64,000 bases of DNA from Terriglobales bacterium. GTDB lineage: Bacteria; Acidobacteriota; Terriglobia; Terriglobales; Acidobacteriaceae. The notes below the pieces were generated by a model. It was given only the letters and a program-made list of their open reading frames with translations. It ran no database searches and had not been told where the DNA came from. Shown here in pieces: positions 1-64,000 of this stretch. The position numbers and the translations under genes were made by a program. How positions within the stretch are numbered: the first letter of the stretch is position 1; each line of letters begins with the position of its first letter. The DNA is taken from the NCBI GenBank assembly GCA_025462725.1, contig JAOAPE010000010.1:1-64000 (forward strand), in the 5' to 3' direction.

Positions 1-982
1 CTATGATCTCTGGCAGCGCTACAATCGGAGTGCTCAACGTCGGAGTCCCCGCCGCCATCGCTTCCACGGCGATCAGCCCAAAGCACTCCAGCGCCCTTGT
101 AGGGATCACGAAGGCATCCGCCGACGCATATTTCAACGCAAGCTCAGCCTCAGGAACCTCTCCCACCAGGCTCACGCAATCGCCCAGGCGCAGCGATTCA
201 ATCTGCTGCTCCAGCTCCGTCCGCAAAGGCCCTGTGCCGCCGATGTAAAGTTGAAACTTGTGTCCCTTGTCGCGAGCGATAGCTGCTGCAGCCACTAATC
301 GGTCCAGTCCCATGCGCGACACCAACCTGCGTAGCGTGAAAAACACTGTTCTGTCTGCCGGCCATCCGAGTCGTAACTTTGCTGCCGTGCGGTCCGCCAC
401 GGGAGAAAATTTCGCGACGTCTGTCCATCCCGGTGTGATTCGAATCCTGGATTCCAACTTCTCCCCATGCAACCGCAACAGTTCTGATTTCGAGAATCGC
501 GATAGCACCGTGATCACCTCCGCGCTCTCGCAACATCGCTGCTCGATCCGATTCGCAAAATAACATTTCACCTTCGCTAACACACCTGGGGCCGGGCTGG
601 ACCCCAGGAATTCTTCACCCACCGGAGAGTGCAGCGTGTACACCGCGCGTGCGGTTGGAAAAGTGTTCAGCATTGCGATCATCTGCAGTGGCATGTGCCC
701 CCAGATCAATTCCGGAATCCACTCTCGCATCACTTTTCGCAGCGTTTTCTCGCCAGCCTTCTGGTGGCGCGACAACAGGTTCAAATTCGGCTTCGCGATC
801 CGATATCGCACCAACCAAACTCCTTCCACTCGCTCCGACTCCGGCTTCCCTTCAATCCCCTCGCACAACAGTGCAACCTCGTGTCCCTTTTTGGCCAAGA
901 GTTTCGCCGCGTCCCAGGCCACGCGATTGCCGCCGCCTTTTACGTCGCCAAAATATCGGTTCGCCGCCAGCAAGATTCGCAA
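1..982 (-). CDS. Glycosyltransferase family 4 (GT-B), partial, C-terminus beyond the left edge
   Basis: The frame stays open for about 327 codons and leaves the window at base 1, so the C-terminus is missing. It begins LRILLAANRYFGDVKGGGNR, the N-terminal strand and Gly-rich loop of GT-B glycosyltransferases. Further on come LRRLVSRMGLDRLV, a GGTGPLR loop and ECFGLIAVE, the E-x7-E motif of retaining family 4 enzymes. It probably transfers a sugar from a nucleotide donor onto a growing lipid-linked glycan in the cytoplasm. The TTG at 982 is chosen because AAGGA lies just upstream and no ATG precedes it in frame before a stop. It is divergent from the tyrosine autokinase at 1263, which fits an exopolysaccharide locus. 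Donor and acceptor cannot be told. Confidence 0.85.
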   Translation of the reverse strand, partial: MRILLAANRYFGDVKGGGNRVAWDAAKLLAKKGHEVALLCEGIEGKPESERVEGVWLVRYRIAKPNLNLLSRHQKAGEKTLRKVMREWIPELIWGHMPLQMIAMLNTFPTARAVYTLHSPVGEEFLGSSPAPGVLAKVKCYFANRIEQRCCESAEVITVLSRFSKSELLRLHGEKLESRIRITPGWTDVAKFSPVADRTAAKLRLGWPADRTVFFTLRRLVSRMGLDRLVAAAAIARDKGHKFQLYIGGTGPLRTELEQQIESLRLGDCVSLVGEVPEAELALKYASADAFVIPTRALECFGLIAVEAMAAGTPTLSTPIVALPEII

Positions 983-1115
983 CTTTTTTCCTTTACCGCC
1001 ATTCGGGACTGAAGAAACATACCATGACGTCCTCGCGAGCCCGCCGCTCCCCGACGAACGCCTTAGCCCTCAAATGACTGAAACTAAAGTCACACCCCCA
1101 CCCTGCGCATTATCT

Positions 1116-1143
1116 TTGACTCATAGTTCCATTCTGGTAACAT
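1116..1143 (+). promoter_or_regulatory. Possible sigma-70-type promoter for the polysaccharide operon
   Basis: TTGACT (1116-1121) and TAACAT (1138-1143) are separated by 16 bases in the spacer between two divergent genes, about 120 bases upstream of the kinase start. The -10 match is weak, so this is a candidate only. Confidence 0.25.
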
Positions 1144-1262
1144 TCCCAAATAGACACCAGAGTTCCCGGATTTCAGCATCAGTGCGAATTTGCTACCCGT
1201 TGCTCTTACCCCCCAGCGCAATAAATGTCTGGCAAAAGCGGAGTAAAAAGCAGGAGTAGCAA

Positions 1263-3551
1263 ATGGAGTCAAACAACATCGATTCGAAAACTCAACTGGT
1301 TCGCACCGGCGACACCCGCATGGACTTCGCCCGGCCGCTGCCCGGGCAGATGCAAGCTCCGTTCGTGCCTGCCACTACCGTTGGGGATTACTACCGCATC
1401 CTGCTAAAGCATAAAGCCGTTGTACTGGCATCCGTGCTGATTGTAGTCACGTTGGTCACTATCGCCACCTTCCGGATGACTCCGCTGTACGAAGCCTCCG
1501 CTCGCATCGCCATCAGCAAAGAAGATTCTGACGGACTTCGTCTCAACAGCGCTCAAGCTGCTGACGTCGATTACAGTTTCGACTACAACATCGAGCTCGA
1601 TACCCAGGCCAAGATCCTTCAAAGTGACACATTGGCCCTGCGCGTAGTGGAGGACCTGCACTTGATGCAGAACTCCACATTCGCAAATCAGAAATCTGTA
1701 AAAGGCGCGAAGCCCAATGATGCTGCTGCCTACGGCCGTGAATCCGCTGCACTTGGCGTCTGGCATGGTGGACTTGCGGTGAACAAAATCCCGCGCACGC
1801 GCATGATTGAGATTCGCTTCACCAGCCCCGATCCCAAGCTCGCGGCACAGATCGTGAACACCCTCGCAACGGCGTACATCGAGAACAATTACCGCGCGCG
1901 ATACGAATCCACGTTGCAGGCATCCGAATGGCTTTCGAAACAACTTACTGATCTGCAACTGAAGGTGGAAACTTCGCAAGCTGCGCTCGTGAAATACCAG
2001 CGCGAGAACGGCATCATTGGCATCGACGAAAAACAAAACACCATCACCAGCAAGCTTGACCAGCTGAACCGCGAGTTGACTAACGCTGAGGGCGACCGCC
2101 TTCAAAAGCAGGCCAACTATCAAATGATCAGCAGCGGAAATCTGGACGCCATTCCGGAGCTTTCCCAGAACCAACTTATCCAGAGTTTTCGGCAAGACGA
2201 GAACACGCTGAAGAAACAGCTCGCGCAGGCTACAACGCAGTTCGGTCCGTCGTATCCGAAGGTCATCGAGCTCAATAGCCAGATCACGCAAATTGAAGCC
2301 AGCATCAAGAATGAGATCGATCGCATCGCAGCTCGTAAGGCAAGCGAATATCAGGCTGCCATCAGCCGAGAGAAGATGTTGCGGGGCGCGTTCGAAGGGC
2401 AAAAGCAGGAAGCCAATCACCTCAACGAGAAAGCCATCGCCTACAACGCGTTGAAACATGACGCTGATTCCAACCGCCAACTCTATGACGGATTGCTCCA
2501 GAAACTGCGCGAAGCCGGCATCACATCAGGATTGAAATCCAGCAACGTTCGCATCGTTGACGTCGCTCGCGCTCCGCTTTCGCCATCGAAGCCGAACATC
2601 CCAAACAATATTGCTCTCGGATTCCTGCTCGGACTCGTCGGCGGCATCGCTTTGGCCTTCGTCCTTGAAAGCCTCGACAATACGGTTCGTACACCAGAAC
2701 AGGTAGAAACGCTGGTTGGATTACCCGCCCTTGGCATGATCCCGCTGAGTCTCGACATCAGCAGTACCCGCAACAAGACGAAGACGAAATCGATGTCGCT
2801 CACCACACAAGCTCAAACGGATCTACGAAAGACCAGCATCAGTCTGCTGGCGCACGCGCGGCCTAAATCCGAAGTCGCCGAATCCTATCGTGCTCTTCGC
2901 ACTTCGATTTTGTTGTCATCTATTGGCTCCGCTCCAAAAGTGATCATGGTGACTAGCGCTCTTCCGCAAGAGGGCAAGACAACCACCAGCATCAACACTG
3001 CGATCGTGCTTGCGCAAAAAGGTGGCAAGGTTCTCTTGGTAGACGGAGACATGCGTCGCCCCAGCATTCATCAAACGTTCAAGCTCCGCAATCGTTCCGG
3101 ACTCAGCACCATTCTGACCGGTAGCAATACTACGGAGCAGCTGATTGTAGCCTCTCCGATTTTGCCCAACCTGTTCGTGTTACCTGCAGGTCCTCCGCCG
3201 CCACATCCGGCTGAGCTGCTCGGATCGGACGTAATGCGCGGACTCCTCGCGAAGTGGCGTGAGCAATACGATCACGTGATCATTGATACTCCGCCCGTGC
3301 TCTCTGTCACTGACGCTGTCTTGCTATCTGTTCAGATGGACACAGTTTTGCTCGTCATTCGTTCGGCTTCTACATCCAAAGACGCGCTGCGTCGCAGCCG
3401 TGACGTGCTTGCTCAAGTCAATGCGCGTGTCATGGGCGTGATCGTCAATGCTATCGACTTGCACTCGCCTGACGCCTACTACTACTATTACGGCTCGAAC
3501 TACGCAGGCCGATACTACGACGAATCCGCCGGCCACTCTAACCCATCCTAA
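1263..3551 (+). CDS. Polysaccharide chain-length regulator / BY-kinase (Wzc-type tyrosine autokinase)
   Basis: A 762-aa inner-membrane protein. A Wzz-type domain starts near residue 38, with membrane segments at about 52-70 and 449-470 bracketing a long periplasmic coiled coil. The cytoplasmic kinase follows: Walker A ALPQEGKTTT (566-575), Walker A' LLVDGDMRRPS (about 590), Walker B VIIDTPP (about 673). The tail (739-752) carries eight tyrosines, including five in a row, which in this family are autophosphorylated. Such proteins control polymerisation and export of capsule or exopolysaccharide. The ATG has AGGAG seven bases upstream. The next gene begins 16 bases after the stop, so an operon with the TPR protein and the ligase is likely. 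Kinase and Wzz are fused in one chain, as in proteobacterial Wzc rather than the split Gram-positive pair. Confidence 0.93.
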   Translation: MESNNIDSKTQLVRTGDTRMDFARPLPGQMQAPFVPATTVGDYYRILLKHKAVVLASVLIVVTLVTIATFRMTPLYEASARIAISKEDSDGLRLNSAQAADVDYSFDYNIELDTQAKILQSDTLALRVVEDLHLMQNSTFANQKSVKGAKPNDAAAYGRESAALGVWHGGLAVNKIPRTRMIEIRFTSPDPKLAAQIVNTLATAYIENNYRARYESTLQASEWLSKQLTDLQLKVETSQAALVKYQRENGIIGIDEKQNTITSKLDQLNRELTNAEGDRLQKQANYQMISSGNLDAIPELSQNQLIQSFRQDENTLKKQLAQATTQFGPSYPKVIELNSQITQIEASIKNEIDRIAARKASEYQAAISREKMLRGAFEGQKQEANHLNEKAIAYNALKHDADSNRQLYDGLLQKLREAGITSGLKSSNVRIVDVARAPLSPSKPNIPNNIALGFLLGLVGGIALAFVLESLDNTVRTPEQVETLVGLPALGMIPLSLDISSTRNKTKTKSMSLTTQAQTDLRKTSISLLAHARPKSEVAESYRALRTSILLSSIGSAPKVIMVTSALPQEGKTTTSINTAIVLAQKGGKVLLVDGDMRRPSIHQTFKLRNRSGLSTILTGSNTTEQLIVASPILPNLFVLPAGPPPPHPAELLGSDVMRGLLAKWREQYDHVIIDTPPVLSVTDAVLLSVQMDTVLLVIRSASTSKDALRRSRDVLAQVNARVMGVIVNAIDLHSPDAYYYYYGSNYAGRYYDESAGHSNPS

Positions 3552-3567
3552 GGACGAGAACACTGGA

Positions 3568-4821
3568 ATGCGGATCGGACTCGATTCTCCTCCACGCAGG
3601 GTCGCCTTTACTTTCGCTGCTCTCCTGCTGACGATTTCCTTCCTTTACGGATTGCAACTTCATCTCCGCGGGGCCCTCTGGGCGCAGTCGTTGCATCTGC
3701 AAGGACTCCAGCGCGCGACCGATCTCGAGCCTTCGAACGCGGACTACTGGCATTCGCTAGGACGATTTCGTCTCATCATCTCCCAAGACCCGCAGGCCGC
3801 CATTTCGGATTTCCATCGCGCTATCGCTTTGAACAAGAATGTCTCCCGCTATTGGATGGATTTGGCCAACGCCGAACAGCTGCTCGGTAACGCAAAAGAT
3901 CAACAACAAGCCTTGGAGCAGGCGCTCGCCAATGATCCCAAGACTCCCGACGTAAGTTGGGAAGCGGCTAACTTCTATCTTTCCGCAGGCGACAATCAAC
4001 GGGCCCTTCAAAATTTCAAAACCGTTGTCGAGAACAAGCCGGACGAAGCCTTTGCCGCCTTTGACTTGGCCTGGCGCGCCACGCATGACGTCAACATGAT
4101 CTTGCGGTTCGCCATGCCAGACCGGGTTGAACCGCATCTCTCGCTCATCGACGTTCTCTACCGCGCCAAGCAAAGCAACGCTGCCCTCATCGTCTGGCAT
4201 GAGACGGTGAAAATGGCTCAGCCGTTCAAGCCGCAGCTCGCAATGCCTTTCGTGCAATATTTGGTTGATCAGCGTCAGATCGATTCGCTAACCGAAGTCT
4301 GGGCTGGGCTGGCGAAAATGTCTCCGTCATTTCGCCCCTCCACAAACGATGGAAACCTCATCGTCAACGGAGACTTCACGGAAGAGATCATCCCCGGCCC
4401 ACTAAGCTGGAAGATGAAGCCCAATCCTGCCGTCATGACAGTCGATGTTGACGATCAGGAGTTTCAAAGCAATTCCAGCAGCCTGAGATTCGTCTTCAAA
4501 GGTTCTGCATTCGATGATTCCGGCATCTCGCAATTTGTTCCAGTGAAAGCAAATGCAAGTTATGAGTTACAGGCACAAGTAATGTCACGTGAGCTCGAGT
4601 CCGCGAATGGCCCGCGCATTATCATTGTCGACGCATACACAAACGAACCCATCGCCCTAGGACAGGAATGGCAGGGCACTCACGTCTGGACTCCAGAAGC
4701 ATTTTCATTCACCACCAGACCTTCCACCCGCTTGATCAAGGTGCTGATCGGACGCAGTCCATCCGACGGCCTGATTCGTGGCCGCTTATGGATCGACAAC
4801 ATTCGGCTTTATGAAAGATGA
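3568..4821 (+). CDS. TPR protein with C-terminal jelly-roll (carbohydrate-binding-like) domain
   Basis: A 417-aa protein. A hydrophobic segment at about residues 12-30 suggests an N-terminal membrane anchor or uncleaved signal. TPR-like helices run from about 35 to 220 (for example LEPSNADYWHSLGRF and AISDFHRAIALN). The C-terminal third begins NLIVNGDFTEE and ends RLWIDNIRLYER, which is typical of CBM4/9-like beta-sandwich domains that bind glycans. An in-frame frame extends upstream to 3448 inside the kinase gene, but ATG 3568 follows the kinase stop with AAGGACGAG upstream and is preferred. Sitting between the chain-length kinase and the ligase, it may scaffold polymer assembly in the periplasm; this role is inferred from position. 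Confidence 0.75.
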   Translation: MRIGLDSPPRRVAFTFAALLLTISFLYGLQLHLRGALWAQSLHLQGLQRATDLEPSNADYWHSLGRFRLIISQDPQAAISDFHRAIALNKNVSRYWMDLANAEQLLGNAKDQQQALEQALANDPKTPDVSWEAANFYLSAGDNQRALQNFKTVVENKPDEAFAAFDLAWRATHDVNMILRFAMPDRVEPHLSLIDVLYRAKQSNAALIVWHETVKMAQPFKPQLAMPFVQYLVDQRQIDSLTEVWAGLAKMSPSFRPSTNDGNLIVNGDFTEEIIPGPLSWKMKPNPAVMTVDVDDQEFQSNSSSLRFVFKGSAFDDSGISQFVPVKANASYELQAQVMSRELESANGPRIIIVDAYTNEPIALGQEWQGTHVWTPEAFSFTTRPSTRLIKVLIGRSPSDGLIRGRLWIDNIRLYER

Positions 4822-4852
4822 ATAGCGTTCAGGAGATTCCCAGGTAACTGCA

Positions 4853-6160
4853 TTGTCCAACACTCCGCCGGTCATAACCATCGAAGCAAGCTTTCGCGAA
4901 GACAAGATTCTTCACCAGCCTGATTCGAATACGCTGCGCAACATCGACTCTGCTCTCTTCTGGGGCTTCTGCGGGCTTTTGCTCTTCGGACCACTTGCCT
5001 TCGGCGCTGTCGAGCCTTGGTCCATCGCTGTGCTTCAAGCTGGCGCAACACTGCTGTTTCTGCTTTGGTGTGCGCGTCAGTACCTCGCCCGCGCCATCGC
5101 TTTGAATCCAAGCCCTCTGTATCTGCCAATGGCTTCCTTCGCAACGGTCGTAGTAGCGCAGTGGATATTCCGGATTACCTGTTACGCAAACGCTACTACC
5201 ACTGAAGCCTCAAACTATTACGTATTTGCGATTCTCATCTTCATCGCAATTCAACTCTTTGCCTCCGAATCACGTCTGAGAACATTCGCCGTTGTCATCG
5301 TCTGCTTTGGTTTTGCGCTCGCGTTATTTGCCATCTTGCAAAATCTCACCTCGGATGGACTGTTGTATTGGGTACGCAGGCCTCGCTTTGTTAGTCCGAT
5401 ATACGGTCCATACGTGAATCGTAATCACTACGCAGGTCTCATGGAGATGCTCGCCCCTGTCGGTCTTGCATTGTGCTTCTCCCGTTTGTTTTCCATCGCG
5501 ATGCGCGCACTCTTCGGTTTTGCAGCGCTCGTCATGGGCGCCACCATTTTCCTCTCCGGTTCGCGCGGAGGCTCGTCTGCCTTCATCGCCGAAATGATCT
5601 TTTTCGCGCTATTAAGTTCCAGCCTTAAGAAGAGTCGCCGCTTCCATTGGGGTGTCGCGGCCTTCTTTCTCGCTCTGGTGGCGTTCCTGTTCTGGATCGA
5701 TCTCGCTTCGGTCTTCGACCGCTGGTCTGGCATGCAGGATGAACTACAGGCGGGGCGCCTCGCCATCGCTCGCGATTGCCTGAAAATGTTTGCTCAGCGC
5801 CCGCTGCTCGGATGGGGACTCGGAACTTTTCCTACCATCTATCCACAATTCAGAAGCTTCTACACCGATTTCTTCATCAACCAGGCACACAACGACTACT
5901 TGCAGATATTGGTGGAGACTGGGTTGTTAGGGGGAATTGCGATGCTCTGGTTTATTGCAAACCTGTATCGATCCTGTTTGGGAAGACTGCGCAACTCTCA
6001 CGCAAGCATTGGCAGCACCGTGCGACTCGCCGCCATCACCGGATGCACAGGATTGCTCATCCATAGCGCCGCTGACTTCAACTTGCACATCCCAGCCAAC
6101 GCAGCGATGTTTTACGTGCTCTGCGCCATCGCCGCAGCACCCTCAGAACGACGCCGCTAG
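4853..6160 (+). CDS. O-antigen ligase / Wzy-type polymerase family membrane protein
   Basis: A 435-aa polytopic membrane protein with about ten or more hydrophobic segments. The long periplasmic loop contains RPLLGWGLGTF and NQAHNDYLQILVETGLLG, the signature of the Wzy_C (O-antigen ligase/polymerase) superfamily, including the conserved H-N-D-Y-L-Q. It should act at the outer face of the inner membrane, joining or ligating lipid-linked glycan repeats. The start is a TTG at 4853; AGGAG lies rather far upstream (4831-4835) and AGG at 4842 is nearer. It lies 31 bases after the TPR protein in the same direction, so it is probably the last gene of the operon. Polymerase and ligase cannot be separated by sequence alone. 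Confidence 0.85.
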   Translation: MSNTPPVITIEASFREDKILHQPDSNTLRNIDSALFWGFCGLLLFGPLAFGAVEPWSIAVLQAGATLLFLLWCARQYLARAIALNPSPLYLPMASFATVVVAQWIFRITCYANATTTEASNYYVFAILIFIAIQLFASESRLRTFAVVIVCFGFALALFAILQNLTSDGLLYWVRRPRFVSPIYGPYVNRNHYAGLMEMLAPVGLALCFSRLFSIAMRALFGFAALVMGATIFLSGSRGGSSAFIAEMIFFALLSSSLKKSRRFHWGVAAFFLALVAFLFWIDLASVFDRWSGMQDELQAGRLAIARDCLKMFAQRPLLGWGLGTFPTIYPQFRSFYTDFFINQAHNDYLQILVETGLLGGIAMLWFIANLYRSCLGRLRNSHASIGSTVRLAAITGCTGLLIHSAADFNLHIPANAAMFYVLCAIAAAPSERRR

Positions 6161-6749
6161 GATTCGCGCCGTCTATTTTGAGTTGTCATCCTGAGCGAAG
6201 CACTTTGCCTGCAATGTTGAGTTGATCACCCTGAGCGCCTTGCGTCCGAGGACGTCACTGCTAACGTACCAAATACTCCCAAATCATGAACACACTTGCA
6301 TAAACCGTGAGAGCCGCCGCACCTTGCTTCCAATATCTAGGGCTAACATACCAATGCAAGCGCATCAGCAATCCAGGAGGCGCCACGCTGGAATGTACCC
6401 TGAATCCTGGCTTCCACTCTTCTTCTTCTTCCCAACGTATAGCCGCGCTCGATTGATTCCTCATAGCACCTCGCACACGATCCCATATGAATCACATGCA
6501 CGATGCCTGCCATTTCACATTTCGATATCCGCGGATCAAGAACCGACGCTACTCTGCTGATTGCACTCGCCTTGCAAGCGAATCAGGTATTCCGCGTTGG
6601 GCACCGTCTCCCGCAACTCCGAACTGCAGATTCCCAAAACGGACTTTTCAAAATCCCAAAGCAGGAAATCCCAAAGCAGGAACTCTGGTGCCTAGTTTCC
6701 TATCCCTCTTTGATCTGCCGTTAAATTCCTGGATGTTATCTTGCAAACA
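6161..6749. other. Decayed spacer with repeat fragments
   Basis: About 590 bases follow the polymer ligase with no convincing gene. Two broken copies of repeat block A sit at 6182-6205 and 6222-6253. Two direct copies of AAATCCCAAAGCAGGAA lie near 6652-6685. The base composition is uneven and looks like old intergenic debris. Confidence 0.5.
6261..6464 (-). CDS. Doubtful 67-aa ORF with one hydrophobic segment
   Basis: This reading begins MRNQSSAAIRWEEEEEWKPG and has a hydrophobic stretch near its C-terminus (about residues 44-62). It is not recognised. There is no clear ribosome binding site, the region contains repeat debris, and it could be a chance frame or the tail of a decayed membrane gene. 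Confidence 0.18.
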   Translation of the reverse strand: MRNQSSAAIRWEEEEEWKPGFRVHSSVAPPGLLMRLHWYVSPRYWKQGAAALTVYASVFMIWEYLVR

Positions 6750-6777
6750 AAAAGGGGAGCAAATTGGCTCCCCTTTT
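6750..6777 (-). terminator. Intrinsic terminator after the FecR-like gene (bidirectional)
   Basis: An 11-bp perfect stem (AAAAGGGGAGC / GCTCCCCTTTT) with a six-base loop at 6761-6766 lies about 20 bases past the stop of the minus-strand gene at 6797. A and T runs on the two sides let it work in both directions. Confidence 0.85.
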
Positions 6778-6796
6778 ATTCAAAATCATTCCAAGA

Positions 6797-7462
6797 CTAC
6801 GGCCCGCTCGGGCTTACGGCATGTTGTGTTGCCGCCAGCATTGCAGTCAAAGCCACTGTAATAACGCCCGCCGTACCCGCAATTGCAGGTCCCCTGGTGG
6901 ACTGGTAAACGATGTTCGGACCAACCGGGTTCGGCGTATTCGGAGAATCCGCTACCGCTCCCTTATCGTCCTTGTCGTCCAGCGGGATATCGACCTCTTT
7001 ACCGCTAGCTAACGCGATTGCCCCGCCTCTGCCATCCAATACCGCCAGATTTCCTTCCAGAGCGGATACCCTCAACATATTGCCCATTTGCAACAACTGG
7101 AACCGCGATGCGGACTGCGCGGGGGTGATTGATACACATCGGAATTTTGCCGTCATGCCCTGCGTTGTTTTCACTGTCGCAGCGCCATTCGAAAAACTTA
7201 CATTTTCGCCGTTGAATACTAGGCTGGAATTTTGCTCAACCAAGATTGACGATCCGTTTGTGGAAAGCGTCGCTACTGAATTGGGAGCGGTTTCGATCAC
7301 GTCACCTTTGAACACGGTGCTCGTCGGCGTTACAGTGCTGCCGTTTACGCTGACGCCGCCACTACCTCGCAGCATCGCAGCGGTAGTGCTGGCCATTGCG
7401 TCTGCCGACGCCATCGCCATGATTACCACTAGCACTACGGTTTGGGTGAAACGCCGTCGCAT
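6797..7462 (-). CDS. Secreted FecR-like protein
   Basis: A 221-aa protein starting with a classical signal peptide (MRRRFTQTVVLVVIMAMASA). The middle resembles the FecR/iron-transport-regulator-like beta domain: VFKGDVIETAPNSVATL, then SSILVEQNSSLVF, the alternating strands seen in proteins that sense or bind surface glycan or cell-wall partners. A second hydrophobic segment (about 198-215, GTAGVITVALTAMLAATQ) could anchor it in the membrane. ATG 7462 is preferred over an in-frame TTG three bases earlier because GGGGAA sits seven bases upstream. It ends in a strong terminator and is separated from rho by another. Function unknown; it is not a true FecR regulator because no sigma partner is adjacent. 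Confidence 0.65.
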   Translation of the reverse strand: MRRRFTQTVVLVVIMAMASADAMASTTAAMLRGSGGVSVNGSTVTPTSTVFKGDVIETAPNSVATLSTNGSSILVEQNSSLVFNGENVSFSNGAATVKTTQGMTAKFRCVSITPAQSASRFQLLQMGNMLRVSALEGNLAVLDGRGGAIALASGKEVDIPLDDKDDKGAVADSPNTPNPVGPNIVYQSTRGPAIAGTAGVITVALTAMLAATQHAVSPSGP

Positions 7463-7643
7463 CAAATTCCCCGTCTAAATACTGGACACCGGCACCGAAC
7501 TTACTCCTAACCCATTTTTAGCTACTCTGATTTTGACCTGTCCCGGATTCTAAAGCAAGCCTGAAATTGCGCTAGTTACCAAAGTTTTCAAAAGCTTACC
7601 AGCGAAACATCATAGATTTTTCCGTGTTGCCCCCATACGTAAG

Positions 7644-7668
7644 ACAGCCTGGCCAGAAGCCAGGCTGT
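7644..7668 (-). terminator. Hairpin after rho
   Basis: A 10-bp perfect stem (ACAGCCTGGC / GCCAGGCTGT) with loop 7654-7658 sits 24 bases past the rho stop. The downstream T tract is weak (CTTACG on the minus strand), so it may act as a 3' stabiliser or weak terminator. Confidence 0.7.
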
Positions 7669-7691
7669 TGTAAGCACGTGTAAAAACGCGT

Positions 7692-8942
7692 TTAGATTGA
7701 GCTCATGTTCGCCAGGAACTCGCCATTCGACCGGGTCTTCCCCAACTTGTCGATCAGCAACTCCATAGCTTCCACAGGAGAGAGAGGGTTCAGCACCTTG
7801 CGCAGCACCCAGATTCTCGCGAGATCTTCCTTGGGGATAAGTAGTTCTTCTTTTCGCGTTCCTGAGCGCTGAATGTCAATTGCCGGGAATACGCGCTTGT
7901 CCACCAGCTTGCGGTCAAGGATGATTTCCATGTTGCCGGTTCCCTTGAACTCTTCGAAGATCACATCGTCCATGCGCGATCCCGTTTCCACCAGCGCCGT
8001 AGCGATGATCGTCAACGAACCGCCTTCTTCGATGTTTCTTGCCGCGCCAAAGAACCGCTTCGGACGCTGCAAAGCATTCGAGTCCACGCCGCCCGAAAGC
8101 ACTTTGCCGGATGGCGGCACAATGGTGTTGTAAGCGCGCGCAAGACGCGTGATCGAATCCAGCAGGATGACCACATCGCGCTTGTGTTCCACCAAACGCT
8201 TCGCCTTCTCGATGACCATCTCCGCGACTTGTACGTGACGCGCCGCGGGCTCGTCGAACGTTGACGAAATCACTTCGCCCTTCACCGACCGTTGCATGTC
8301 CGTGACTTCTTCTGGACGCTCATCGATCAGCAGTACGATCAACACCACTTCCGGATGGTTCGTCGTGATGGAGTTCGCAATGTTCTGCAACAGCATTGTC
8401 TTACCGGTTCTCGGAGGCGCCACGATCAATCCACGCTGTCCTTTGCCCACCGGAGTGAGCAGGTCCATCACGCGAGCGCTGATGTTCTCTCTTACGGACT
8501 CTTGCTTGATCCGCTCTTGCGGATACAGCGGCGTCAAGTTGTCGAAAAGAATCTTGTTACGCGCTTCATCAGGAGACTCGAAGTTCACCGCTTCGATTTT
8601 CACTAGCGCGAAGTATTTTTCGCCTTCATGCGGCGGACGTACTTGTCCACTCACCGTGTCGCCGGTCTTCAAGTCGAACTTGCGGATCTGCGAGGGAGAA
8701 ACGTAGATATCGTCCGGTCCCGGCAAATAGTTGTAATCGGGCGAGCGCAGGAATCCATACCCATCAGGCAGGATCTCCAGCACGCCTTCAGCGAAGATGT
8801 GCCCTTCTTTTTCGCTCTGTGCTTGCAGGATTTTAAATATGAGGTCCTGCTTCCGGAGTCCGCTTGCGCCTGGCAGGTCGAGCGTGCGCGCGATCTTGGT
8901 AAGCTCCGTAATATTTTTTTCTTTTAGTTCCGCTATCGTCAA
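7692..8942 (-). CDS. rho: Transcription termination factor Rho
   Basis: A 416-aa hexameric RNA-dependent ATPase that ends transcription of untranslated RNA. The N-terminal Rho_N helices (1-45, [20 protein letters not shown]) lead into the RNA-binding cold-shock-like fold with [20 protein letters not shown] (61-80). Walker A is APPRTGKT (175-182) and Walker B is LLIDERPEE (about 204-212). [12 protein letters not shown] near 275-286 is the Q/R-loop region that contacts RNA in the central channel. Length is normal and there is no large insertion. The start is TTG at 8942 with AGGTGA upstream. The probable omega gene lies 105 bases upstream on the same strand, with a GC-rich hairpin between them. 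Confidence 0.98.
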
Positions 8943-9011
8943 TTTGTCACCTACGGGATTTTTGTTTTTTCTAAGGGAAGGATGCGCCGATTCAGCAATG
9001 AAAGGCGGGAT

Positions 9012-9037
9012 GTTCGCCGCGCGGGCGCGCGGCGAAC
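9012..9037 (-). promoter_or_regulatory. GC-rich hairpin between the omega-like gene and rho
   Basis: Inverted arms GTTCGCCGCGC and GCGCGGCGAAC pair over 11 bp with a four-base loop. There is no T tract on either side, so it is not a standard intrinsic terminator. It lies just downstream of the omega-like stop (9048) and 70 bases upstream of the rho start, where an attenuating or RNA-stabilising element would act. Confidence 0.55.
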
Positions 9038-9047
9038 TTGGTTTACA

Positions 9048-9266
9048 TTATGCAGCCTTACGTTGCGCTTCGGCAATAGGCTCGCCTACTGACATCACCT
9101 TTTCCGCGGCGCGCGCGTCTGCAAACTGTTTCAACACCTGGTTCATGGTGTCCTGCACCCGGGTCGCCGGGCGATGGAATTTACGCGTTGCCTTCGATAC
9201 CAATTGGCAAAGCATGTAGCGATTTTCAACCGGAGACAATGCTCCGTAAATAAGATTAGAACGCAT
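9048..9266 (-). CDS. rpoZ: Probable RNA polymerase omega (Rpb6-like) subunit
   Basis: A 72-aa protein. ENRYMLCQLVSKATRKFH matches the omega/Rpb6 core pattern (NRY-x-L---L-SK--RK) that wraps the beta' C-terminus, followed by TRVQDTMNQVLKQFADARA, a helix comparable to the second conserved omega helix. ATG 9266 is chosen because AAGGGCGG lies about eight bases upstream; a frame open to 9314 has no binding site. Being next to rho fits a transcription-machinery role. Omega proteins are short and divergent, so the call is likely but not certain. Confidence 0.6.
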   Translation of the reverse strand: MRSNLIYGALSPVENRYMLCQLVSKATRKFHRPATRVQDTMNQVLKQFADARAAEKVMSVGEPIAEAQRKAA

Positions 9267-9685
9267 GATATGTACCGCCCTTCGTTTAAGGAATACCGAC
9301 AACAGTCCGTTCATCGGTGTTGCAGTGGTTAGACTGTACTCGGGTGTAAAAGTAACGATTTTCCTGGGGCCTGTGATGACTTAGTACTTGATGCTCAGCC
9401 AGGCGCTTAGGTTGCAATTTCCTAGGGATGTATTCCTGGGGTAAGAAGCTGTAGCAGATTCAGTGCTTTAGGCTACCCGGTGGGAACGTACCAAACCAGA
9501 AGACGCAAAAACCATTTCCAGACCGACTAAGGTAATTCCAACCCTCCCCCAAGGTCAAGGAAAAACGTCCACCCACCCTCAAACTTTCGTTATAGATTCT
9601 AAGTTGCTGAATCCTTAGCACCTTAGATTTGGCAACTCCGCTCTGGATTCCGCCCTCCCATCTATGAACACGGTTGGAGGTGCTT
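9267..9685. other. Divergent spacer between the omega-like gene and the small membrane protein
   Basis: About 420 bases without a coding frame that looks real. It must contain the promoters for the minus-strand omega-rho pair and the plus-strand stress pair. I see no repeat block here, which is unusual for this window, and no clear RNA gene. Confidence 0.4.
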
Positions 9686-9835
9686 ATGTTGTGGACAATC
9701 TTTGTGATTCTTCTGGTCTTGTGGCTCTTAGGAGTCGTTAGCAGTTACACCCTGGGTGGATTCATCCACATCTTGCTGGTTCTCGCTGTGGTGGCGCTCG
9801 TTTTCCAGCTTATTACCGGTCGCAGAGCTGTCTGA
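9686..9835 (+). CDS. Small membrane protein, lmo0937/DUF5670-like (49 aa)
   Basis: The reading is MLWTIFVILLVLWLLGVVSS, then YTLGGFIHILLVLAVVALVF and QLITGRRAV: two membrane helices joined by a Gly-Gly turn. This matches the lmo0937 family of very short membrane proteins. GGAGG lies seven bases before the ATG. Thirty-two bases separate it from the CsbD gene, so they are probably co-transcribed. Such proteins often accompany stress genes; their molecular job is unknown. Confidence 0.75.
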   Translation: MLWTIFVILLVLWLLGVVSSYTLGGFIHILLVLAVVALVFQLITGRRAV

Positions 9836-9867
9836 CCCAAACCCAAGTTTTTATAAGGAGGAAAGCA

Positions 9868-10086
9868 ATGAATGACGATCGCGCAAAAGGCAAAGTGGAC
9901 GACATTAAAGGTCGCGTAAAGCGTCAAGTCGGTGAATGGACCGGCGACGAAGATCTTCAAGCCGAAGGCACCGCCGACCAAGCCAAGGGCAAAGTCCAAA
10001 ACGCATTTGGCAAAGTAAAGGACGCTGCCAAAGACGTGAAGGACGACATCACCGGCAACAAACGCCGGGACGACGAAGCTGCATAG
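9868..10086 (+). CDS. CsbD family stress protein
   Basis: A 72-aa hydrophilic, charged protein. MNDDRAKGKVDDIKGRVKRQ followed by TGDEDLQAEGTADQAKGKVQ is the CsbD pattern of amphipathic helical repeats. In other bacteria CsbD-like proteins accumulate under the general stress or osmotic response; a precise function is not established. AAGGAGGAAAGCA stands directly before the ATG, giving a very strong start. It ends in an intrinsic terminator that overlaps the end of the convergent hydantoinase gene. The DNA is rich in AAG codons in line with the lysine content. Confidence 0.9.
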   Translation: MNDDRAKGKVDDIKGRVKRQVGEWTGDEDLQAEGTADQAKGKVQNAFGKVKDAAKDVKDDITGNKRRDDEAA

Positions 10087-10106
10087 ACGGCTCCTCGAAA
10101 CCTGGA

Positions 10107-10130
10107 AAAGGCGACTACCCGGTCGCCTTT
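10107..10130 (+). terminator. Intrinsic terminator after csbD, overlapping the stop of hyuA
   Basis: A nine-bp stem (AAAGGCGAC / GTCGCCTTT) with a six-base loop, then a pyrimidine tract TTTTTCTTTTTCT. The minus-strand hydantoinase gene ends at 10115, within the left arm, so its last codons (Lys-rich tail) are encoded by this terminator. Confidence 0.85.
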
Positions 10131-12268
10131 TTCTTTTTCTTTTCCATTTGTTCCAAAATTAGATTCCCCGCCTTGTCTTCGGAATAACTCCACCCCGGCG
10201 GCACCACCGTTGTCCCGCTGTATTCAGTCACGATCGCTGCCCCGGCATACTTCTTTGTGAGGCTCAAGTCCCCGCGCTCCACCACCTGCGTCTTCCTCGC
10301 CTTCCCCGCAAACGTAACCTGTGCCAATTCCGCGACCGAGCCCAACGACCGCCGTCCGACTGCCGCCAGCTTAGGAGGATCCGTCTTGATCCACGCCCGC
10401 AATCGCACCGTCACAATCTCCACCGGACTACCTACCCTTTCATATCCGTATCGGCGTTTGTGCTCGCAATGAAATTCCGCCAACGCCCGCGCCCCATCTC
10501 GAATCGAAATCTCAAAACCCTGCCCCTTGTACCGCACTTCCAACCGCGATTCGAACTGCACTTCGCCTTTCCACCTCTCCGCTTCGAAATCCCGCAGCGC
10601 CCTCTGCTTCAACTCCCTGAACTCCGCCTCCAACTTCGCCAAAGGCATCGCCTTCTCTGCGGTCAACATCACCGTCCGCGAATAATCCTTAACGATGTCG
10701 CTCATCAGTATCCCCACCGCTGACAGCGCCCCCGGCATCGCCGGCACGATCACTCGGGGAATCTCCAGCGATTCTGCCAGCTCGCACCCATGCATCGCCC
10801 CAGCTCCGCCGAACGCCACTAGGCTGAAATCCCGCGTATCGAATCCTTTCTCGATCGACACCACACGAACCGCCTTCTCCATATTCGCGTTCACTACGCG
10901 AATGATCCCCTCAGCGAATTGCATGAGCGATAGTTTCGACCCGCTCTTCCGCAGCCACTCCCCCATCACCCTGCGCGTTCGCTCCACATCCAACTCAAAC
11001 TCGCCGCCCAGAAATCTCTTAGCTGGCAAGCGCCCCAGCAGCAGATTCGCATCGGTCACCGTCGGGGACGTCCCGCGTCCGTAACAGATCGGCCCCGGCT
11101 CTGCTCCCGCCGACTCCGGCCCCACATGCAGCGACCCTCCAGCATCAAACCGCGCGATCGACCCGCCACCCGCGCCCACCGTATGTATGTTGAGCATCGG
11201 CACACGTACCGGCAGCCCCGCTACTTCCGCCTCGTTCGTCGTCGTCGGCGTGCCTTCCACTAGGCAAACATCGGTCGAAGTCCCTCCCATATCGAACCCG
11301 ATAATCTTGTCGTACCCACTGCGCGCGGCCATCGCCGCCGCGCCCACCACACCACCCGCTGGTCCCGAAAGCACCGTCCGCACAGGCTCCCGCGTCGCAG
11401 TCTCCAGCGATGTCAGTCCTCCACTCGACTGCATCACAAACACTCGCGATCCACCCAAACGCCTGCTGACATTGTTCAAGTACTTCGCCATTACTGGCTG
11501 CAAGTACGCGTTCACCACCACTGTGCTCGCGCGCTCGTACTCGCGAAACTCCGGCAAAATCTCATGCGACACCGAGACCGGCACTCCTAACTTCTCCAAC
11601 TCCGCAGCAACTCGCGTCTCATTCTCCGGATTCGCAAACGAGAACAGTAGCGACACTGCGATCGCGTCCGGACGCGCCGTGGCAACCGCTTCCACCAATC
11701 GCGATATATCTTCGTCCGAAGGCGACCTCAGAACCTTCCCATCCTTATCAATTCGCTCCGACACTCCGAACCGCAACTCGCGCATCACCAGCGGCTCTAC
11801 GGCATCGAAAAAGAAGTCATACAGCTTCGGCCTCGCCTGCCTCCCGATCTCGATGGAATCCTCAAATCCGGCGGTCGTCACAAACGCCACACGCCCGCCC
11901 TTGCGCTGCAGCAAGGCATTAGTTCCCACCGTTGTTCCGTGCATCAGCAAAAGATTTCTGTCACGGGGTGTTTCTATTTGCCTCTGCTTTTGATTTTGCT
12001 TTTGCTTCTCGGTGGGAGAGCGGCGCTTTAGCGCCGCGTTGAGAGGTTCCAAAGATTGGGCTTCAGCCATGGGCTCTCCAACGATCTTCCCCACCGCCTC
12101 CGCGATCGCCACCGACGGATCTCCCAGTGTCGAGAACAGCTTCAACACGCATAGCCGATTTGACTCCGCATCGATCCACACGCAGTCCGTGAACGTCCCG
12201 CCCGTATCAATAGCAATGCGCAGCAGCGCACTCTCAATTTTTGTTTTGGATTTGGCTCGACTTCGCAA
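10115..12268 (-). CDS. Hydantoinase/5-oxoprolinase subunit A (HyuA-type), with an in-frame repeat insertion
   Basis: A 717-aa ATP-dependent amidohydrolase of the N-methylhydantoinase A / oxoprolinase family, which opens five-membered cyclic amides. Seen: RIAIDTGGTFTDCV (17-30), HGTTVGTNALL (110-120), GFDMGGTSTDVCL and AGGGSIARFD in the ASKHA-like ATPase core, and VTDANLLLGRLP. The usual partner HyuB is not adjacent; upstream is the prenyltransferase and downstream csbD. Residues 68-101 (KQ- and R-rich) come from repeat blocks E and F read in frame; family members normally lack this stretch. The start is a TTG at 12268 without a good binding site, so the true start may lie closer to residue 15. 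The last residues (KKKKKATG) lie in the csbD terminator. Confidence 0.85.
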   Translation of the reverse strand: MRSRAKSKTKIESALLRIAIDTGGTFTDCVWIDAESNRLCVLKLFSTLGDPSVAIAEAVGKIVGEPMAEAQSLEPLNAALKRRSPTEKQKQNQKQRQIETPRDRNLLLMHGTTVGTNALLQRKGGRVAFVTTAGFEDSIEIGRQARPKLYDFFFDAVEPLVMRELRFGVSERIDKDGKVLRSPSDEDISRLVEAVATARPDAIAVSLLFSFANPENETRVAAELEKLGVPVSVSHEILPEFREYERASTVVVNAYLQPVMAKYLNNVSRRLGGSRVFVMQSSGGLTSLETATREPVRTVLSGPAGGVVGAAAMAARSGYDKIIGFDMGGTSTDVCLVEGTPTTTNEAEVAGLPVRVPMLNIHTVGAGGGSIARFDAGGSLHVGPESAGAEPGPICYGRGTSPTVTDANLLLGRLPAKRFLGGEFELDVERTRRVMGEWLRKSGSKLSLMQFAEGIIRVVNANMEKAVRVVSIEKGFDTRDFSLVAFGGAGAMHGCELAESLEIPRVIVPAMPGALSAVGILMSDIVKDYSRTVMLTAEKAMPLAKLEAEFRELKQRALRDFEAERWKGEVQFESRLEVRYKGQGFEISIRDGARALAEFHCEHKRRYGYERVGSPVEIVTVRLRAWIKTDPPKLAAVGRRSLGSVAELAQVTFAGKARKTQVVERGDLSLTKKYAGAAIVTEYSGTTVVPPGWSYSEDKAGNLILEQMEKKKKKATG
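11966..12067. repeat. Blocks E and F inside the hydantoinase coding sequence
   Basis: The + strand shows an iterated TTTTGC-type tract (about 11983-12006), then the hairpin GCGGCGCTTTAGCGCCGC (12019-12036) and GATTGGGCTTCAGCC. The same hairpin grammar occurs at 16505-16522 in a spacer. Here it is translated as 34 extra residues without breaking the frame. Confidence 0.75.
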
Positions 12269-12337
12269 GCCGGAATTCTACATGAGCAGAAAAGATTACG
12301 AATGAACCAGGAAGTGAAGGTTTTTACAAAAAAGCTT

Positions 12338-12369
12338 TTCTCTGCGCCGCCGCGTCTCCGCGGTGAACA
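12338..12369 (+). repeat. Repeat block C
   Basis: CTCTGCGCCGCCGCGTCTCC and the following GCGGTGAAC form a C block that ends six bases from the stop of the prenyltransferase gene. Confidence 0.6.
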
Positions 12370-12374
12370 CGCTC

Positions 12375-13265
12375 TTAGACTTTCACCAACAAGTCCGCCG
12401 CGATAAACACAAAGAACACTACCGCGATCACGCCATTCATCGTAAAGAACGCTGCATTCAACTTGCTCAGATCATCCGCGCGCACCAATGAATGTTCATA
12501 CGCCAGCAGCATCGCCACAATCACTAGGCCAACGATTGCCAGTTTGCCCAACCCGAAAACCGCGACCAATCCGCACAACAGCAACAACCCGCACAGATGC
12601 AACGCACGCGATATCAACAATGCATTCCCGATCCCGTACGACTGCGGAACCGAGTGCAGCCCGTTGTCCTTGTCGAACTCGCAATCCTGGCACGCATACA
12701 ACACGTCGAACCCCGCCACCCAGCACGTCACCGCCGCCGTGAGCAGGAGTATGCGCGCATCCAGCGAGCCACGCACCGCAATCCACGCCGCTGCCGGAGC
12801 AATCCCTAGCGCGAATCCCAGCACCACATGTGACCACCGCGTGAACCGCTTTGTGTAGGAATAAAACAGGACCACCGCCAACGCCACTGGCGACAAATAA
12901 AGTGTCAGCCGATTCAACTCAGCCGCCGCAAACACGAACACCGCGCATGCAATGACAATGAACACCACCACGAACCCACGCGAGAGCAATCCCGCAGGCA
13001 ATGCTCGCATGCTCGTCCGCGGGTTCGCTCCATCAATTGCCGAATCCACTACCCGATTGAACGCCATCGCCGCTGATCGTGCCGACACCATGCACACCAC
13101 GATCCACAACACCTGCCATCGTGTCGGCCATCCATGCGCCGCCAACATCGCCCCCGACAACGCAAACGGCAGCGCGAACACCGAGTGCTCCCACTTGATC
13201 ATCTCCAGCGTCGTCTGAATATTTTTGATGAACGTCACGAATGTCATTGTAAATGGAAGCGACAT
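12375..13265 (-). CDS. UbiA-family prenyltransferase (MqnP/4-hydroxybenzoate polyprenyltransferase-like)
   Basis: A membrane enzyme of about 296 aa with eight or nine hydrophobic segments that should attach a polyprenyl chain to an aromatic quinone precursor. The first Asp-rich motif is NRVVDSAIDGANPRT, preceded by SARSAAMAF, and the second is YACQDCEFDKDNG. RSAAMAFNR with NPRT is typical of the branch linked to menaquinone by the futalosine route rather than classical UbiA. The frame opens at a GTG (13283) inside the ndk terminator; ATG 13265 or 13247 downstream of the hairpin is more credible, although neither has a clear binding site. No other quinone gene is in the window, so the exact substrate is inferred. 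Confidence 0.85.
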   Translation of the reverse strand: MSLPFTMTFVTFIKNIQTTLEMIKWEHSVFALPFALSGAMLAAHGWPTRWQVLWIVVCMVSARSAAMAFNRVVDSAIDGANPRTSMRALPAGLLSRGFVVVFIVIACAVFVFAAAELNRLTLYLSPVALAVVLFYSYTKRFTRWSHVVLGFALGIAPAAAWIAVRGSLDARILLLTAAVTCWVAGFDVLYACQDCEFDKDNGLHSVPQSYGIGNALLISRALHLCGLLLLCGLVAVFGLGKLAIVGLVIVAMLLAYEHSLVRADDLSKLNAAFFTMNGVIAVVFFVFIAADLLVKV

Positions 13266-13270
13266 GAAAA

Positions 13271-13292
13271 AAGGCGCAGTCACCTGCGCCTT
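13271..13292 (-). terminator. Intrinsic terminator of ndk
   Basis: A nine-bp stem (AAGGCGCAG / CTGCGCCTT) with loop TCAC, followed on the minus strand by six T. It lies 88 bases past the ndk stop and just before the prenyltransferase start. Confidence 0.85.
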
Positions 13293-13350
13293 CCATTTCC
13301 GATTGGGTGCCCGACCTAGCTCTGCTAGGTGGGGTCTTTTAATTTTGCCT

Positions 13351-13380
13351 CAAGCTAAAAGCTAACAGCTAACTGCTGCC
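13351..13380 (+). repeat. Repeat block D abutting the ndk stop
   Basis: Iterated words AAGCTAAAAGCTAACAGCTA and ACTGCTGCC end exactly at the last base before the ndk stop codon. Confidence 0.65.
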
Positions 13381-13800
13381 CTAAAACAACTCATACCCCG
13401 CGAAAAAATAACTCAGCTCAAAGCGGGCCGTATCTTCCGCATCCGACCCATGCACCGCATTGTGTTCGATATTATCCGCATGCTTCTTACGGATTGTTCC
13501 CGCTTCTGCATTCGCGGGATTCGTCGCACCCATCAACTTGCGCCATTCTGCTATGGCATTCTCTTTTTCCATCGCCAGCACCACGATCGGACCGCTCGAC
13601 ATGAACTCGCACAGCGAGCTGAAGAACGGCTTGCCTGCGTGGACGGCATAAAATCCTTCTGCCTGTTCACGATTGATCTCCAGCATCCTCATTCCGATGA
13701 TGCGGAAGCCAGCCGTGTGGATCATGTTTAGGATGTCGCCCGTTGCGTTCTTCTTCACCGCATCCGGCTTAATGATTGCAAATGTGCGTTGATTCTTCAT
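13381..13800 (-). CDS. ndk: Nucleoside-diphosphate kinase
   Basis: A 139-aa enzyme that moves the gamma phosphate between nucleoside triphosphates and diphosphates. [13 protein letters not shown] opens the fold. NAVHGSD carries the phospho-accepting histidine (His117), and FELSYFF closes the core. Length is normal for bacterial Ndk. It shares its strand with sucCD upstream but is separated by 112 bases, and it has its own terminator. A D repeat touches its stop codon. One small departure is [14 protein letters not shown] where many homologues have an Asp-Phe pair. Confidence 0.97.
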
Positions 13801-13882
13801 CTTTGAAGTTGGTCTCTTTTCTAGAATTCAGTATCTGAACTTGCCTGATCCGCTTTTAAAACGGGCTTGCCTTTGCTTTCGC

Positions 13883-13912
13883 AGATAGCCGAGAGCTGAC
13901 AGCCGACAGCTT
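13883..13912 (+). repeat. Repeat block D abutting the sucD stop
   Basis: AGATAGCCGAGAGCTGACAG followed by CCGACAGCTTC belongs to the same iterated word family and ends beside the sucD stop. Confidence 0.5.
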
Positions 13913-14791
13913 CTACGCTCCAGCCTTCATCGCCGCGATCAGCGTCTCCCCAATAACCGCCGGCGACTTCACTACCCGAATCCCTGCGGCTTCGAGGGCT
14001 TTCATCTTCTCCGCAGCGGTGCCGTGTCCGCCTGAGATGATCGCTCCAGCGTGGCCCATCCTGCGCCCCGGAGGCGCCGTCTGTCCCGCGATGAATGACA
14101 CCACTGGCTTTTTCACGTTCTTCTTCACGTACTCCGCCGCGGTTTCTTCCGCGTTGCCGCCGATTTCCCCGATCATGATGATCGCTTCCGTCTGCGGATC
14201 TTCGTTGAACAGCTTCAACGCATCTACGAAGTTGGTCCCAATGATCGGATCGCCACCAATGCCGATGGCAGTCGACTGCCCGATTCCCCGCTGCGTCAGC
14301 TGAAACACCGCTTCATAGGTCAGCGTTCCCGAGCGCGAGACGATTCCCACATTTCCTTCTTTGTGGATCTTCCCCGGCATGATTCCGATCTTGCACTTGC
14401 CCGGCGAGATGATTCCGGGACAGTTCGGCCCGATCAGCCGCGACTTCTTTCCCTTCAGGTATTCCCACGCGCGCACCATATCCAGCGCCGGAATGCCTTC
14501 GGTGATGCACACCACCAGCGGAATCTCCGCGTCGACTGCTTCCATGATGGCGTCTGCTGCAAACGGAGGAGGAACAAAGATCACCGTCGCATTCGCGCCC
14601 GTTTGCTTCACTGCATCGGCCACTGTGTTGAACACCGGCCAGCCTTCGTGCGTGGTGCCGCCCTTGCCCGGAGTCACACCGCCAACCACTTTCGTTCCGT
14701 ACTCCGCGCAGCCCTTCGCGTGGAATGTTCCTTCACGCCCGGTGATTCCCTGCACGATCAGCTTCGTATTCTTATCAACCAGTATGCTCAT
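13913..14791 (-). CDS. sucD: Succinate--CoA ligase subunit alpha
   Basis: A 292-aa subunit of the citric-acid-cycle enzyme that interconverts succinyl-CoA and succinate with nucleotide phosphorylation. The N-terminal CoA-binding Rossmann domain has [30 protein letters not shown] and the [17 protein letters not shown] region carry the histidine that becomes phosphorylated. The start codon follows the sucC stop with no base between, so the two are translationally coupled. Length is normal. Confidence 0.97.
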
Positions 14792-15970
14792 CTATGCGTT
14801 CCCCTTCGCGGCGGCCACAACTTTTTCAGCGGCGTCTTTCATCGTCTCGGCCACAATGAAGTTGAATCCGGAATTCTTCAGTATCTCTCGGCCCTGCTCC
14901 ACGTTCGTGCCTTCAAGACGCAACACGATCGGCAACTTGATGTTCGTCTTCTTTGCCGCCTCCACTACGCCGTTCGCCAGCGTGTCCACGCGCAGGATTC
15001 CACCGAAGATATTGATCAGCACCGCTTTCACGTTCTTGTCGCTCAGCAAGATCTTGAACGCGCTCTCCACCTGCTGCGCGTTCGCTCCACCACCAACGTC
15101 CAGGAAGTTCGCCGCAGACCCGCCCGCATACTGAATGATGTCCATCGTCGCCATCGCCAATCCCGCGCCATTCACCATGCAGCCCACATTGCCGTCCAGC
15201 TTAATGTAGTTAAGGCTGAATTTTGAGGCTTCCACTTCCAGCGGATCTTCCTCTTCCACGTCGCGCAACTCTTTTAAATCCTTGTGACGGAACATCGCGT
15301 TGTCATCAAAGTTGACCTTCGCATCCAGCGCGAACAGGTGTCCATCCGTCGTCGTGATGAAAGGATTGATCTCCAGCAGCGACGCGTCTGTATCTTCGTA
15401 AGCCTTGTACAGCGCCAGCATGAACTTAACTGCTTCATTGATCTGCTCAGCCTTTAAGCCCAATCCGAACGCCAGCTTGCGCGCTTGAAACGCCTGCAAT
15501 CCCACTGCGGGATCAATGTATTCCTTGAGGATTTTCTCCGGAGTCTTCGCCGCGACCTCTTCGATATCCATGCCACCCTCTGACGATGCCATGAACACCA
15601 GCTTCGCGCTCTCGCGGTCCAACACAATGCTCAGGTAAAGTTCGCGCTCGATCGGCAGCGTCTCCTCGATCAGCAACCGACGCACCTTTTGTCCTTCAGG
15701 CCCCGTCTGGTGCGTGACTAGCTGCATTCCGAGAATGTCAGAGATGTACTTCGTCGCGACATTGAGATCTTTCGCAACCTTCACGCCGCCGCCCTTGCCG
15801 CGGCCACCGGCATGTATCTGCGCCTTGACTACAACGCCCTTCGCGCCCGCATCCAGCAGCTTCTTGGCTGCAGTCTCGGCCTCATCGCGTGTGGCCGCCA
15901 TCTCGCCGCGCGGTATCGCGACTCCATATTTCGACAGGATTGCCTTTGCCTGGTACTCGTGTATTTTCAT
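14792..15970 (-). CDS. sucC: Succinate--CoA ligase subunit beta (ADP-forming)
   Basis: A 392-aa ATP-grasp subunit. [20 protein letters not shown] opens the domain. [16 protein letters not shown] is the Gly-rich nucleotide loop, EINPF binds metal, and NIFGGI with [10 protein letters not shown] belongs to the C-terminal flavodoxin-like domain that contacts SucD. It pairs stoichiometrically with SucD directly downstream. Upstream lies a 660-base repeat-rich spacer that must hold the promoter. Confidence 0.97.
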
Positions 15971-16115
15971 GGTTTGTGCAGGTGTACTACAGACTTTCCG
16001 GTGCAGTAGAGAACTTGTGATTCTATAAGAGACAACCTGCTCTTGTCATTCCACACGCGTTGCGATTCCACCAGTTCTCTCCCCAGCACTAATCACTTCA
16101 TGCCGCTAGGTTTTA

Positions 16116-16607
16116 CATCCCGAGCGAGCGCCCATCATCTCCGACCTCAGCGCAGTGGGTTTGTCGCGACGAGGGATCCATATCATTCTGCACTCCAATT
16201 GCAACCAGCACTCCACTTGACCTTGTCATCCTGAGCGGAGCGCAGCGCAGTCGAAGGATCCCTATCACTCTGCAACCTGCATGCAAGCACTGGTGTTAGG
16301 TTTTTTTGTGGCACAGCGCCCTCGGCTGTGCGAATTCAATAAACTGCAATCCGTATGTAAACAGCAATCCGTCTTGAATTGTCATCCAGAGCGCTTTTTT
16401 CTGGCGCGAAGGATGTTGCGCTTAGCACTCTGCAAGCTGTTCGCACATGCTACGAACGAGGCCATGATCTTTTCGACTTGCCGCGAAGCGGCACCGGTGG
16501 AAGAGCGGGGCTTTAGCCCCGCGTTGGGCTGTACTAGGGCTGGGCTTCAGCCCCGGCGGTTTTTAGGATTGAGATCCCCTGCGACCTCCGCGTCCTCTGC
16601 GGTGAAA
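16116..16607 (+). repeat. Composite repeat array (A'', A, B, F, C)
   Basis: In order: a divergent A-like copy (16116-16192), full A (16223-16275), a GTGGCACAGCGCC.. inverted motif (about 16308-16332), B (16379-16436), F with hairpin GCGGGGCTTTAGCCCCGC (16505-16522) and a second GGGCTTCAGCCCC motif to 16560, then C (16578-16607). This fills the sucC to MOSC spacer. Confidence 0.8.
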
Positions 16608-16634
16608 TCGCTTTTTGAATCTCCCAATGCTCTA

Positions 16635-17267
16635 ATGAATCCACTGCTTGTGCACATTGCCACCATCCAAGTCGGCCTCCCTCAGCGACGCGACCCCGAC
16701 GACGATCCCTGGTTCACCGGCATCTTCAAATCCAAGATTGACGGCCCCCTTCACATGAACAAACGCAATCTCGACGGCGACGCCCAAGCCGATCTCCGCG
16801 TTCACGGCGGCCCCAACAAAGCCGTAATGGCCTACTCCGCCGAACACTATCCCGCTTGGCGCTCTGAATTAGAAATCGCAGACTTCCCTTTCGGTGCCTT
16901 CGGAGAAAATCTCACCGTCATCGGCGCCAAAGAAGACGACATTTGTGTTGGCGACATTCACCAGATCGGCACCGCCACTCTGCAAGTTTCGCAACCTCGC
17001 TCGCCCTGCTGGAAACTCGCGCGCAAATGGGACATGCCCGACTTGCCCAAACGCCTAGTCATCTCAGGACGCTCCGGCTGGTACTACCGTGTGCTCAATG
17101 AAGGCACTGTGGATAGCGAACAAGACATCAAGCTGCTCGAGCGCCCGCTTCCTGATTGGACCATCCGCCGCATCTGCGACGTGACCTACGGGATCGAACG
17201 CCAACCCGGCGACCTCGCCGCTATGAATGCACTCGACCTTCTCGCCTCACAATGGAAACGACTCTAG
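16635..17267 (+). CDS. MOSC domain protein (YiiM-like)
   Basis: A 210-aa protein. VHGGPNKAVMAYSAEHY, then FGAFGENLTV and SQPRSPCWKLARKW, are MOSC-domain landmarks; the Cys in RSPCW is the conserved sulfur-carrying residue. MOSC proteins use pyridoxal- or molybdenum-cofactor-linked sulfur chemistry. YiiM-type members reduce N-hydroxylated compounds such as 6-hydroxylaminopurine. The reading frame is open far upstream (to 16281) but that part is translated repeat, so ATG 16635 is taken although its binding site is poor. The next gene begins 30 bases later on the same strand. Confidence 0.85.
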   Translation: MNPLLVHIATIQVGLPQRRDPDDDPWFTGIFKSKIDGPLHMNKRNLDGDAQADLRVHGGPNKAVMAYSAEHYPAWRSELEIADFPFGAFGENLTVIGAKEDDICVGDIHQIGTATLQVSQPRSPCWKLARKWDMPDLPKRLVISGRSGWYYRVLNEGTVDSEQDIKLLERPLPDWTIRRICDVTYGIERQPGDLAAMNALDLLASQWKRL

Positions 17268-17296
17268 CGCCCAATGGCGGCGTATAATCCGCGCCT

Positions 17297-17644
17297 ATGT
17301 CCTTATTTTGGCGTGGGCTCACCCTTCTCGTCGTTCTCCCCTGCCTCGCTCAATCACCTATCACCATAATCCCGCACCCACCGCGGCCTGAAGAATCCCC
17401 GACAATCATTCGTCCGCAAGAAGTGCCGACCATTACTTTGCGACCTACTCCCGCTGCCAGACGCAAGGAAATGCTCGACTCATTGGGAAAGGAATTCGTT
17501 GAACTCGACCAGCTCACTGCAGAACTCAAAGCTGCGGTAATACAGAGCAGCACAGAAAAATTGTCGGTTGACGTTTTGCGCAAAACAGAGCAGCTGGAAA
17601 AAATCGCCAGAAAGATTCGCAACACTTACAAGCAGGCTTACTGA
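17297..17644 (+). CDS. Short secreted protein of unknown function
   Basis: A 115-aa protein with a signal peptide (MSLFWRGLTLLVVLPCLAQS), a Pro-rich segment (about 25-55) and a C-terminal helical part, MLDSLGKEFVELDQLTAELK to about 110, that could form a coiled coil. No family recognised. It sits 30 bases after the MOSC gene and 23 bases before the hydrolase, all on the plus strand, so the three may be one operon. Confidence 0.6.
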   Translation: MSLFWRGLTLLVVLPCLAQSPITIIPHPPRPEESPTIIRPQEVPTITLRPTPAARRKEMLDSLGKEFVELDQLTAELKAAVIQSSTEKLSVDVLRKTEQLEKIARKIRNTYKQAY

Positions 17645-17667
17645 CATATATTTCGCCAGGAGTCCCC

Positions 17668-18558
17668 ATGACCCGCATGCTCTCGCTAATCCTCTTGCTC
17701 TCTGCCACCGCCTTCGCCCAGACAACTAATCAAACCATTGCCTCCCGCACTGCCGAAGCCGGAGGCATTAAGATCCACTACCTCACCGCTGGCCACGGCC
17801 CCTCGCTCATCTTGCTCCATGGATTCGCCGAGACTTCGCGTATGTGGCGACCGATTATGCCGCTGCTCGCCGAGCGATTCACTGTGATTGCTCCTGACTT
17901 GCCCGGCATCGGTGATTCCTCCATCCCTACCAGCGGTCTCGACATGAAAACCTCCGCCATTCGGATCCACGCTCTCGCGCAATCGCTCGGGATCAAAAAA
18001 TCCGAAGTCGTCGGACACGACATCGGCCTCATGGTCGCCTACGCCTACGCCGCCCTATATCCGACCGAGACTACAAAGCTTGTCGTCATGGACGCCTTCC
18101 TCCCCGGCATCGAAGGATGGGAAGCCGTCTACAACGACCCCAACATTTGGCATTTCCGTTTCAACGGCCCTACTCCGGAAAGACTCGTTGCCGGACGCGA
18201 ACGCACCTACTTCGAATATTTTTGGAATGATCTTGCCGCCCACAAGGAACGCTCCATTCCCGAAGCCGATCGCGTCGCCTACACCGCCGCATACTCGCGC
18301 CCCGGACGGCTGCGCGCATCTTGGGCCTACTTCGTTTCTTTCCTGCAAGCAGCAAAAGACTTCGAGCAACTCTCAAAGATAAAATTGACGATGCCGGTCC
18401 TCGTGATCGGCGGCGAAAAATCTCTGGGAGACGTACTCGCTAAGCAAGTGAGAGCCGTCGCCACTAACGTCACCGTGGTGGTAGTGAAAGACACCGGCCA
18501 CTGGGTGCTGGAAGAAAGCCCCAAAGAAACCACAGACGCGCTGAAGAAATTCTTGTAA
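17668..18558 (+). CDS. Exported alpha/beta hydrolase (epoxide hydrolase / haloalkane dehalogenase-like)
   Basis: A 296-aa protein with a signal peptide (residues 1-17), so probably periplasmic. The oxyanion loop is LLHGFAETSRMW. The nucleophile elbow GHDIG puts Asp118 where epoxide hydrolases and dehalogenases have their nucleophile, and DTGHWVLEESP supplies the catalytic His (about 278). The cap domain spans about 140-215. An Asp nucleophile argues against a simple esterase. The start has CAGGAGTCCCC upstream. It ends in a clear terminator. The natural substrate is unknown. Confidence 0.85.
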   Translation: MTRMLSLILLLSATAFAQTTNQTIASRTAEAGGIKIHYLTAGHGPSLILLHGFAETSRMWRPIMPLLAERFTVIAPDLPGIGDSSIPTSGLDMKTSAIRIHALAQSLGIKKSEVVGHDIGLMVAYAYAALYPTETTKLVVMDAFLPGIEGWEAVYNDPNIWHFRFNGPTPERLVAGRERTYFEYFWNDLAAHKERSIPEADRVAYTAAYSRPGRLRASWAYFVSFLQAAKDFEQLSKIKLTMPVLVIGGEKSLGDVLAKQVRAVATNVTVVVVKDTGHWVLEESPKETTDALKKFL

Positions 18559-18563
18559 ACAAA

Positions 18564-18587
18564 AAACGCAGCCCGAAGGCTGCGTTT
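18564..18587 (+). terminator. Intrinsic terminator after the hydrolase
   Basis: A ten-bp perfect stem (AAACGCAGCC / GGCTGCGTTT) with CGAA loop, then CTTTAAT. It lies between two convergent genes and may serve both. Confidence 0.88.
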
Positions 18588-18621
18588 CTTTAATCGGCCA
18601 GAGTATGTGAATGAAACCCGT

Positions 18622-19476
18622 TTAAGGTTTCGGATTGCTGCTGTTGTTCTTGCTCTTGCTGCTGTTGCTTCCAGCGTCGCACGTGTCAGAAACAGACTCG
18701 ATACGGCTCGCGCGGAATTCCTTTGCATTACTTCCAGCATTGGACTTCGATCCGCTCGTCGTTCCGCCCATCCCGCTTGAGCTGCTGCCCGTTCCTGCAC
18801 CTGCCGTGCTTCCGGCTCGGCCTGGCTGGTCAGATTGCGGCAATGTGCTGCTGGAGTTTCCAGAGCTGTTCATCGCCGTCTGGGTTCCAGACGCCTGTTC
18901 CCATGTGCCGTACAGTTTTACTTTGTGGCCCACGTTGCTCGAAAGATCGCTGCTGGCCGAGCCTTCCGGGATCACAGCAACTTCCTTGTTCTTGTGTCGG
19001 ACAACATATTGACCGCTGCTGCCTGCGCTTTCCAGGCATCCTTCAATCCGCTTCTCGCCCTTCGCACGCTTACCGTTCGACGCGCTCTGGGACTGGCTGC
19101 TTCCCATCGTGCTCGTGTCCTGTGTGCTGGAAGATGAGGTCGAACCCGTTCCCATCCCCGAAGACGAAGAACTGCTGCTCGGCGAGGTCGAACTAGTTCC
19201 GCTCTGTCCGCTCTGGCTCGAACTGCTGCTGGGCGACGTCGAGCTAGTTCCGCTCTGGCCGCTTTGGCTCGAGCTGCTGCTGCTCGGCGATGTCTGGTCG
19301 GTTGTTGAAGGAGTTGTCGTCCCGCTCTGCGAGCCTGTTTGGCCCGATGTGGAACTCGTACCTGTGCCTGACTGCGATGTGCTGCTGCTTGTGCTCGGAT
19401 TCGTCGATGATGTCTGCGACAGAGCAAAAACTGCGCACAGCAGCAGGAACATAGTTGTAAATAGGATTTTCTTCAT
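18622..19476 (-). CDS. Ser/Thr/Gln-rich secreted protein with a small beta domain (DUF5818-like)
   Basis: A 284-aa protein with a signal peptide (MKKILFTTMFLLLCAVFALS). Residues 21-135 are almost only S, T, G and Q, with repeated units such as SSQSGQSGTSSTSPS. A compact domain at about 141-195 starts EKRIEGCLESAGSSGQYVV and contains VGHKVKLYGTWE; a second low-complexity stretch follows, and the end RASRIESVSDTC closes the domain. The GCL...HVGH-type pattern resembles DUF5818, common in acidobacteria. AGGAGGAATGTGATTC precedes the ATG. The low-complexity parts probably extend the protein on the cell surface. Function unknown. Confidence 0.7.
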   Translation of the reverse strand: MKKILFTTMFLLLCAVFALSQTSSTNPSTSSSTSQSGTGTSSTSGQTGSQSGTTTPSTTDQTSPSSSSSSQSGQSGTSSTSPSSSSSQSGQSGTSSTSPSSSSSSSGMGTGSTSSSSTQDTSTMGSSQSQSASNGKRAKGEKRIEGCLESAGSSGQYVVRHKNKEVAVIPEGSASSDLSSNVGHKVKLYGTWEQASGTQTAMNSSGNSSSTLPQSDQPGRAGSTAGAGTGSSSSGMGGTTSGSKSNAGSNAKEFRASRIESVSDTCDAGSNSSKSKNNSSNPKP

Positions 19477-19809
19477 GAATCACATTCCTCCTGGTCCTGT
19501 TGTTAAAGGTGCTTTAAGTTGTGATTGAACCTCTGGAAATGAGGTTGCTAGTTAATCCAGTGCTGCCGGATAAGTCCCCGGAGTTGCTGCTATGACTGAT
19601 TCCTACAGCAATGCTCGTTAAACCTAGGCGTGCTACCACGAACCAAGATGTCTCTCGGTCAGCGTAAGTTGTACCTGTGAGTCACTGGCACATCTTGACG
19701 CATCAGCACAGAGGCTGCTCCACCCATATAGCGAGCCTAAAAAAGGTGGGTACGACTGTCAGAGATTGCCCACACCAGCAGCGCTGATTTACCTTGTACT
19801 CACAGCCGC
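19477..19809. other. Divergent spacer, no gene seen
   Basis: About 330 bases between the Ser-rich gene and trpD. No frame looks coding and no A-F repeat block is present. It should hold the promoters of both genes, but I find no clear consensus box. Confidence 0.35.
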
Positions 19810-20880
19810 ATGATCACTCTTACGGAAGCGCTGCACCAGATCGCGAACCATCGCATCTCACTCACTCGCGAGGAAGCCCGTTCCGTGATGTCGGAAGTCC
19901 TGCAAGGCAAAGCCTCTGACGCCCAGATCGCTGCCCTATTGGTCGCGCTGCACATGAAGGAGGAGACGGTAGAAGAGATCGTCGGATTCGCCGAAGCTAT
20001 TCGCGCTGCCGCTGCTCCGTTCAGCTCCAGCCAGCCACTTGATGACGGCGCGCTCGACGTCTCCGGCACCGAACGTGACGCCCTCGTAGACACCTGTGGC
20101 ACTGGCGGGGACACCAGCGGCACTTTCAACATTTCCACAGCCACAGCTCTCACCGTCGCCGGAGCGGGGATTCGCGTCGCTAAGCATGGCAATCGCAGCG
20201 TCACCTCGAAATGCGGTTCCGCTGACGTCATCGAAGCGCTCGGCGTGAACATCACTCTCCCGCTTCCGAAGATGTCCGAGTGTCTCAACGAGGTCGGCAT
20301 CGCGTTTCTCTTCGCGCCCGCCATGCACTCCGCCATGAAATACGTTCAGCCGGCCCGCCGAGAACTCCGCCTGCGCACCGTCTTCAATCTGCTGGGCCCG
20401 CTCACGAACCCGGCGCACGCATCCGCGCAAGTCGTCGGAGTCTACGCTGAGTCCCTCGTCGTCAAACTTTCGCACGCTCTCAAGCAGCTAGGATTGCGCC
20501 GCGCATTGGTCGTTCACGGCAAAGATGGGCTCGACGAGATCACCATCACCGGCCCAACACTGGTCGGCGAAGTCCGCGATGGATGGGTAAAGAACTACGA
20601 GATCACTCCGGAAGAATTCGGCCTCAAGCGCGACACTCTCGAATCCATCTCCGGTGGCGACGTCCACGCCAATGCCGAGATCATCCGCGAGATCATGGAC
20701 GGAAAAAAATCGGCGCGCCGCGACGTCGTCCTGCTCAACGCGGCCGCTGCTCTCGTCGCCTCCGGCAAGGCTGACTCTATCGGCGCGGCCATACCACTCG
20801 CCGCCAAGTCGATCGATTCCGGCGCCGCCAAAGCCAAGCTCCACGCTTTAGTCGAATTCACCAACCGACACCAGCGCTAG
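19810..20880 (+). CDS. trpD: Anthranilate phosphoribosyltransferase
   Basis: A 356-aa enzyme that joins anthranilate to PRPP in tryptophan synthesis. [17 protein letters not shown] is the PRPP pyrophosphate-binding loop. [16 protein letters not shown] and the N-terminal helical bundle ([20 protein letters not shown]) are diagnostic. A 17-residue acidic segment before DTCGTGGD (about 77-93) is a little longer than in enteric enzymes. No other trp synthesis gene is adjacent; trpS, 1.7 kb downstream, is the only tryptophan-related neighbour. The 134-base spacer to the next gene contains a D repeat. Confidence 0.96.
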
Positions 20881-20924
20881 TCAGCAACATTCATTACAGC
20901 CGCTCACTCTGCAAATGTCCGTTC

Positions 20925-20956
20925 ACTAAAAGCTAAGTGCTAACAGCTAATAGCTG
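20925..20956 (+). repeat. Repeat block D
   Basis: CTAAAAGCTAAGTGCTAACA and GCTAATAGCTGG lie between trpD and the acyltransferase. Confidence 0.55.
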
Positions 20957-21013
20957 GTTCTCCGTGCTATCGTTTCTAGTCCTTTCTAGTCCCCGATTTC
21001 CTGAGAGATTCCT

Positions 21014-21808
21014 ATGCCTCGTTACGAATACCGCAAACTCGCGCCGCTTCCCGCCGCTGAAAAAGCCTTCGACTCATGGCTCGCCTGGCTCGACGAACAA
21101 TTCGCAAACAAAGATGTCAATCATCGCAGCGAAGTCGTTCGCAACGTCCTGCATGACATCTATCTCGGACACCCCTACGCCGACCCCGGCCCTAACGCCA
21201 CGCTCAGCGAGCAGGCGATGGTACACAGTTTCGATCCGCGCAATACCACCCTCGAACCCGAATATTACGGCGACGTTGATCCCGCTAAGTACGCCGAGCG
21301 CAAGCCTCTCATCTGGTTTTGGATGATGTATGACCGTTCGCCTCTCGGCCTCAATCACGCGCTCGGATACCGCGTCCGCGCCCTCATCGCCAAGTACGTC
21401 TTCAAACACATCGGCAACAACGTCAAGATCTTTCACGGAGTCGAAGTCAGCTACGGATACAACCTCACCATCGAGGACAACTGCACCATTCACAAATACG
21501 TTCTACTCGACGACCGCGGCGAACTCATCATTCACCAGGGCAGCTCTGTCTCCGACTATGCCAACATCTACTCGCATGACCACGATCTCAATGACGGCAT
21601 GATCGTCGAAAACACCCGCACCGAGATCGGCCCCAAGGCGCGCATCACTTATCACGCCACCGTCATGTCCGGAGTCAAAGTAGGAGAGCACGGCCTCGTC
21701 GGCTCCATGGGCGTCGCCACAAAAGACGTCCCTCCCTACACCATCGTCGCCGGCGTGCCCACAAAACCTATAAAGGTGAAAACCATCGCCCCACAGGAAC
21801 AGAAGTAG
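21014..21808 (+). CDS. Left-handed beta-helix (hexapeptide) acyltransferase-like protein
   Basis: A 264-aa protein. The N-terminal half (1-135) is helical and unusual. The C-terminal half shows hexapeptide turns: VKIFHGVEVSYGYNLTIEDN, TEIGPKARITYHATVMSGVK and GLVGSMGVATKDVPPYTIVA, then GVPTKPIK, the standard ending of LbH acyltransferases. IYSHDHDLND carries the histidines expected at the active site. It likely transfers an acetyl or other acyl group to a sugar or similar acceptor. A D repeat lies on each side. The substrate is unknown. Confidence 0.82.
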   Translation: MPRYEYRKLAPLPAAEKAFDSWLAWLDEQFANKDVNHRSEVVRNVLHDIYLGHPYADPGPNATLSEQAMVHSFDPRNTTLEPEYYGDVDPAKYAERKPLIWFWMMYDRSPLGLNHALGYRVRALIAKYVFKHIGNNVKIFHGVEVSYGYNLTIEDNCTIHKYVLLDDRGELIIHQGSSVSDYANIYSHDHDLNDGMIVENTRTEIGPKARITYHATVMSGVKVGEHGLVGSMGVATKDVPPYTIVAGVPTKPIKVKTIAPQEQK

Positions 21809-21822
21809 GGTTTCGGACGTGG

Positions 21823-21860
21823 CTGAACGCTGATGGCTGACGGCTCAAAGCTAACCGCCG
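21823..21860 (+). repeat. Repeat block D
   Basis: CTGAACGCTGATGGCTGACG followed by GCTCAAAGCTAACC starts 14 bases past the acyltransferase stop. Confidence 0.5.
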
Positions 21861-21891
21861 AGAGTGTTACCATCAACTATCCGCTTCCACC

Positions 21892-22572
21892 ATGAACATT
21901 GACCCCGTTGACGTCTTTTTTCAGATCATTGTCTTCCTGTTCGCTATCAGCGTGCATGAGTCCGCACACGCGTGGATGGCCAACAAATGTGGCGATCCCA
22001 CCGCCAAAATGCTGGGACGCATCACCATGAATCCCCTGAAGCACATCGATCCCATTGGTACGGTTCTGCTTCCCGTGATCGGGCTTCTCACCATGCACGG
22101 CATCTTCGGATGGGCGAAACCTACTCCGGTCACGCCACAAAATTTTCGCAACACTATCCAAGGCGACATCCTCACCACCGTCGCCGGCCCCGTAAGCAAT
22201 TTCTTGCTCGTAGGAGCTTCCGTGCTCGGCTTGGTCATCATCGCGCTCACCAGCCAATCAGGACACGCCCTCGTCAATGGCCTCGGCCATCGCCACATCA
22301 CGGACACAGGTTCCATACTCGTTCCCGTCGTCTGGCTGCTCTACACCGCCGTGCAGATGAACGTCCTGCTCGGCATCTTCAATCTGCTTCCTGTGCCGCC
22401 GCTCGATGGCAGCCACATTTTTCGACATCTGCTTCCCGATTCGCTCCGCAGCATTTACGATTCTGTAGGAATCTTCGGCATCATCTTGCTTTTCAGCGTC
22501 GGCGGCCGTTTCGTCTATGCACTCACCAGCCCGGTAATGGGTTGGGTCGAAGGCTTGCTCGCGCAGCTCTGA
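21892..22572 (+). CDS. Site-2 protease family (M50) membrane metalloprotease
   Basis: A 226-aa polytopic protein. HESAH (22-26) is the zinc-binding HExxH in the first membrane segment. NLLPVPPLDGSH (about 165-176) is the second M50 motif that supplies the Asp ligand. GWAKPTPV and AGPVSNFL are typical of the short M50B branch that lacks a PDZ domain. It probably cuts membrane-embedded substrates. trpS begins eight bases after its stop, so the two are likely one transcript. The substrate is unknown. Confidence 0.9.
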   Translation: MNIDPVDVFFQIIVFLFAISVHESAHAWMANKCGDPTAKMLGRITMNPLKHIDPIGTVLLPVIGLLTMHGIFGWAKPTPVTPQNFRNTIQGDILTTVAGPVSNFLLVGASVLGLVIIALTSQSGHALVNGLGHRHITDTGSILVPVVWLLYTAVQMNVLLGIFNLLPVPPLDGSHIFRHLLPDSLRSIYDSVGIFGIILLFSVGGRFVYALTSPVMGWVEGLLAQL

Positions 22573-22580
22573 TCTTCACC

Positions 22581-23633
22581 ATGAATGAGACTTCCAAAAA
22601 ACGCGTTGTAAGTGGCATGCGCCCCACAGGAAAGCTGCACCTCGGCAACTATGTCGGCGCGCTCGCCAACTGGGTCAAACTTCAGGACACGCACGAGTGT
22701 TTCTTCTTCATCGCCGATTGGCACGCACTCACTACCGACTACGCCGATCCTTCGCAAGTCGGCTCCAACTCATATGAGGTCGCGCTCGATTGGCTCGCCG
22801 CCGGACTCGATCCCGAACGCACCACCATGTTCGTGCAATCACACGTTCCGCAACACGCAGAGCTACATCTTCTGTTTTCTATGATCACTCCGCTCGGATG
22901 GCTCGAGCGCGTGCCCACATACAAAGAGCAACAGCAAAACTTGGACACCAAAGACCTCAGCACCTACGGATTTCTTGGCTATCCAGTGCTTCAATCTGCC
23001 GACATCACCATCTACAAAGCTGATTTCGTCCCCGTCGGTCAGGACCAGGTTGCTCACGTCGAACTAACGCGCGAGATTGTGCGCCGCTTTAACAATTTCT
23101 ATCCCGGCAAGAACGGCGCAGTCATTCTGCCCGAGCCTCACCCGCTGCTTACGCCCACACCAAAACTTCCCGGCACTGACGGACGCAAGATGTCGAAGTC
23201 TTATGACAATTACATCCTGCTCAGCGATCCCGAACCCGTTATCCGTCAAAAGCTAAAGACCATGGTCACAGACCCCGCTCGCGTCCGCCGCACAGATCCC
23301 GGCAATCCAGACGTCTGCCCTGTAGGCGATTTGCACAAAATCTTCAGCGACGGCACCACGCTGGAAAAAGTCTATGCCGGATGTCGCAGTGCAGGTATAG
23401 GCTGTATTGAATGTAAAGGCTGGGCTGCGGATAATCTCATTAAGACGCTCGCGCCCATGCAGGAGCGACGCAAGCAGTACGAGCAGAATCCCAAACAAGT
23501 GCGCGACATCATCGCCGCCGGAGACGCCCGAGCACGCGCCTCCGCCGAGAGCACAATGACTGAAGTTCGCAATGCTATGGGACTGTCACAAGATTTCGAA
23601 CCACCGCAGCAAGCCGCAGGCAAGACGCCGTAA
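22581..23633 (+). CDS. trpS: Tryptophan--tRNA ligase
   Basis: A 350-aa class I aminoacyl-tRNA synthetase. SGMRPTGKLHLGNYVGAL holds the HIGH-like motif and GRKMSKSYDN the KMSKS loop. The frame is open upstream into the protease gene, but that part is out-of-phase coding of the protease; ATG 22581 gives the usual N-terminus. A Cys-rich insert around CRSAGIGCIECKGWAADNL near residue 278 is found in many bacterial TrpS. The C-terminal tail after GLSQDFE is short and low-complexity. Confidence 0.97.
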   Translation: MNETSKKRVVSGMRPTGKLHLGNYVGALANWVKLQDTHECFFFIADWHALTTDYADPSQVGSNSYEVALDWLAAGLDPERTTMFVQSHVPQHAELHLLFSMITPLGWLERVPTYKEQQQNLDTKDLSTYGFLGYPVLQSADITIYKADFVPVGQDQVAHVELTREIVRRFNNFYPGKNGAVILPEPHPLLTPTPKLPGTDGRKMSKSYDNYILLSDPEPVIRQKLKTMVTDPARVRRTDPGNPDVCPVGDLHKIFSDGTTLEKVYAGCRSAGIGCIECKGWAADNLIKTLAPMQERRKQYEQNPKQVRDIIAAGDARARASAESTMTEVRNAMGLSQDFEPPQQAAGKTP

Positions 23634-23691
23634 CACTTGGGTTTTACCTTTGCGTGCATTTTGACTTTGTTATTGCTTTTGGTTTGACCGC

Positions 23692-23813
23692 GTCAACGTA
23701 TCAGGAGCACGGCTTGAGCCGTGCCGCAACGACGCTTAAAATTAGAGCTTTAGCCCCAGAGGTCTGACCACGTTTTCCCTTTGCGTACCTTTGCGCCCTT
23801 GCGGTTCAAGATT
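23692..23813 (+). repeat. Repeat blocks F and C upstream of scpA
   Basis: F variant: ACGTATCAGGAGCACGGCTT with hairpin GCACGGCTTGAGCCGTGC, then GCTTTAGCCCC (to 23769). C block CTTTGCGTACCTTTGCGCCC and TTGCGGTTCAAG (23778-23811) follows. Confidence 0.75.
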
Positions 23814-23828
23814 TAGATTTCAAAATAG

Positions 23829-24635
23829 ATGACAAGCCCTGAACAAAAATCCGCTCCCGCCACCAACGAGTTCCCTTTTTCGATCATGGTGTCGGACGTC
23901 TATGACGGCCCGCTCGATCTGCTGCTTGACCTCATCCGCAAGCAGAACATCGACATCTATGACATTCCTATCGCCACCATCACCGCGCAATACCTCGCTT
24001 ACACAGAGCGTATCAAGACCCTTGACGTGGACGTTGCCGCCGAGTTCATCTACATGGCTTCGCTGCTCATCCACATCAAGTCGAAGATGCTGTTGCCGCG
24101 CGACCCTGATGCATCGCCCGAAGAAGGCGACCCGCGCGAAGAACTCGTCCAACGACTCCTCGAACACGAGAAATTCAAGAACGCCGCCCAGATGCTCCTG
24201 CAGAAGCAACAGGTAGAAGAAGCGGTCTGGACAAACCCAAATCTCAAAGATTTCAAAGACGACGAAGGCACAGAGCCCGAAATGGCGGCAGACGTCATCG
24301 ACCTCGCGCGCACCTTCCAGAAGATTCTCGACCGCGTCGCGACGAAGCCGATGGTACAGATCAATGAAGACGCAGTCACCGTCGGACAGATGATCGAATT
24401 CGTTCGCCGACGCCTCATGATCGAAGACCGTCCCGTGCGCCTGAAGCGCTTGCTGCAAAACATGCACTCACGCAACGCGCTCGTCTGCACATTTTTGGCT
24501 TTGCTCGAACTCGTCCGATTGCAGGCTATCCTGCTGCGTCAGGACCGCGTCTTCAGCGACATCATCATTAAGAAACATGCCGCCTTCGACCAGATCATGT
24601 CCGAACAACTGGCCGCCCGCGACGATTGGAAGTAG
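23829..24635 (+). CDS. scpA: Segregation and condensation protein A
   Basis: A 268-aa kleisin that bridges the SMC heads and, with ScpB, helps compact and separate chromosomes. The N-terminal part YDGPLDLLLDLIRKQNIDIY contacts the SMC neck; AEFIYMASLLIHIKSKMLLP is the next conserved helix. The C-terminal winged helix (about 195-268) includes ALLELVRLQAILLRQDRVFS. No ribosome binding site is obvious before ATG 23829. scpB follows after 120 bases that are filled by a repeat, an unusual gap for this pair. Confidence 0.95.
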   Translation: MTSPEQKSAPATNEFPFSIMVSDVYDGPLDLLLDLIRKQNIDIYDIPIATITAQYLAYTERIKTLDVDVAAEFIYMASLLIHIKSKMLLPRDPDASPEEGDPREELVQRLLEHEKFKNAAQMLLQKQQVEEAVWTNPNLKDFKDDEGTEPEMAADVIDLARTFQKILDRVATKPMVQINEDAVTVGQMIEFVRRRLMIEDRPVRLKRLLQNMHSRNALVCTFLALLELVRLQAILLRQDRVFSDIIIKKHAAFDQIMSEQLAARDDWK

Positions 24636-24664
24636 CACGATCTTTTGCCTTTTTGGTGTTCAAC

Positions 24665-24742
24665 CACGAAAACGTATCAGGGCACGGCCTTAGCCGTGCC
24701 GCAACAACACGAAAAAAGTTTGGGCTTTAGCCCCTGAGGTTC
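24665..24742 (+). repeat. Repeat block F between scpA and scpB
   Basis: ACGTATCAGGGCACGGCCTT with hairpin GGCACGGCCTTAGCCGTGCC, then GGGCTTTAGCCCCTGAGG. It is the sister copy, in the same orientation, of the block at 23692-23769 and so flanks scpA with direct repeats. Confidence 0.8.
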
Positions 24743-24755
24743 GGTAAGCAGCTAC

Positions 24756-25532
24756 ATGTCGATTAAAGGAAAACTCGAAGCAATCATCTACGCGGCAGAA
24801 GAACCGGTCAGCCTCGACCAACTCGCCGCACTCGTAAAAGACTCCGGACTGGAATCACCCACGCCCGAAGGCGAACAGCCGCCAGACCCCAAAGCGGAGA
24901 AAGCCGAGCTCAAATCCAAGCTCCGCGTCATCCTCGGCGAGATGATCGCCGACTGCGCCAACGACGATCGCGGCCTTGAGATTCGCCAAGTCGCCGGCGG
25001 ATACCGCATCTCCACCAAGCCCGAGCACCATGACGCCGTTCGCTCGTTTGCCAAGAGCCTTAAGCCACCCATCCGGCTCTCGCTGCAAGCGCTGGAGACT
25101 CTCGCCGTTATTGCCTACAAACAACCGGTTACCGCCCCTGAGATTTCAGAGATTCGTGGCGTGGACTCCTCTGGCGTGCTCGCAACTTTGATCGATCGCA
25201 AGCTCATCACCACTGCCGGACGCAAAGCAGTGATTGGTCGTCCTATCCTCTATAAGACAACCAAGGACTTCCTCCTGCGCTTCGGATTGAAAGATGTGAA
25301 CGAGCTCCCCAGCATGGAAGAGTTCGAAAAGATGACCATGGACACAGGACAGGACAGCCTCTTCGACCGTACACCGGTCGCCGATGCCACAGGGATTCCG
25401 GACGAAGCAGCTCCCGAGCAGGCCGTCGAACCAGCCTCAGATGACGCTCACGCTGCCTTTGCACAAGCCGGATCAGAGTCAGACTCCAGTGCGCCGACGA
25501 CTAGTGACACGTCAGAATCGGAACATCAATAG
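24756..25532 (+). CDS. scpB: Segregation and condensation protein B
   Basis: A 258-aa partner of ScpA with two winged-helix domains. LEAIIYAAEEPVSLDQLAAL opens the first and LSLQALETLAVIAYKQPVTA with EIRGVDSSGVLATLIDRKLI the second. Between them is an inserted segment (about 38-55, charged, Pro- and Lys-rich). After about residue 205 comes an acidic, low-complexity tail with no fold. The stop codon is directly followed by the ATG of the pseudouridine synthase, so those two genes are coupled. Confidence 0.95.
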   Translation: MSIKGKLEAIIYAAEEPVSLDQLAALVKDSGLESPTPEGEQPPDPKAEKAELKSKLRVILGEMIADCANDDRGLEIRQVAGGYRISTKPEHHDAVRSFAKSLKPPIRLSLQALETLAVIAYKQPVTAPEISEIRGVDSSGVLATLIDRKLITTAGRKAVIGRPILYKTTKDFLLRFGLKDVNELPSMEEFEKMTMDTGQDSLFDRTPVADATGIPDEAAPEQAVEPASDDAHAAFAQAGSESDSSAPTTSDTSESEHQ

Positions 25533-26399
25533 ATGGCAATCGAGCGCCTGCAAAAGATCATCGCCTCTGCCGGGATCGCTTCGCGCCGTAAGGCAGAAGA
25601 GTTGATCACCGGCAGAGTTGTCTCCGTCAACGGACAGATCGTCACTGAACTCGGCACCAAGGCTGATTCCGAACGCGACCACATTCGGGTGAATGGCAAG
25701 TTGCTCAAAGGCCCGCAGCGACACACCTATCTCGTTATGAACAAGCCTAAGGGATACGTCACCACCGTCTCCGATCCTGAAGGCCGGCCCACCGTGATGG
25801 ACCTCGTCCGCGGCGCTGGCGTCCGTGTCTATCCTGTCGGCCGTCTCGACTTCGCCACGGAAGGCCTTTTGCTTCTGACGAACGACGGCGAGCTCGCGCA
25901 CAAGCTCACCCACGCTTCATCGCACGTTCCCAAGACTTATGTAGTGAAAGTGGCCGGAGTTCCGACGCAAGAAAAGATTGCGGAACTTCGCACCGGAGTG
26001 ATGATCCGCGAGGACAACCGCAAGCCCGTCCGCACTGCACCCGCGCTGATATCAATGATCAAGCAGGCAGACAATCCATGGTACGAAGTCACACTCATCG
26101 AAGGACGCAACCGCCAGATCAGAAAAATGTTTGAAGCCGTCGGACATCATGTAGAAAAAATCCGCCGCGTCCGCTATGGCCCCATCCACCTCGACGTCGA
26201 ACCCGGAAAACTTCGCCCGCTGGAACCGCGCGAAGTAGAAGAACTGCGCCGTGCCGCCGAAGGCCGCCGCCCCAAACCCGCCGGCTTCATTCCCGCTCCT
26301 AAACGCGCTCGCTCCGCGCGCCCCCGGGATGCCGCGCCATCGAAGCCACCAGCAAAGCGCTCACCGAAGAAAAGCTTTACTTCCAAAAAGAAGAGCTAA
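25533..26399 (+). CDS. rluB: Pseudouridine synthase, RsuA/RluB family
   Basis: A 288-aa rRNA-modifying enzyme. An S4 RNA-binding domain (2-65) starts IERLQKIIASAGIASRRKAE. The catalytic motif GRLDFATEGLLLLTNDG contains the essential Asp, and EGRNRQIRKMF is the conserved C-terminal signature. After residue 245 there is a basic Arg/Lys/Pro tail, probably for RNA contact. Family placement favours RluB (23S rRNA, helix 89) over RsuA, but the site is inferred. The ScpA-ScpB-RluB order is widespread in bacteria. Confidence 0.92.
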   Translation: MAIERLQKIIASAGIASRRKAEELITGRVVSVNGQIVTELGTKADSERDHIRVNGKLLKGPQRHTYLVMNKPKGYVTTVSDPEGRPTVMDLVRGAGVRVYPVGRLDFATEGLLLLTNDGELAHKLTHASSHVPKTYVVKVAGVPTQEKIAELRTGVMIREDNRKPVRTAPALISMIKQADNPWYEVTLIEGRNRQIRKMFEAVGHHVEKIRRVRYGPIHLDVEPGKLRPLEPREVEELRRAAEGRRPKPAGFIPAPKRARSARPRDAAPSKPPAKRSPKKSFTSKKKS

Positions 26400-26408
26400 A
26401 CCGCCTTT

Positions 26409-26636
26409 GCTGTCATCCAGAGCGCCTTCTTCCTGGCGCGAAGGATCTTGCGCTTGGCGCTCTGCAATCCGTCTACTTACCCCTGTCACCCTGAGCGCAG
26501 CGTGGAGCGCGCAGTCGAAGGGCCATGCCTTTGTTTTGCTTTTGCTTTTGCTTTTCAATGGTTCAATGAACCGATGGATAATGAATCAATCGCCCCAACC
26601 TGCTTTTCTCCGTGCACTCCGTGCTCTCTGTGGTTA
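26409..26636 (+). repeat. Composite repeat array (B, A, E, C)
   Basis: B (26411-26467) with GGCGCGAAGGATCTTGCGCT, a modified A (26482-26522), E (iterated TTTGCTTTTGC, about 26529-26557), then C ending GCTCTCTGTGGTTA. The C block runs into the stop of the next minus-strand gene. Confidence 0.78.
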
Positions 26637-27200
26637 GATCGCCTCTTGCTCTTCCTTCTCTCTTACAAACCCAAACCACACCAACACGCACACCGTCGCG
26701 ATCATCCCTGTCCATCCTAGGAACCTTACAACTCCCGCGATCTGCGAATAATGATCCATCACTCCCATATCAGTGAAGATCCAATTCCAGTCATGCGTGA
26801 TCTCATCGCCCGACGCTGCTCCCACTGATACCAGCGGCAACACCTTGTCGCGCGCATCCCACATATACAACGCAATGCCCAGAAAATTTTCAAAGAAGAA
26901 AAATGCGCAGAAGATCGCGCCTGCCGTCTGCCCGCGCCATGCGAACGATATCGCCAGCGCCGCCGGCACCAGCAACTGCATGAGTGTTCCGCCCCATATC
27001 GCCAGCCGCTCGCCGCCGAATCCGAAGAGCATGTGTCCGCTCTCATGGGTGACCATGTTGGCGTTATCAATCCACAGCGCGCCCCAGTGTGCGTTGTATG
27101 CGTGAACAAGAAAGAGCAGATAAAACGCCAGCCAGCATCCCGCGACCACCCGCGACATCTGCTGCCATTTGTAACCTTCTTGCGGAAGTTGAAAGTTCAT
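26634..27200 (-). CDS. Integral membrane protein with an HESGH metalloprotease-like motif
   Basis: A 188-aa protein with four or five hydrophobic segments (about 18-36, 68-85, 90-110, 155-178). VTHESGHMLFGFGGE (51-65) is an HExxH zinc motif in a membrane-proximal position, which suggests an M50-like or related intramembrane peptidase. The second NPDG-type M50 motif is not seen; ITHDWNWIFTDMGVMD could supply another ligand. It may instead be a non-enzymatic homologue. ATG 27200 gives a short cytosolic start. Not a known named family to me. Confidence 0.6.
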   Translation of the reverse strand: MNFQLPQEGYKWQQMSRVVAGCWLAFYLLFLVHAYNAHWGALWIDNANMVTHESGHMLFGFGGERLAIWGGTLMQLLVPAALAISFAWRGQTAGAIFCAFFFFENFLGIALYMWDARDKVLPLVSVGAASGDEITHDWNWIFTDMGVMDHYSQIAGVVRFLGWTGMIATVCVLVWFGFVREKEEQEAI

Positions 27201-27313
27201 CGGCCATGAAATTTAGCATGTGTCTTATCAACTCGAAAATGAAAACCTTTTAGTGCCCGCCCAAATAGCCTAAAATGGCGCACACCCCATTGCTTAACAG
27301 CAGTACAATAAAG

Positions 27314-27787
27314 ATGATGTCTGAAGATCTTCACGCCCTCAGAGATGACATGCACGCCTTCATCCTCGGCCATGGGATGCACAAGTTCCAGGCCTATGTC
27401 ACCGAAGATATGCAGACAGTCATTTGGGACGCTGGCGACAACGCCGATGCATGGAAAGACTTCGTCGAACTCGCGAAGGCCTCCGGCATATCGTTCGTTA
27501 CTGTGAGTGACGACAGCCTCGCCAAAGAAGATCTCGAGTTCCTGCAGGAACGACTGCAGAACTCGCCCACTACTTCCGACGAAGAGATTGATGAAGCCCG
27601 CTGGCTTCGAACTCACGTCGGCAAAGTCGGATTCCTCCAACTCGGGTTTTCCTATCAGGGAACCATCTTCCTTTACGAAGTGGCGACCGACTGGTACGAG
27701 CGATACCAGCAACTCCTCGAGTCAGGTGATGACTTCGGCAGTCTCCTCTTGGACGAGCATGATCAACAAGACGACGACGACCGATAA
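27314..27787 (+). CDS. Conserved-looking hypothetical soluble protein (157 aa)
   Basis: It starts MMSEDLHALRDDMHAFILGH and contains a central KDFVELAKASGISFVTVSDD and a C-terminal WYERYQQLLESGDDF followed by an acidic tail (EHDQQDDDDR). Codon use matches the neighbours, and the protein is hydrophilic with mixed helices and strands. No family is recognised. The frame extends to 27275, but ATG 27314 is more likely. It is divergent from the HESGH membrane gene with about 110 bases between. Confidence 0.6.
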   Translation: MMSEDLHALRDDMHAFILGHGMHKFQAYVTEDMQTVIWDAGDNADAWKDFVELAKASGISFVTVSDDSLAKEDLEFLQERLQNSPTTSDEEIDEARWLRTHVGKVGFLQLGFSYQGTIFLYEVATDWYERYQQLLESGDDFGSLLLDEHDQQDDDDR

Positions 27788-27889
27788 TCCCCGCCCCTGC
27801 CCTCACTTTTTCACATCACAATAGTCTGAATAGGCAACACCTCTGTCGCGAGGTGTGGAATCTATTGGGGTGTGTCGTTGGTTCTTACA

Positions 27890-28327
27890 ATGGCTATTGA
27901 CGAGCAGGATGTCCGTGAATTTTTCGAGCAGTGGAGCACGACTGTGTTCACCTACTGTCGCCTCTATATGGGCGAAGAGGAACCCGCCGAGACCGCAGCT
28001 CATCAGGCTTTCGTGCGATACCTCAGTGAAGAACCCGATCTCTCGCAAGACAAGAAGATCCCGCTTCGCTTGCTGCGCCACGCCTATCTGACGTGCCGCA
28101 ATCTCGGCCCTAATGCGATGAGTCGCTTCCCCGATACAGAAGAGATGGAAGAGATGGTCAAGCTGCTTCCGGCGGAAGAACGTGGAGTGTTTATCTTGAA
28201 GAGTGTTCTCGATCTAGACTTCAATGAAATCGCGGCCGTCACCGGCATGACGGTGGAACAAGTGCATCGCCTATGGAGCGAATCACTGTTGCACGTGCGC
28301 GATCTCTGGTTGAAGAAAGCATCATAG
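27890..28327 (+). CDS. Small sigma-70-like (ECF-type) protein
   Basis: A 145-aa protein laid out like a sigma factor: an N-terminal region-2-like part (FFEQWSTTVFTYCRLYMGEE) and a C-terminal region-4-like helix-turn-helix (LPAEERGVFILKSVLDLDFN, then EIAAVTGMTVEQVHRLWSES). It is short, and region 2 is reduced, so it may be a degenerate or anti-target-type member. ATG 27890 gives MAIDEQDVRE, but no Shine-Dalgarno is visible. The SpoIIE phosphatase lies immediately downstream on the opposite strand; a functional link is possible but not shown. Confidence 0.6.
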   Translation: MAIDEQDVREFFEQWSTTVFTYCRLYMGEEEPAETAAHQAFVRYLSEEPDLSQDKKIPLRLLRHAYLTCRNLGPNAMSRFPDTEEMEEMVKLLPAEERGVFILKSVLDLDFNEIAAVTGMTVEQVHRLWSESLLHVRDLWLKKAS

Positions 28328-28406
28328 AAGACCGTGCTGCGATTGAAGAGGACCGCGCATCAGTTGAAGGAACAATCGCGCTTTAGCTGTAAGCGCGCGC
28401 GTGCTG

Positions 28407-30572
28407 TCACAGCACCCGTGCCAGCACCAGCGTCACATCATCGGGCTGTTCGGTATCCGCGCCTATCCAATCCTGCACCGCCGCGATCACCAGTTCCGAT
28501 ATCTTCGTCAACGGCAATCGCCGGTTATCGCGGATGAGTTCGATCAGCCGTTCTTCACCGAACTCGCCGAATTCATTTTCCGGTTCCGTGATGCCATCGC
28601 TGAACGCAACAAAGATGTCATTGGTCCTCAGATTCACTGTCGCTTGTTCGTATGTCATGCCGTCGAAGAGGCCGATGACCATCCCACCGGTTTCAAGCCT
28701 CTGCACTGTACCGTCGTCCTGAACAACGAGGGGCGGAAGGTGTCCGGCATTCGTATATGTGAGCGACCGCTTGTTGCCGTCGTAGACGCCGAGGAACAAC
28801 GTCGCATATTTTTCCACCTGCGTGCTGTGAAACAGGTGGCGATTCAAAAGCTCCAAAACAATCGCCGGCGCTTGCATCATCCCATTGTTGTAAGACAGAT
28901 CGCGCCCCGTGCTGACCTGCGCAGCTCCGGCAAGTGCTGCGGCACCCGCATGCATAAACTCTTCCTTCTGCGGCATGCGCCCATATTCATATGCGCGGAC
29001 AGCGGAATGTATCGTTGCCATCAGCAATGCCGCGGAGATTCCTTTCCCGCTGATGTCGCCCAGAGCAATGCCGAGCTGCTCGGTGCCGCAGGGAAGAAAA
29101 TCGTAGTAGTCTCCGCTGACCGTTCGAGCCGGACGGCACACTCCGTGCAACTCCAGCGATTTCACTTCCACATTCCCGCGCGGGAAAAGTGTCTCTTGTA
29201 CTTCTTGCGCGATGGCGAGTTCGTTTTCCAACCGCTCTTTGATCTTCTGCTCTTCGAGCAGCTTCTCCAGATTCTCTGCCATGGAGTTGAAAGCGGTTTG
29301 CAGACTCGCCAACTGGTCCGTGTTCTTTACGGGGATACGGTACTTCAGGTCGCCGCGGTTGATGTGTTGTGTTGCGCGATAAAGGTTAAAGACCGAACTC
29401 GTGATTGTGCGTGTGAGTCCTACACCGAAGAACAAAGCGACCAGTTCGATCAACGCAAAGAAACTTGCAATCGTTACCAGTACAGCCAGAGCCGCCGGGA
29501 AATACGCCCCCGTATTGGCAAATAAGCGTGAGATCAGCGCGGAGAGGCGGGTCTTTATGACCAGTCCCACATTCATCTCTTCGCCGGAAACCCAATCTCT
29601 ATAAGGAGCGAGCGAATACAGGTTCAATTCCGGATCCCAATAATTCGGCGACACCGCTGGAACCTTTCCGCCGGCAGCAGTCGCAGAATTTTGGAATTCG
29701 TACTCCGTCTTCTGTCCATCGGCGCCTTTAACGTCGCTACTCACTCGTAAGCCGCCTTTTTCAGCGGGATGGTCGGCTCTTACTGTTGAGTAAAAAGCGA
29801 CGGCCCCCAACTCCCCGATCACCTTGTCGAGCAACTGCTTGGTTACCGGAACACTGGCCAGCACCACCGCAGTGTTCGATCCTGACTTCGCCGTGTTCAG
29901 AGTGCGGATATAGAGCTTGCCATCCTCAATGACCACGCCATGGAACGATTCTTTGAGCCATGTCGGCGGCTTCGCATCACCCAGCTTCTCAGTTGCCTGG
30001 GTCGCTGAATCTTGATTGGCGATTCGGATCGGTTCGCCGTTTCGCCAGGCTACGATCATCAATCCCGGATAGCGCTCATTGAGATAGCTCAGGTCTTTGC
30101 CAGCGAACAGTTCTTTCTTGCCTGATAGATTCAGCACGCTCGCTGCGTGGCTTGCACTGGCTAGATCCAGCGCGCGAATCTCGCCCTCGAGTTCCACCCG
30201 CGCTTGCGATGTGGCGTACTGGTTCGAGATCAGGTATCCCGATATCCCCACCATGCCCAGGATGAGCACCACAGGAATCACGCCGATAAAGATATATGTG
30301 ACGATCAGCCGATTGCGCACTCGCCACAAGAGTTTTCGCCGCACCCATCTGAAGGTGACGATGGTCAGAAAGACCGCAAAGGTGAAATTGAAAGTCGCTG
30401 CCCAGCCATCGAGTGAATGACTGGCGTTCTGAGAGACCGGAAATAGCGCCCAGCGCACCAGGTAAATGCCGAACCAGATGAATCCCACATACCACGTCAG
30501 CTTGCCCAGCATGGTTTCAGGGATGAACCGCGCCACTTTTCGGCGCATATACCTGTAAGAGACGGTCGACAT
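28407..30572 (-). CDS. SpoIIE-family PP2C phosphatase with membrane sensor and HAMP domain (RsbU-like)
   Basis: A 721-aa membrane signalling protein. Segments at about 27-45, 55-72 and 88-112 lie in the membrane, followed by an extracytoplasmic sensor loop (about 115-345) and another membrane helix (about 350-375). A HAMP linker follows (LYRATQHINRGDLKYRIPVK), then a coiled coil (ENLEKLLEEQKIKERLENEL). The PP2C catalytic domain has RTVSGDYYDFLP, ALGDISGKGISAALLMA and FVAFSDGITEPENEFG with the metal-binding aspartates. Such proteins usually dephosphorylate an anti-sigma antagonist or similar switch protein. No STAS/kinase partner is adjacent. Confidence 0.93.
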   Translation of the reverse strand: MSTVSYRYMRRKVARFIPETMLGKLTWYVGFIWFGIYLVRWALFPVSQNASHSLDGWAATFNFTFAVFLTIVTFRWVRRKLLWRVRNRLIVTYIFIGVIPVVLILGMVGISGYLISNQYATSQARVELEGEIRALDLASASHAASVLNLSGKKELFAGKDLSYLNERYPGLMIVAWRNGEPIRIANQDSATQATEKLGDAKPPTWLKESFHGVVIEDGKLYIRTLNTAKSGSNTAVVLASVPVTKQLLDKVIGELGAVAFYSTVRADHPAEKGGLRVSSDVKGADGQKTEYEFQNSATAAGGKVPAVSPNYWDPELNLYSLAPYRDWVSGEEMNVGLVIKTRLSALISRLFANTGAYFPAALAVLVTIASFFALIELVALFFGVGLTRTITSSVFNLYRATQHINRGDLKYRIPVKNTDQLASLQTAFNSMAENLEKLLEEQKIKERLENELAIAQEVQETLFPRGNVEVKSLELHGVCRPARTVSGDYYDFLPCGTEQLGIALGDISGKGISAALLMATIHSAVRAYEYGRMPQKEEFMHAGAAALAGAAQVSTGRDLSYNNGMMQAPAIVLELLNRHLFHSTQVEKYATLFLGVYDGNKRSLTYTNAGHLPPLVVQDDGTVQRLETGGMVIGLFDGMTYEQATVNLRTNDIFVAFSDGITEPENEFGEFGEERLIELIRDNRRLPLTKISELVIAAVQDWIGADTEQPDDVTLVLARVL

Positions 30573-30674
30573 GAATTGAGTTCGCAGCGAGATTATAGTC
30601 TGCTGCCTGTTCGATGGCTAAGCGTTACTACGAATCAATGGCGCTCAAAGTTCACGCGGCATCATCGACAACAT

Positions 30675-31577
30675 CTACGCCTCATGCCGATCCGCAGAGA
30701 GATGCGCTCCGCCTAACAGCAGCAATCCTGAGAGGAATGCCCAGAACATCAGCGTCACTGATATCGCAAACGGCCCATAGACCTCTTCGAAATCCAGCCA
30801 CGGCAATACGAGCACGTACAAATACTTCGCGCCCTCCCACAAAAACCCAGTAGCGATGGCGGCAGGAAGAACCGCACGCTTCGAAATCTTCCCGTTCGGC
30901 AGTATCCAATAGATCAGAAAAAAGATTCCGATACTCGCAATCGCGGCAAAACTCTTCATCACGATGTGGGCGAGAAGTTTCCCAATGTCGCCAGTAAACG
31001 CAGCATGCAGCAAGGCCTGGTTTCCCGCAGTGAGCGCCACCGAGATGAGCATCAGCATCCCCACCCCGAATGCCAACCCTAGTGACACGATCTGATTTCC
31101 CAGGTAAGACCGGTTCTTCTCGATCCCCCACACCTCATTCAGTGCCACTTCGAGCGGCAAGAAAATACCACTGGAGGTCACCAGCAAAATGATGAACGAT
31201 GCCACTTGCGCACCCTTCCTCGCATTCACTAATGCATTGAGGTTGCGGACAATGAAATCCTGGCTTGCGGGAAGATAATCGCGCAGTACCTGTACAACGA
31301 CGTCATACATCCTCTGCGAGTGGAAAACATGTCGTACCAGTGACATCAGCAGAACAATCGATGGGAAGAATGACAAGATTGCATTCGCTGCAACGCTGAA
31401 GGCGTAGGTGTGGACTTCCGTCCGCACCAGATACTTCATCGTGCTCCAGCCCCGCTGACTGAGCACTCGCACCAAGTCGTGGACATACACACGAAAACCA
31501 ACGCCTCCACCCGTGGTCCCTAACGATTTTTTTACGGGCGCTCTTCCGGTGGCAGCAGCGTTGAGATTGTTTGTCAT
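30675..31577 (-). CDS. YihY/virulence factor BrkB family membrane protein
   Basis: A 300-aa protein with six hydrophobic segments. AFSVAANAILSFFPSIVLLM opens the typical YihY domain. The loop ALNEVWGIEKNRSYLGNQIV is the best-conserved family block, and GAKYLYVLVLPWLDFEEVYG lies near the C-terminus. Members are inner-membrane proteins sometimes called BrkB or, wrongly, RNase BN; transport or envelope roles have been suggested but not proved. The first 35 residues are polar and low-complexity. Confidence 0.88.
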   Translation of the reverse strand: MTNNLNAAATGRAPVKKSLGTTGGGVGFRVYVHDLVRVLSQRGWSTMKYLVRTEVHTYAFSVAANAILSFFPSIVLLMSLVRHVFHSQRMYDVVVQVLRDYLPASQDFIVRNLNALVNARKGAQVASFIILLVTSSGIFLPLEVALNEVWGIEKNRSYLGNQIVSLGLAFGVGMLMLISVALTAGNQALLHAAFTGDIGKLLAHIVMKSFAAIASIGIFFLIYWILPNGKISKRAVLPAAIATGFLWEGAKYLYVLVLPWLDFEEVYGPFAISVTLMFWAFLSGLLLLGGAHLSADRHEA

Positions 31578-31627
31578 GGGAACCCAACCATCGTATCAGC
31601 CGATGCAAGCCCCTTAGACCGCAGGTT

Positions 31628-32083
31628 TCAGTGTGCGTTTAGTTTCGTCGGCCGCTTCGCGGCTAAGGACGTGTTCAGGGCCACCGCCGCCCGAATGAGC
31701 GCCTTCAATGCCTTTTCGTTGATCTTGTCGCCCTCATGCAGATCGATGGCACGCCTGGTATTGCCTTCAAGGCTGGAATTGAAAAGCGCTGAAGGGTCGT
31801 CCAACGATGCGCCCTTGGCGAAGGTCATCTTCACCACACTTTTGTATGTCTCACCGGTGCAGATGATCCCTGCATGCGACCACACCGGTACCCCTCTCCA
31901 CTTCCACTCCTCGACAACTTCGGGATCGGCCTGATTGATCAGAGTTCGCACCCGAGAGAGCATTTCGCCCCGCCAATCGCTCAGCTCTTTGATTCGCGCA
32001 TCGATCAGCTGAGAGGGGGATTCTCCCGCTTTTCCTTCCTTCGGGCCGCTTTTGCGCTTCTTCATGCTTGTCGCTTTCTTCAT
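31628..32083 (-). CDS. DUF1801 domain protein
   Basis: A 151-aa small soluble protein. After a Lys-rich start (MKKATSMKKRKSGPKEG), the DUF1801 fold shows LIDARIKELSDWRGEMLSRV, EWKWRGVPVWSHAGII and VVKMTFAKGASLDDPSALFN. A second, more distant DUF1801 protein is at 61689. Function is unknown; the fold resembles YdhG/YjbR-like proteins. The frame is open to 32128, but ATG 32083 is preferred. It is divergent from proline dehydrogenase with 110 bases between. Confidence 0.85.
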   Translation of the reverse strand: MKKATSMKKRKSGPKEGKAGESPSQLIDARIKELSDWRGEMLSRVRTLINQADPEVVEEWKWRGVPVWSHAGIICTGETYKSVVKMTFAKGASLDDPSALFNSSLEGNTRRAIDLHEGDKINEKALKALIRAAVALNTSLAAKRPTKLNAH

Positions 32084-32193
32084 CGTTAGTTCTTGCTCCC
32101 GCGCGGATGATAATTCATCGCATTGCACCCAGAGAAGATAGATGGTACAAAAATCAGTTCCCTTTATTCGCGAATCCGTCTCTCTGGAGCCCA

Positions 32194-33111
32194 GTGTTAC
32201 GAGCCTTTTTCATCGCCCTCTCTGAAAACAAGCCCCTGCGCCATTTCTCTGAGCAGTCCGCGCTAGGACAGCGCATGTCCCGCCGCTTCGTCGCAGGACT
32301 CACCGTCGAAGACTGTCTTCGTGCCGCAAAAGAGGTCAACGATTTGGGTATGTCTGTGAGTGTCGACAACCTCGGCGAGAACGTCACCAATGCCGAAGAA
32401 GCCAAGCATAGCGCAGCGCTCTATCACCAAATGCTCGATGAGGTGAATCAGCGCAAGCTGAACGCAAATGTCAGCCTGAAACTCACGCACATGGGCCTCG
32501 ACGTCGATCCCAAGCTCGCATTCGACATCACCACCGGACTCGTCCATCAGGCTTCAAAGATCAACAACTTTGTTCGCGTGGACATGGAAGGCTCGCCTTA
32601 CACGCAGAAGACCCTTGATTTCGTCCATCAACTGCACCGCGAGAACGGGAATGCCGGACATGTCGGCGCTGTCATTCAGGCCTATTTGCGACGCAGCCAA
32701 GATGATGTCCGAAAACTTATCGCCGACAAGATCCGCATCCGCCTCTGTAAAGGCGCCTACAAAGAACCGGCGGATATCGCCTTTCAGGCCAAATCAGAAG
32801 TGGATGCCAACTACGTGAAGCTCATGAAGATTCTGCTCAAGAGTGGCGTCTATCACGGCATTGCCACGCATGATCAAAACATGATTGCCGCGACGAAGGA
32901 ATTTGTGCGGCAGGAAAATATCCCCGCTTCTGCATTTGAGTTCCAGATGCTGTACGGTATTCGCCGCGACTTGCAGCAGCAGTTGGTGGAAGAAGGATAC
33001 GGGATGCGCGTTTACATCCCCTTCGGCACCGAATGGTATCCCTACTTTATGCGGCGTCTGGCAGAGCGCCCGGCAAACGCGATGTTCGTACTCAAAAACC
33101 TGTTTAAATAG
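32194..33111 (+). CDS. Proline dehydrogenase (monofunctional)
   Basis: A 305-aa FAD enzyme that oxidises proline to pyrroline-5-carboxylate. LRAFFIALSENKPLRHFSEQ matches the usual N-terminus of stand-alone ProDH. VSLKLTHMGLDVD, VRVDMEGSPYT, RLCKGAYKEP and YGIRRDLQQQL are barrel motifs, and the terminal YMRRLAERPAN contacts substrate in the family. The frame is open to 32068, but GTG 32194, preceded by GGAG, gives the family length. The P5C dehydrogenase that normally finishes the pathway is not in the window. Confidence 0.9.
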   Translation: MLRAFFIALSENKPLRHFSEQSALGQRMSRRFVAGLTVEDCLRAAKEVNDLGMSVSVDNLGENVTNAEEAKHSAALYHQMLDEVNQRKLNANVSLKLTHMGLDVDPKLAFDITTGLVHQASKINNFVRVDMEGSPYTQKTLDFVHQLHRENGNAGHVGAVIQAYLRRSQDDVRKLIADKIRIRLCKGAYKEPADIAFQAKSEVDANYVKLMKILLKSGVYHGIATHDQNMIAATKEFVRQENIPASAFEFQMLYGIRRDLQQQLVEEGYGMRVYIPFGTEWYPYFMRRLAERPANAMFVLKNLFK

Positions 33112-33123
33112 ACTTCGCCGCGA

Positions 33124-33318
33124 TCAATCAGCTGCCTGTTGGTCATTGCTGGAGTGCCACACGTATAGATAATTTTCGTCAGTCGAAGTGGCAATCTCGA
33201 TCTTCAACTTATGGATGGCGCGGTTCAACGCCGAGCGCACATTCTCTTTGCTGTCATTCAATGACAAGTATCGGTTTATGCGCTGATATACTGGTGTTCT
33301 GCTTGGACAGTCTGTAGG
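33124..33318 (-). pseudogene. C-terminal relic of a small conserved protein, between ProDH and tRNA-Arg
   Basis: An open stretch of 65 codons ends at 33124; a TGA lies in frame just upstream of 33318. It reads LNDSKENVRSALNRAIHKLK, then IEIATSTDENYLYVWHSSND. The helical SKENVRSALNRA part followed by a short strand (ENYLYVW) looks like a real fold. There is no proper start (only TTG at 33267 or 33261), and the N-terminal half appears absent. The protein at 43190 ends just where this one would continue (PLSES against LSLNDSK), so the two could be complementary remnants of one family. This link is inferred. Confidence 0.4.
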
Positions 33319-33325
33319 TCAATAT

Positions 33326-33402
33326 GCGCCCGTAGCTCAGCTGGATAGAGCGGCAGCCTCCGAAGCTGTAGGCCAGAGGTTCGAATCCTCTCGGGCGCAC
33401 CA
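33326..33402 (+). tRNA. tRNA-Arg (anticodon CCG)
   Basis: The 77 bases fold into a full cloverleaf: acceptor GCGCCCG / CGGGCGC, D stem GCTC/GAGC, anticodon stem GCAGC / GCTGT with loop CTCCGAA, T arm AGAGG TTCGAAT CCTCT, and an encoded CCA end. Anticodon CCG reads codon CGG. It is the only tRNA in the window. TATACT at 33287-33292 is a possible -10 box about 34 bases upstream. Confidence 0.97.
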
Positions 33403-33459
33403 GTGATTCCCTAAACAAGTCTTTACAGCTGAGGACGCGAAGGACGCAGAGATTAGGCG

Positions 33460-35262
33460 CTATGTCTTGGCCCGCTTTTTCGCCGGGCTGCTCATCGTTT
33501 GACTCAGGTTGAAAGCGGAGTTCAGTAGGCCGATGTGGGAGAATGCTTGCGGGAAGTTTCCGAGCAAGCGTTTTCGGCGGGGATCGTATTCTTCTGAGAG
33601 CAATCCCAAGTCGTTCGCGAGTGAGAGCAGGCGTTTGAAGAGTCGCTGCGCTTCGCGCTCGCGTCCTTGTAGGTGGTAGACGTCCACCAACCAGAAGCTG
33701 CAGGCGAGGAAGACGCCTTCTCCGGCGGGAAGTCCGTCAGGAGTGGTTTCTGTGTCGTAACGCAGTACGAAGCCGCCCTTCATCAAACGCTTTTCAATCG
33801 CAGCGACCGTGCTGATGACGCGGGCGTCGTCAGCGGGAAGGAACCCGACGAGCGGCATGAGCAACATGCTGGCGTCGAGTTCGCGGGAGCCGTAGGCTTG
33901 GGTGAACGCGTTAAGTTTGCCGCGGTGAAAACCTTTTGCGCAAACGTCGGCATGGATGGTGTCGCGAATTTTTCGCCAGCGCTCGAGCGGGCCTTTGGTC
34001 TGGAACTCTTCGATCATCTTGACGCCGCGATCGAAGGCCACCCACGCCATCATCTTTGAATAGGTGTAATTCTGGCCTCCGCTACGAACTTCCCAAATGC
34101 CGTCGTCGGGCTTGTCCCAAACTTTTTCAAGGTGATCGAGCAAGACGACTTCGAGATTGGAGCCCACGGTGCTGCCACGGATTCCGGCGCGTCGGGCGTG
34201 GTAAAGGGCGTCCATGACTTCGCCGTAGATGTCGAGTTGCACTTGGTTGGCGGCGGCATTGCCCACGCGGACAGGCTTGGAGTTTTCGTATCCGGAGAGC
34301 CAATCGGCTATCCACTCGTGATGAATGCGCTTTCCGGTGATGGTGTACATGATCTGCACTAGCTCCGGACTTCCCGCGACGGCGCGGACGAGCCACTTGC
34401 GCCAGGCACTGGCTTCGGCGGCGTATCCGGCCTCGAGCAGGCAGAGTAGAAGAAAGGTGCTGTCGCGCAGCCAGCAAAAGCGGTAGTCCCAGTTGCGCTT
34501 GCCGCCGATCCATTCGGGCAATGAGGAAGTGGGCGCGGCGAGGATGCCGCCAGTGGGTGCGAAGGTGAGCGATTTCAGAGTAACAAGGGAGCGCTCGACT
34601 TGTTCCTTCCATTCACCTTTGTAGGTGGAACGCGCGCACCATTCTTTCCAGAATTTTTCCGTTGACGCGAGGGCTGTTTTCGCGAGCTGTGGCTTTCTTT
34701 TTCGCCAACGTCCGTAAGTTAGCACGAAGGGAATCGTCTGACCTTTAGTGACGGTGAATTCGCTGACCGTCGTTAGATCTTTTCCGATAAGTTCGACGGG
34801 AGTTGCGAGTGACAACTCGTGCGGGCCGCAGAGGGCGGTCCATAGTCCCTTCGCGTGATCCGGTCGCGAACGTGAGACCCAGGGGACGACGCGTCCATAG
34901 TCGAACCGGAGCGCGAGTTCCATATTCATCTTGACCTCACCCCTGATGCCGCGAACGATGCGGATCACCTGCGAGTGCTGCTGTCGCGGCGGCATGAAGT
35001 CGGTGATGAGAACTGTGCCCGTCTTTGTCTTGAAGGTGGTTTCGAGGATGAGTGTGTGCGGGCGGTATCGGCGAGTAGTGGTGAAACGCGCGGCGGGAGC
35101 GATGGTCCAATGGCCGTTCTCGGCGGAGCCGAGCAGTGAAGCGAAACATGCGGGGGAGTCGAAGCGTGGCCAGCAAAGCCAGGCAATCGTACCGCGGCGG
35201 CTGACGAGCGCCATGGTTTCGAGGTCGCCAATGACGCCGTAGTCTTCTATCTTCTCCGACAT
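33460..35262 (-). CDS. Glycoside hydrolase family 15 (glucoamylase/trehalase-like)
   Basis: A 600-aa cytoplasmic enzyme without a signal peptide. An N-terminal beta-sandwich (1-220) starts IEDYGVIGDLETMALVSRRG and contains CWPRFDSPACFASLLG. The (alpha/alpha)6 barrel has GGKRNWDYRFCWLRDST, DDGIWEVRSG with the catalytic acid Glu, and GLLSEEYDP with the catalytic base Glu. This is the GH15 branch that includes bacterial trehalases and glucoamylases. It may break down trehalose or maltooligosaccharide; glgC elsewhere in the window makes glycogen precursor, but a link is speculative. Confidence 0.92.
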   Translation of the reverse strand: MSEKIEDYGVIGDLETMALVSRRGTIAWLCWPRFDSPACFASLLGSAENGHWTIAPAARFTTTRRYRPHTLILETTFKTKTGTVLITDFMPPRQQHSQVIRIVRGIRGEVKMNMELALRFDYGRVVPWVSRSRPDHAKGLWTALCGPHELSLATPVELIGKDLTTVSEFTVTKGQTIPFVLTYGRWRKRKPQLAKTALASTEKFWKEWCARSTYKGEWKEQVERSLVTLKSLTFAPTGGILAAPTSSLPEWIGGKRNWDYRFCWLRDSTFLLLCLLEAGYAAEASAWRKWLVRAVAGSPELVQIMYTITGKRIHHEWIADWLSGYENSKPVRVGNAAANQVQLDIYGEVMDALYHARRAGIRGSTVGSNLEVVLLDHLEKVWDKPDDGIWEVRSGGQNYTYSKMMAWVAFDRGVKMIEEFQTKGPLERWRKIRDTIHADVCAKGFHRGKLNAFTQAYGSRELDASMLLMPLVGFLPADDARVISTVAAIEKRLMKGGFVLRYDTETTPDGLPAGEGVFLACSFWLVDVYHLQGREREAQRLFKRLLSLANDLGLLSEEYDPRRKRLLGNFPQAFSHIGLLNSAFNLSQTMSSPAKKRAKT

Positions 35263-35304
35263 TCAGAAGATTCGATGCGGGAAAGAGAGTCGGTGAGGGG
35301 CGTC

Positions 35305-35688
35305 CTACTTCTTCTCCGGTGAACAATACATGCTCGCCCACTTCTTGTTGGTGGAGGCTTGATTTTCCTTATGCAGTAGGCGGATGGCGCCGTTGGCTTC
35401 GACGGAGAGATCGGCACCGTCAAGCGGTCCGCCGAAGACTTTAACTTTCGAGGATTTGGAATCAAATTCGTACTTGCCGGTTTTTGAGCCGCCGCCGCGC
35501 GTTGTGTAAGTTCCGCCGGGCGCGAAGGTGACCGTGTCGGCAAGAATGGGGCTGCGACTCAGGTAGATGTAGCAGTTGAATTTGCCGGGCTTAAATGTGG
35601 GGGCTGCAGCTGCGGTGGTGGAGAGTGCGAGAACAAGAAGAATAATCAGCGGAAGAAGATAGCGCATGGTTCCGAGGAGAGTACGCAT
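35305..35688 (-). CDS. Small secreted protein of unknown function
   Basis: A 127-aa protein with a signal peptide (MRTLLGTMRYLLPLIILLVL, cut after about residue 29). The mature part has FNCYIYLSRSPILADTVTFA, GGTYTTRGGGSKTGKYEFDS and a C-terminal Cys (YCSPEKK), so one disulfide is possible. It looks like a small beta-sheet domain. No family is recognised. An in-frame start 18 bases upstream exists but lacks a binding site. It follows the GH15 start by about 40 bases on the same strand. Confidence 0.6.
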   Translation of the reverse strand: MRTLLGTMRYLLPLIILLVLALSTTAAAAPTFKPGKFNCYIYLSRSPILADTVTFAPGGTYTTRGGGSKTGKYEFDSKSSKVKVFGGPLDGADLSVEANGAIRLLHKENQASTNKKWASMYCSPEKK

Positions 35689-35793
35689 TTTTGATTCCGG
35701 AGACAATCAGAAATTGTGGCGGGAGTTTCCCACGTTAGCTTCGCGAACGTGGGGCACCCGAGTAAGGCACCATCGGATACCATAGAAGTAATC

Positions 35794-36153
35794 ATGCCGA
35801 AATTTGAACGTCACGTTTTTATATGCACGAATCAGCGCGATGCCAGCAGTCCGCGGGGATGCTGCGACCCTGAAGGCAAGGGCGAGTTCCAGAAGTTGTT
35901 CAAGGACAAGATTGCCGAGCGCGGACTGAAGGGGAGTGTCCGCGCGAACAAATCCGGCTGCCTGGACCAGTGCGAGCATGGGCAGACGGTGGTGGTCTAT
36001 CCCGAGCAGGTTTGGTATGGAAGGGTGAAGGCGGAAGATATTGATGAGATCATCGAGTCGCACATAGTCGGTGGGAAACCAGTGGATAGATTGGTGCTGC
36101 CGGATGAATGCATTAATACGAAAGAGTGCGCGCATAGGAAGCGGAAGGCTTAG
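35794..36153 (+). CDS. (2Fe-2S) ferredoxin, thioredoxin-like
   Basis: A 119-aa small redox protein. RHVFICTNQRD, PRGCCDPEG and SGCLDQCEHGQTVVVYPE provide the cysteines that bind one [2Fe-2S] cluster in thioredoxin-fold ferredoxins. WYGRVKAEDIDEIIESHIVG completes the fold. The C-terminus adds two further Cys (INTKECAHRKRKA). ATG 35794 is preferred over the upstream frame. A repeat block follows its stop directly. The redox partner is unknown. Confidence 0.9.
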   Translation: MPKFERHVFICTNQRDASSPRGCCDPEGKGEFQKLFKDKIAERGLKGSVRANKSGCLDQCEHGQTVVVYPEQVWYGRVKAEDIDEIIESHIVGGKPVDRLVLPDECINTKECAHRKRKA

Positions 36154-36155
36154 GT

Positions 36156-36262
36156 TTTCACCGCAGAGGACGCGGAAGGTACAGGGGAACTACCTCAGGG
36201 GCTAAAGCCTGATTCTTTCCAAGCGTCTTGATGCAGGACTGAAGGCCTGCGCCACCCGAGTG
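36156..36262 (-). repeat. Repeat blocks C and F in reverse orientation
   Basis: Reading the minus strand: the F part CAGGCTTTAGCCCCTGAGG (about 36192-36213) with the upstream hairpin remnant GCAGGCCTTCAGTCCTGC, then a C block with CCGCGTCCTCTGCGGTGAAA. The C end touches the ferredoxin stop. Confidence 0.7.
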
Positions 36263-36334
36263 AGGTCAGCAACCGGTGGATGAAATAATCCGCTGTGTTA
36301 GAATTTTTAGTTCGGAAACCACTCACAAACACTC

Positions 36335-36613
36335 ATGCTCTTCTCGAAAGAATATGTGGGCTATTTGGCCCGCCAAGTCACTCAAAAATTAATCGCCGGC
36401 GAATTCATTGAGACGAAGGACGTCAATGGCACCATTGAGCAGGTCACAAATGCCCTGGTGGACGAACTGAGCCTTGAAGACCGCATCAATGAAGACGTGC
36501 GCACCATCCTGGAGCAATACCAGGACGAGATGCGTAACAGCGGCGCCAGCTACCAGGAGATGTTCAAGAAGGTGAAGAACGAACTGGTGAAGAAATATAA
36601 GGCGGTGCTGTGA
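36335..36613 (+). CDS. DUF507 family protein 1
   Basis: A 92-aa helical protein: MLFSKEYVGYLARQVTQKLI, NALVDELSLEDRINEDVRTI and MFKKVKNELVKKYKAVL. DUF507 proteins occur in pairs in acidobacteria, deltaproteobacteria and Aquificae and have no known function. Its last bases GTGA contain the GTG start of the second DUF507 gene, so the two are translationally coupled. The spacer upstream carries a reversed repeat array. Confidence 0.88.
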   Translation: MLFSKEYVGYLARQVTQKLIAGEFIETKDVNGTIEQVTNALVDELSLEDRINEDVRTILEQYQDEMRNSGASYQEMFKKVKNELVKKYKAVL

Positions 36614-36885
36614 GACTCTCCCGCGATAAGGTCAATAAGCTCGCGCACACCGTCGCCGATTCTCTTGCTGAAGTCGAGAACGTGGACTTCATTGAAGACC
36701 GCAATACCATCCGCATGGAATGCAGGAAGATCCTCGAAGAACTTTTCGCTGCGGAAGCGCGCATCGACGCCGCTGCCCGGCAGAAGATCGAGAGCCAGAA
36801 GCGGATCATCCCTGAAGGCACTCAGGAGTGGGACATACTTTATCGGAAGTATTACAACGATGAAGTCAAGAAATTGGGAATTTAG
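36610..36885 (+). CDS. DUF507 family protein 2
   Basis: A 91-aa helical protein: MRLSRDKVNKLAHTVADSLA, RMECRKILEELFAAEARIDA and IIPEGTQEWDILYRKYYNDE. It starts at a GTG that overlaps the stop of the first copy by four bases. The two copies share only the broad helical layout, which suggests an old duplication and a possible heterodimer. Confidence 0.88.
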   Translation: MRLSRDKVNKLAHTVADSLAEVENVDFIEDRNTIRMECRKILEELFAAEARIDAAARQKIESQKRIIPEGTQEWDILYRKYYNDEVKKLGI

Positions 36886-36890
36886 GGGCG

Positions 36891-36925
36891 AGTTTCTGGT
36901 TTCTAGTTTTTAGTTTCTAGTTAAA
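36891..36925 (-). repeat. D-like words in reverse orientation
   Basis: GTTTCTGGTTTCTAGTTTTT and AGTTTCTAGTT follow the second DUF507 stop. The same words appear in forward orientation at 57431-57462 and 57613-57635. Confidence 0.5.
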
Positions 36926-36973
36926 AGAACAAACCAGTTTCGAGCGTTGCGTTCTAAAATCAAACGCAAACAC

Positions 36974-38410
36974 CTACCGCAGCACTCTTCGGCGTTCCTC
37001 GTCCGTCATCTTCGACCACAACGAATTCAGATTGCGTTCTATCCACGAGTTGTGGGGCTCGAGTTCCTGCGCTTGCGCGAACCATGAATAGGCTTGCGGC
37101 AGGTCTTGTTCGACGCAGTGTCCGCTGAGGTAGAGCGCGCCCATTTGGATGCGTGCTTTGGGATTGGCTTGGCGCGCGGCGGAGCGCAACAGGCTTACTC
37201 CGCGATTGCAATCCTGAGGGACGCCTTTGCCCTGAAGATATTTCTGCGCAAGATCGACTTGTGAGTTGTCGGTGGGTGTGGGGGCAGCGGCTGCCGCTTT
37301 CGACGGGCTCGGTTTGGCGCCGGATTTCTCGGTTGAAGTGTCAGCAGTTGCGTCCTCATCTTTGCTACCGGCTTTTGTGGTTGCGTCTGTGTTTTCACCC
37401 TTAGTAGTGGAAGCGGCGTCATTCTCGGGCTTTCCCGCGCCGAGAGATTCCGAAGGTTTCGCCTTCGCGACTTCTTGTGGCGCGGTGGGCGATGAGGCGC
37501 TTGGGTCGGCGTTGTCGCCGGCGGTGGCCGTGGGTTCGGAGGATGGGGCTCCGTTGCTTGCCGAGACGGTCGGCTTGGCCTTCACAGGCCGGGGCGCATC
37601 GCCGATTCCCATTTTTTGGGCGAAGTCACTGGCGACGCCGCGAAATTCCGTCCACTGCCGCAAGATCAGGATTCCGATGACGAGAAGGAAGGCGAGCGCG
37701 AGGTATCCGCGCCATGAAGAGCCCTCGGATTCATCTTCTAGTAGATAGCTACCACTGTCATCGGCGAGGCGAGGCTCATCACTCAGCCCGAGAAAAGATG
37801 GTCCGGTGATGCGGTTCGCGCCGAGGACGGCGGTGTCACGCTCGGCATTCGCGCGAACAGTATTGAGGCGTGCGCGCGCCAGAAGATTGCTGTCTTCGGA
37901 GTTGGAGAAGTTGGAACTGGAGACCTTGGAATCCTGAGGATCGCGAGTGAGCAGGCTGTGGTCGGCAATCACCGACGCCATGCTCGTTGAATGGGGTGTG
38001 GTAGCTGTGGATGGCGTTTCTCGAGGCCGGGATGTTTGCGTCGGCGTTTCGCTGGTGCGCGATTTATCAGCCGGCTTTTCGGATGGTCGCGATTGTGGAG
38101 TTGGCGATTGCACCGGAGTCAAGGTTTCGCGCACTACGCGTGGTTCTTCGATCAGAGGATTCGTAAGCTTTGCGCGCGGAGTTTCCGCTCCGTCTACCGG
38201 CCGGAGTCCGGAGTCGGGCTTCGATGGCGCTGGTTGTGTCGGTTGCGCAGCTTTTTCCGTTATGCCCGGAATGCGTTTGGATTCGATACGCGGCGTGACA
38301 GTCTTGTCAGGTTGGGTGGTCGAAGAGCCGGGCGAGAGCAGAGACTTCCCACATTCTCCGCAGAACTTGTTGCCATCGGCATTTTTTTGTCCGCAATTCC
38401 AGCAGTACAT
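36974..38410 (-). CDS. Zinc-ribbon membrane protein with C-terminal Sel1-like repeats
   Basis: A 478-aa protein. MYCWNCGQKNADGNKFCGEC is a zinc ribbon with two CxxC pairs. Residues 25-230 are a long Ser/Thr/Pro-rich linker. A single membrane helix (about 236-250, LALAFLLVIGILIL) is followed by another low-complexity stretch. Sel1-like repeats lie at the end (LAQKYLQGKGVPQDCNRGVS and ARIQMGALYLSGHCVEQDLP). Type II topology would put the ribbon in the cytoplasm and the repeats outside. Role unknown, possibly protein-protein contact in the envelope. Confidence 0.78.
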   Translation of the reverse strand: MYCWNCGQKNADGNKFCGECGKSLLSPGSSTTQPDKTVTPRIESKRIPGITEKAAQPTQPAPSKPDSGLRPVDGAETPRAKLTNPLIEEPRVVRETLTPVQSPTPQSRPSEKPADKSRTSETPTQTSRPRETPSTATTPHSTSMASVIADHSLLTRDPQDSKVSSSNFSNSEDSNLLARARLNTVRANAERDTAVLGANRITGPSFLGLSDEPRLADDSGSYLLEDESEGSSWRGYLALAFLLVIGILILRQWTEFRGVASDFAQKMGIGDAPRPVKAKPTVSASNGAPSSEPTATAGDNADPSASSPTAPQEVAKAKPSESLGAGKPENDAASTTKGENTDATTKAGSKDEDATADTSTEKSGAKPSPSKAAAAAPTPTDNSQVDLAQKYLQGKGVPQDCNRGVSLLRSAARQANPKARIQMGALYLSGHCVEQDLPQAYSWFAQAQELEPHNSWIERNLNSLWSKMTDEERRRVLR

Positions 38411-38557
38411 TGGAACCTCAGATGTTCAGGAATATTTTGCGTCCCCTGCTTAAACCAGCAGCACTCCTAAAATTAGATTCAGATTCGGCCTGTGGAGGTT
38501 TCTGGTGTTCACGTTGAAAGGCGCATAAATGCTGGTAGATGCCGCATAATAAAGGCC

Positions 38558-39706
38558 ATGGCTGAGAAGTTACATTCCACCGAGAGGGTAAGGGCGCTGG
38601 CCTCGCAGGCCGGGTTTGAGCTGTGCGGCATAGTCTCCCTGAGCGCGAACGGCGACTTTCCGGAATTGAGCTACTTTCCTGAGTGGATCGCGCAGGGACA
38701 GGCCGGAGAGATGGAGTATCTGAAGGCGCGGAATGAACAGGGAGAGTTGAAGCGGTCGGCGATTGCGAATGTGGCGCCATGGGCGAAGTCGGTCATAGTC
38801 TGCGCGATCAATTACAACAGCGAGGCTCCGTATTCGACGAAAATGAACGACAGTTCGCGAGGGTGGATCTCTCGTTATGCGTGGTTCGGACAGAAGGAAT
38901 CTGGTAACGGCAGCAAGCCAAAGGCCACCGACTATCACGATGCGGTGCTTGAGCGGTTACGTCGGGTGGAGGCTGCACTACAAAGCGAGTGGCAGCAGAT
39001 TGATCCGCAGTGTCGGGTGCAGACACGTTCTTATGTTGACACAGGGCCGCTGGTGGAGCGGGTGTATGCGAAGTATGCGGGGATCGGCTGGGTAGGGAAG
39101 AACACTTGCGTCATTAACGAGAGCCAGCAACTTGGATCGTGGTTATTTCTTGGCAGCATCCTCACTTCGATTGATTTCGGCGCGGACGATACTGCGAGCT
39201 GGAATATCCCTGCTGCGGATCGGTGCGGAACTTGTACGCGGTGTATTGATGCTTGTCCGACTAACGCGTTGATCGAACCTTACAAGATGGACGCGCGGCG
39301 ATGTATTTCATATCTGACGATTGAAAAGCGCGGAACCATTCCGGAGGAGTTTCGTTCGCAGATGGGCCATAACGTTTTCGGGTGCGATATCTGCCAGGAT
39401 GTGTGTCCTTGGAACCAGAAGCGCGCGACGGCGACGCAGGCTGAGGAATTTCAAGTTCGTGCAGAACTCGTTGCGCCGAAGTTGGAGTGGTTGGCGGGAA
39501 TGAGCCGCGAAGAATTCAACCAGACATTCCGTGGGGCTCCTCTGAAGCGTGCGAAATATGAAGGTATTCGCCGCAATGCTGCGGTGGCGATGGGAAACAG
39601 TGGAAATCGAGAATTCGTGCCTCAGTTGCGAGAGATGGCTGATGACCCTGACGAAAATATTGCCGAGCATGCACGCTGGGCGCTGGAAAAACTTTCCGCA
39701 GAGTAA
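38558..39706 (+). CDS. queG: Epoxyqueuosine reductase
   Basis: A 382-aa cobalamin- and iron-sulfur-dependent enzyme that makes queuosine from epoxyqueuosine in tRNA. SYVDTGPLVERVYAKYAGIG is a family hallmark; GWVGKNTCVIN follows. CGTCTRCIDACPTNA and CDICQDVCPWN bind two [4Fe-4S] clusters. The end (about 335-382) is a HEAT-like pair, NAAVAMGNSGNREFVPQLRE. ATG 38558 gives the normal N-terminus. No other queuosine gene is in the window. Confidence 0.95.
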   Translation: MAEKLHSTERVRALASQAGFELCGIVSLSANGDFPELSYFPEWIAQGQAGEMEYLKARNEQGELKRSAIANVAPWAKSVIVCAINYNSEAPYSTKMNDSSRGWISRYAWFGQKESGNGSKPKATDYHDAVLERLRRVEAALQSEWQQIDPQCRVQTRSYVDTGPLVERVYAKYAGIGWVGKNTCVINESQQLGSWLFLGSILTSIDFGADDTASWNIPAADRCGTCTRCIDACPTNALIEPYKMDARRCISYLTIEKRGTIPEEFRSQMGHNVFGCDICQDVCPWNQKRATATQAEEFQVRAELVAPKLEWLAGMSREEFNQTFRGAPLKRAKYEGIRRNAAVAMGNSGNREFVPQLREMADDPDENIAEHARWALEKLSAE

Positions 39707-39896
39707 AACATTTCCACAGTCCCGAGTTGCTCGTTCCTGAGCAGTTTTTACATCCACAATATAGTTGCGATGATTTAACTCACGATTCCTCAGAGACTTA
39801 CGTTTGGAACGGGCGATGCACTATCCCGGGCAGCAACTCTGCTTGCAGGGTTGGTCGGGCGATTGCAATCAAAGAATCGCTCGCAGGGAGGAAGCA

Positions 39897-40346
39897 ATGA
39901 GATCCACTTTGATTCGAACCGCAGCAGTGACGAGCCTGGTGACGGCGATGGCAGTTTCAGCGCTTTCGTATTACGCATTGCCGAAGCTGCAGAGCAACAA
40001 TGAGCCACAGATGTCGACGGATCAGCCGTACAACGGAGTGACGTTGCAACCGGCGGCATACACAACGCAGCCAGCGTATTACACCGCGCCGCGCGTTTCG
40101 CGACAGCCCCAAGTTGTTCGTCGAGCCGCAGCAGCACCGGCGTCGAGTGTCCAACGCGATAGTTACGGCGAGCCTGTACGGCAGAAGCGCTCAACCGAAA
40201 AATCAGTGATGATCGTTGCCGGTTCGTCCGGCGCAGGCGCTGCGATTGGCGCATTGGCGGGCGGCAAGAAGGGTGCAGGCATCGGAGCTATTGCCGGCGG
40301 AGTCGCGGGTCTGGTGTACGACCGCGCGACTGCCAATCCCAAATAG
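39897..40346 (+). CDS. Exported protein with a glycine-zipper C-terminus
   Basis: A 149-aa protein with an N-terminal hydrophobic segment (about 8-28). The middle is rich in Tyr, Thr and Pro (AAYTTQPAYYTAPRVSRQPQ). The C-terminal GSSGAGAAIGALAGGKKGAG followed by GAIAGGVAGLVYD is a double glycine-zipper hairpin of the kind found in outer-membrane lipoproteins such as SlyB/YMGG. GGGAGGAAGCA before ATG 39897 decides this start over the frame opening at 39804. Function unknown. Confidence 0.75.
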   Translation: MRSTLIRTAAVTSLVTAMAVSALSYYALPKLQSNNEPQMSTDQPYNGVTLQPAAYTTQPAYYTAPRVSRQPQVVRRAAAAPASSVQRDSYGEPVRQKRSTEKSVMIVAGSSGAGAAIGALAGGKKGAGIGAIAGGVAGLVYDRATANPK

Positions 40347-40415
40347 TTTTAGCAACTGAGCGGCTGGAATTTTCCAGCCGCTTTGACTTTTCTGCAGGTT
40401 ACAAAAGGAGGCTTT

Positions 40416-40574
40416 ATGGATGAGCGAATCGATTGCTGGTGTGAAACCTGTAAAGCCCATGTCACGCTAAGAGAGATCCTCGAAAATTTCCACGCCGCGC
40501 ACGAGTTTGCGGTATTGGATCGTGCAGCGTTGCAAGCCGTACAGGAGTACCTGAACCGCACCGAAGTGGCATAG
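40416..40574 (+). CDS. Short Cys-containing protein (52 aa)
   Basis: MDERIDCWCETCKAHVTLRE opens a compact protein with three cysteines (CWCETC) and a His-rich helix (LENFHAAHEF), which may bind a metal. AAAAGGAGGCTTT before the ATG is a perfect ribosome binding site, which supports translation. No family recognised. It lies between the glycine-zipper gene and the gluzincin gene on the same strand. Confidence 0.65.
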   Translation: MDERIDCWCETCKAHVTLREILENFHAAHEFAVLDRAALQAVQEYLNRTEVA

Positions 40575-40622
40575 GCTTGGAAACGCGGGCAGGGGAATCG
40601 CAAGCAGTGATAGCATCTGGCT

Positions 40623-42452
40623 ATGCTGCGCTTTTGCGTACTCTCGATATTTTTGCTCTGCACCCCTCTGTTGTCTTCAGCACAAAACTGGTTGGAAGTG
40701 CGGTCACCGCACTTCACAGTAGTCACGGACGCAGGCGATAAGCGCGGTCGCGAAGTCGCGCTGCGCTTTGAGCAGATGCGGAGCATCTTCGGTTCGCTGA
40801 TACTGCGGGAGAAGATGAACACAACCGCGCCGCTGGCAATCATCGCATTCCAGAACCGCAAAGAACTAGAGCAGGTCGCGCCGTTGTGGAAAGGCAAGCC
40901 CATAGAACTCGACGGCGTTTATTTCAAAGGCGAAGACAAACATTTTATCGCTCTGAATCTCGCGTCGGAGGCGGGGTATCCGGTGGTGTTTCACGAATAC
41001 GCGCACATGCTGCTGAATTCCAATTTCCCTGAATCGCAACCCTGGTTCGATGAAGGCTTCGCAGAGTATTACTCGACCATCAAGATCACAAAGAAAGAGG
41101 TGCAGATCGGGCTACCACCTGAATACACGGGGGCCACATTGGTCAATGGCCTCATGCCCGTAGAAAAATTCTTTGCGGTTTCACACAATTCGAGTGACTA
41201 CAACGAGACGGGAAATCGCAGGACACTGTTTTACGCGCAATCCTGGCTTATGCTGCATTACATCTTCGACATGAAAAAGTTGAAGGAAACCAGCGAATAT
41301 TTCGAGCTGGCGATCAACCAGAAGATGCCGATCCATGACGCCATCAAGAAGGCTTTCGGCATGGAGCCGAAGCAGCTCGACAAGGAGTTATACAGCTATC
41401 TCCATTCCCGCAACGGCGTCTCATTCACGTGGCCTGTTCCGGCGGGCATTGAAGATGTGACATATCAGCATCGCAAGATGAAGGACATTGAAACGGAATC
41501 ACTGATCGCGGACATCCATCTGCATAGCACCGATCGGATCGACCAAGCGGTGGGCGAGTACCAGGCGATATTGAAGAAGGACCCCGATAATGCTGAGGCG
41601 TATCGCGGGTTGGGCTATGCATCGCTGCACAAGGGCGACATGGAAAAGGCAATAGGGCATTTCCGGAAGGCAGCATCGTTGGGGTCGAACGATGCGCGCG
41701 TCTATTACTTTGTAGCGTATTCCCTCATGCGCAAGGCGAGCACTCCGGAAGTGGATCCCGAGGTGTTGGTGGACATGTCGCAAGCACTGGACAAAGCGAT
41801 CCAACTCGACCCTGAGTATGCAGACGCGTATAGCCTCAAGGGATTCGCGCTGGGAAACGCGCGGAATTATCCGGAGGCGATCAGAGCGTTGAAAACTGCG
41901 GTGAGGCTGCGTCCGCGGAATGAGCAGTACCAGTCCAATCTTGCGCTGCAATATCTGGCGGCGCAGCAGTATGACAATGCGATTGCGATATTTGCCCGGC
42001 TGAAGGAAAGTGATGATCCGAACGCAGCTAGTGCGGCTGCGTCGGAATTGGAAACGGCGAAACAGTGGAAAGAAAAGCCGCTGCTGCAAATGGGCGCTGA
42101 GGATTACAAGCGCAATGAGGGATCGCCGTGGCAGCCCAAAGGCGATTCCTCCGACAAAGATGAATTGAAAGCGATGGAAGATGCGCAACACGGAGTGAGC
42201 GCTCCGGACAATCGTCCGACGAGATATGTTTCAGGAAAGCTGGTGAGCATTGATTGCTCGAAGGAACCGCACGCAGTCATGAGCGTGAAAGACGGGACGA
42301 AGAATTACAAGCTGAGCGTGGTCAGCATCAACAAGGTGCTCGTCATGGGAGCTGACCAGTTCTCTTGTCTTTGGAAAGACCGCAAAATATCTATCAACTA
42401 CAAAGAAAGCGCTCCGCTGCAAGGAGAGGTGATGTCGGTAGAAGTCTACTGA
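40623..42452 (+). CDS. Exported gluzincin-like metalloprotease domain (DUF1570/MA-like) with TPR repeats
   Basis: A 609-aa protein with a signal peptide (MLRFCVLSIFLLCTPLLSSA). VVFHEYAHMLLN (122-132) gives the zinc HExxH at His124, Glu125 and His128; WFDEGFAEYYS gives Glu148 as the likely third ligand, as in peptidase family MA. TPR units run from about 290 to 480 (for example NAEAYRGLGYASLHKGDMEK). The last part (about 530-609, VSGKLVSIDCSKEPHAVMSV) is a small beta domain. It is likely a periplasmic or cell-surface peptidase, or an assembly factor with an inactive protease fold. Confidence 0.82.
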   Translation: MLRFCVLSIFLLCTPLLSSAQNWLEVRSPHFTVVTDAGDKRGREVALRFEQMRSIFGSLILREKMNTTAPLAIIAFQNRKELEQVAPLWKGKPIELDGVYFKGEDKHFIALNLASEAGYPVVFHEYAHMLLNSNFPESQPWFDEGFAEYYSTIKITKKEVQIGLPPEYTGATLVNGLMPVEKFFAVSHNSSDYNETGNRRTLFYAQSWLMLHYIFDMKKLKETSEYFELAINQKMPIHDAIKKAFGMEPKQLDKELYSYLHSRNGVSFTWPVPAGIEDVTYQHRKMKDIETESLIADIHLHSTDRIDQAVGEYQAILKKDPDNAEAYRGLGYASLHKGDMEKAIGHFRKAASLGSNDARVYYFVAYSLMRKASTPEVDPEVLVDMSQALDKAIQLDPEYADAYSLKGFALGNARNYPEAIRALKTAVRLRPRNEQYQSNLALQYLAAQQYDNAIAIFARLKESDDPNAASAAASELETAKQWKEKPLLQMGAEDYKRNEGSPWQPKGDSSDKDELKAMEDAQHGVSAPDNRPTRYVSGKLVSIDCSKEPHAVMSVKDGTKNYKLSVVSINKVLVMGADQFSCLWKDRKISINYKESAPLQGEVMSVEVY

Positions 42453-42465
42453 CATCACTTTCAAT

Positions 42466-42954
42466 TCAGTTCCTAGGGCGTAAATGTTCCTGTACTGCCC
42501 CCAGCAGTTCGTTCGGATGGAGCGGCTTGCCGAGAACCACAAAATCCTGCGGGATGGGGCCATTGTCCACCAACGTGAGCGCGGAAGTGTGTCCTGAGAC
42601 GAGAAAGATTTTCGTGTCGGGAAGAAGTTCGCGAATGAGCTTCGCCATTTCAACCCCGTTTATCCCGGGCATAAGGATGTCACTGATGACCACGCCAGGA
42701 CGCAAAACGCGCGCCACTTCCAGACCTTGCTTGCCGTCGTAGGCAGCTAAAGCGGAGAAGCCCTTTGCGCGAATGATCGCAACGAGGGTATCTGCAAGCA
42801 CCCGGTCGTCGTCCACCACCAGGGTGAGTGTTTTCGATAAAGGTGAATGCCCGTTCTGGCCATGTTTTAGTGAATTGCCGGTCCTAACCCAATAAGGTTC
42901 TGATTTGGGTAGGTTCCTTACTTCTACCTGCTCAAAATACGTGCGTGATTCCAT
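42466..42954 (-). CDS. Stand-alone response-regulator receiver domain
   Basis: A 162-aa CheY-like protein with an unusual 40-residue N-terminal tail. TLTLVVDDDRVLADTLVAII begins the domain with its acidic pocket; ISDILMPGINGVEMA carries the phospho-accepting Asp, and LVSGHTS and VVLGKPLHPNEL supply the Thr/Ser and Lys positions. There is no output domain and no adjacent kinase. The end touches the convergent gluzincin gene within 13 bases. Confidence 0.9.
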   Translation of the reverse strand: MESRTYFEQVEVRNLPKSEPYWVRTGNSLKHGQNGHSPLSKTLTLVVDDDRVLADTLVAIIRAKGFSALAAYDGKQGLEVARVLRPGVVISDILMPGINGVEMAKLIRELLPDTKIFLVSGHTSALTLVDNGPIPQDFVVLGKPLHPNELLGAVQEHLRPRN

Positions 42955-43069
42955 TTGCTACCAACTCTCTGACTGGACAGTAGCCGGGAGCCGGTGATGC
43001 GGGGGAACTCTTTAAATAATTCTTTTTCAATGACTTAGTGGGAATCATTCGCTCAGGAAAGTGGATTCT

Positions 43070-43175
43070 TTACGTAAGATTACGCAGGAAAACTATTTTA
43101 CGATTTGAATCTTTTTGTTGCATCTAAGCGTACGTTAAGTTATCGTATCGTCGTTTTTGTAACGCTAGCGATACG
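43070..43175. promoter_or_regulatory. Palindrome-rich promoter region
   Basis: TTACGTAA (43070-43077) is a perfect palindrome. The words TACGTTAAG occur twice (near 43131 and 43172), and CGTATCG (43144-43150) pairs with CGATACG (43169-43175). AT content is much higher than around it. These features fit an operator region for the 57-aa gene or the divergent response regulator. Confidence 0.4.
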
Positions 43176-43189
43176 TTAAGGAGGCGACG

Positions 43190-43363
43190 ATGGCGGTGAA
43201 TCAGAAAAAGAGCAAGAGCGGCGCTAACTTTTTGGTGGTGTCGCAGGTTGATGTTCCCACTGGCCGCAATGGAAAACACAAGGCAGTGGTCACGAAGATA
43301 CTCAGTGACCTGGAAAACCTGAAGCCGGGAAAAGCGATCCGCATTCCGCTAAGTGAATCCTGA
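43190..43363 (+). CDS. Small conserved-looking protein (57 aa), probably truncated by a repeat
   Basis: The reading is MAVNQKKSKSGANFLVVSQV, DVPTGRNGKHKAVVTKILSD and LENLKPGKAIRIPLSES. AAGGAGGCGACG before the ATG is a strong ribosome binding site. A basic start and the GRNGKHKAVVTKILSDLE helix suggest nucleic-acid or protein binding. The last Ser codon and the TGA stop are part of repeat block A, so the original gene probably continued. The relic at 33124 (SKENVRSALNRA...) looks like the missing half in another copy. Confidence 0.6.
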   Translation: MAVNQKKSKSGANFLVVSQVDVPTGRNGKHKAVVTKILSDLENLKPGKAIRIPLSES

Positions 43364-43560
43364 GCGAAGCGCAGCGAAGTCGAAGGACCCCTATTACTCT
43401 GCAAGCGAGTGGGATTAGCCACAGCCCCTTGCCACTCGTTCTGTAAGTTTGTGCTCCTTGCGCCTTCGTGGTTCAAGCCTTTGCCTTTGCTTGAGCTAAG
43501 AGCTAAAGGCTAAGAGCTAACAGTCGATCGCTCACAGCCGATAGCTGACAGCTTACAGCC
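43356..43560 (+). repeat. Composite repeat array (A, C, D) before aas
   Basis: A (43356-43403) includes the stop codon of the 57-aa gene. C (43451-43478) has CTCCTTGCGCCTTCGTGGTT. D (43493-43560) is the longest copy: GAGCTAAGAGCTAAAGGCTA, then AGAGCTAACAG and GCTGACAGCTTACAG. It ends about 20 bases before the next start. Confidence 0.8.
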
Positions 43561-43581
43561 GCCCTTATACAATCCTCCTCA

Positions 43582-46500
43582 ATGTCCCAAGCCACTCACT
43601 GGCGACGCGGATTCTGGAGCCTCATCGTCACCCAGTTTCAGGGTGCATTCAGTGACAATGCCCTGAAATATTTCATCCTCTTCCTAGTCATTGGCGCGGG
43701 CATCTCCACCGAGCAGCAGGAGAACATCAACGCCCAGGTCGGACTTCTCTTCTCTCTGCCCTTCATGCTCTTTTCAATGGTCGGCGGGTATCTCGCCGAC
43801 CGCTTCAGCAAACGCTCCGTCACCATCTACACCAAATGGATGGAGATCGCAGTCCTAGCCATTGCCACCACGGGACTGGCGCTGCATTACTTACCTCTGC
43901 AACTCGTTGCGATTTTCCTCATCAGCACGCAGGCCGCACTCTTCGGCCCATCGAAATACGGCCTGCTCCCCGAACTGCTTCCCGAGCAAAAACTTTCCTG
44001 GGGCAACGGCGTTCTCGAACTCGGAACATTCCTCGCCATCATCTTCGGTACGGTCGCCGGGACATTGCTCGCCGCACACTTCCGTCCGAATCCCGTTCTC
44101 GCCGCCGGAATCTTCGCGGCCGTCTCTTTCGCAGGACTCGCGACGAGCTATCTCATCTCTCACGTTCCCGCGCGCGATCCGCAACGTAAGTTCGACTGGT
44201 TCTTTCCCGCCGAAGTTTGGACGCGGATGTCAGAGGTCGGGCGCACTGACCGCACTCTGCATCTCGCCATCATCGGCAACATGTATTTCTGGTTCATCGC
44301 GGCGTTGTTGCAGTTAAATATTCCGGTCTTCGGCAAATCCGTCCTCGGCGCCGACGAACCGCACATCGGCCTGCTCATGGCCGGAACCGCGCTCGGCATC
44401 GGCCTCGGCAGCCTCGCCGCAGGATATCTCTCCGGCAACAAGATCGAGTACGGACTCATCCCTCTCGGCTCCGCGGGCATGACCATCCTTGGCGTGCTGA
44501 TGAATTTCCACAGCAACACATACGGTCGTGCCTTCGCCCTGCTCGCGCTACTCGGATTCTTTGCCGGATTCTTCGTCGTCCCGCTGAATGCGATGATCCA
44601 GCATCGTCCACGCCCGGAGCGCAAAGGCGCGATCATCGCCGTCTCCAATCTGCTGTCCTTCATCGGAGTCTTCCTCGCCACCGGCGTTTATTACGCATTC
44701 ACGCATTACGCTCACCTCTCGCCGCACAAGATTTTCTTCTACAGCGGATTGTTCGCGCTCGCGGCCACCATCTACATTATTGCTCTGCTCCCGCAAGCGC
44801 TCTTCCGCCTGATGCTCCTGCTCGCCACCCACACCATCTATCGCATCCGGGTTGACGGACGCGAAAACATCCCCGACCACGGCGGCGCGCTCTTCGTCTC
44901 CAACCACCTCTCGTTTGTGGACGCGCTGCTGCTCGCCGCCTCGACTGACCGCAACATCCGCTTCATCATCTTTCAGGACATCTACGATTCGCCCTTTATC
45001 AAGCCCATCGCAAAACTGATGAAGGCGATTCCAATCTCCTCGAACCTGCGCCCGCGTGACATGATCCGCTCGCTGCGCATCGCCAGTGACAGCATCCGCG
45101 AGGGCCGCGTCGTTTGCATTTTTGCTGAAGGACAGATCACCCGCATCGGCCACATGCTTCCCTTCCGTCGCGGCCTGGAACGCATCATGAAGGGCGTCGA
45201 TGCGCCCATCATCCCCATTCATCTCGATGGCGTGTGGGGCAGCATGTTCAGCTTCGAGCGCGGACGCTTCTTCTGGAAACTGCCGCGCCGTGTTCCATTC
45301 CCAGTCACCGTCAGCTTCGGCAAAGCGTTGCCGCCGACCGCGACGGCTGTTGAAGTCCGGCAAGCCGTTCAACAACTCGAGAGCGAAGCCTTCCGACATC
45401 AGAAGTCGCGGATGGAAACTCTGCACCGCAGCTTCGTCCGGACTGCGCGCCGGCATCCTCGCCGATTCGCCATGGCCGACGGCAAAACTCCCGAACTTCG
45501 TTATGGCGCGGCGCTCATAAAAGCGATTTTCCTCGCGCGCCGATTACAAAAGTTGTGGGAAGGCCAGAAGATGGTCGGCCTGTTGCTGCCGCCCTCGGTC
45601 GGCGGAGCGCTGGTGAATTACGCGGCCATGATGATGGGCAAAGTTCCCGTGAACTTCAATTACACAGCATCGAACGAGATCACAGCGTCATGCGCCCAGC
45701 AGTGCGATGTAAAGACCACGGTGACCGCGAAAGCTTTTCTTGAGCGACTACCCAATCTCGCCGTCCCCGGCAAAACCATCTTGCTCGAAGACCTCGTCGC
45801 CAATCCAACGCTCGTAGAAAAACTCGTGGCATTCATCGCGGCGAAGTTCCTCCCCTTCGCAGTCTTGGAGAAATTCGTCGGCGCAGAAAGACTCACGCAA
45901 CTCGACGACCTCGCCACCATCATCTTCTCCAGCGGCAGCACCGGAGACCCCAAAGGCGTAATGCTCTCGCATTACAACATCGCCTCGAACATCGACCAGA
46001 TCGGCCGCACCTTCGCGCTCAGCGGTAAAGATCGCATCATGGGCATCCTGCCCTTCTTTCATTCCTTCGGCTTTACCGCCACGCTCTGGATGCCGCCCGC
46101 GCTCGGCATCGGCGTCGTCTTCCATCCCAACCCGCTCGACTCCGCCACCATCGGCGCGCTCGTGCGCACATATCGAGTCACGCTGCTCGTCGCCACACCA
46201 ACGTTTTTGCAGGCATACATCCGCCGAGTGCCGCCCGAAGATTTCGGTAGCCTCCATTTTGTGATCGTCGGCGCAGAGAAATTACCGGACCGCGTTGCCC
46301 AAGCATTCGAAGACACTTTCGGACTGCGCCCGCTCGAAGGCTACGGATGCACCGAGTGCTCGCCCGTTGTCGCAGTCAACTCACGCGACTTCCGCGCCGC
46401 GGGATTCCGCCAGGTCGGAGCCAAGCGCGGCAAGATCGGACATCCACTTCCCGGAGTCAGCGTTCGCATCGCACACTCCGAAACGGGCGAACCGCAGCCC

Positions 46501-47001
46501 ATCGACCAGTCCGGCCTCATGTATGTCCGCGGCCCGAACGTAATGCTCGGCTATCTAGGCCGCCCGGAGAAGACCGCCGAAGTCCTGCAAGATGGCTGGT
46601 ACAACACCGGCGACATCGCCATGATGGACGAAGACGGTTTCATCACCATCACCGACCGCCTCAACCGATTCAGCAAGATCGCCGGCGAGATGGTCCCTCA
46701 TATAAAAGTGGAAGAGAAGCTGCACGAAACTGTGGACGGCAGCGAACAGATCTTCGCCGTGACTGGCGTCCCTGACGGCAAAAAAGGCGAGCGCCTCATC
46801 GTGCTGCACACACTTCCCGACGAAAAACTGAACGATGTATTAGAACAATTCTCAGCGACAGACCTACCACCGCTCTGGAAGCCCCGCCCAAATCAGTTCT
46901 TCAAAATCGAAGCGATTCCATATCTCGGCACCGGCAAACTCGACCTGAGGAAGATTAAAGAGCTCGCATTGCAGATGGCTGGAGAGACCGCCGAGGTTTA
47001 G
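43582..47001 (+). CDS. aas: Three-domain acyl-[ACP]--phospholipid O-acyltransferase fusion (LplT-PlsC-acyl-ACP synthetase)
   Basis: A 1139-aa protein. Residues 1-410 are a major-facilitator-type lysophospholipid transporter (LplT-like, twelve segments). Residues about 420-610 are a PlsC acyltransferase with NHLSFVD (441-447) and FAEGQITRIG. Residues 650-1139 are an AMP-forming acyl-ACP/acyl-CoA synthetase with SSGSTGDPKG (783-792), GYGCTECSPVV and YNTGDIAMMDEDGFI. Together they should flip lysophospholipid inwards, activate fatty acid and re-acylate it. In E. coli the transporter is a separate gene; here all three are one chain. It is a good example of the known fusion type. Confidence 0.95.
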   Translation: MSQATHWRRGFWSLIVTQFQGAFSDNALKYFILFLVIGAGISTEQQENINAQVGLLFSLPFMLFSMVGGYLADRFSKRSVTIYTKWMEIAVLAIATTGLALHYLPLQLVAIFLISTQAALFGPSKYGLLPELLPEQKLSWGNGVLELGTFLAIIFGTVAGTLLAAHFRPNPVLAAGIFAAVSFAGLATSYLISHVPARDPQRKFDWFFPAEVWTRMSEVGRTDRTLHLAIIGNMYFWFIAALLQLNIPVFGKSVLGADEPHIGLLMAGTALGIGLGSLAAGYLSGNKIEYGLIPLGSAGMTILGVLMNFHSNTYGRAFALLALLGFFAGFFVVPLNAMIQHRPRPERKGAIIAVSNLLSFIGVFLATGVYYAFTHYAHLSPHKIFFYSGLFALAATIYIIALLPQALFRLMLLLATHTIYRIRVDGRENIPDHGGALFVSNHLSFVDALLLAASTDRNIRFIIFQDIYDSPFIKPIAKLMKAIPISSNLRPRDMIRSLRIASDSIREGRVVCIFAEGQITRIGHMLPFRRGLERIMKGVDAPIIPIHLDGVWGSMFSFERGRFFWKLPRRVPFPVTVSFGKALPPTATAVEVRQAVQQLESEAFRHQKSRMETLHRSFVRTARRHPRRFAMADGKTPELRYGAALIKAIFLARRLQKLWEGQKMVGLLLPPSVGGALVNYAAMMMGKVPVNFNYTASNEITASCAQQCDVKTTVTAKAFLERLPNLAVPGKTILLEDLVANPTLVEKLVAFIAAKFLPFAVLEKFVGAERLTQLDDLATIIFSSGSTGDPKGVMLSHYNIASNIDQIGRTFALSGKDRIMGILPFFHSFGFTATLWMPPALGIGVVFHPNPLDSATIGALVRTYRVTLLVATPTFLQAYIRRVPPEDFGSLHFVIVGAEKLPDRVAQAFEDTFGLRPLEGYGCTECSPVVAVNSRDFRAAGFRQVGAKRGKIGHPLPGVSVRIAHSETGEPQPIDQSGLMYVRGPNVMLGYLGRPEKTAEVLQDGWYNTGDIAMMDEDGFITITDRLNRFSKIAGEMVPHIKVEEKLHETVDGSEQIFAVTGVPDGKKGERLIVLHTLPDEKLNDVLEQFSATDLPPLWKPRPNQFFKIEAIPYLGTGKLDLRKIKELALQMAGETAEV

Positions 47002-47019
47002 TTCCAGCACTCTTGAACT

Positions 47020-47204
47020 TATCACCCTGGCGAAGCGCAACGAAGTCCCGTTTTGTCGTCCTGAGCGAAGCGTAGCGGAGTCGAAGGACCCCTACCACTC
47101 TGCAATCCATCCGCATCAACCACGGAACCCAGCTTGAATCTCTGTGTTCCTCTGTGCCCTCTGTGGTTCAAGGTTTTGGTTTTAGCCGATAGCTGACAGC
47201 TGCC
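47020..47204 (+). repeat. Composite repeat array (partial A, A, C, D)
   Basis: A partial A (47020-47050), a full A (47053-47104), C (47140-47176, CTGTGTTCCTCTGTGCCCTC) and D (47183-47204, AGCCGATAGCTGACAGCTGC). D ends directly at the stop codon of the SnoaL-like gene. Confidence 0.8.
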
Positions 47205-47624
47205 TCACTTCTCAATCGCCGAGAAATGCTCATGCATGATCCGTACCTTCCCGTCAGCATCCAGCGCAAAGACATGTGTCGCCCGCCCATTGCGGATGTC
47301 CTCTTCTGAAGCCTGTCCCATCGAGCTCGCCACTTTGCTGGCATGGAACTGAAATGTGTAACTCGCGACAGCAGCCGTGTCACCGAGCAGAATCACATCG
47401 ATGTTTCCCACCGATGCCCTTAAACTCGACTTCGCATGAAAGTACTCGCGCTCGCGACGTGCAGCCGCCAACCGTCCCGGCTCAGACCTGTTCGACACCG
47501 ACGAGAACACACTCGCCTCCGGCGCATAGAAATCCATCAGTTGGCTTGCCGATTTGTCAGTGAACGCGTTCCAGAACCGCAGGACTTCACCTTTCACTTG
47601 CTCCACACTGATTTTTTGCACCAT
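47205..47624 (-). CDS. SnoaL-like / DUF4440 (NTF2-fold) protein
   Basis: A 139-aa cone-shaped NTF2-like fold: VKGEVLRFWNAFTDKSASQL, DFYAPEASVFSS, and VGNIDVILLGDTAAVASYTF. GRATHVFALDADGKVRIMHE is the typical last sheet of SnoaL-like proteins. It may bind a small ligand or act as an isomerase; the pocket residues do not point to one reaction. It is divergent from the DUF2911 gene by about 120 bases. Confidence 0.8.
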   Translation of the reverse strand: MVQKISVEQVKGEVLRFWNAFTDKSASQLMDFYAPEASVFSSVSNRSEPGRLAAARREREYFHAKSSLRASVGNIDVILLGDTAAVASYTFQFHASKVASSMGQASEEDIRNGRATHVFALDADGKVRIMHEHFSAIEK

Positions 47625-47747
47625 GGTTTACCTCGAAGCAGCTCGCAAAAAATCTTATCAGCGGGTGTGACCTTTTGCTCGCTTAACTGTCAGAAGTAGT
47701 ATCTAGATGTGTATGAACCGTTTCATGTCCTTAAGGAGAAAGTCTGC

Positions 47748-48281
47748 ATGAACAAGAACAAAGCATTTATCGTCGTCAGCACTGTGATCGCGTCCGCGTT
47801 ATTGATGATGGCCTACGCGCAAGACGCAAAGAGCCGCCCAAGCCCCGCCGCCACAATAATAGCAACACTAAACGGAAAAACTATCAGCATCGCCTACTCG
47901 CAACCGTCCATGCGGGGACGGAAGATCATGGGCGAACTCGTCCCCTACGACAAAGTCTGGCGCACAGGCGCGAATGATGCCACCACTCTGAAGACGGAAA
48001 CCGATCTGAATATTGGCGGCACCAACGTCCCCGCCGGAACCTACACGCTTTATTCGCTGCCTTCCGCCGGCACCTGGAAGCTCATTATCAACAAACAGAC
48101 AGGACAATGGGGCACCGAATACCACCCCGAGCAGGACCTAGCCCGCGTGGACATGAAAAAAGAATCCCTAAGCTCTCCAGTCGAGACGTTCGTCATCAAC
48201 TTCGAACCAAAGACCAATCCCAAAGCCATCGTCATGCAATGGGAAAACACAAAGCTCTCAGTGCCGATATCAGCAAAGTAA
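47748..48281 (+). CDS. Exported DUF2911 protein
   Basis: A 177-aa protein with a signal peptide (MNKNKAFIVVSTVIASALLM). KTISIAYSQPSMRGRKIMGE, KVWRTGANDATTLKTETDLN and VPAGTYTLYSLPSAGTWKLI are the diagnostic DUF2911 blocks. Function is unknown; the domain is widespread in Bacteroidetes and Acidobacteriota secreted proteins. AAGGAGAAAGTCTGC precedes ATG 47748. A strong terminator follows. Confidence 0.92.
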   Translation: MNKNKAFIVVSTVIASALLMMAYAQDAKSRPSPAATIIATLNGKTISIAYSQPSMRGRKIMGELVPYDKVWRTGANDATTLKTETDLNIGGTNVPAGTYTLYSLPSAGTWKLIINKQTGQWGTEYHPEQDLARVDMKKESLSSPVETFVINFEPKTNPKAIVMQWENTKLSVPISAK

Positions 48282-48301
48282 GCACCAACTCCAGTCGCAA
48301 A

Positions 48302-48327
48302 AAAAGGCGCTCGTAAGAGCGCCTTTT
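48302..48327 (+). terminator. Bidirectional intrinsic terminator
   Basis: An 11-bp stem (AAAAGGCGCTC / GAGCGCCTTTT) with GTAA loop; A run on the left, T run on the right. It separates the DUF2911 gene from the convergent gcv operon. Confidence 0.9.
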
Positions 48328-48354
48328 CTACGAACTACTATCTACGAACTAAGC

Positions 48355-48609
48355 CTAAGCCTTCCTTCTCAGTTCTTCCATCACCGTCCCGATCAACTCT
48401 TTGGCATCATTGATCGACTTCAAAACGATCTGCATGTCAGTGGAAGGCTTACTCGGATTCCGATTGCTCCGGCAGTAGACTCCATGTTGCCCGACAAGGA
48501 CGAGCGCATCGGTGAGCATGTCCATGGTGACCGCGAGCCGACCGCGTGGAACTCCCATCATGAATTCATGCTTTTCGAGTTCTTCGCGTTTGTCGTCGAA
48601 TACAGACAT
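48355..48609 (-). CDS. 84-aa soluble protein coupled to gcvPB
   Basis: [20 protein letters not shown] starts an acidic, helical protein with MDMLTDALVLVGQHGVYC and VLKSINDAKELIGTVMEELR. No family is recognised. Its ATG shares one base with the gcvPB stop (TAATG), so it is very probably made by re-initiation on the gcv transcript. A small accessory or regulator of the glycine cleavage system is possible, but this is inference from position. Confidence 0.6.
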   Translation of the reverse strand: MSVFDDKREELEKHEFMMGVPRGRLAVTMDMLTDALVLVGQHGVYCRSNRNPSKPSTDMQIVLKSINDAKELIGTVMEELRRKA

Positions 48610-50135
48610 TACGGCTTCTCAGTCGCACTCTTTGATTCCGGCTTCCACCTTAGGACCGGCTTCCTGTTCGCCGTGACTTCATCCATCCTCTGCACCCTTG
48701 CATTATGCGGAGCCGTCAGTATGATCTCCGGATTCGTCGCCGCCTCTTCCGCGATGCTCCTCATCGCGTCAATGAACAAGTCCAGTTCTTCCTTCGGCTC
48801 ACTTTCTGTCGGCTCGATCATGATTGCCCCGTGGTCCGCCACAATCATGGGAAACGCCGTCGTATATGGATGGAACCCATAATCGATCAACCGCTTCGCG
48901 ATGTCTCCGGTCTTTACGCCATTCGCCGCCTGCAGCCGGTGACTGAAGACGACTTCGTGCATTGATGGCGATTTGAACGGCAATTCGTAAACGTCTTCCA
49001 ACTTCTTGCGAAGGTAATTCGCGTTCAACACTGCATCTTCCGTCGTCTGCCGCAATCCATCAGGACCATTCGCTAGGATGTAAGCCAACGCCCGCACATG
49101 CATCCCGAAATTTCCGTAAAACGCCTTCACGCGTCCGATCGTCTTCGGGCGATCGTAATCAAATCCCAGCGTTCCATCTTTTTTCGTCACGATTACCGGC
49201 GTCGGAAGATACGGTTCCAGATGTTTCTTGATCGCCACCGGCCCTGAGCCTGGCCCGCCACCACCATGCGGAGTCGAAAATGTTTTGTGCAGGTTCAAGT
49301 GCATCACGTCCACGCCAAAGTCACCCGGCCGCGCCTTTCCCACCAGCGCATTCATGTTCGCGCCGTCCATATAGAGCAGACCGCCTTTTGCGTGCATCAG
49401 GTCCGCGATCTTGTGGATGTCCTCCTCAAAAACTCCCAGCGTATTCGGATTCGTCAGCATCAGCGCGGCGACATCTTCATTCATCTGCGCCGCGAGCGAC
49501 TCGATATCCACCATCCCTTTGCTGTTTGACTTCAGGTTCTCCACTTGATAGCCGCACATCGCAGCCGTCGCGGGATTCGTCCCATGCGCGGAATCCGGGA
49601 TCAAAACTTTCCTGCGCTTCTCGCCTTTCGCGTCAAAGTACGCGCGGACAAGCATGATTCCGGTCATCTCGCCGTGTGCGCCGGCAGCAGGCTGCAGCGT
49701 GATCGCATCCATGCCCGTGATCTCGATCAGCGCGTCTGACAAGTCTTTCATCACACGCAACGCACCTTGCGCAGCCTTCTCAGGCAGATACGGATGTGCA
49801 TTCGCCAACCCATCCATGCGGACGACCACTTCATTCACCCGCGCGTTGTACTTCATGGTGCACGACCCCAGCGGATACATCCCCAGGTCGATTGCATAGT
49901 TCCACGTCGAAAGCCGCGTGAAGTGCCGGATGATCTCGAACTCGCTCACCTCCGGCATATTCCCAAGGCCATCGCGCAACGCGGAACCAAGCACCTTCGC
50001 GGCATCCACCTCCGGCACATCAAGCGGCGGCAATTTATATGCCGCCTTTCCTGCTGAGGACCTCTCGAATATCAGCCCTTCGTTCTGGCTGATGTGCTTT
50101 GTTACCTTTTTGATCTTGGAATTCATGTCACTCAT
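48609..50135 (-). CDS. gcvPB: Glycine dehydrogenase (decarboxylating) subunit 2
   Basis: A 508-aa PLP subunit of the P-protein that decarboxylates glycine. [20 protein letters not shown] holds the lysine that binds [30 protein letters not shown] and [15 protein letters not shown] are family hallmarks. It forms the heterotetramer with GcvPA. ATG 50135 overlaps the gcvPA stop (ATGA), which shows coupling; a frame open further upstream is ignored. The order in the operon is gcvT, gcvH, gcvPA, gcvPB, then the 84-aa gene. Confidence 0.97.
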
Positions 50136-51457
50136 TTCTGCACCGCCTTCGCGGCCAGATCGATCTGCTCTTTGGTCACCAGTTCCGTGCAGCACCACAG
50201 CGCCGCATTCCCCAGTTCGGGATAAAACTTCTTCAGCGGCAATCCCCCAATGATTTTCTTCTCGAGCAATCGTTCATTGATCGCGCGCGAATCTTCTGAT
50301 GTTTGCACCACGAACTCATTGAACCGCGGAGCACCTCCGAACAGCACCTTAGCGATCTTCCCAAACTCGCCGGCAGCGTATACCGCCTTCGCCAGATTCT
50401 GCTTCGCCAACTCCTTCAGCCCTTCGCGTCCGTAGATGGTCATATATATAGTGGCCATAAGCGCAACCAGCCCTTGGTTAGTGCAGATGTTGGACGTCGC
50501 CTTCTCACGCCGGATATGCTGCTCGCGCGTTGATAGAGTCAACACGAATCCGCGCTTGCCTTGCTTGTCCACCGTCTGTCCGACCAACCGTCCCGGAATC
50601 TGCCGCACGAACTTCTCGCGTGTGGCGATGACTCCAACATACGGCCCGCCAAATCCCAGCGGCACTCCGAAGGATTGCGCTTCCATCGTCACAATATCCG
50701 CCTCTACCGGAGGTTTCACGATTCCCAATGACAGAGCTTCCGAAATCGAAACAATCAGCAGCGCGCCCTTCTTGTGTGCGATATCCGCAATAGCCGCCAC
50801 ATCTTCTATCGTGCCAAAGAAATTCGGCGACTGGACGACCACAGCCGCGGTCTTGTCCGTGATCGCTGCATCGAGCGCGCTCAGGTCAATGCGTCCGTTC
50901 TCGCCAAATCCGACTTCGCGTATCGGCATCGCCTGGTGCTGCGCATATGTCGCCAAAACTTCGCGATGCTCCGGATGCACACTCCTCGCGATCACTGTCT
51001 CGCTGCGTCCGGTCAATCGCACCGCCATCATCACGCCTTCAGCCACGCCGGTAGAACCGTCATACAGCGACGCGTTCGCCACTTCCATTCCCGTCAATTC
51101 GCAGATCATGCTCTGGAATTCAAAGACCGCTTGCAGCGTGCCTTGCGATATCTCCGCCTGATATGGCGTATACGCAGTGAAGAATTCACCGCGCGATATC
51201 AACGAATCAATGATCACCGGCCGATAGTGATAATAGGACCCCGCACCCAGCAAGATCCCAAACCCAGCCGACATCTCCTCCGACCGCTGTTTGAAATACT
51301 CGATGATCTCTGACTCCGCCATCTGCCGCGGCACTTTCAGATCGCGCTTGAATCTGTACTCCGCAGGAATGTGCGAAAACAATTCGTCAATGTTCGGCGC
51401 CCCGATTTCTCGGAGCATCTCCTCGCGGTCAGCGGGCGATTTCGGTAAATAACGCAT
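50132..51457 (-). CDS. gcvPA: Glycine dehydrogenase (decarboxylating) subunit 1
   Basis: A 441-aa subunit, the non-PLP half of split P-protein. [20 protein letters not shown] begins it; [40 protein letters not shown] and [20 protein letters not shown] are conserved. [10 protein letters not shown] and [14 protein letters not shown] follow. Split P-protein is the rule in Gram-positives, Thermotoga and acidobacteria. Confidence 0.97.
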
Positions 51458-51507
51458 TTTTCGTTTTAGCCTTTATAAGATGTGTGAACGCGCCGTACAC
51501 AAAACAA

Positions 51508-51527
51508 GGGCGAGGCAAGCCCCGCCC
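51508..51527 (-). terminator. Terminator-like hairpin between gcvH and gcvPA
   Basis: GGGCGAGG and CCCCGCCC pair (one A.C mismatch) across CAAG; on the minus strand TTGTTTTGTG follows. It lies inside the operon and could weaken or set the level of gcvP transcription relative to gcvT and gcvH. Confidence 0.5.
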
Positions 51528-51554
51528 CCCTTAATCTTCGCAAAACTTATACTG

Positions 51555-51938
51555 TTAGGACTCTTCCGCGACAAACTTCTCGTAATCCGCTGCGCTCATG
51601 AGCGAATTCGCCTCAGCAGGATTCTTCAATTTCACTTTGATCATCCATGAGCCATGCGCATCGGAATTGATCTTCTCCGGCGCAGTCGCCAGGTCGTCAT
51701 TCACGGCAGTCACCGTTCCCGAAACCGGCGAGAATAATTCCGATACCGCCTTGACTGACTCCACCGTCCCAAAAGCCTTATGCGCTTCCACGTCCGATCC
51801 CGTCTTCGGCAATTCGACAAAGACGATGTCGCCCAGCGAATCCTGTGCATGGTCCGTTATGCCGATCGTGCCGGTGTCGCCATCAACTTTGATCCACTCA
51901 TGTTCTTTGGTGTAACGGTAATCTGCTGGAAAAGCCAT
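51555..51938 (-). CDS. gcvH: Glycine cleavage system H protein
   Basis: A 127-aa lipoyl carrier that shuttles the methylamine group between P and T proteins. YRYTKEHEWIKVDGDTGTIG opens it. GTVESVKAVSELFSPVSG (57-74) holds the lipoylated Lys63. HGSWMIKVKLKNPAEANSLM is conserved at the end. Length is normal. Confidence 0.97.
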   Translation of the reverse strand: MAFPADYRYTKEHEWIKVDGDTGTIGITDHAQDSLGDIVFVELPKTGSDVEAHKAFGTVESVKAVSELFSPVSGTVTAVNDDLATAPEKINSDAHGSWMIKVKLKNPAEANSLMSAADYEKFVAEES

Positions 51939-52017
51939 CGCGTATCGTTCTCGCTCTCTGGATTTGATTACTAAAGGAGTACTTTGGATTCGGCCATGCT
52001 TCTCTGGCTACAAACCA

Positions 52018-53172
52018 CTAGCCACTTACCACTGCCTTCTTCGGTTTCTTATAAAATGGCGTCGGCACCACCTTCGCCCTCACCTTTTGGCCTCGGATCT
52101 CCACATTCACAACCGTGTCAATCGCCGACATCGCCGGAGGCAAATACGCCAGCGCGATGTTCTTCTTCAGGAATGGCGCCGGCGACCCGCTGGTGATCTC
52201 GCCGATCTGGTTTCCGGCATCGTCAACGATCTTGTATCCATCGCGCCCAATTCCCCGCTCGATCATCTCCAACCCAACCAGAATGCGCTTGAGTCCAGCC
52301 GCCTTTGCTTCCTCCAGCGCCGAGCGACCGATGAAGTCGCCCTTGTCCATCTTCGCGTAACGGCCCAAGTCGGCTTCCCACACGTTTATCGTGTCGGAAA
52401 TCTCATGTCCATAGAGCGCCATCTTTGATTCGAGTCGCAACGTATTGCGCGCTCCCAACCCGCACGGGATGATGCCAAACTCTTTGCCCGCTTCCATGAC
52501 TTCATTCCATACGCGTTCGCTCGTAGGCTCATCAGAGGGAACGTAAATCTCGAACCCATCTTCGCCCGTGTATCCCGTTCGCGCCACCATTGTGTTCGGA
52601 ATCCCGCAAACTGTTCCGTACTTGAACCAGTAGCCTTTGACGGAATCCAGATCCACGTCAGTGAGCTTGCGCATCACGTCCACGGCCTTCGGGCCTTGGA
52701 TTGCCAACTGCGTGTAGTAGTCGCTCACTTCTTTCGGATGGCAATTGAAACGCGACACATTCTGCCGCACCCAATTCCAATCCTTCTCGCGCGTTCCCGC
52801 ATTGATCACCAGCAGATAATCGTTTTCGCCCAGTTTGTGCACGATAACGTCATCCACAAACGTCCCCTGCGGATACAGCAACGCCGAATAATGTGCTTGC
52901 CCAATCTGCAATTTCGACGCGTCATTCATGCTGATGTGCTGCACTGCCGCGAGCGCCTGCTTGCCAATGATGAGGATGTCCCCCATGTGGCTCACATCGA
53001 AGACGCCTACTCCGGTGCGCACCGCCATATGCTCGGCGATCAATCCGGAGTACTCCACCGGCATGTCCCACCCGCCAAAATCAACCATCTTCGCGCCCAG
53101 CTTGCGATGGACGGCGTTCAATGCGGTTTTTCTCAATTGCGATGCGGGGTCATGGGTCTGTTGCGAAGACAA
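52018..53172 (-). CDS. gcvT: Glycine cleavage system T protein (aminomethyltransferase)
   Basis: A 384-aa enzyme that moves the C1 unit from H protein to tetrahydrofolate. MVDFGGWDMPVEYSGLIAEH and GVGVFDVSHMGDILI are the N-terminal hallmarks; TGYTGEDGFEIYVP and GLGARNTLRLESKMALYGHE follow. The start is a TTG with AAGGAA six bases upstream. It heads the operon. I looked for a glycine riboswitch in the 150 bases upstream and did not find the conserved core. Confidence 0.96.
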   Translation of the reverse strand: MSSQQTHDPASQLRKTALNAVHRKLGAKMVDFGGWDMPVEYSGLIAEHMAVRTGVGVFDVSHMGDILIIGKQALAAVQHISMNDASKLQIGQAHYSALLYPQGTFVDDVIVHKLGENDYLLVINAGTREKDWNWVRQNVSRFNCHPKEVSDYYTQLAIQGPKAVDVMRKLTDVDLDSVKGYWFKYGTVCGIPNTMVARTGYTGEDGFEIYVPSDEPTSERVWNEVMEAGKEFGIIPCGLGARNTLRLESKMALYGHEISDTINVWEADLGRYAKMDKGDFIGRSALEEAKAAGLKRILVGLEMIERGIGRDGYKIVDDAGNQIGEITSGSPAPFLKKNIALAYLPPAMSAIDTVVNVEIRGQKVRAKVVPTPFYKKPKKAVVSG

Positions 53173-53231
53173 GGCTTTTCCTTAAAGTACAGAGCTGCTG
53201 GAGGATTCCAGGACAACGAGTAGAACTCTGT

Positions 53232-53261
53232 AAGTTAACACGCCGTTTTTACAGGGGTCAA
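53232..53261 (-). promoter_or_regulatory. Weak promoter candidate for the gcv operon
   Basis: On the minus strand TTGACC (53261-53256) and TAACTT (53237-53232) are 18 bases apart, 60 bases upstream of gcvT. The -10 match is poor. Confidence 0.2.
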
Positions 53262-53348
53262 TTGAGGTGGATTGCAGAAGGGCAGCCTGAAATGCGAACT
53301 TATATCTTTTAATTGCAACCATGCCGCATTCAGCACATGAAATTTTGA

Positions 53349-53473
53349 ATTGTCATCCAGAGCGCCTTTTTCTGGCGCGAAGGATCTTGCGCTTAGCAAC
53401 TTCTAGCTGTTCGTCTATACCACTGACACGCCCTGTTTTCCTTTGCGAACCTTCGCGGCCTTTGCGGTTAAGA
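53349..53473 (+). repeat. Repeat blocks B and C
   Basis: B (53349-53400) with GAGCGCCTTTTTCTGGCGCG and C (53440-53473, CTTTGCGAACCTTCGCGGCC). C ends eight bases before the next minus-strand stop. Confidence 0.78.
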
Positions 53474-53480
53474 AAGCGCC

Positions 53481-53852
53481 CTACTCACAAATCGATGCCA
53501 CCGCCGTCGCCACTGCTTTCAACCACTCTTCCGGAGTCTCCGCCGGACTATTAAAGTCCGCCTCTTCCACTTCCCCGTTATACATGCTGGAATTCAGCGC
53601 CAGCACACAGAGCTGCGGATATTTTTCTTTGAAATACAACGTCGCTTGGCGTCGAACATCGTACGGCGCACAATGGCCGATCATTACCACATGAATGTCA
53701 TTGATGACGCTCGGACTGACCAGGAAGGCGTTCTTGTTGCCCATGACTGAGATCACTCGGTACCCGCGCTCTTCCAGAATGGCCCCGCGTGTCACCATCA
53801 GAGGGCCTTCATAGGCAACATGCAGGATTGTCGTTACCGGTGGCGCGGGCAT
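53481..53852 (-). CDS. Receiver-like (CheY-fold) protein lacking clear phosphorylation site
   Basis: A 123-aa protein. TILHVAYEGPLMVTRGAILE resembles a CheY first strand but with Ala-Tyr-Glu in place of the double Asp. IHVVMIGHCAPYDVRRQA occupies the position of the phospho-Asp strand and has no Asp at the expected place. VLALNSSMYNGEVEEADFNS is the later part. It therefore looks like a pseudo-receiver. An in-frame GTG at 53870 is an alternative start. It is on the same strand as the adjacent XRE regulator. Confidence 0.6.
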   Translation of the reverse strand: MPAPPVTTILHVAYEGPLMVTRGAILEERGYRVISVMGNKNAFLVSPSVINDIHVVMIGHCAPYDVRRQATLYFKEKYPQLCVLALNSSMYNGEVEEADFNSPAETPEEWLKAVATAVASICE

Positions 53853-53922
53853 AACGCCAGAGTTATACACAAACGTTCGTCTACCCGCAACAACAACTTA
53901 GACGCCGACTTGCGACAACGGA

Positions 53923-54696
53923 CTAAGGCGCCTTAGCCAGCCACCAGAGAACCTTTCCCACGATCGTCCAATCGTCCTCTTGCAAATAAGTGGGGGAGTA
54001 GTCCTTGTTTTCCGGGACCAGCATCATCGTCCGACCGTATTTCTGCAGCCAATGCACCATCAAGCCGCATGTCGGATGGGAAGCCAATACCACTTTCCCA
54101 GCCAGTTTCGACATCTCTTTTTCGCTCTCGTCGATAGCGAATATCGCTCCTGCCGGGATCAAAGGCCACATCTTGTCGAAACTCATTCGCAAGCACAGGG
54201 TTTGTTCTGGATGCGGACACCAGTTCAACGGCGCCACAACGTACTCGGCTGGCTCTTCGCGCAAGATTTTCGTCGCAGCAGGCGTTCCTACCGGCTGCGA
54301 AGTCTTGTAGAGCGGTATTGCCAGCAGATTGCGTGATTTGTTTTCTGAGTCGAGCTTTGCTTTGCGTCCTACCGAGACGACTTCTACCGTGCGCACCACA
54401 TTTCCATCGTGGTCGCTTTGGTTAAGTCCGGGTAGAACCACTTCAAGATCGCTCTTGCGGATTCCGGCGCGTTCCCAAAAATACCAGCAGCTCGGATTGC
54501 CCGCGAGTTTACCTAGTTGTATGTAGACAGATGCCGGGGGTTGGTTGATTCCGCGTTCCCATCGGGAGGGGGCCATTGCGGAGACATTCAATTTTTTGGC
54601 CAGTGCTGCTTGACTAAGTCCTGATTCCTGGCGGAATTTTTCAATTCTGCCAGCCCACACCGGTCGTGCTGGTTTGGCTCGCATCGTTTTTCGCAT
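53923..54696 (-). CDS. XRE-family regulator with LexA-like (S24) C-terminal domain, apparently without the catalytic Ser
   Basis: A 257-aa transcription factor. The helix-turn-helix (about 17-52) reads RIEKFRQESGLSQAALAKKL and NVSAMAPSRWERG. The C-terminal domain (about 150-250) resembles S24 peptidase: LRMSFDKMWPLIPAGAIFAI aligns with the usual DSM-P--GD core but has Lys at the place of the nucleophilic Ser, while GKVVLA keeps the general-base Lys region. So it is probably not self-cleaving. It is divergent from a 68-aa helix-turn-helix gene over a shared promoter, a CI/Cro-like arrangement. No ribosome binding site is visible before the ATG. Confidence 0.8.
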   Translation of the reverse strand: MRKTMRAKPARPVWAGRIEKFRQESGLSQAALAKKLNVSAMAPSRWERGINQPPASVYIQLGKLAGNPSCWYFWERAGIRKSDLEVVLPGLNQSDHDGNVVRTVEVVSVGRKAKLDSENKSRNLLAIPLYKTSQPVGTPAATKILREEPAEYVVAPLNWCPHPEQTLCLRMSFDKMWPLIPAGAIFAIDESEKEMSKLAGKVVLASHPTCGLMVHWLQKYGRTMMLVPENKDYSPTYLQEDDWTIVGKVLWWLAKAP

Positions 54697-54703
54697 CAAG
54701 TTG

Positions 54704-54730
54704 TTGACACCCTAACGGGGACGTTATACT
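54704..54730 (+). promoter_or_regulatory. Promoter with embedded inverted repeat between two divergent regulators
   Basis: TTGACA (54704-54709) and TATACT (54725-54730) are 15 bases apart, a strong but tightly spaced promoter for the small helix-turn-helix gene. CCCTAACGGGG (54710-54720) between them is an inverted repeat and a likely operator. The minus-strand gene starts eight bases from the -35 box, so a bound repressor would block both. Confidence 0.65.
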
Positions 54731-54786
54731 TTTGGATTCAACAAACCACATTCAGCCAAATCCCCTCTGGAGAGAACCTGGAGTCT

Positions 54787-54993
54787 ATGGGCAACAATGG
54801 TGACAAGAATACTAGCACAAATCCTGTGCTGATTCGACCCGCACTCTATCGTGGGATTTACAGCCGGGTAGCTCGCCAACTCGGGATCGACCGCTCCTAC
54901 GTAAGCCGGGTAGCCTCTGGCCAGCGCCGCTCCCCAGAGGTGGAAGCCGCTCTCCTCAAAGAGATCAAACGCATCGAGAAGATCAAGACGTAG
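54787..54993 (+). CDS. Small helix-turn-helix protein (68 aa)
   Basis: YRGIYSRVARQLGIDRSYVS with RVASGQRRSPEVEAALLKEI forms a DNA-binding helix-turn-helix; the last residues are basic (KRIEKIKT). It is divergent from the XRE/S24 regulator and probably controlled by it. Small proteins of this kind occur in several copies in acidobacterial genomes. ATG 54787 has GGAG a few bases upstream. Confidence 0.75.
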   Translation: MGNNGDKNTSTNPVLIRPALYRGIYSRVARQLGIDRSYVSRVASGQRRSPEVEAALLKEIKRIEKIKT

Positions 54994-55064
54994 GACTACT
55001 CCACGGCTATTCGGTTCTCTGAATACAACAGCCCGGCTGGCGGGATCCGTAAGGAAGAAGCGCC

Positions 55065-55103
55065 TGAAGCTAAAGGCTAAGAGCTAACCGCTAACTGCTG
55101 CCT
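55065..55103 (+). repeat. Repeat block D
   Basis: GCCTGAAGCTAAAGGCTAAG and AGCTAACCGCTAACTGCTGC end at the stop codon of the Cys-rich gene. Confidence 0.6.
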
Positions 55104-55271
55104 CTAGTACTGCGCTTCAAAGTCACACGCTTCGCGACAATCCAGACAGTAATACGCGCCATCTTTGCACAACCTGACGTTATGCGCGCCGTGGCACAAG
55201 GAGCAGAACTTGTCGCATTGGCAACGGGCTTCTTCCTTGTCGCACTGGAAACAAACAAATTTATCGGCCAT
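55104..55271 (-). CDS. Cys-rich, probable zinc-binding micro-protein (55 aa)
   Basis: The reading is MADKFVCFQCDKEEARCQCD, KFCSLCHGAHNVRLCKDGAY and YCLDCREACDFEAQY. It has ten cysteines, most in CxxC or CxC pairs (CFQC, CQC, CSLC, CLDC), plus His residues, enough for two or three zinc sites. No overlap with other genes and no frame loss supports it as a real gene, although the ribosome binding site is weak. The cysteines point to zinc or iron binding and possibly RNA or protein contact. Not assigned to a family. Confidence 0.6.
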   Translation of the reverse strand: MADKFVCFQCDKEEARCQCDKFCSLCHGAHNVRLCKDGAYYCLDCREACDFEAQY

Positions 55272-55358
55272 AAGATTGTGTGCTGCTCACTCTAAAACGA
55301 ACTCTGCAGAATTAAAAGAGGAAATAAAGAAAAACTTACCCAGCACTCCAGTGGAACT

Positions 55359-55646
55359 TGTCATCCTGAGCGGAGCGCAGCGCAGCCGAAGGACCCCTAT
55401 CACTCTGCAGCCCGCTCGCATAAGCTTTAGATTTGTCACCCTGAGCGGAGCGCAGTCAAAGGGCAATGCCAAAGCGTCTTGTTTCTGGCGCGAAGGATTT
55501 TGCGTTTGGCACTCTGCAACTCATTCGCATCCACTCCGACCCACTCTGATTCTCTTTGTGTTCCTGTGCCCCTTCGTGTCTTTTGTGGTAAAGGTGTGGG
55601 TGTTGCTCTTGACATAGCTGGCTACTGACTACTTGCTACTGACTAC
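55359..55646 (+). repeat. Composite repeat array (A, A, B, C, D-like)
   Basis: A (55359-55410), partial A (55433-55466), B (55469-55517, TTTCTGGCGCGAAGGATTTT), C (55551-55595) and a D-like tail (55615-55646, CTACTGACTACTTGCTACTG). The tail stops just before the mutase stop codon. Confidence 0.78.
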
Positions 55647-55650
55647 TGCG

Positions 55651-57255
55651 TCACAACACCACCGCCTCCCGATGCTCCCCAAACACCTTCCGCATCGTGT
55701 CCGCGATCTCTCCCACCGTCGCATAACTCTCAACCGCATCGATAATCCTCGGCATCAGGTTCTCCCCTGACCTTGCAGCAGCTTCCACACTCGCCAGCGA
55801 TTCTGCCCATGCCTTTGCACCCCGACGCCCCCGCAATTCGCGCAAGCGCTCTACTTGGTTCCGCTCTAGGGCTTCGTCAATGCGCTGAATATTGATTGAC
55901 TTCTCATCGTCGAGTTGAAATTCATTCACGCCGACAACGATAGCCTCTTTGTTGTCGACGGCCTGCTGGAATTCGTACGCTGCGCTCTGTATCTCCTGCT
56001 GCACGTATCCGCGCTCGATCGCTTTCAGCATCCCGCCCAGCGCATCAATCTTCTCCAGGTATTCGTTGGCTCTCTTTTCTATTTCATTCGTCTGCGCCTC
56101 AATAAAATACGACCCCGCGCATGGATCCACAGTCTGCGGTGCGCCACTCTCATAGCCAATGATCTGCTGGGTGCGTAGTGCCACTCGCGCGGCGTCTTCG
56201 GTCGGAAGTCCCAGCGCTTCATCGTAGCTGTTCGTATGGAGTGACTGCGTCCCGCCCAATACAGCCGACATCGCCTGTATCGCCGTCCTCACAATATTTA
56301 CTTCCGGCTGTTGCGCTGTCAGTGTTGACCCGGCAGTCTGCGTATGGAAGCGCAGCATCCATGATTTCGGGCTCTTCGCCTTAAAGTGCTCGCGCATGAT
56401 GCGCGCCCACATCCGGCGTGCTGCGCGGAATTTCGATATCTCTTCCAAAAAATTGTTATGCGCGTTGAAGAAGAAGCTCAGCCGCGGGGCGAACTTGTCT
56501 ATATCCATTCCCGCATCGATTGCGCACTGCACGTACGCCATGCCGTTGCCCAGCGTGAACGCCACTTCCTGCGCTGCGGTCGATCCCGCTTCCCGCATGT
56601 GGTATCCGGATATCGAGATCGTGTTCCACTCCGGCACATTGTCATTCGCGTACGCAAACATGTCGGTGATGATGCGCATGGCCTGCTGCGGCGGATATAT
56701 ATATGTCCCGCGCGAGATGTATTCCTTCAGAATGTCATTCTGCACCGTGCCTGAAAGCTTGCGGACATCGTTCCCCTTCCGCTTTGCCACTGCGATGTAC
56801 AGCGCCAACAATATCGACGCAGTCGCATTGATCGTCATCGACGTCGATATCTTGTCCAGGTCGATTCCCGCGAACAGTCGCTCCATGTCCTCAATCGAAT
56901 CGATGGCGACGCCCACTTTTCCCACTTCGCCCAGTGCCATCGGATGATCAGAATCCATCCCGATCTGCGTCGGCAGATCGAAAGCGACACTCAAGCCGCT
57001 AGTCCCATGCGCAAGCAAATACTTGTATCGCCGGTTCGACTCCTCGGCATCGCCCATGCCCGCATACTGCCGCATCGTCCACAGCCGACCGCGATACATA
57101 GTCGGCTGCACCCCGCGCGTAAACGGATACTGCGCCGGATAGTTATCATCCCGCTCGTAATCCCACCCGGCCAGATCGGCAGCCGTATACACCGGCTTCA
57201 CATCCGCCGACGCAGTAGCCACATTCCCCGCACCCGTTTTCTTCTTCTCTACCAT
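55651..57255 (-). CDS. Methylmalonyl-CoA mutase large (catalytic) subunit
   Basis: A 534-aa acyl-CoA mutase without the C-terminal B12-binding domain, which must come from a separate small subunit not present here. [20 protein letters not shown] retains the Tyr that stacks on the substrate. [20 protein letters not shown] has the Arg that binds the carboxylate; isobutyryl- and hydroxybutyryl-CoA mutases have Phe and Gln at these places. [36 protein letters not shown] and [20 protein letters not shown] are conserved. Retention of Tyr and Arg argues for methylmalonyl- or ethylmalonyl-CoA. The start follows [11 protein letters not shown], a short Lys-rich tail. Confidence 0.92.
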
Positions 57256-57309
57256 TTAGCTGCTTATCTCCCGACCGCATTCCCTGGCAGGCGGTTCCAC
57301 CCGTCTAGT

Positions 57310-57630
57310 TGAACTTGTGATCCTGAGCGAAGCGCAGTCGAAGGACAACGCCTTTGCTCTTGCCTTTGCTTCTGCTCTTTCCTTTGCTTCTGCTCTTGCC
57401 TTTGCTTCTGCTCTTGCTTTTGTTTTTGACGTGCTAGAAACCAAAAACTAGAAACGAGAAACCGGTCTTTGTCATCCTGAGCGAAGCGCAGCGGAGTCGA
57501 AGGACCCCTATTACTCTGCAAACTTCCGGCACATGCTCAACAAACCCTGCGTTGCTTTTCTTTGTGAACCTTCGCGCCGTGTCTTTCTGGTTCAAGATGT
57601 TGCTCTTGCCTTGAAACTAGACACTCGAAA
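57310..57630 (+). repeat. Composite repeat array (A, E, D-like, A, C, D-like)
   Basis: A (57312-57350), E (57350-57428, the longest TTGC-rich tract, iterated CCTTTGCTTCTGCTCTTG), D-like (57431-57462), A (57472-57520), C (57562-57597) and D-like (57610-57630). The last block touches the stop of the next minus-strand gene. Confidence 0.8.
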
Positions 57631-57963
57631 CTAGCCCTTCGCCCTTCTCCGCGATCTCACAAACGACGTCACCCCAAAGTACGCGAACATCACCGTGAAT
57701 ACGGCCGCCGCCACAATCTTCTTCTGGTCCACACTCGCCGCCCGACACTCCCTCACTAGCGCCGCCCCTCCGATGAGGGCAAAAATAAGAAAGAAAAAGC
57801 CCGTGATCTCCAGCCAAAGTACATGGCCCACTCTCGCGAAAGAACGGAGTGTGGCCTCTGCCGCACCCCATCCTGCCCGGACAAATTTGTTGCTCCCGGC
57901 CGTTCGCCCGCTCACCCGCGCAAAGGCGCGCCACATCAAACCCGGTTTGGTTGCGCTGCCCAC
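57631..57963 (-). CDS. Small integral membrane protein (110 aa)
   Basis: It has two hydrophobic segments (about 48-68, VLWLEITGFFFLIFALIGGA, and 83-102). The N-terminal 45 residues are basic and amphipathic. The end SFVRSRRRAKG is also basic. No family is recognised. It starts at a GTG (57963); an in-frame ATG at 57936 is an alternative. It is divergent from the 92-aa gene at 58101. Confidence 0.55.
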   Translation of the reverse strand: MGSATKPGLMWRAFARVSGRTAGSNKFVRAGWGAAEATLRSFARVGHVLWLEITGFFFLIFALIGGAALVRECRAASVDQKKIVAAAVFTVMFAYFGVTSFVRSRRRAKG

Positions 57964-58100
57964 GCCCAGATTCTAGCAGCCCCGCAGAATCAACCTGTTA
58001 GCCCGAAAATCACCGCCAGCCGAGCTAGCCAAACTATCGGCCCCCATTCGGCATCTCATTTGCTGTAGTCGGGTTAAGCAGGCGCGTTTTGGACAACGGG

Positions 58101-58379
58101 ATGAAAGAAAGAATGAAGGAACTCGGCGATGCAATAAACGAGACTCTGGCCAACTCTGACCAGATCGCCGAAGTCATCAGCCGCATTAAATCAGAAGGAT
58201 ATGACGTTTTCCTGGTTCTTGAAGCGACGGTAGGATTTAACCGCCAAGACGCCGAAGAATCAGAATCCGAAGAGTCCGAAACCGAGCCCGCCGTTCAGCC
58301 AGAACTCAAGGTAAACGCCCACGATGTCCGCTTCTTGAAGTCCCTGAAGATTTCCGTGGACAACGAAAAAGCCGCCTGA
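58101..58379 (+). CDS. Small acidic protein of unknown function
   Basis: A 92-aa soluble protein: MKERMKELGDAINETLANSD then VISRIKSEGYDVFLVLEATV, followed by a Glu/Ser-rich linker and a C-terminal helix (HDVRFLKSLKISVDNEKAA). An upstream in-frame TTG at 58089 is also possible. No family recognised. The stop at 58379 touches the stop of the convergent VWFA gene at 58380. Confidence 0.6.
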   Translation: MKERMKELGDAINETLANSDQIAEVISRIKSEGYDVFLVLEATVGFNRQDAEESESEESETEPAVQPELKVNAHDVRFLKSLKISVDNEKAA

Positions 58380-60131
58380 TTACTTCGCCGCGATCTCGTT
58401 CGGATACGGCACATCCAGAGCGCCGATCTTACCGCTTCGGTTATCTCTCACGATCAATCGCATGCGCACTTTTTCTACGGGAACATCTACCTGCGCCCGC
58501 ATCATCACAGCAGTCATCTTGGAGAATGTTTCGGACTTCAAATCTCCTTCAAGTTTCTTCTCCACAGAAGCCACCAGCTTTTCCCCTGAATACACGCCCA
58601 CAAGAAAATTCAGGCTGCACTTTTGTCCCGCTCCTTCGTCCCCGCCGAACGCTATGTTCTTCGGATCCACAAGGAACCTGACTTCCGCCTGATGCGGCTT
58701 CGTTCCTCCCGCAATCGTCTCAGCGGGTAACGCACTCCCATAGAAGGAAACGCCTCGCGCCAACAAAGGGCTGACCAGCGCCGACTGCATCTCCTCGGCT
58801 ATTTTTTTCGCGCTCAACTTCGTAGCCCGTAGCGGATCCAGCGCATAATATTCCCGCCTGTAGCGCAGTTGCAGGCCGGCCCGGCTAATCTTCACCTCCA
58901 GCTTTCGTGCCCGGCCATTCCATCTCTTGTCCTGCGGACTGTACGACAGCGCGTAATATGTGGAGCCATCGTTCATCGTATTTTCCATAACTTTTTCAAT
59001 GTCATTGTTACTGGAAGAGGCCAGCCCTCCCGTAGCCTCCGCGAACCTCTCCATCGCATGACGGCTCGATTGTATGGCTTTGATACGTGCCACCAAGCCC
59101 GAGAGCATGGTATTGCCCTTGGGTGCCATTCCGGCGTTTTCAAAGGGGATGAGATAAAACTCGAGCGGTATCGCTTCCATTCCTTTTGGATCAATGGGGT
59201 ACACCGCAATCTGCGCATCGGCTATCAGCACCGCAACATCCTTCATCTCGTCTGCGTACAGGATTATCGACGCCCCCTCTCCTATCTCCTCCGCGTCAAT
59301 CGTTATGGGCAATGATCCTGTCATCCAAACCAGCTTCTTTCGGCCTGGAAAAGGCGCCAGATATTTCGCTATCACTCTGAGCGCTTCCAACGTCTTCTGG
59401 ATCTTTATATTTTGATCGACTGTGCCTTCCAGGTCGAGCAAATGGTCGCTCGTCTTTGAGAAGTGCGTCTGATCAGAGGAACTGAATTTATCCCTCTCCG
59501 CCGCAGCAGCGCCGACGTCCACCCGATCCGCGCGGGAGAAGTTCCCAGGCCCCGCGCCTCCGCTGTGGAGCGGATCTGCACTGATACCCTTGTCGTGTAT
59601 CACCCTCGACAACGAATTCGGATCATCAGTAAAGTTCTGCAACAGCAGCAACGAATCAGTCAGCCCGAATATCGCCATGCGCTGACCGGAGTGCGCCTTC
59701 ACATACTTCAACATCTCTTGGCGTCCAAAAACCTGGTCGGCCCATTTTGTATTCAGCGCGTCGAGCAGCAACACGGTGATCTGCCCATTGACCGATTCAA
59801 TCTCCGGGCCGTTGTAGTACACGCCGGGCAGAACCGTCGGCCGCTGCCGTTTCGCCTCAACCCTGTCATCCACCAACGCGAAGGACGCCATCTTCTGCGG
59901 CTTTCCCTGCTCATAAATAGTGATCTCTTCGCGTTTGAGGTCAGTCACTGGCTTGCCCTGTTTGTCGGCGACAATCACGTCAAGCAAGACATTCCGAGTG
60001 TTCGCCTTAAAGGTGGTTACCGGTTCCGACGGAGTGCTCTGGGGTCTTGTCGGGCTCTGCGCCAGGGCGGCACAGGCGATGAAGAATAAAGACGCAAGAA
60101 TGCGCGCGTTCACGCTTCGAAAAACAATCAT
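58380..60131 (-). CDS. Exported VWFA-related protein (acidobacterial type)
   Basis: A 583-aa protein with a signal peptide (MIVFRSVNARILASLFFIAC). Residues about 38-85 are an N-terminal beta domain (RNVLLDVIVADKQGKPVTDL, then REEITIYEQGKPQKM), which marks the acidobacterial VWFA-related family TIGR03436. The VWA part (about 120-370) includes ITVLLLDALNTKW and GRKKLVWMTGSLPITIDAEE with a modified MIDAS. The C-terminal third is beta-rich and may bind other proteins. GGGGGAGCTACCC precedes ATG 60131. The function is unknown; many paralogues are typical of this phylum. Confidence 0.88.
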   Translation of the reverse strand: MIVFRSVNARILASLFFIACAALAQSPTRPQSTPSEPVTTFKANTRNVLLDVIVADKQGKPVTDLKREEITIYEQGKPQKMASFALVDDRVEAKRQRPTVLPGVYYNGPEIESVNGQITVLLLDALNTKWADQVFGRQEMLKYVKAHSGQRMAIFGLTDSLLLLQNFTDDPNSLSRVIHDKGISADPLHSGGAGPGNFSRADRVDVGAAAAERDKFSSSDQTHFSKTSDHLLDLEGTVDQNIKIQKTLEALRVIAKYLAPFPGRKKLVWMTGSLPITIDAEEIGEGASIILYADEMKDVAVLIADAQIAVYPIDPKGMEAIPLEFYLIPFENAGMAPKGNTMLSGLVARIKAIQSSRHAMERFAEATGGLASSSNNDIEKVMENTMNDGSTYYALSYSPQDKRWNGRARKLEVKISRAGLQLRYRREYYALDPLRATKLSAKKIAEEMQSALVSPLLARGVSFYGSALPAETIAGGTKPHQAEVRFLVDPKNIAFGGDEGAGQKCSLNFLVGVYSGEKLVASVEKKLEGDLKSETFSKMTAVMMRAQVDVPVEKVRMRLIVRDNRSGKIGALDVPYPNEIAAK

Positions 60132-60390
60132 GGGTAGCTCCCCCGACCGCACCTTAGCTCGATACTGAGCGCCCAGTGCCTAAAATATCACGCCGCCAGC
60201 TTCTATCTGTCAGAAATTCTTCGCGCCAATCACTTTGCCGCAATCTCCCCGTGTAAGGAAAATCCAGACTTTACCAATCGTGAGAACCCGCATAAATTAT
60301 TACGTTCCCGCTACTGACGGCTTCCTTTTGCAACAATCTTGCAACCGCAAACTACAAACGTTTCTCGCGTGTTACCATTTTCAAGTTCGC

Positions 60391-61650
60391 ATGCCGATGA
60401 AAGACACTCTAGGAGTCCTATTGGCTGGCGGCGCCGGTGAGCGCCTTTACCCACTCACGCGCGACCGCGCAAAGCCCGCCGTCACCTTCGGCGGAATCTA
60501 TCGCATCATCGATGTCACACTCTCCAACTGCATCAACTCTGATCTTCGACACGTTTACATCCTCACCCAGTACAAGGCCCTGAGTCTCAACCGGCATATC
60601 CGCGAAGGATGGGGCAACGTCGTCGCCACAGAGATGGGAGAGTTCATTGAGATCCTCCCGCCCATGAAGCGCGTCAGCGACAACTGGTACATGGGCACCG
60701 CCGATGCCGTTTATCAAAACATTTATTCCATCGGCAGCGAGCAGCCCAAGCACGTTCTCATCTTGTCCGGCGATCACATCTACAAGATGAACTACGACCT
60801 CATGCTCCGCCGACACAACGAGACCGGCGCTGACGTCACGCTCGCCACCATCCTCATCGACCCCAGCGAGACCTCGCGCTTCGGCTGCGTCGATGTCAAG
60901 CCCAGCGGCGAAGTCATCGGATTCGAAGAAAAACCTAAGACAACAAAACTGCGCTCACCTTACAACTCAGACAAGGTGTCCGGCTCCATGGGCGTCTATC
61001 TTTTTAATACTGACGTCCTTCTACCCGCACTGCTCAAGGACGCCGAAGACCCTGACTCATCCCACGATTTCGGACACGACATCCTCCCCAAGCTTCTGCA
61101 CGAGTACAAAGTTTTCTCGTTCAACTTCATCGACGAGAACAAGAAGGAAGCGCTCTATTGGCGCGACGTGGGAACTCTTGAGGCCTATTACGAAGCCAGC
61201 ATGGATCTCGTTTCCGTCTCGCCGGTCTTCAACTTGTATGACAAGGCGTGGCCTATCCGTACCTATCAGCGCCAGTATCCGCCGGCGAAATTCGTCTTCG
61301 GAGAACCCGGACGCACCGGCACCGCCGTCGATTCCATCGTCGCTTCCGGCTCGGTGATCTCCGGCGCCGCGTTGAAGAACTGCGTCGTCTCGCCCGATGT
61401 CCGCGTGAACTCCTATGCGCAGGTGGAAGCCAGCATCCTCTTCTCGCACGTCAACGTCGGCAGGCATTGCCGCATTAAAAACGCCATCATCGATCGCGAT
61501 GTCCACATTCCCGAAGGCAGCGTTATCGGATACGATCCCGAAGAGGACAAGCAAAAATACTTCGTCTCCGAAGGCGGCATCACCGTCGTCACCCGCGACT
61601 ACTCGCTCTTCGAAAACCCAGTCAGTGTGGATTACTTCACCAGCGAATAA
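60391..61650 (+). CDS. glgC: Glucose-1-phosphate adenylyltransferase
   Basis: A 419-aa enzyme that makes ADP-glucose for glycogen synthesis. LAGGAGERLYPLTRDRAKPA (about 11-30) is the nucleotide-binding loop. WYMGTADAVYQNIYSI, LSGDHIYKMNY and GFEEKPKT are catalytic-site blocks. YWRDVGTLEAYYEASMDL and the C-terminal beta-helix (GTAVDSIVASGSVISGAALK) complete it. Two start codons (60391 and 60397) lie close together; neither has a strong binding site. No glgA or glgB is adjacent. Confidence 0.96.
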   Translation: MPMKDTLGVLLAGGAGERLYPLTRDRAKPAVTFGGIYRIIDVTLSNCINSDLRHVYILTQYKALSLNRHIREGWGNVVATEMGEFIEILPPMKRVSDNWYMGTADAVYQNIYSIGSEQPKHVLILSGDHIYKMNYDLMLRRHNETGADVTLATILIDPSETSRFGCVDVKPSGEVIGFEEKPKTTKLRSPYNSDKVSGSMGVYLFNTDVLLPALLKDAEDPDSSHDFGHDILPKLLHEYKVFSFNFIDENKKEALYWRDVGTLEAYYEASMDLVSVSPVFNLYDKAWPIRTYQRQYPPAKFVFGEPGRTGTAVDSIVASGSVISGAALKNCVVSPDVRVNSYAQVEASILFSHVNVGRHCRIKNAIIDRDVHIPEGSVIGYDPEEDKQKYFVSEGGITVVTRDYSLFENPVSVDYFTSE

Positions 61651-61688
61651 TCCAAGCAGATGCAGCATCACCCGGAGGTCCATGCAGT

Positions 61689-62072
61689 ATGGCGATGACC
61701 GGTAAAGTAAAACCTAAAACTGTCACCGAGTACATTAATGCAGCTCCGAAAGATGCGCGGAAACAATTGCGTGAAATGCGCGCATGCATTCGTAAAGCTG
61801 CGCCCGGGGCCACGGAAAATCTGAAGTGGGGAATGCCGGCTTTTTCGCATCGCAGAATATTGGTCATCTACGGCGCCTTCAAACGTCACATCGGCTTCTA
61901 TCCCACTTCATCGGCGATGAAAGCCTTCGCGAATGAACTTTCAAAATTCGTCACCTCCAAAGGCGCGGTACAGTTTCCATTGGATAAGCCGCTACCTCTA
62001 ACACTGGTCCGCAAAATCACCGCGCAACGCGTTCGTGAAAGCATCGAACAAGATGGGAAATGGAGAAGGTGA
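61689..62072 (+). CDS. DUF1801 domain protein (second copy)
   Basis: A 127-aa protein: VTEYINAAPKDARKQLREMR, PGATENLKWGMPAFSHRRIL and YGAFKRHIGFYPTSSAMKAF match the DUF1801 fold (GMPAF is a recurrent core). Its sequence differs widely from the first copy at 31628. GGAGG lies ten bases before the ATG. Function unknown. Confidence 0.88.
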   Translation: MAMTGKVKPKTVTEYINAAPKDARKQLREMRACIRKAAPGATENLKWGMPAFSHRRILVIYGAFKRHIGFYPTSSAMKAFANELSKFVTSKGAVQFPLDKPLPLTLVRKITAQRVRESIEQDGKWRR

Positions 62073-62082
62073 AACGCTTGAA

Positions 62083-62133
62083 CTCTTATTTTTTTCTGTG
62101 TTCATCCGTGTCTTCCGTGTAATCCGTGGCAAG
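62083..62133 (+). repeat. Repeat block C variant
   Basis: TTTCTGTGTTCATCCGTGTC followed by TTCCGTGTAATCCGTGGC lies just before the methyltransferase gene. Confidence 0.5.
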
Positions 62134-62167
62134 GACTTGCCTTTCAATTACAAATTACAATTCACAA

Positions 62168-62923
62168 ATGTCCCACCCCACCACCCGCTTCTCCTCCCGC
62201 GTCAACGACTACATCCAATACCGCCCCAACTACCCCGCCGACGTCCTTCAACTCTTGAAAGACGAATGCCTTCTCGCGAATGACTCCGTCATAGCGGAGA
62301 TCGGCTCCGGCACAGGCATCCTCACTCAACATTTTCTTGAAAACGGAAACACAGTCTTCGCCGTCGAGCCGAACAATGAAATGCGTGCCGCAGCCGAACA
62401 GGAATTTTCAGGAAGGAAAAACTTTCACAGCATCGCGGCCACAGCCGAAGGAACCACACTTGCGCCGCACTTTTGCGACCTGATCGTCGCCGCGCAATCC
62501 GCTCACTGGTTCAACGGAGAACTCGCCCGACGCGAATTCATCCGTATCGGCAAACCCAGCGCGTTTACAGCTCTCATCTGGAACGAGCGCAGCATCGAAT
62601 CAAGCGCATTCCTGCGCGAATACGAACAACTGCTGCGCACCTTCGGTACCGACTACATGGAAGTCCGCGCCAAAGTCTCTGAGGCAGTGCACGGCATTTT
62701 CGCCGCCGCTCCATTCCGCACGAAGGTCTTTCCGAACCACCAGCAGTTCGATCTCACGTCCCTCACCGGACGCCTGCTCTCGTCCTCATACACTCCGAAA
62801 TCAACTGACCCGCGACATGCCCCCATGCTCACCGAACTCCGCCGCCTCTTCGAAACCCACCAATCGAACGGCCAAGTGACCTTCGAATACGAAACCCGCA
62901 TCTACTACGGACAACTCTCGTAG
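62168..62923 (+). CDS. Class I SAM-dependent methyltransferase
   Basis: A 251-aa enzyme. VNDYIQYRPNYPADVLQLLK begins it. VIAEIGSGTGILTQHFLENG is motif I and FAVEPNNEMRAAAE motif II; CDLIVAAQSAHWFN is motif IV. The order fits small-molecule methyltransferases of the UbiE/Tam type. The frame opens at 62126, but ATG 62168 is normal for the family. The acceptor is unknown. Confidence 0.88.
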   Translation: MSHPTTRFSSRVNDYIQYRPNYPADVLQLLKDECLLANDSVIAEIGSGTGILTQHFLENGNTVFAVEPNNEMRAAAEQEFSGRKNFHSIAATAEGTTLAPHFCDLIVAAQSAHWFNGELARREFIRIGKPSAFTALIWNERSIESSAFLREYEQLLRTFGTDYMEVRAKVSEAVHGIFAAAPFRTKVFPNHQQFDLTSLTGRLLSSSYTPKSTDPRHAPMLTELRRLFETHQSNGQVTFEYETRIYYGQLS

Positions 62924-62936
62924 TTCTCGCTTTAAA

Positions 62937-63274
62937 GAGATCCCGAGCGAGCACCGCAAGCGCGACGAGAGATCCCAATCGTTCTGCAGCTCATTCTGGC
63001 TGTTCTCTGCAAACTGCTAGAGACTTGTCATCCAGAGCGCCTTGTTTCTGGCGCGAAGGATCTTGCGCTTAGCAACACGAGAATACTCGCCAAAACCAAC
63101 TCAGTTGACTTGTCATCCTGAGCGGAGCGCAGCATTGTCGAAGGACCTCATCAATCCGCAGACTGTTTGATCTACTAACGCCCAAACCTGCGTTTTCCTT
63201 CCGTCTTCTTTGTGTCCTTTGTAATTCAAGGTTTTGCTTTTGATTCTGGCTAACAGCTAAAGGCTAAGAGCTAA
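62937..63274 (+). repeat. Composite repeat array (A'', B, A, C, D)
   Basis: A'' (62937-62992, ATCCCGAGCGAGCACCGCAA), B (63027-63080), A (63109-63160), C (63198-63235) and D (63248-63274, GCTAACAGCTAAAGGCTAAG). D ends at the stop codon of the ABC permease gene. It is the most complete array in the window. Confidence 0.82.
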
Positions 63275-63276
63275 CC

Positions 63277-64000
63277 TCACCCCAGTTCCGCCAGCAACTT
63301 ATCCAACCCCTTCTCCGCAATTCGCGGCACCTTCGCCAGCGAGAATTGATAAAACACCGCGCCCAGCACCAACAAACTCGCAGCCACCGCAAACGGCAAC
63401 CACGGCATGTGTAGTCCCGTTGCAATCACCGTCACCAGGAACCACGAGCCTCCAAGCGCAGCCAGCAGCAGCATCGACGAGATTCCCGACGCCTCTGACA
63501 CGTTCTTGCGCGTCATCTTCGTCGGATCCACTCTCTTCGGGAACCACACGGAAAAGAAATTTCCTGCCCCGAACATGAATAGTCCCACGTAGGCCGAGCA
63601 CAAAAGTGTCAATGCAAGTTGCGTCATCTGGATCGGCCCGCGCAATCTAGCGATCCCCGTTATCACAACCATATTGATCGCCACCAGCACCGCCACTGAG
63701 ATGTTCTTTGCAGCGATGATCTGTCGCGTCGGTATCGGCGACAGCAGCCACCGCTGGAATCCCGTCGCATCTGACCAGAACATATTGAAGACCTGCGGCG
63801 ATATCACCAGGAACGAATACCCCATCGTGAACGGCAGTACATAGGTGCTGTTTTGCAGATTGAATTTGAACGCATTCTTCATGAATTGAGAACCTGTCGT
63901 CATCAGAAAGCAAACTGCCCAGATCATGATGACGTTCATCACCAGTTTGGGATCTTTCATCATGTAACGCAGTTCTTTCTCCACCACGGCAGAAGTCGTC
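63277..64000 (-). CDS. ABC-2-type transporter permease, partial (N-terminus beyond the right edge)
   Basis: The frame is open to the window edge, so the protein starts outside. The visible 241 residues show about six hydrophobic segments (for example LVMNVIMIWAVCFLMTT, TYVLPFTMGYSFLVISPQVF and LLLAALGGSWFLVTVIATGL). VVEKELRYMMKDPKL is the short amphipathic element before the last membrane domain in ABC-2 exporters of this kind. The ATPase partner is not in the window. The substrate is unknown. Confidence 0.75.
   Translation of the reverse strand, partial: TTSAVVEKELRYMMKDPKLVMNVIMIWAVCFLMTTGSQFMKNAFKFNLQNSTYVLPFTMGYSFLVISPQVFNMFWSDATGFQRWLLSPIPTRQIIAAKNISVAVLVAINMVVITGIARLRGPIQMTQLALTLLCSAYVGLFMFGAGNFFSVWFPKRVDPTKMTRKNVSEASGISSMLLLAALGGSWFLVTVIATGLHMPWLPFAVAASLLVLGAVFYQFSLAKVPRIAEKGLDKLLAELG

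Follow-up and report, generated by a model that had tools for sequence, protein, structure and literature searches.

The hyuA-like gene of this Terriglobales genome raises the question of how repeat DNA came to be read in frame within a conserved enzyme, and why it was kept there. The gene lies on the minus strand at 10115–12268 of the window, by which we mean the whole stretch of 64,000 nucleotides analysed, and codes from a TTG start for a hydantoinase/oxoprolinase subunit A (HyuA) of 717 amino acids. The open reading frame (ORF) is intact, all 717 codons being free of stops with the insert included (ORF list), and the product matches both expected domains, Hydant_A_N (PF05378, E=1.8e-47) and Hydantoinase_A (PF01968, E=3.3e-100). 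Comparing the gene of the genome under study (G000) with those of two relatives, G001 and G003, we found 83–84% identity of amino acids and only 54–59% at third positions, which indicates purifying selection; outside the insert, hyuA is under normal protein constraint. The HyuA protein of G001 is 79% identical to that of G000. In the surrounding part of the window (7692–13283), a rho-like gene lies on one side of hyuA and a ubiA-like gene on the other (names given by eye); the rho-hyuA interval contains no ORF of at least 150 aa, and no HyuB was seen adjoining hyuA.

Between the motifs DTGGTFTD and HGTTVGTN, the protein carries about 38 extra residues (approximately residues 66–103), which are encoded at 11960–12073 on the minus strand and delimited by the loop lengths of orthologues, an insertion map and a DNA alignment with congeners. 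Read on the minus strand from 12073 to 11960, this DNA is PMAEAQSLEPLNAALKRRSPTEKQKQNQKQRQIETPRD, in the same frame as the 717-aa ORF. One part is a degenerate tract of CTTTTG hexamers, called the E tract, at 11975–12010 (+), with the minus-strand reading EKQKQNQKQRQI. The other is a REP doublet at 12011–12073 (+), consisting of two hairpins and a variable spacer, with GGTGGGAGAGC at its 5' end; it was recognised by nhmmer with E=1.3e-10 (profile match at 12017–12071). Hairpin 1 (GCGGCGC-TTTA-GCGCCGC; 12020–12037, +) is evident from the sequence and a covarying stem, and hairpin 2 (GGGC-TTCA-GCCa; 12058–12069, +) from the doublet profile match and the comparison of copies. The initial annotation had described the E tract and hairpin 1, which it called F, as being translated in frame inside HyuA; the letters read as it described them, and both parts are dispersed repeats. 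Its F hairpin is a real repeat that forms only the first half of the doublet, the second hairpin having been overlooked. The in-frame addition was likewise recognised correctly, its size being about 38 rather than 34 residues, as the insertion map of 68 proteins assigns 38 additional residues to G000 HyuA at this position (loop 1). The end set for the insert at 12067 has to be moved, since it cuts hairpin 2; the element reaches to about 12073, still inside hyuA.

We built an AlphaFold2 model of HyuA on a 32-sequence alignment, which gave a mean pLDDT of 85.3 and values of 38–48 for the insert. The earlier suggestion of a disordered loop agrees with this model, in which no other internal stretch below 50 pLDDT is as long as residues 67–99, situated between helix 51–64 and strand 106–112. 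The loop is therefore probably disordered, and its predicted disorder together with its position suggests that it is exposed.

Both parts of the insert recur elsewhere in the genome. A profile search of the 864 kb of G000 that were sampled found 21 doublet copies at E<0.01, with the HyuA copy at the E-value given above, and by extrapolation there are about 100 doublets per genome. The copies share a layout in which GGTGGGAGAGC-GGCGCTTTAGCGCC-GCGTT is separated from the following GGGCTTYAGCCC by a variable spacer some 20 bases long; the stems and the flank of hairpin 1 are common to them, and the spacer is not conserved. The long stem 1 is 98% paired across copies, with compensatory changes at 4 pairs; 97.4% of cells are paired, with 15 double changes, and 0 of 500 shuffles reached as high a value in either paired cells or covariation score. 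The compensating variants include GCGGGGC/GCCCCGC, GCGGCGC/GCGCCGC, GCACGGC/GCCGTGC and GCACGAC/GTCGTGC, and stem 2 is short and near-invariant. Further copies in the window lie at 16502–16556 (+; E=9.8e-11), probably intergenic and upstream of a MOSC-like ORF, at 24679–24736 (+; E=5.9e-10), at 23705–23757 (+; E=7.9e-9) and at 36196–36250 (−; E=1.3e-9). Tracts of the E type were found 11 times in the 864 kb versus 0.5 expected from a third-order Markov simulation; those at 26527–26556 (+) and, as a long tract, at 57351–57428 (+) adjoin a GTCATCCTGAGCG repeat region and a GTCATCCTGAGCG repeat, respectively. No matching Rfam family was found in the window, and scans for perfect palindromes and simple hairpins did not resolve the doublet family. 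As separate observations, the GTCATCCTGAGCG..AGTCGAAGGACCCCTATC repeat (family D1) is present in ten copies at 6181–63147 of the window, and another family (D11) consists of two adjacent 51-bp direct repeats of 90% identity at 19169–19270.

Because the HyuA copy is the only clearly gene-internal one among the 22 sampled doublet matches of G000, entry into coding DNA is rare for this family in that genome, which counts against the explanation we prefer below. Other doublets lie under open frames upstream of the starts of MOSC and FtsA genes (names by eye). Such frames were seen to run through doublets into a MOSC-like gene (window 16281–17267, +) and an FtsA-like gene (locus L071, about 9589–9706); automatic annotation may consequently give these genes false N-terminal extensions.

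In REPINs, two hairpins with a variable spacer form dispersed units, and the associated RAYT gene is flanked by copies. The G000 doublet resembles them in its two hairpins, its variable spacer and the copies flanking a RAYT gene, and differs in having two different stems, stem 1 being long and covarying and stem 2 short and near-invariant. We found six genes for Y1-type transposases in G000, three of which exceed the curated cut-off for REP-associated tyrosine transposases. One of these (locus L094) scores 112.8 bits with NF047646 against a cut-off of 80, and doublets abut both ends of the gene in inverted orientation, at 1354–1408 (+) and 1846–1901 (−) of that locus; of the five remaining Y1-transposase genes, three likewise have doublets nearby. 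The L094 RAYT is a likely source of doublet movement, as far as gene arrangement and sequence can suggest a movement. Against this stands the tag at the palindrome's foot. It is GTAG in the copies beside the RAYT gene and in some others, whereas the HyuA copy, like many more, has GTGG. Because the orthologues have diverged, the borders of the insert cannot be read, and neither a target-site duplication nor clean borders were evident in the congener DNA alignment.

The loop lengths of orthologues demonstrate that the insert is an in-frame addition. Including both motifs, DTGGTFTD to HGTTVGTN spans 97 residues in G000, whereas loop 1 has at most 64 residues in 87 of 95 distinct orthologue loops, and the distance between the motifs is mostly 56–61 in about 30 orthologues; solved homologues are shorter here as well, N-methylhydantoinase having 12 residues where the query has 45. 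In the comparison with related acidobacteria that the initial annotation had proposed, the insert is absent in the congeners G001, G002 and G004 and in nearly all other orthologues, and one congener (G003) has it; distant orthologues carrying the same residues in a genome without the repeat were looked for and not found. The gene tree joins G003 to G001 with a bootstrap value of 96% and places G000 outside this pair. The G000 and G003 inserts share the junction of tract and doublet as well as an identical 31-nt stretch over the stem, TCGGTGGGAGAGCGGCGCTTTAGCGCCGCGT, while the two genes are 78% identical in DNA, 59% at third positions and 41% in the doublet spacer. As the junction shared by G000 and G003 had no further occurrence in the sequence that was fetched, one ancestral insertion followed by loss in G001 seems somewhat likelier. 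Independent insertions in G000 and G003, considered because G001 and G003 are sisters and only G003 of these carries the insert, appear less likely on the same alignments. Against a single insertion stand the 31 identical bases, compared with third positions of 59% and a spacer of 41%; the stem may have been either held at the nucleic-acid level, refreshed from other copies or inserted twice.

We regard it as highly probable that a REP doublet of the RAYT type was inserted into hyuA together with the hexamer tract next to it and was kept through its frame and the tolerance of the loop. The element would have entered the gene in a Terriglobales lineage (Candidatus Angelobacter group), moved by the RAYT as far as the doublet is concerned, at a point that follows the first ATPase helix, precedes the HGTTVGTN strand and is predicted to be a disordered loop. 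It would have been retained with the frame kept and no stop in the frame used, the extra residues being made, exposed and harmless there, so that retention may have been neutral. The claim that the repeat can enter coding DNA and be tolerated at a loop holds up on two counts, the absence of the insert from most orthologues and the predicted disorder of the loop. The initial annotation missed the RAYT and the other repeats that fill the same loop in relatives.

The history of HyuA in other species extends the case. Insertions of at least 8 residues occur almost only in three loops and at the C-terminus (insertion map). Loop 1 of G135 contains GCAGATTCCTCGCTCCGCTCGGAACGACAAG in frame, with about 20 further matches in the same genome, and that of G082, which belongs to the same genus, contains a hairpin, CCCACCCT..TCTCGCC, for which the genome has no fewer than 12 further matches. 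At least three unrelated dispersed repeats have thus entered HyuA loop 1. The loop 1 inserts of G241 and G014 were rejected as dispersed repeats, having no other match in their own genomes, as was that of G304 with one weak partial match only. In G298 (locus L231), loop 1 has grown at the same place by a short tandem duplication (LELRHGATLERRHGAT) of other origin. Loop 2, which precedes RIFVMQSSGG, carries the same doublet family as in G000 in frame in about 13 species, mostly read as VEERRFSAAK...GALAP, and tandem in-frame doublet units are present at loci L183, L184, L186 and L188. Three or more tandem REP-derived VEERRFSAAK-like units were observed within one loop 2. At locus L108, the loop 2 doublet is reversed in orientation and read in another frame; further species have a GAGACGTTGC palindrome or a CGAGACGTGGGGCACC hairpin in this loop, and G035 (locus L036) has the GTCATCCTGAGCG repeat in frame, which is intergenic in the G000 window. 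All these in-frame inserts come from a search that required open frames. Among 16 distinct copies of the loop 2 stem, 10 are fully paired, and paired stem changes swap two residues together, from RRFS to RPFR. Because varied repeats occupy two HyuA loops in different reading frames, it would be the place, through its tolerance, that matters and not the encoded peptide.

Another palindrome has entered several conserved genes of the genus containing G135 and G082 (genus g71). A pattern search of both genomes found a hairpin repeat, CCCCACCCTGTCTCGCC-N7-GGCGAGACAAGGGTGGGG, which is open in all six frames and which, besides HyuA, lies in frame in genes identified by family models: in G135, those for ValS (two sites), a RluB-type synthase and PrmC; in G082, those for PrmC, RecG, MutY, an ATP-dependent ligase and an FeS oxidase (loci L269, L271, L274, L276, L279, L280, L292, L293 and L294). 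Sister species have empty sites, namely G082 and G161 for ValS, G161 for PrmC, and G135 and G161 for MutY. The g71 palindrome has thus hit several unrelated conserved genes, whereas this was not seen for the doublet in the sampled part of G000. Because the g71 palindrome is read within genes in four or more of its six possible frames, its peptide is not what is conserved. A second repeat (FDKVRAGSAAPLRLRSGQ; PRLRSGQ) is apparently nested in the first in RecG of G135 (L311) and RluB of G082 (L317). In both genomes (L275 in G135, L288 in G082), a TetR-type regulator has the g71 hairpin directly behind its TetR_C_24 domain, where it apparently forms a C-terminal tail.

The preferred reading, insertion with tolerance, may be carried further: the HyuA loops of Terriglobales could be standing acceptor sites at which the genome's whole set of palindromes is turned into protein again and again, with the stem afterwards held at the nucleic-acid level by conversion or by selection acting on the hairpin, and with residue changes dictated by the pairing rather than by what the protein needs, a proposal to which we assign a rather low probability. 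Somewhat less probable still is exaptation, in which either the encoded basic loop or the hairpin (at the mRNA or the DNA level) would be in use (for mRNA stability, translation pausing or binding) and the insert selected. The identity of the 31-nt stretch in G000 and G003 despite the divergence around it would fit such a use, as would the loop 2 copies, which are often perfect palindromes while two residues change together (RRFS vs. RPFR). The sister species G001, however, does without the insert, the same site harbours unrelated repeats and is read in different frames, and the stem identity could come from separate insertions or gene conversion from genomic copies; the hairpin or the peptide may have a role, but the insert can be explained without one. 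Far less probable is that the element is transcribed and then skipped in translation or removed, in the manner of the byp elements known from yeast mitochondria, in which case no extra residues would be made. The stable hairpin within a coding sequence and the bypassing of palindromic elements in Magnusiomyces mitochondria (PMC6649704) speak for such a mechanism. Bypassed elements need no frame, however, and several of the six frames of a doublet contain stops, whereas the HyuA inserts are multiples of three without stops (in a search that asked for open frames); bypassing is unlikely because frame and openness are kept. There is hardly any probability left for the reverse direction, in which the loop would be ancient in HyuA and would have given rise to the intergenic repeats, or for coincidence: it is a logical possibility, and loop expansions that do not consist of dispersed repeats do exist (the tandem duplication in G298, the unique inserts of G014 and G241), but chance is rejected by the profile match of E=1.3e-10, most orthologues lack the insert and the family has its own RAYT. 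A pseudogene or assembly artefact is just as improbable, although the compared genomes are largely metagenome assemblies and hyuA starts with TTG, given that the 717-aa ORF is intact with both domains and under constraint, third positions diverging far more than residues, and that a related insert is present in a separate assembly (G003, RYN_13).

Repeats within coding sequences are known from other systems. GTAG/CGTC REPs occur as singles and dimers inside ORFs, where they add 20–30 residues (clusters 43–82), in genes for DNA repair, a tRNA synthetase, a pseudouridine synthase and a ligase (Di Nocera et al. 2013, PMC3733652). The same text reports two REP inserts in one gene, a site in recB that is hit at roughly the same point by different REPs in two Xanthomonas species, and RAYT genes flanked by REPs, the arrangement found at L094, and mentions the acidobacterium Koribacter versatilis for transposases with terminal inverted repeats (PMC3733652). 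The present case differs in its Terriglobales host and hydantoinase-like target, and in having several unrelated families in the same loops, many species and tandem in-frame copies. Rickettsia palindromic elements lie in frame in conserved proteins and are apparently tolerated (Ogata et al. 2000, 2002, cited in PMC6649704); our case concerns another phylum and lifestyle and a family linked to a RAYT. The inverted repeats of nematomorph mitochondria resemble ours in lying inside coding sequence; they differ from the dispersed, mobile-type family described here in being long, perfect repeats that do not belong to any such family (PMC6649704). In the open-access papers searched, we found no account of intragenic palindromes in Acidobacteriota, which may exist elsewhere. 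Intragenic REPs and Rickettsia palindromic elements are already known; two aspects look new, namely the phylum and the fact that unrelated repeat families have filled the same loops time and again.

The conversion of selfish palindromes into protein thus extends beyond Rickettsia and beyond the REP-rich species listed so far. Open frames through repeats upstream of genes carry a warning for annotation. HyuA offers one enzyme that can be traced across many species through empty sites, unrelated donors, tandem growth, nesting and decay, which lets one test the origin of new protein segments from repeat DNA, that is, mere tolerance versus use.
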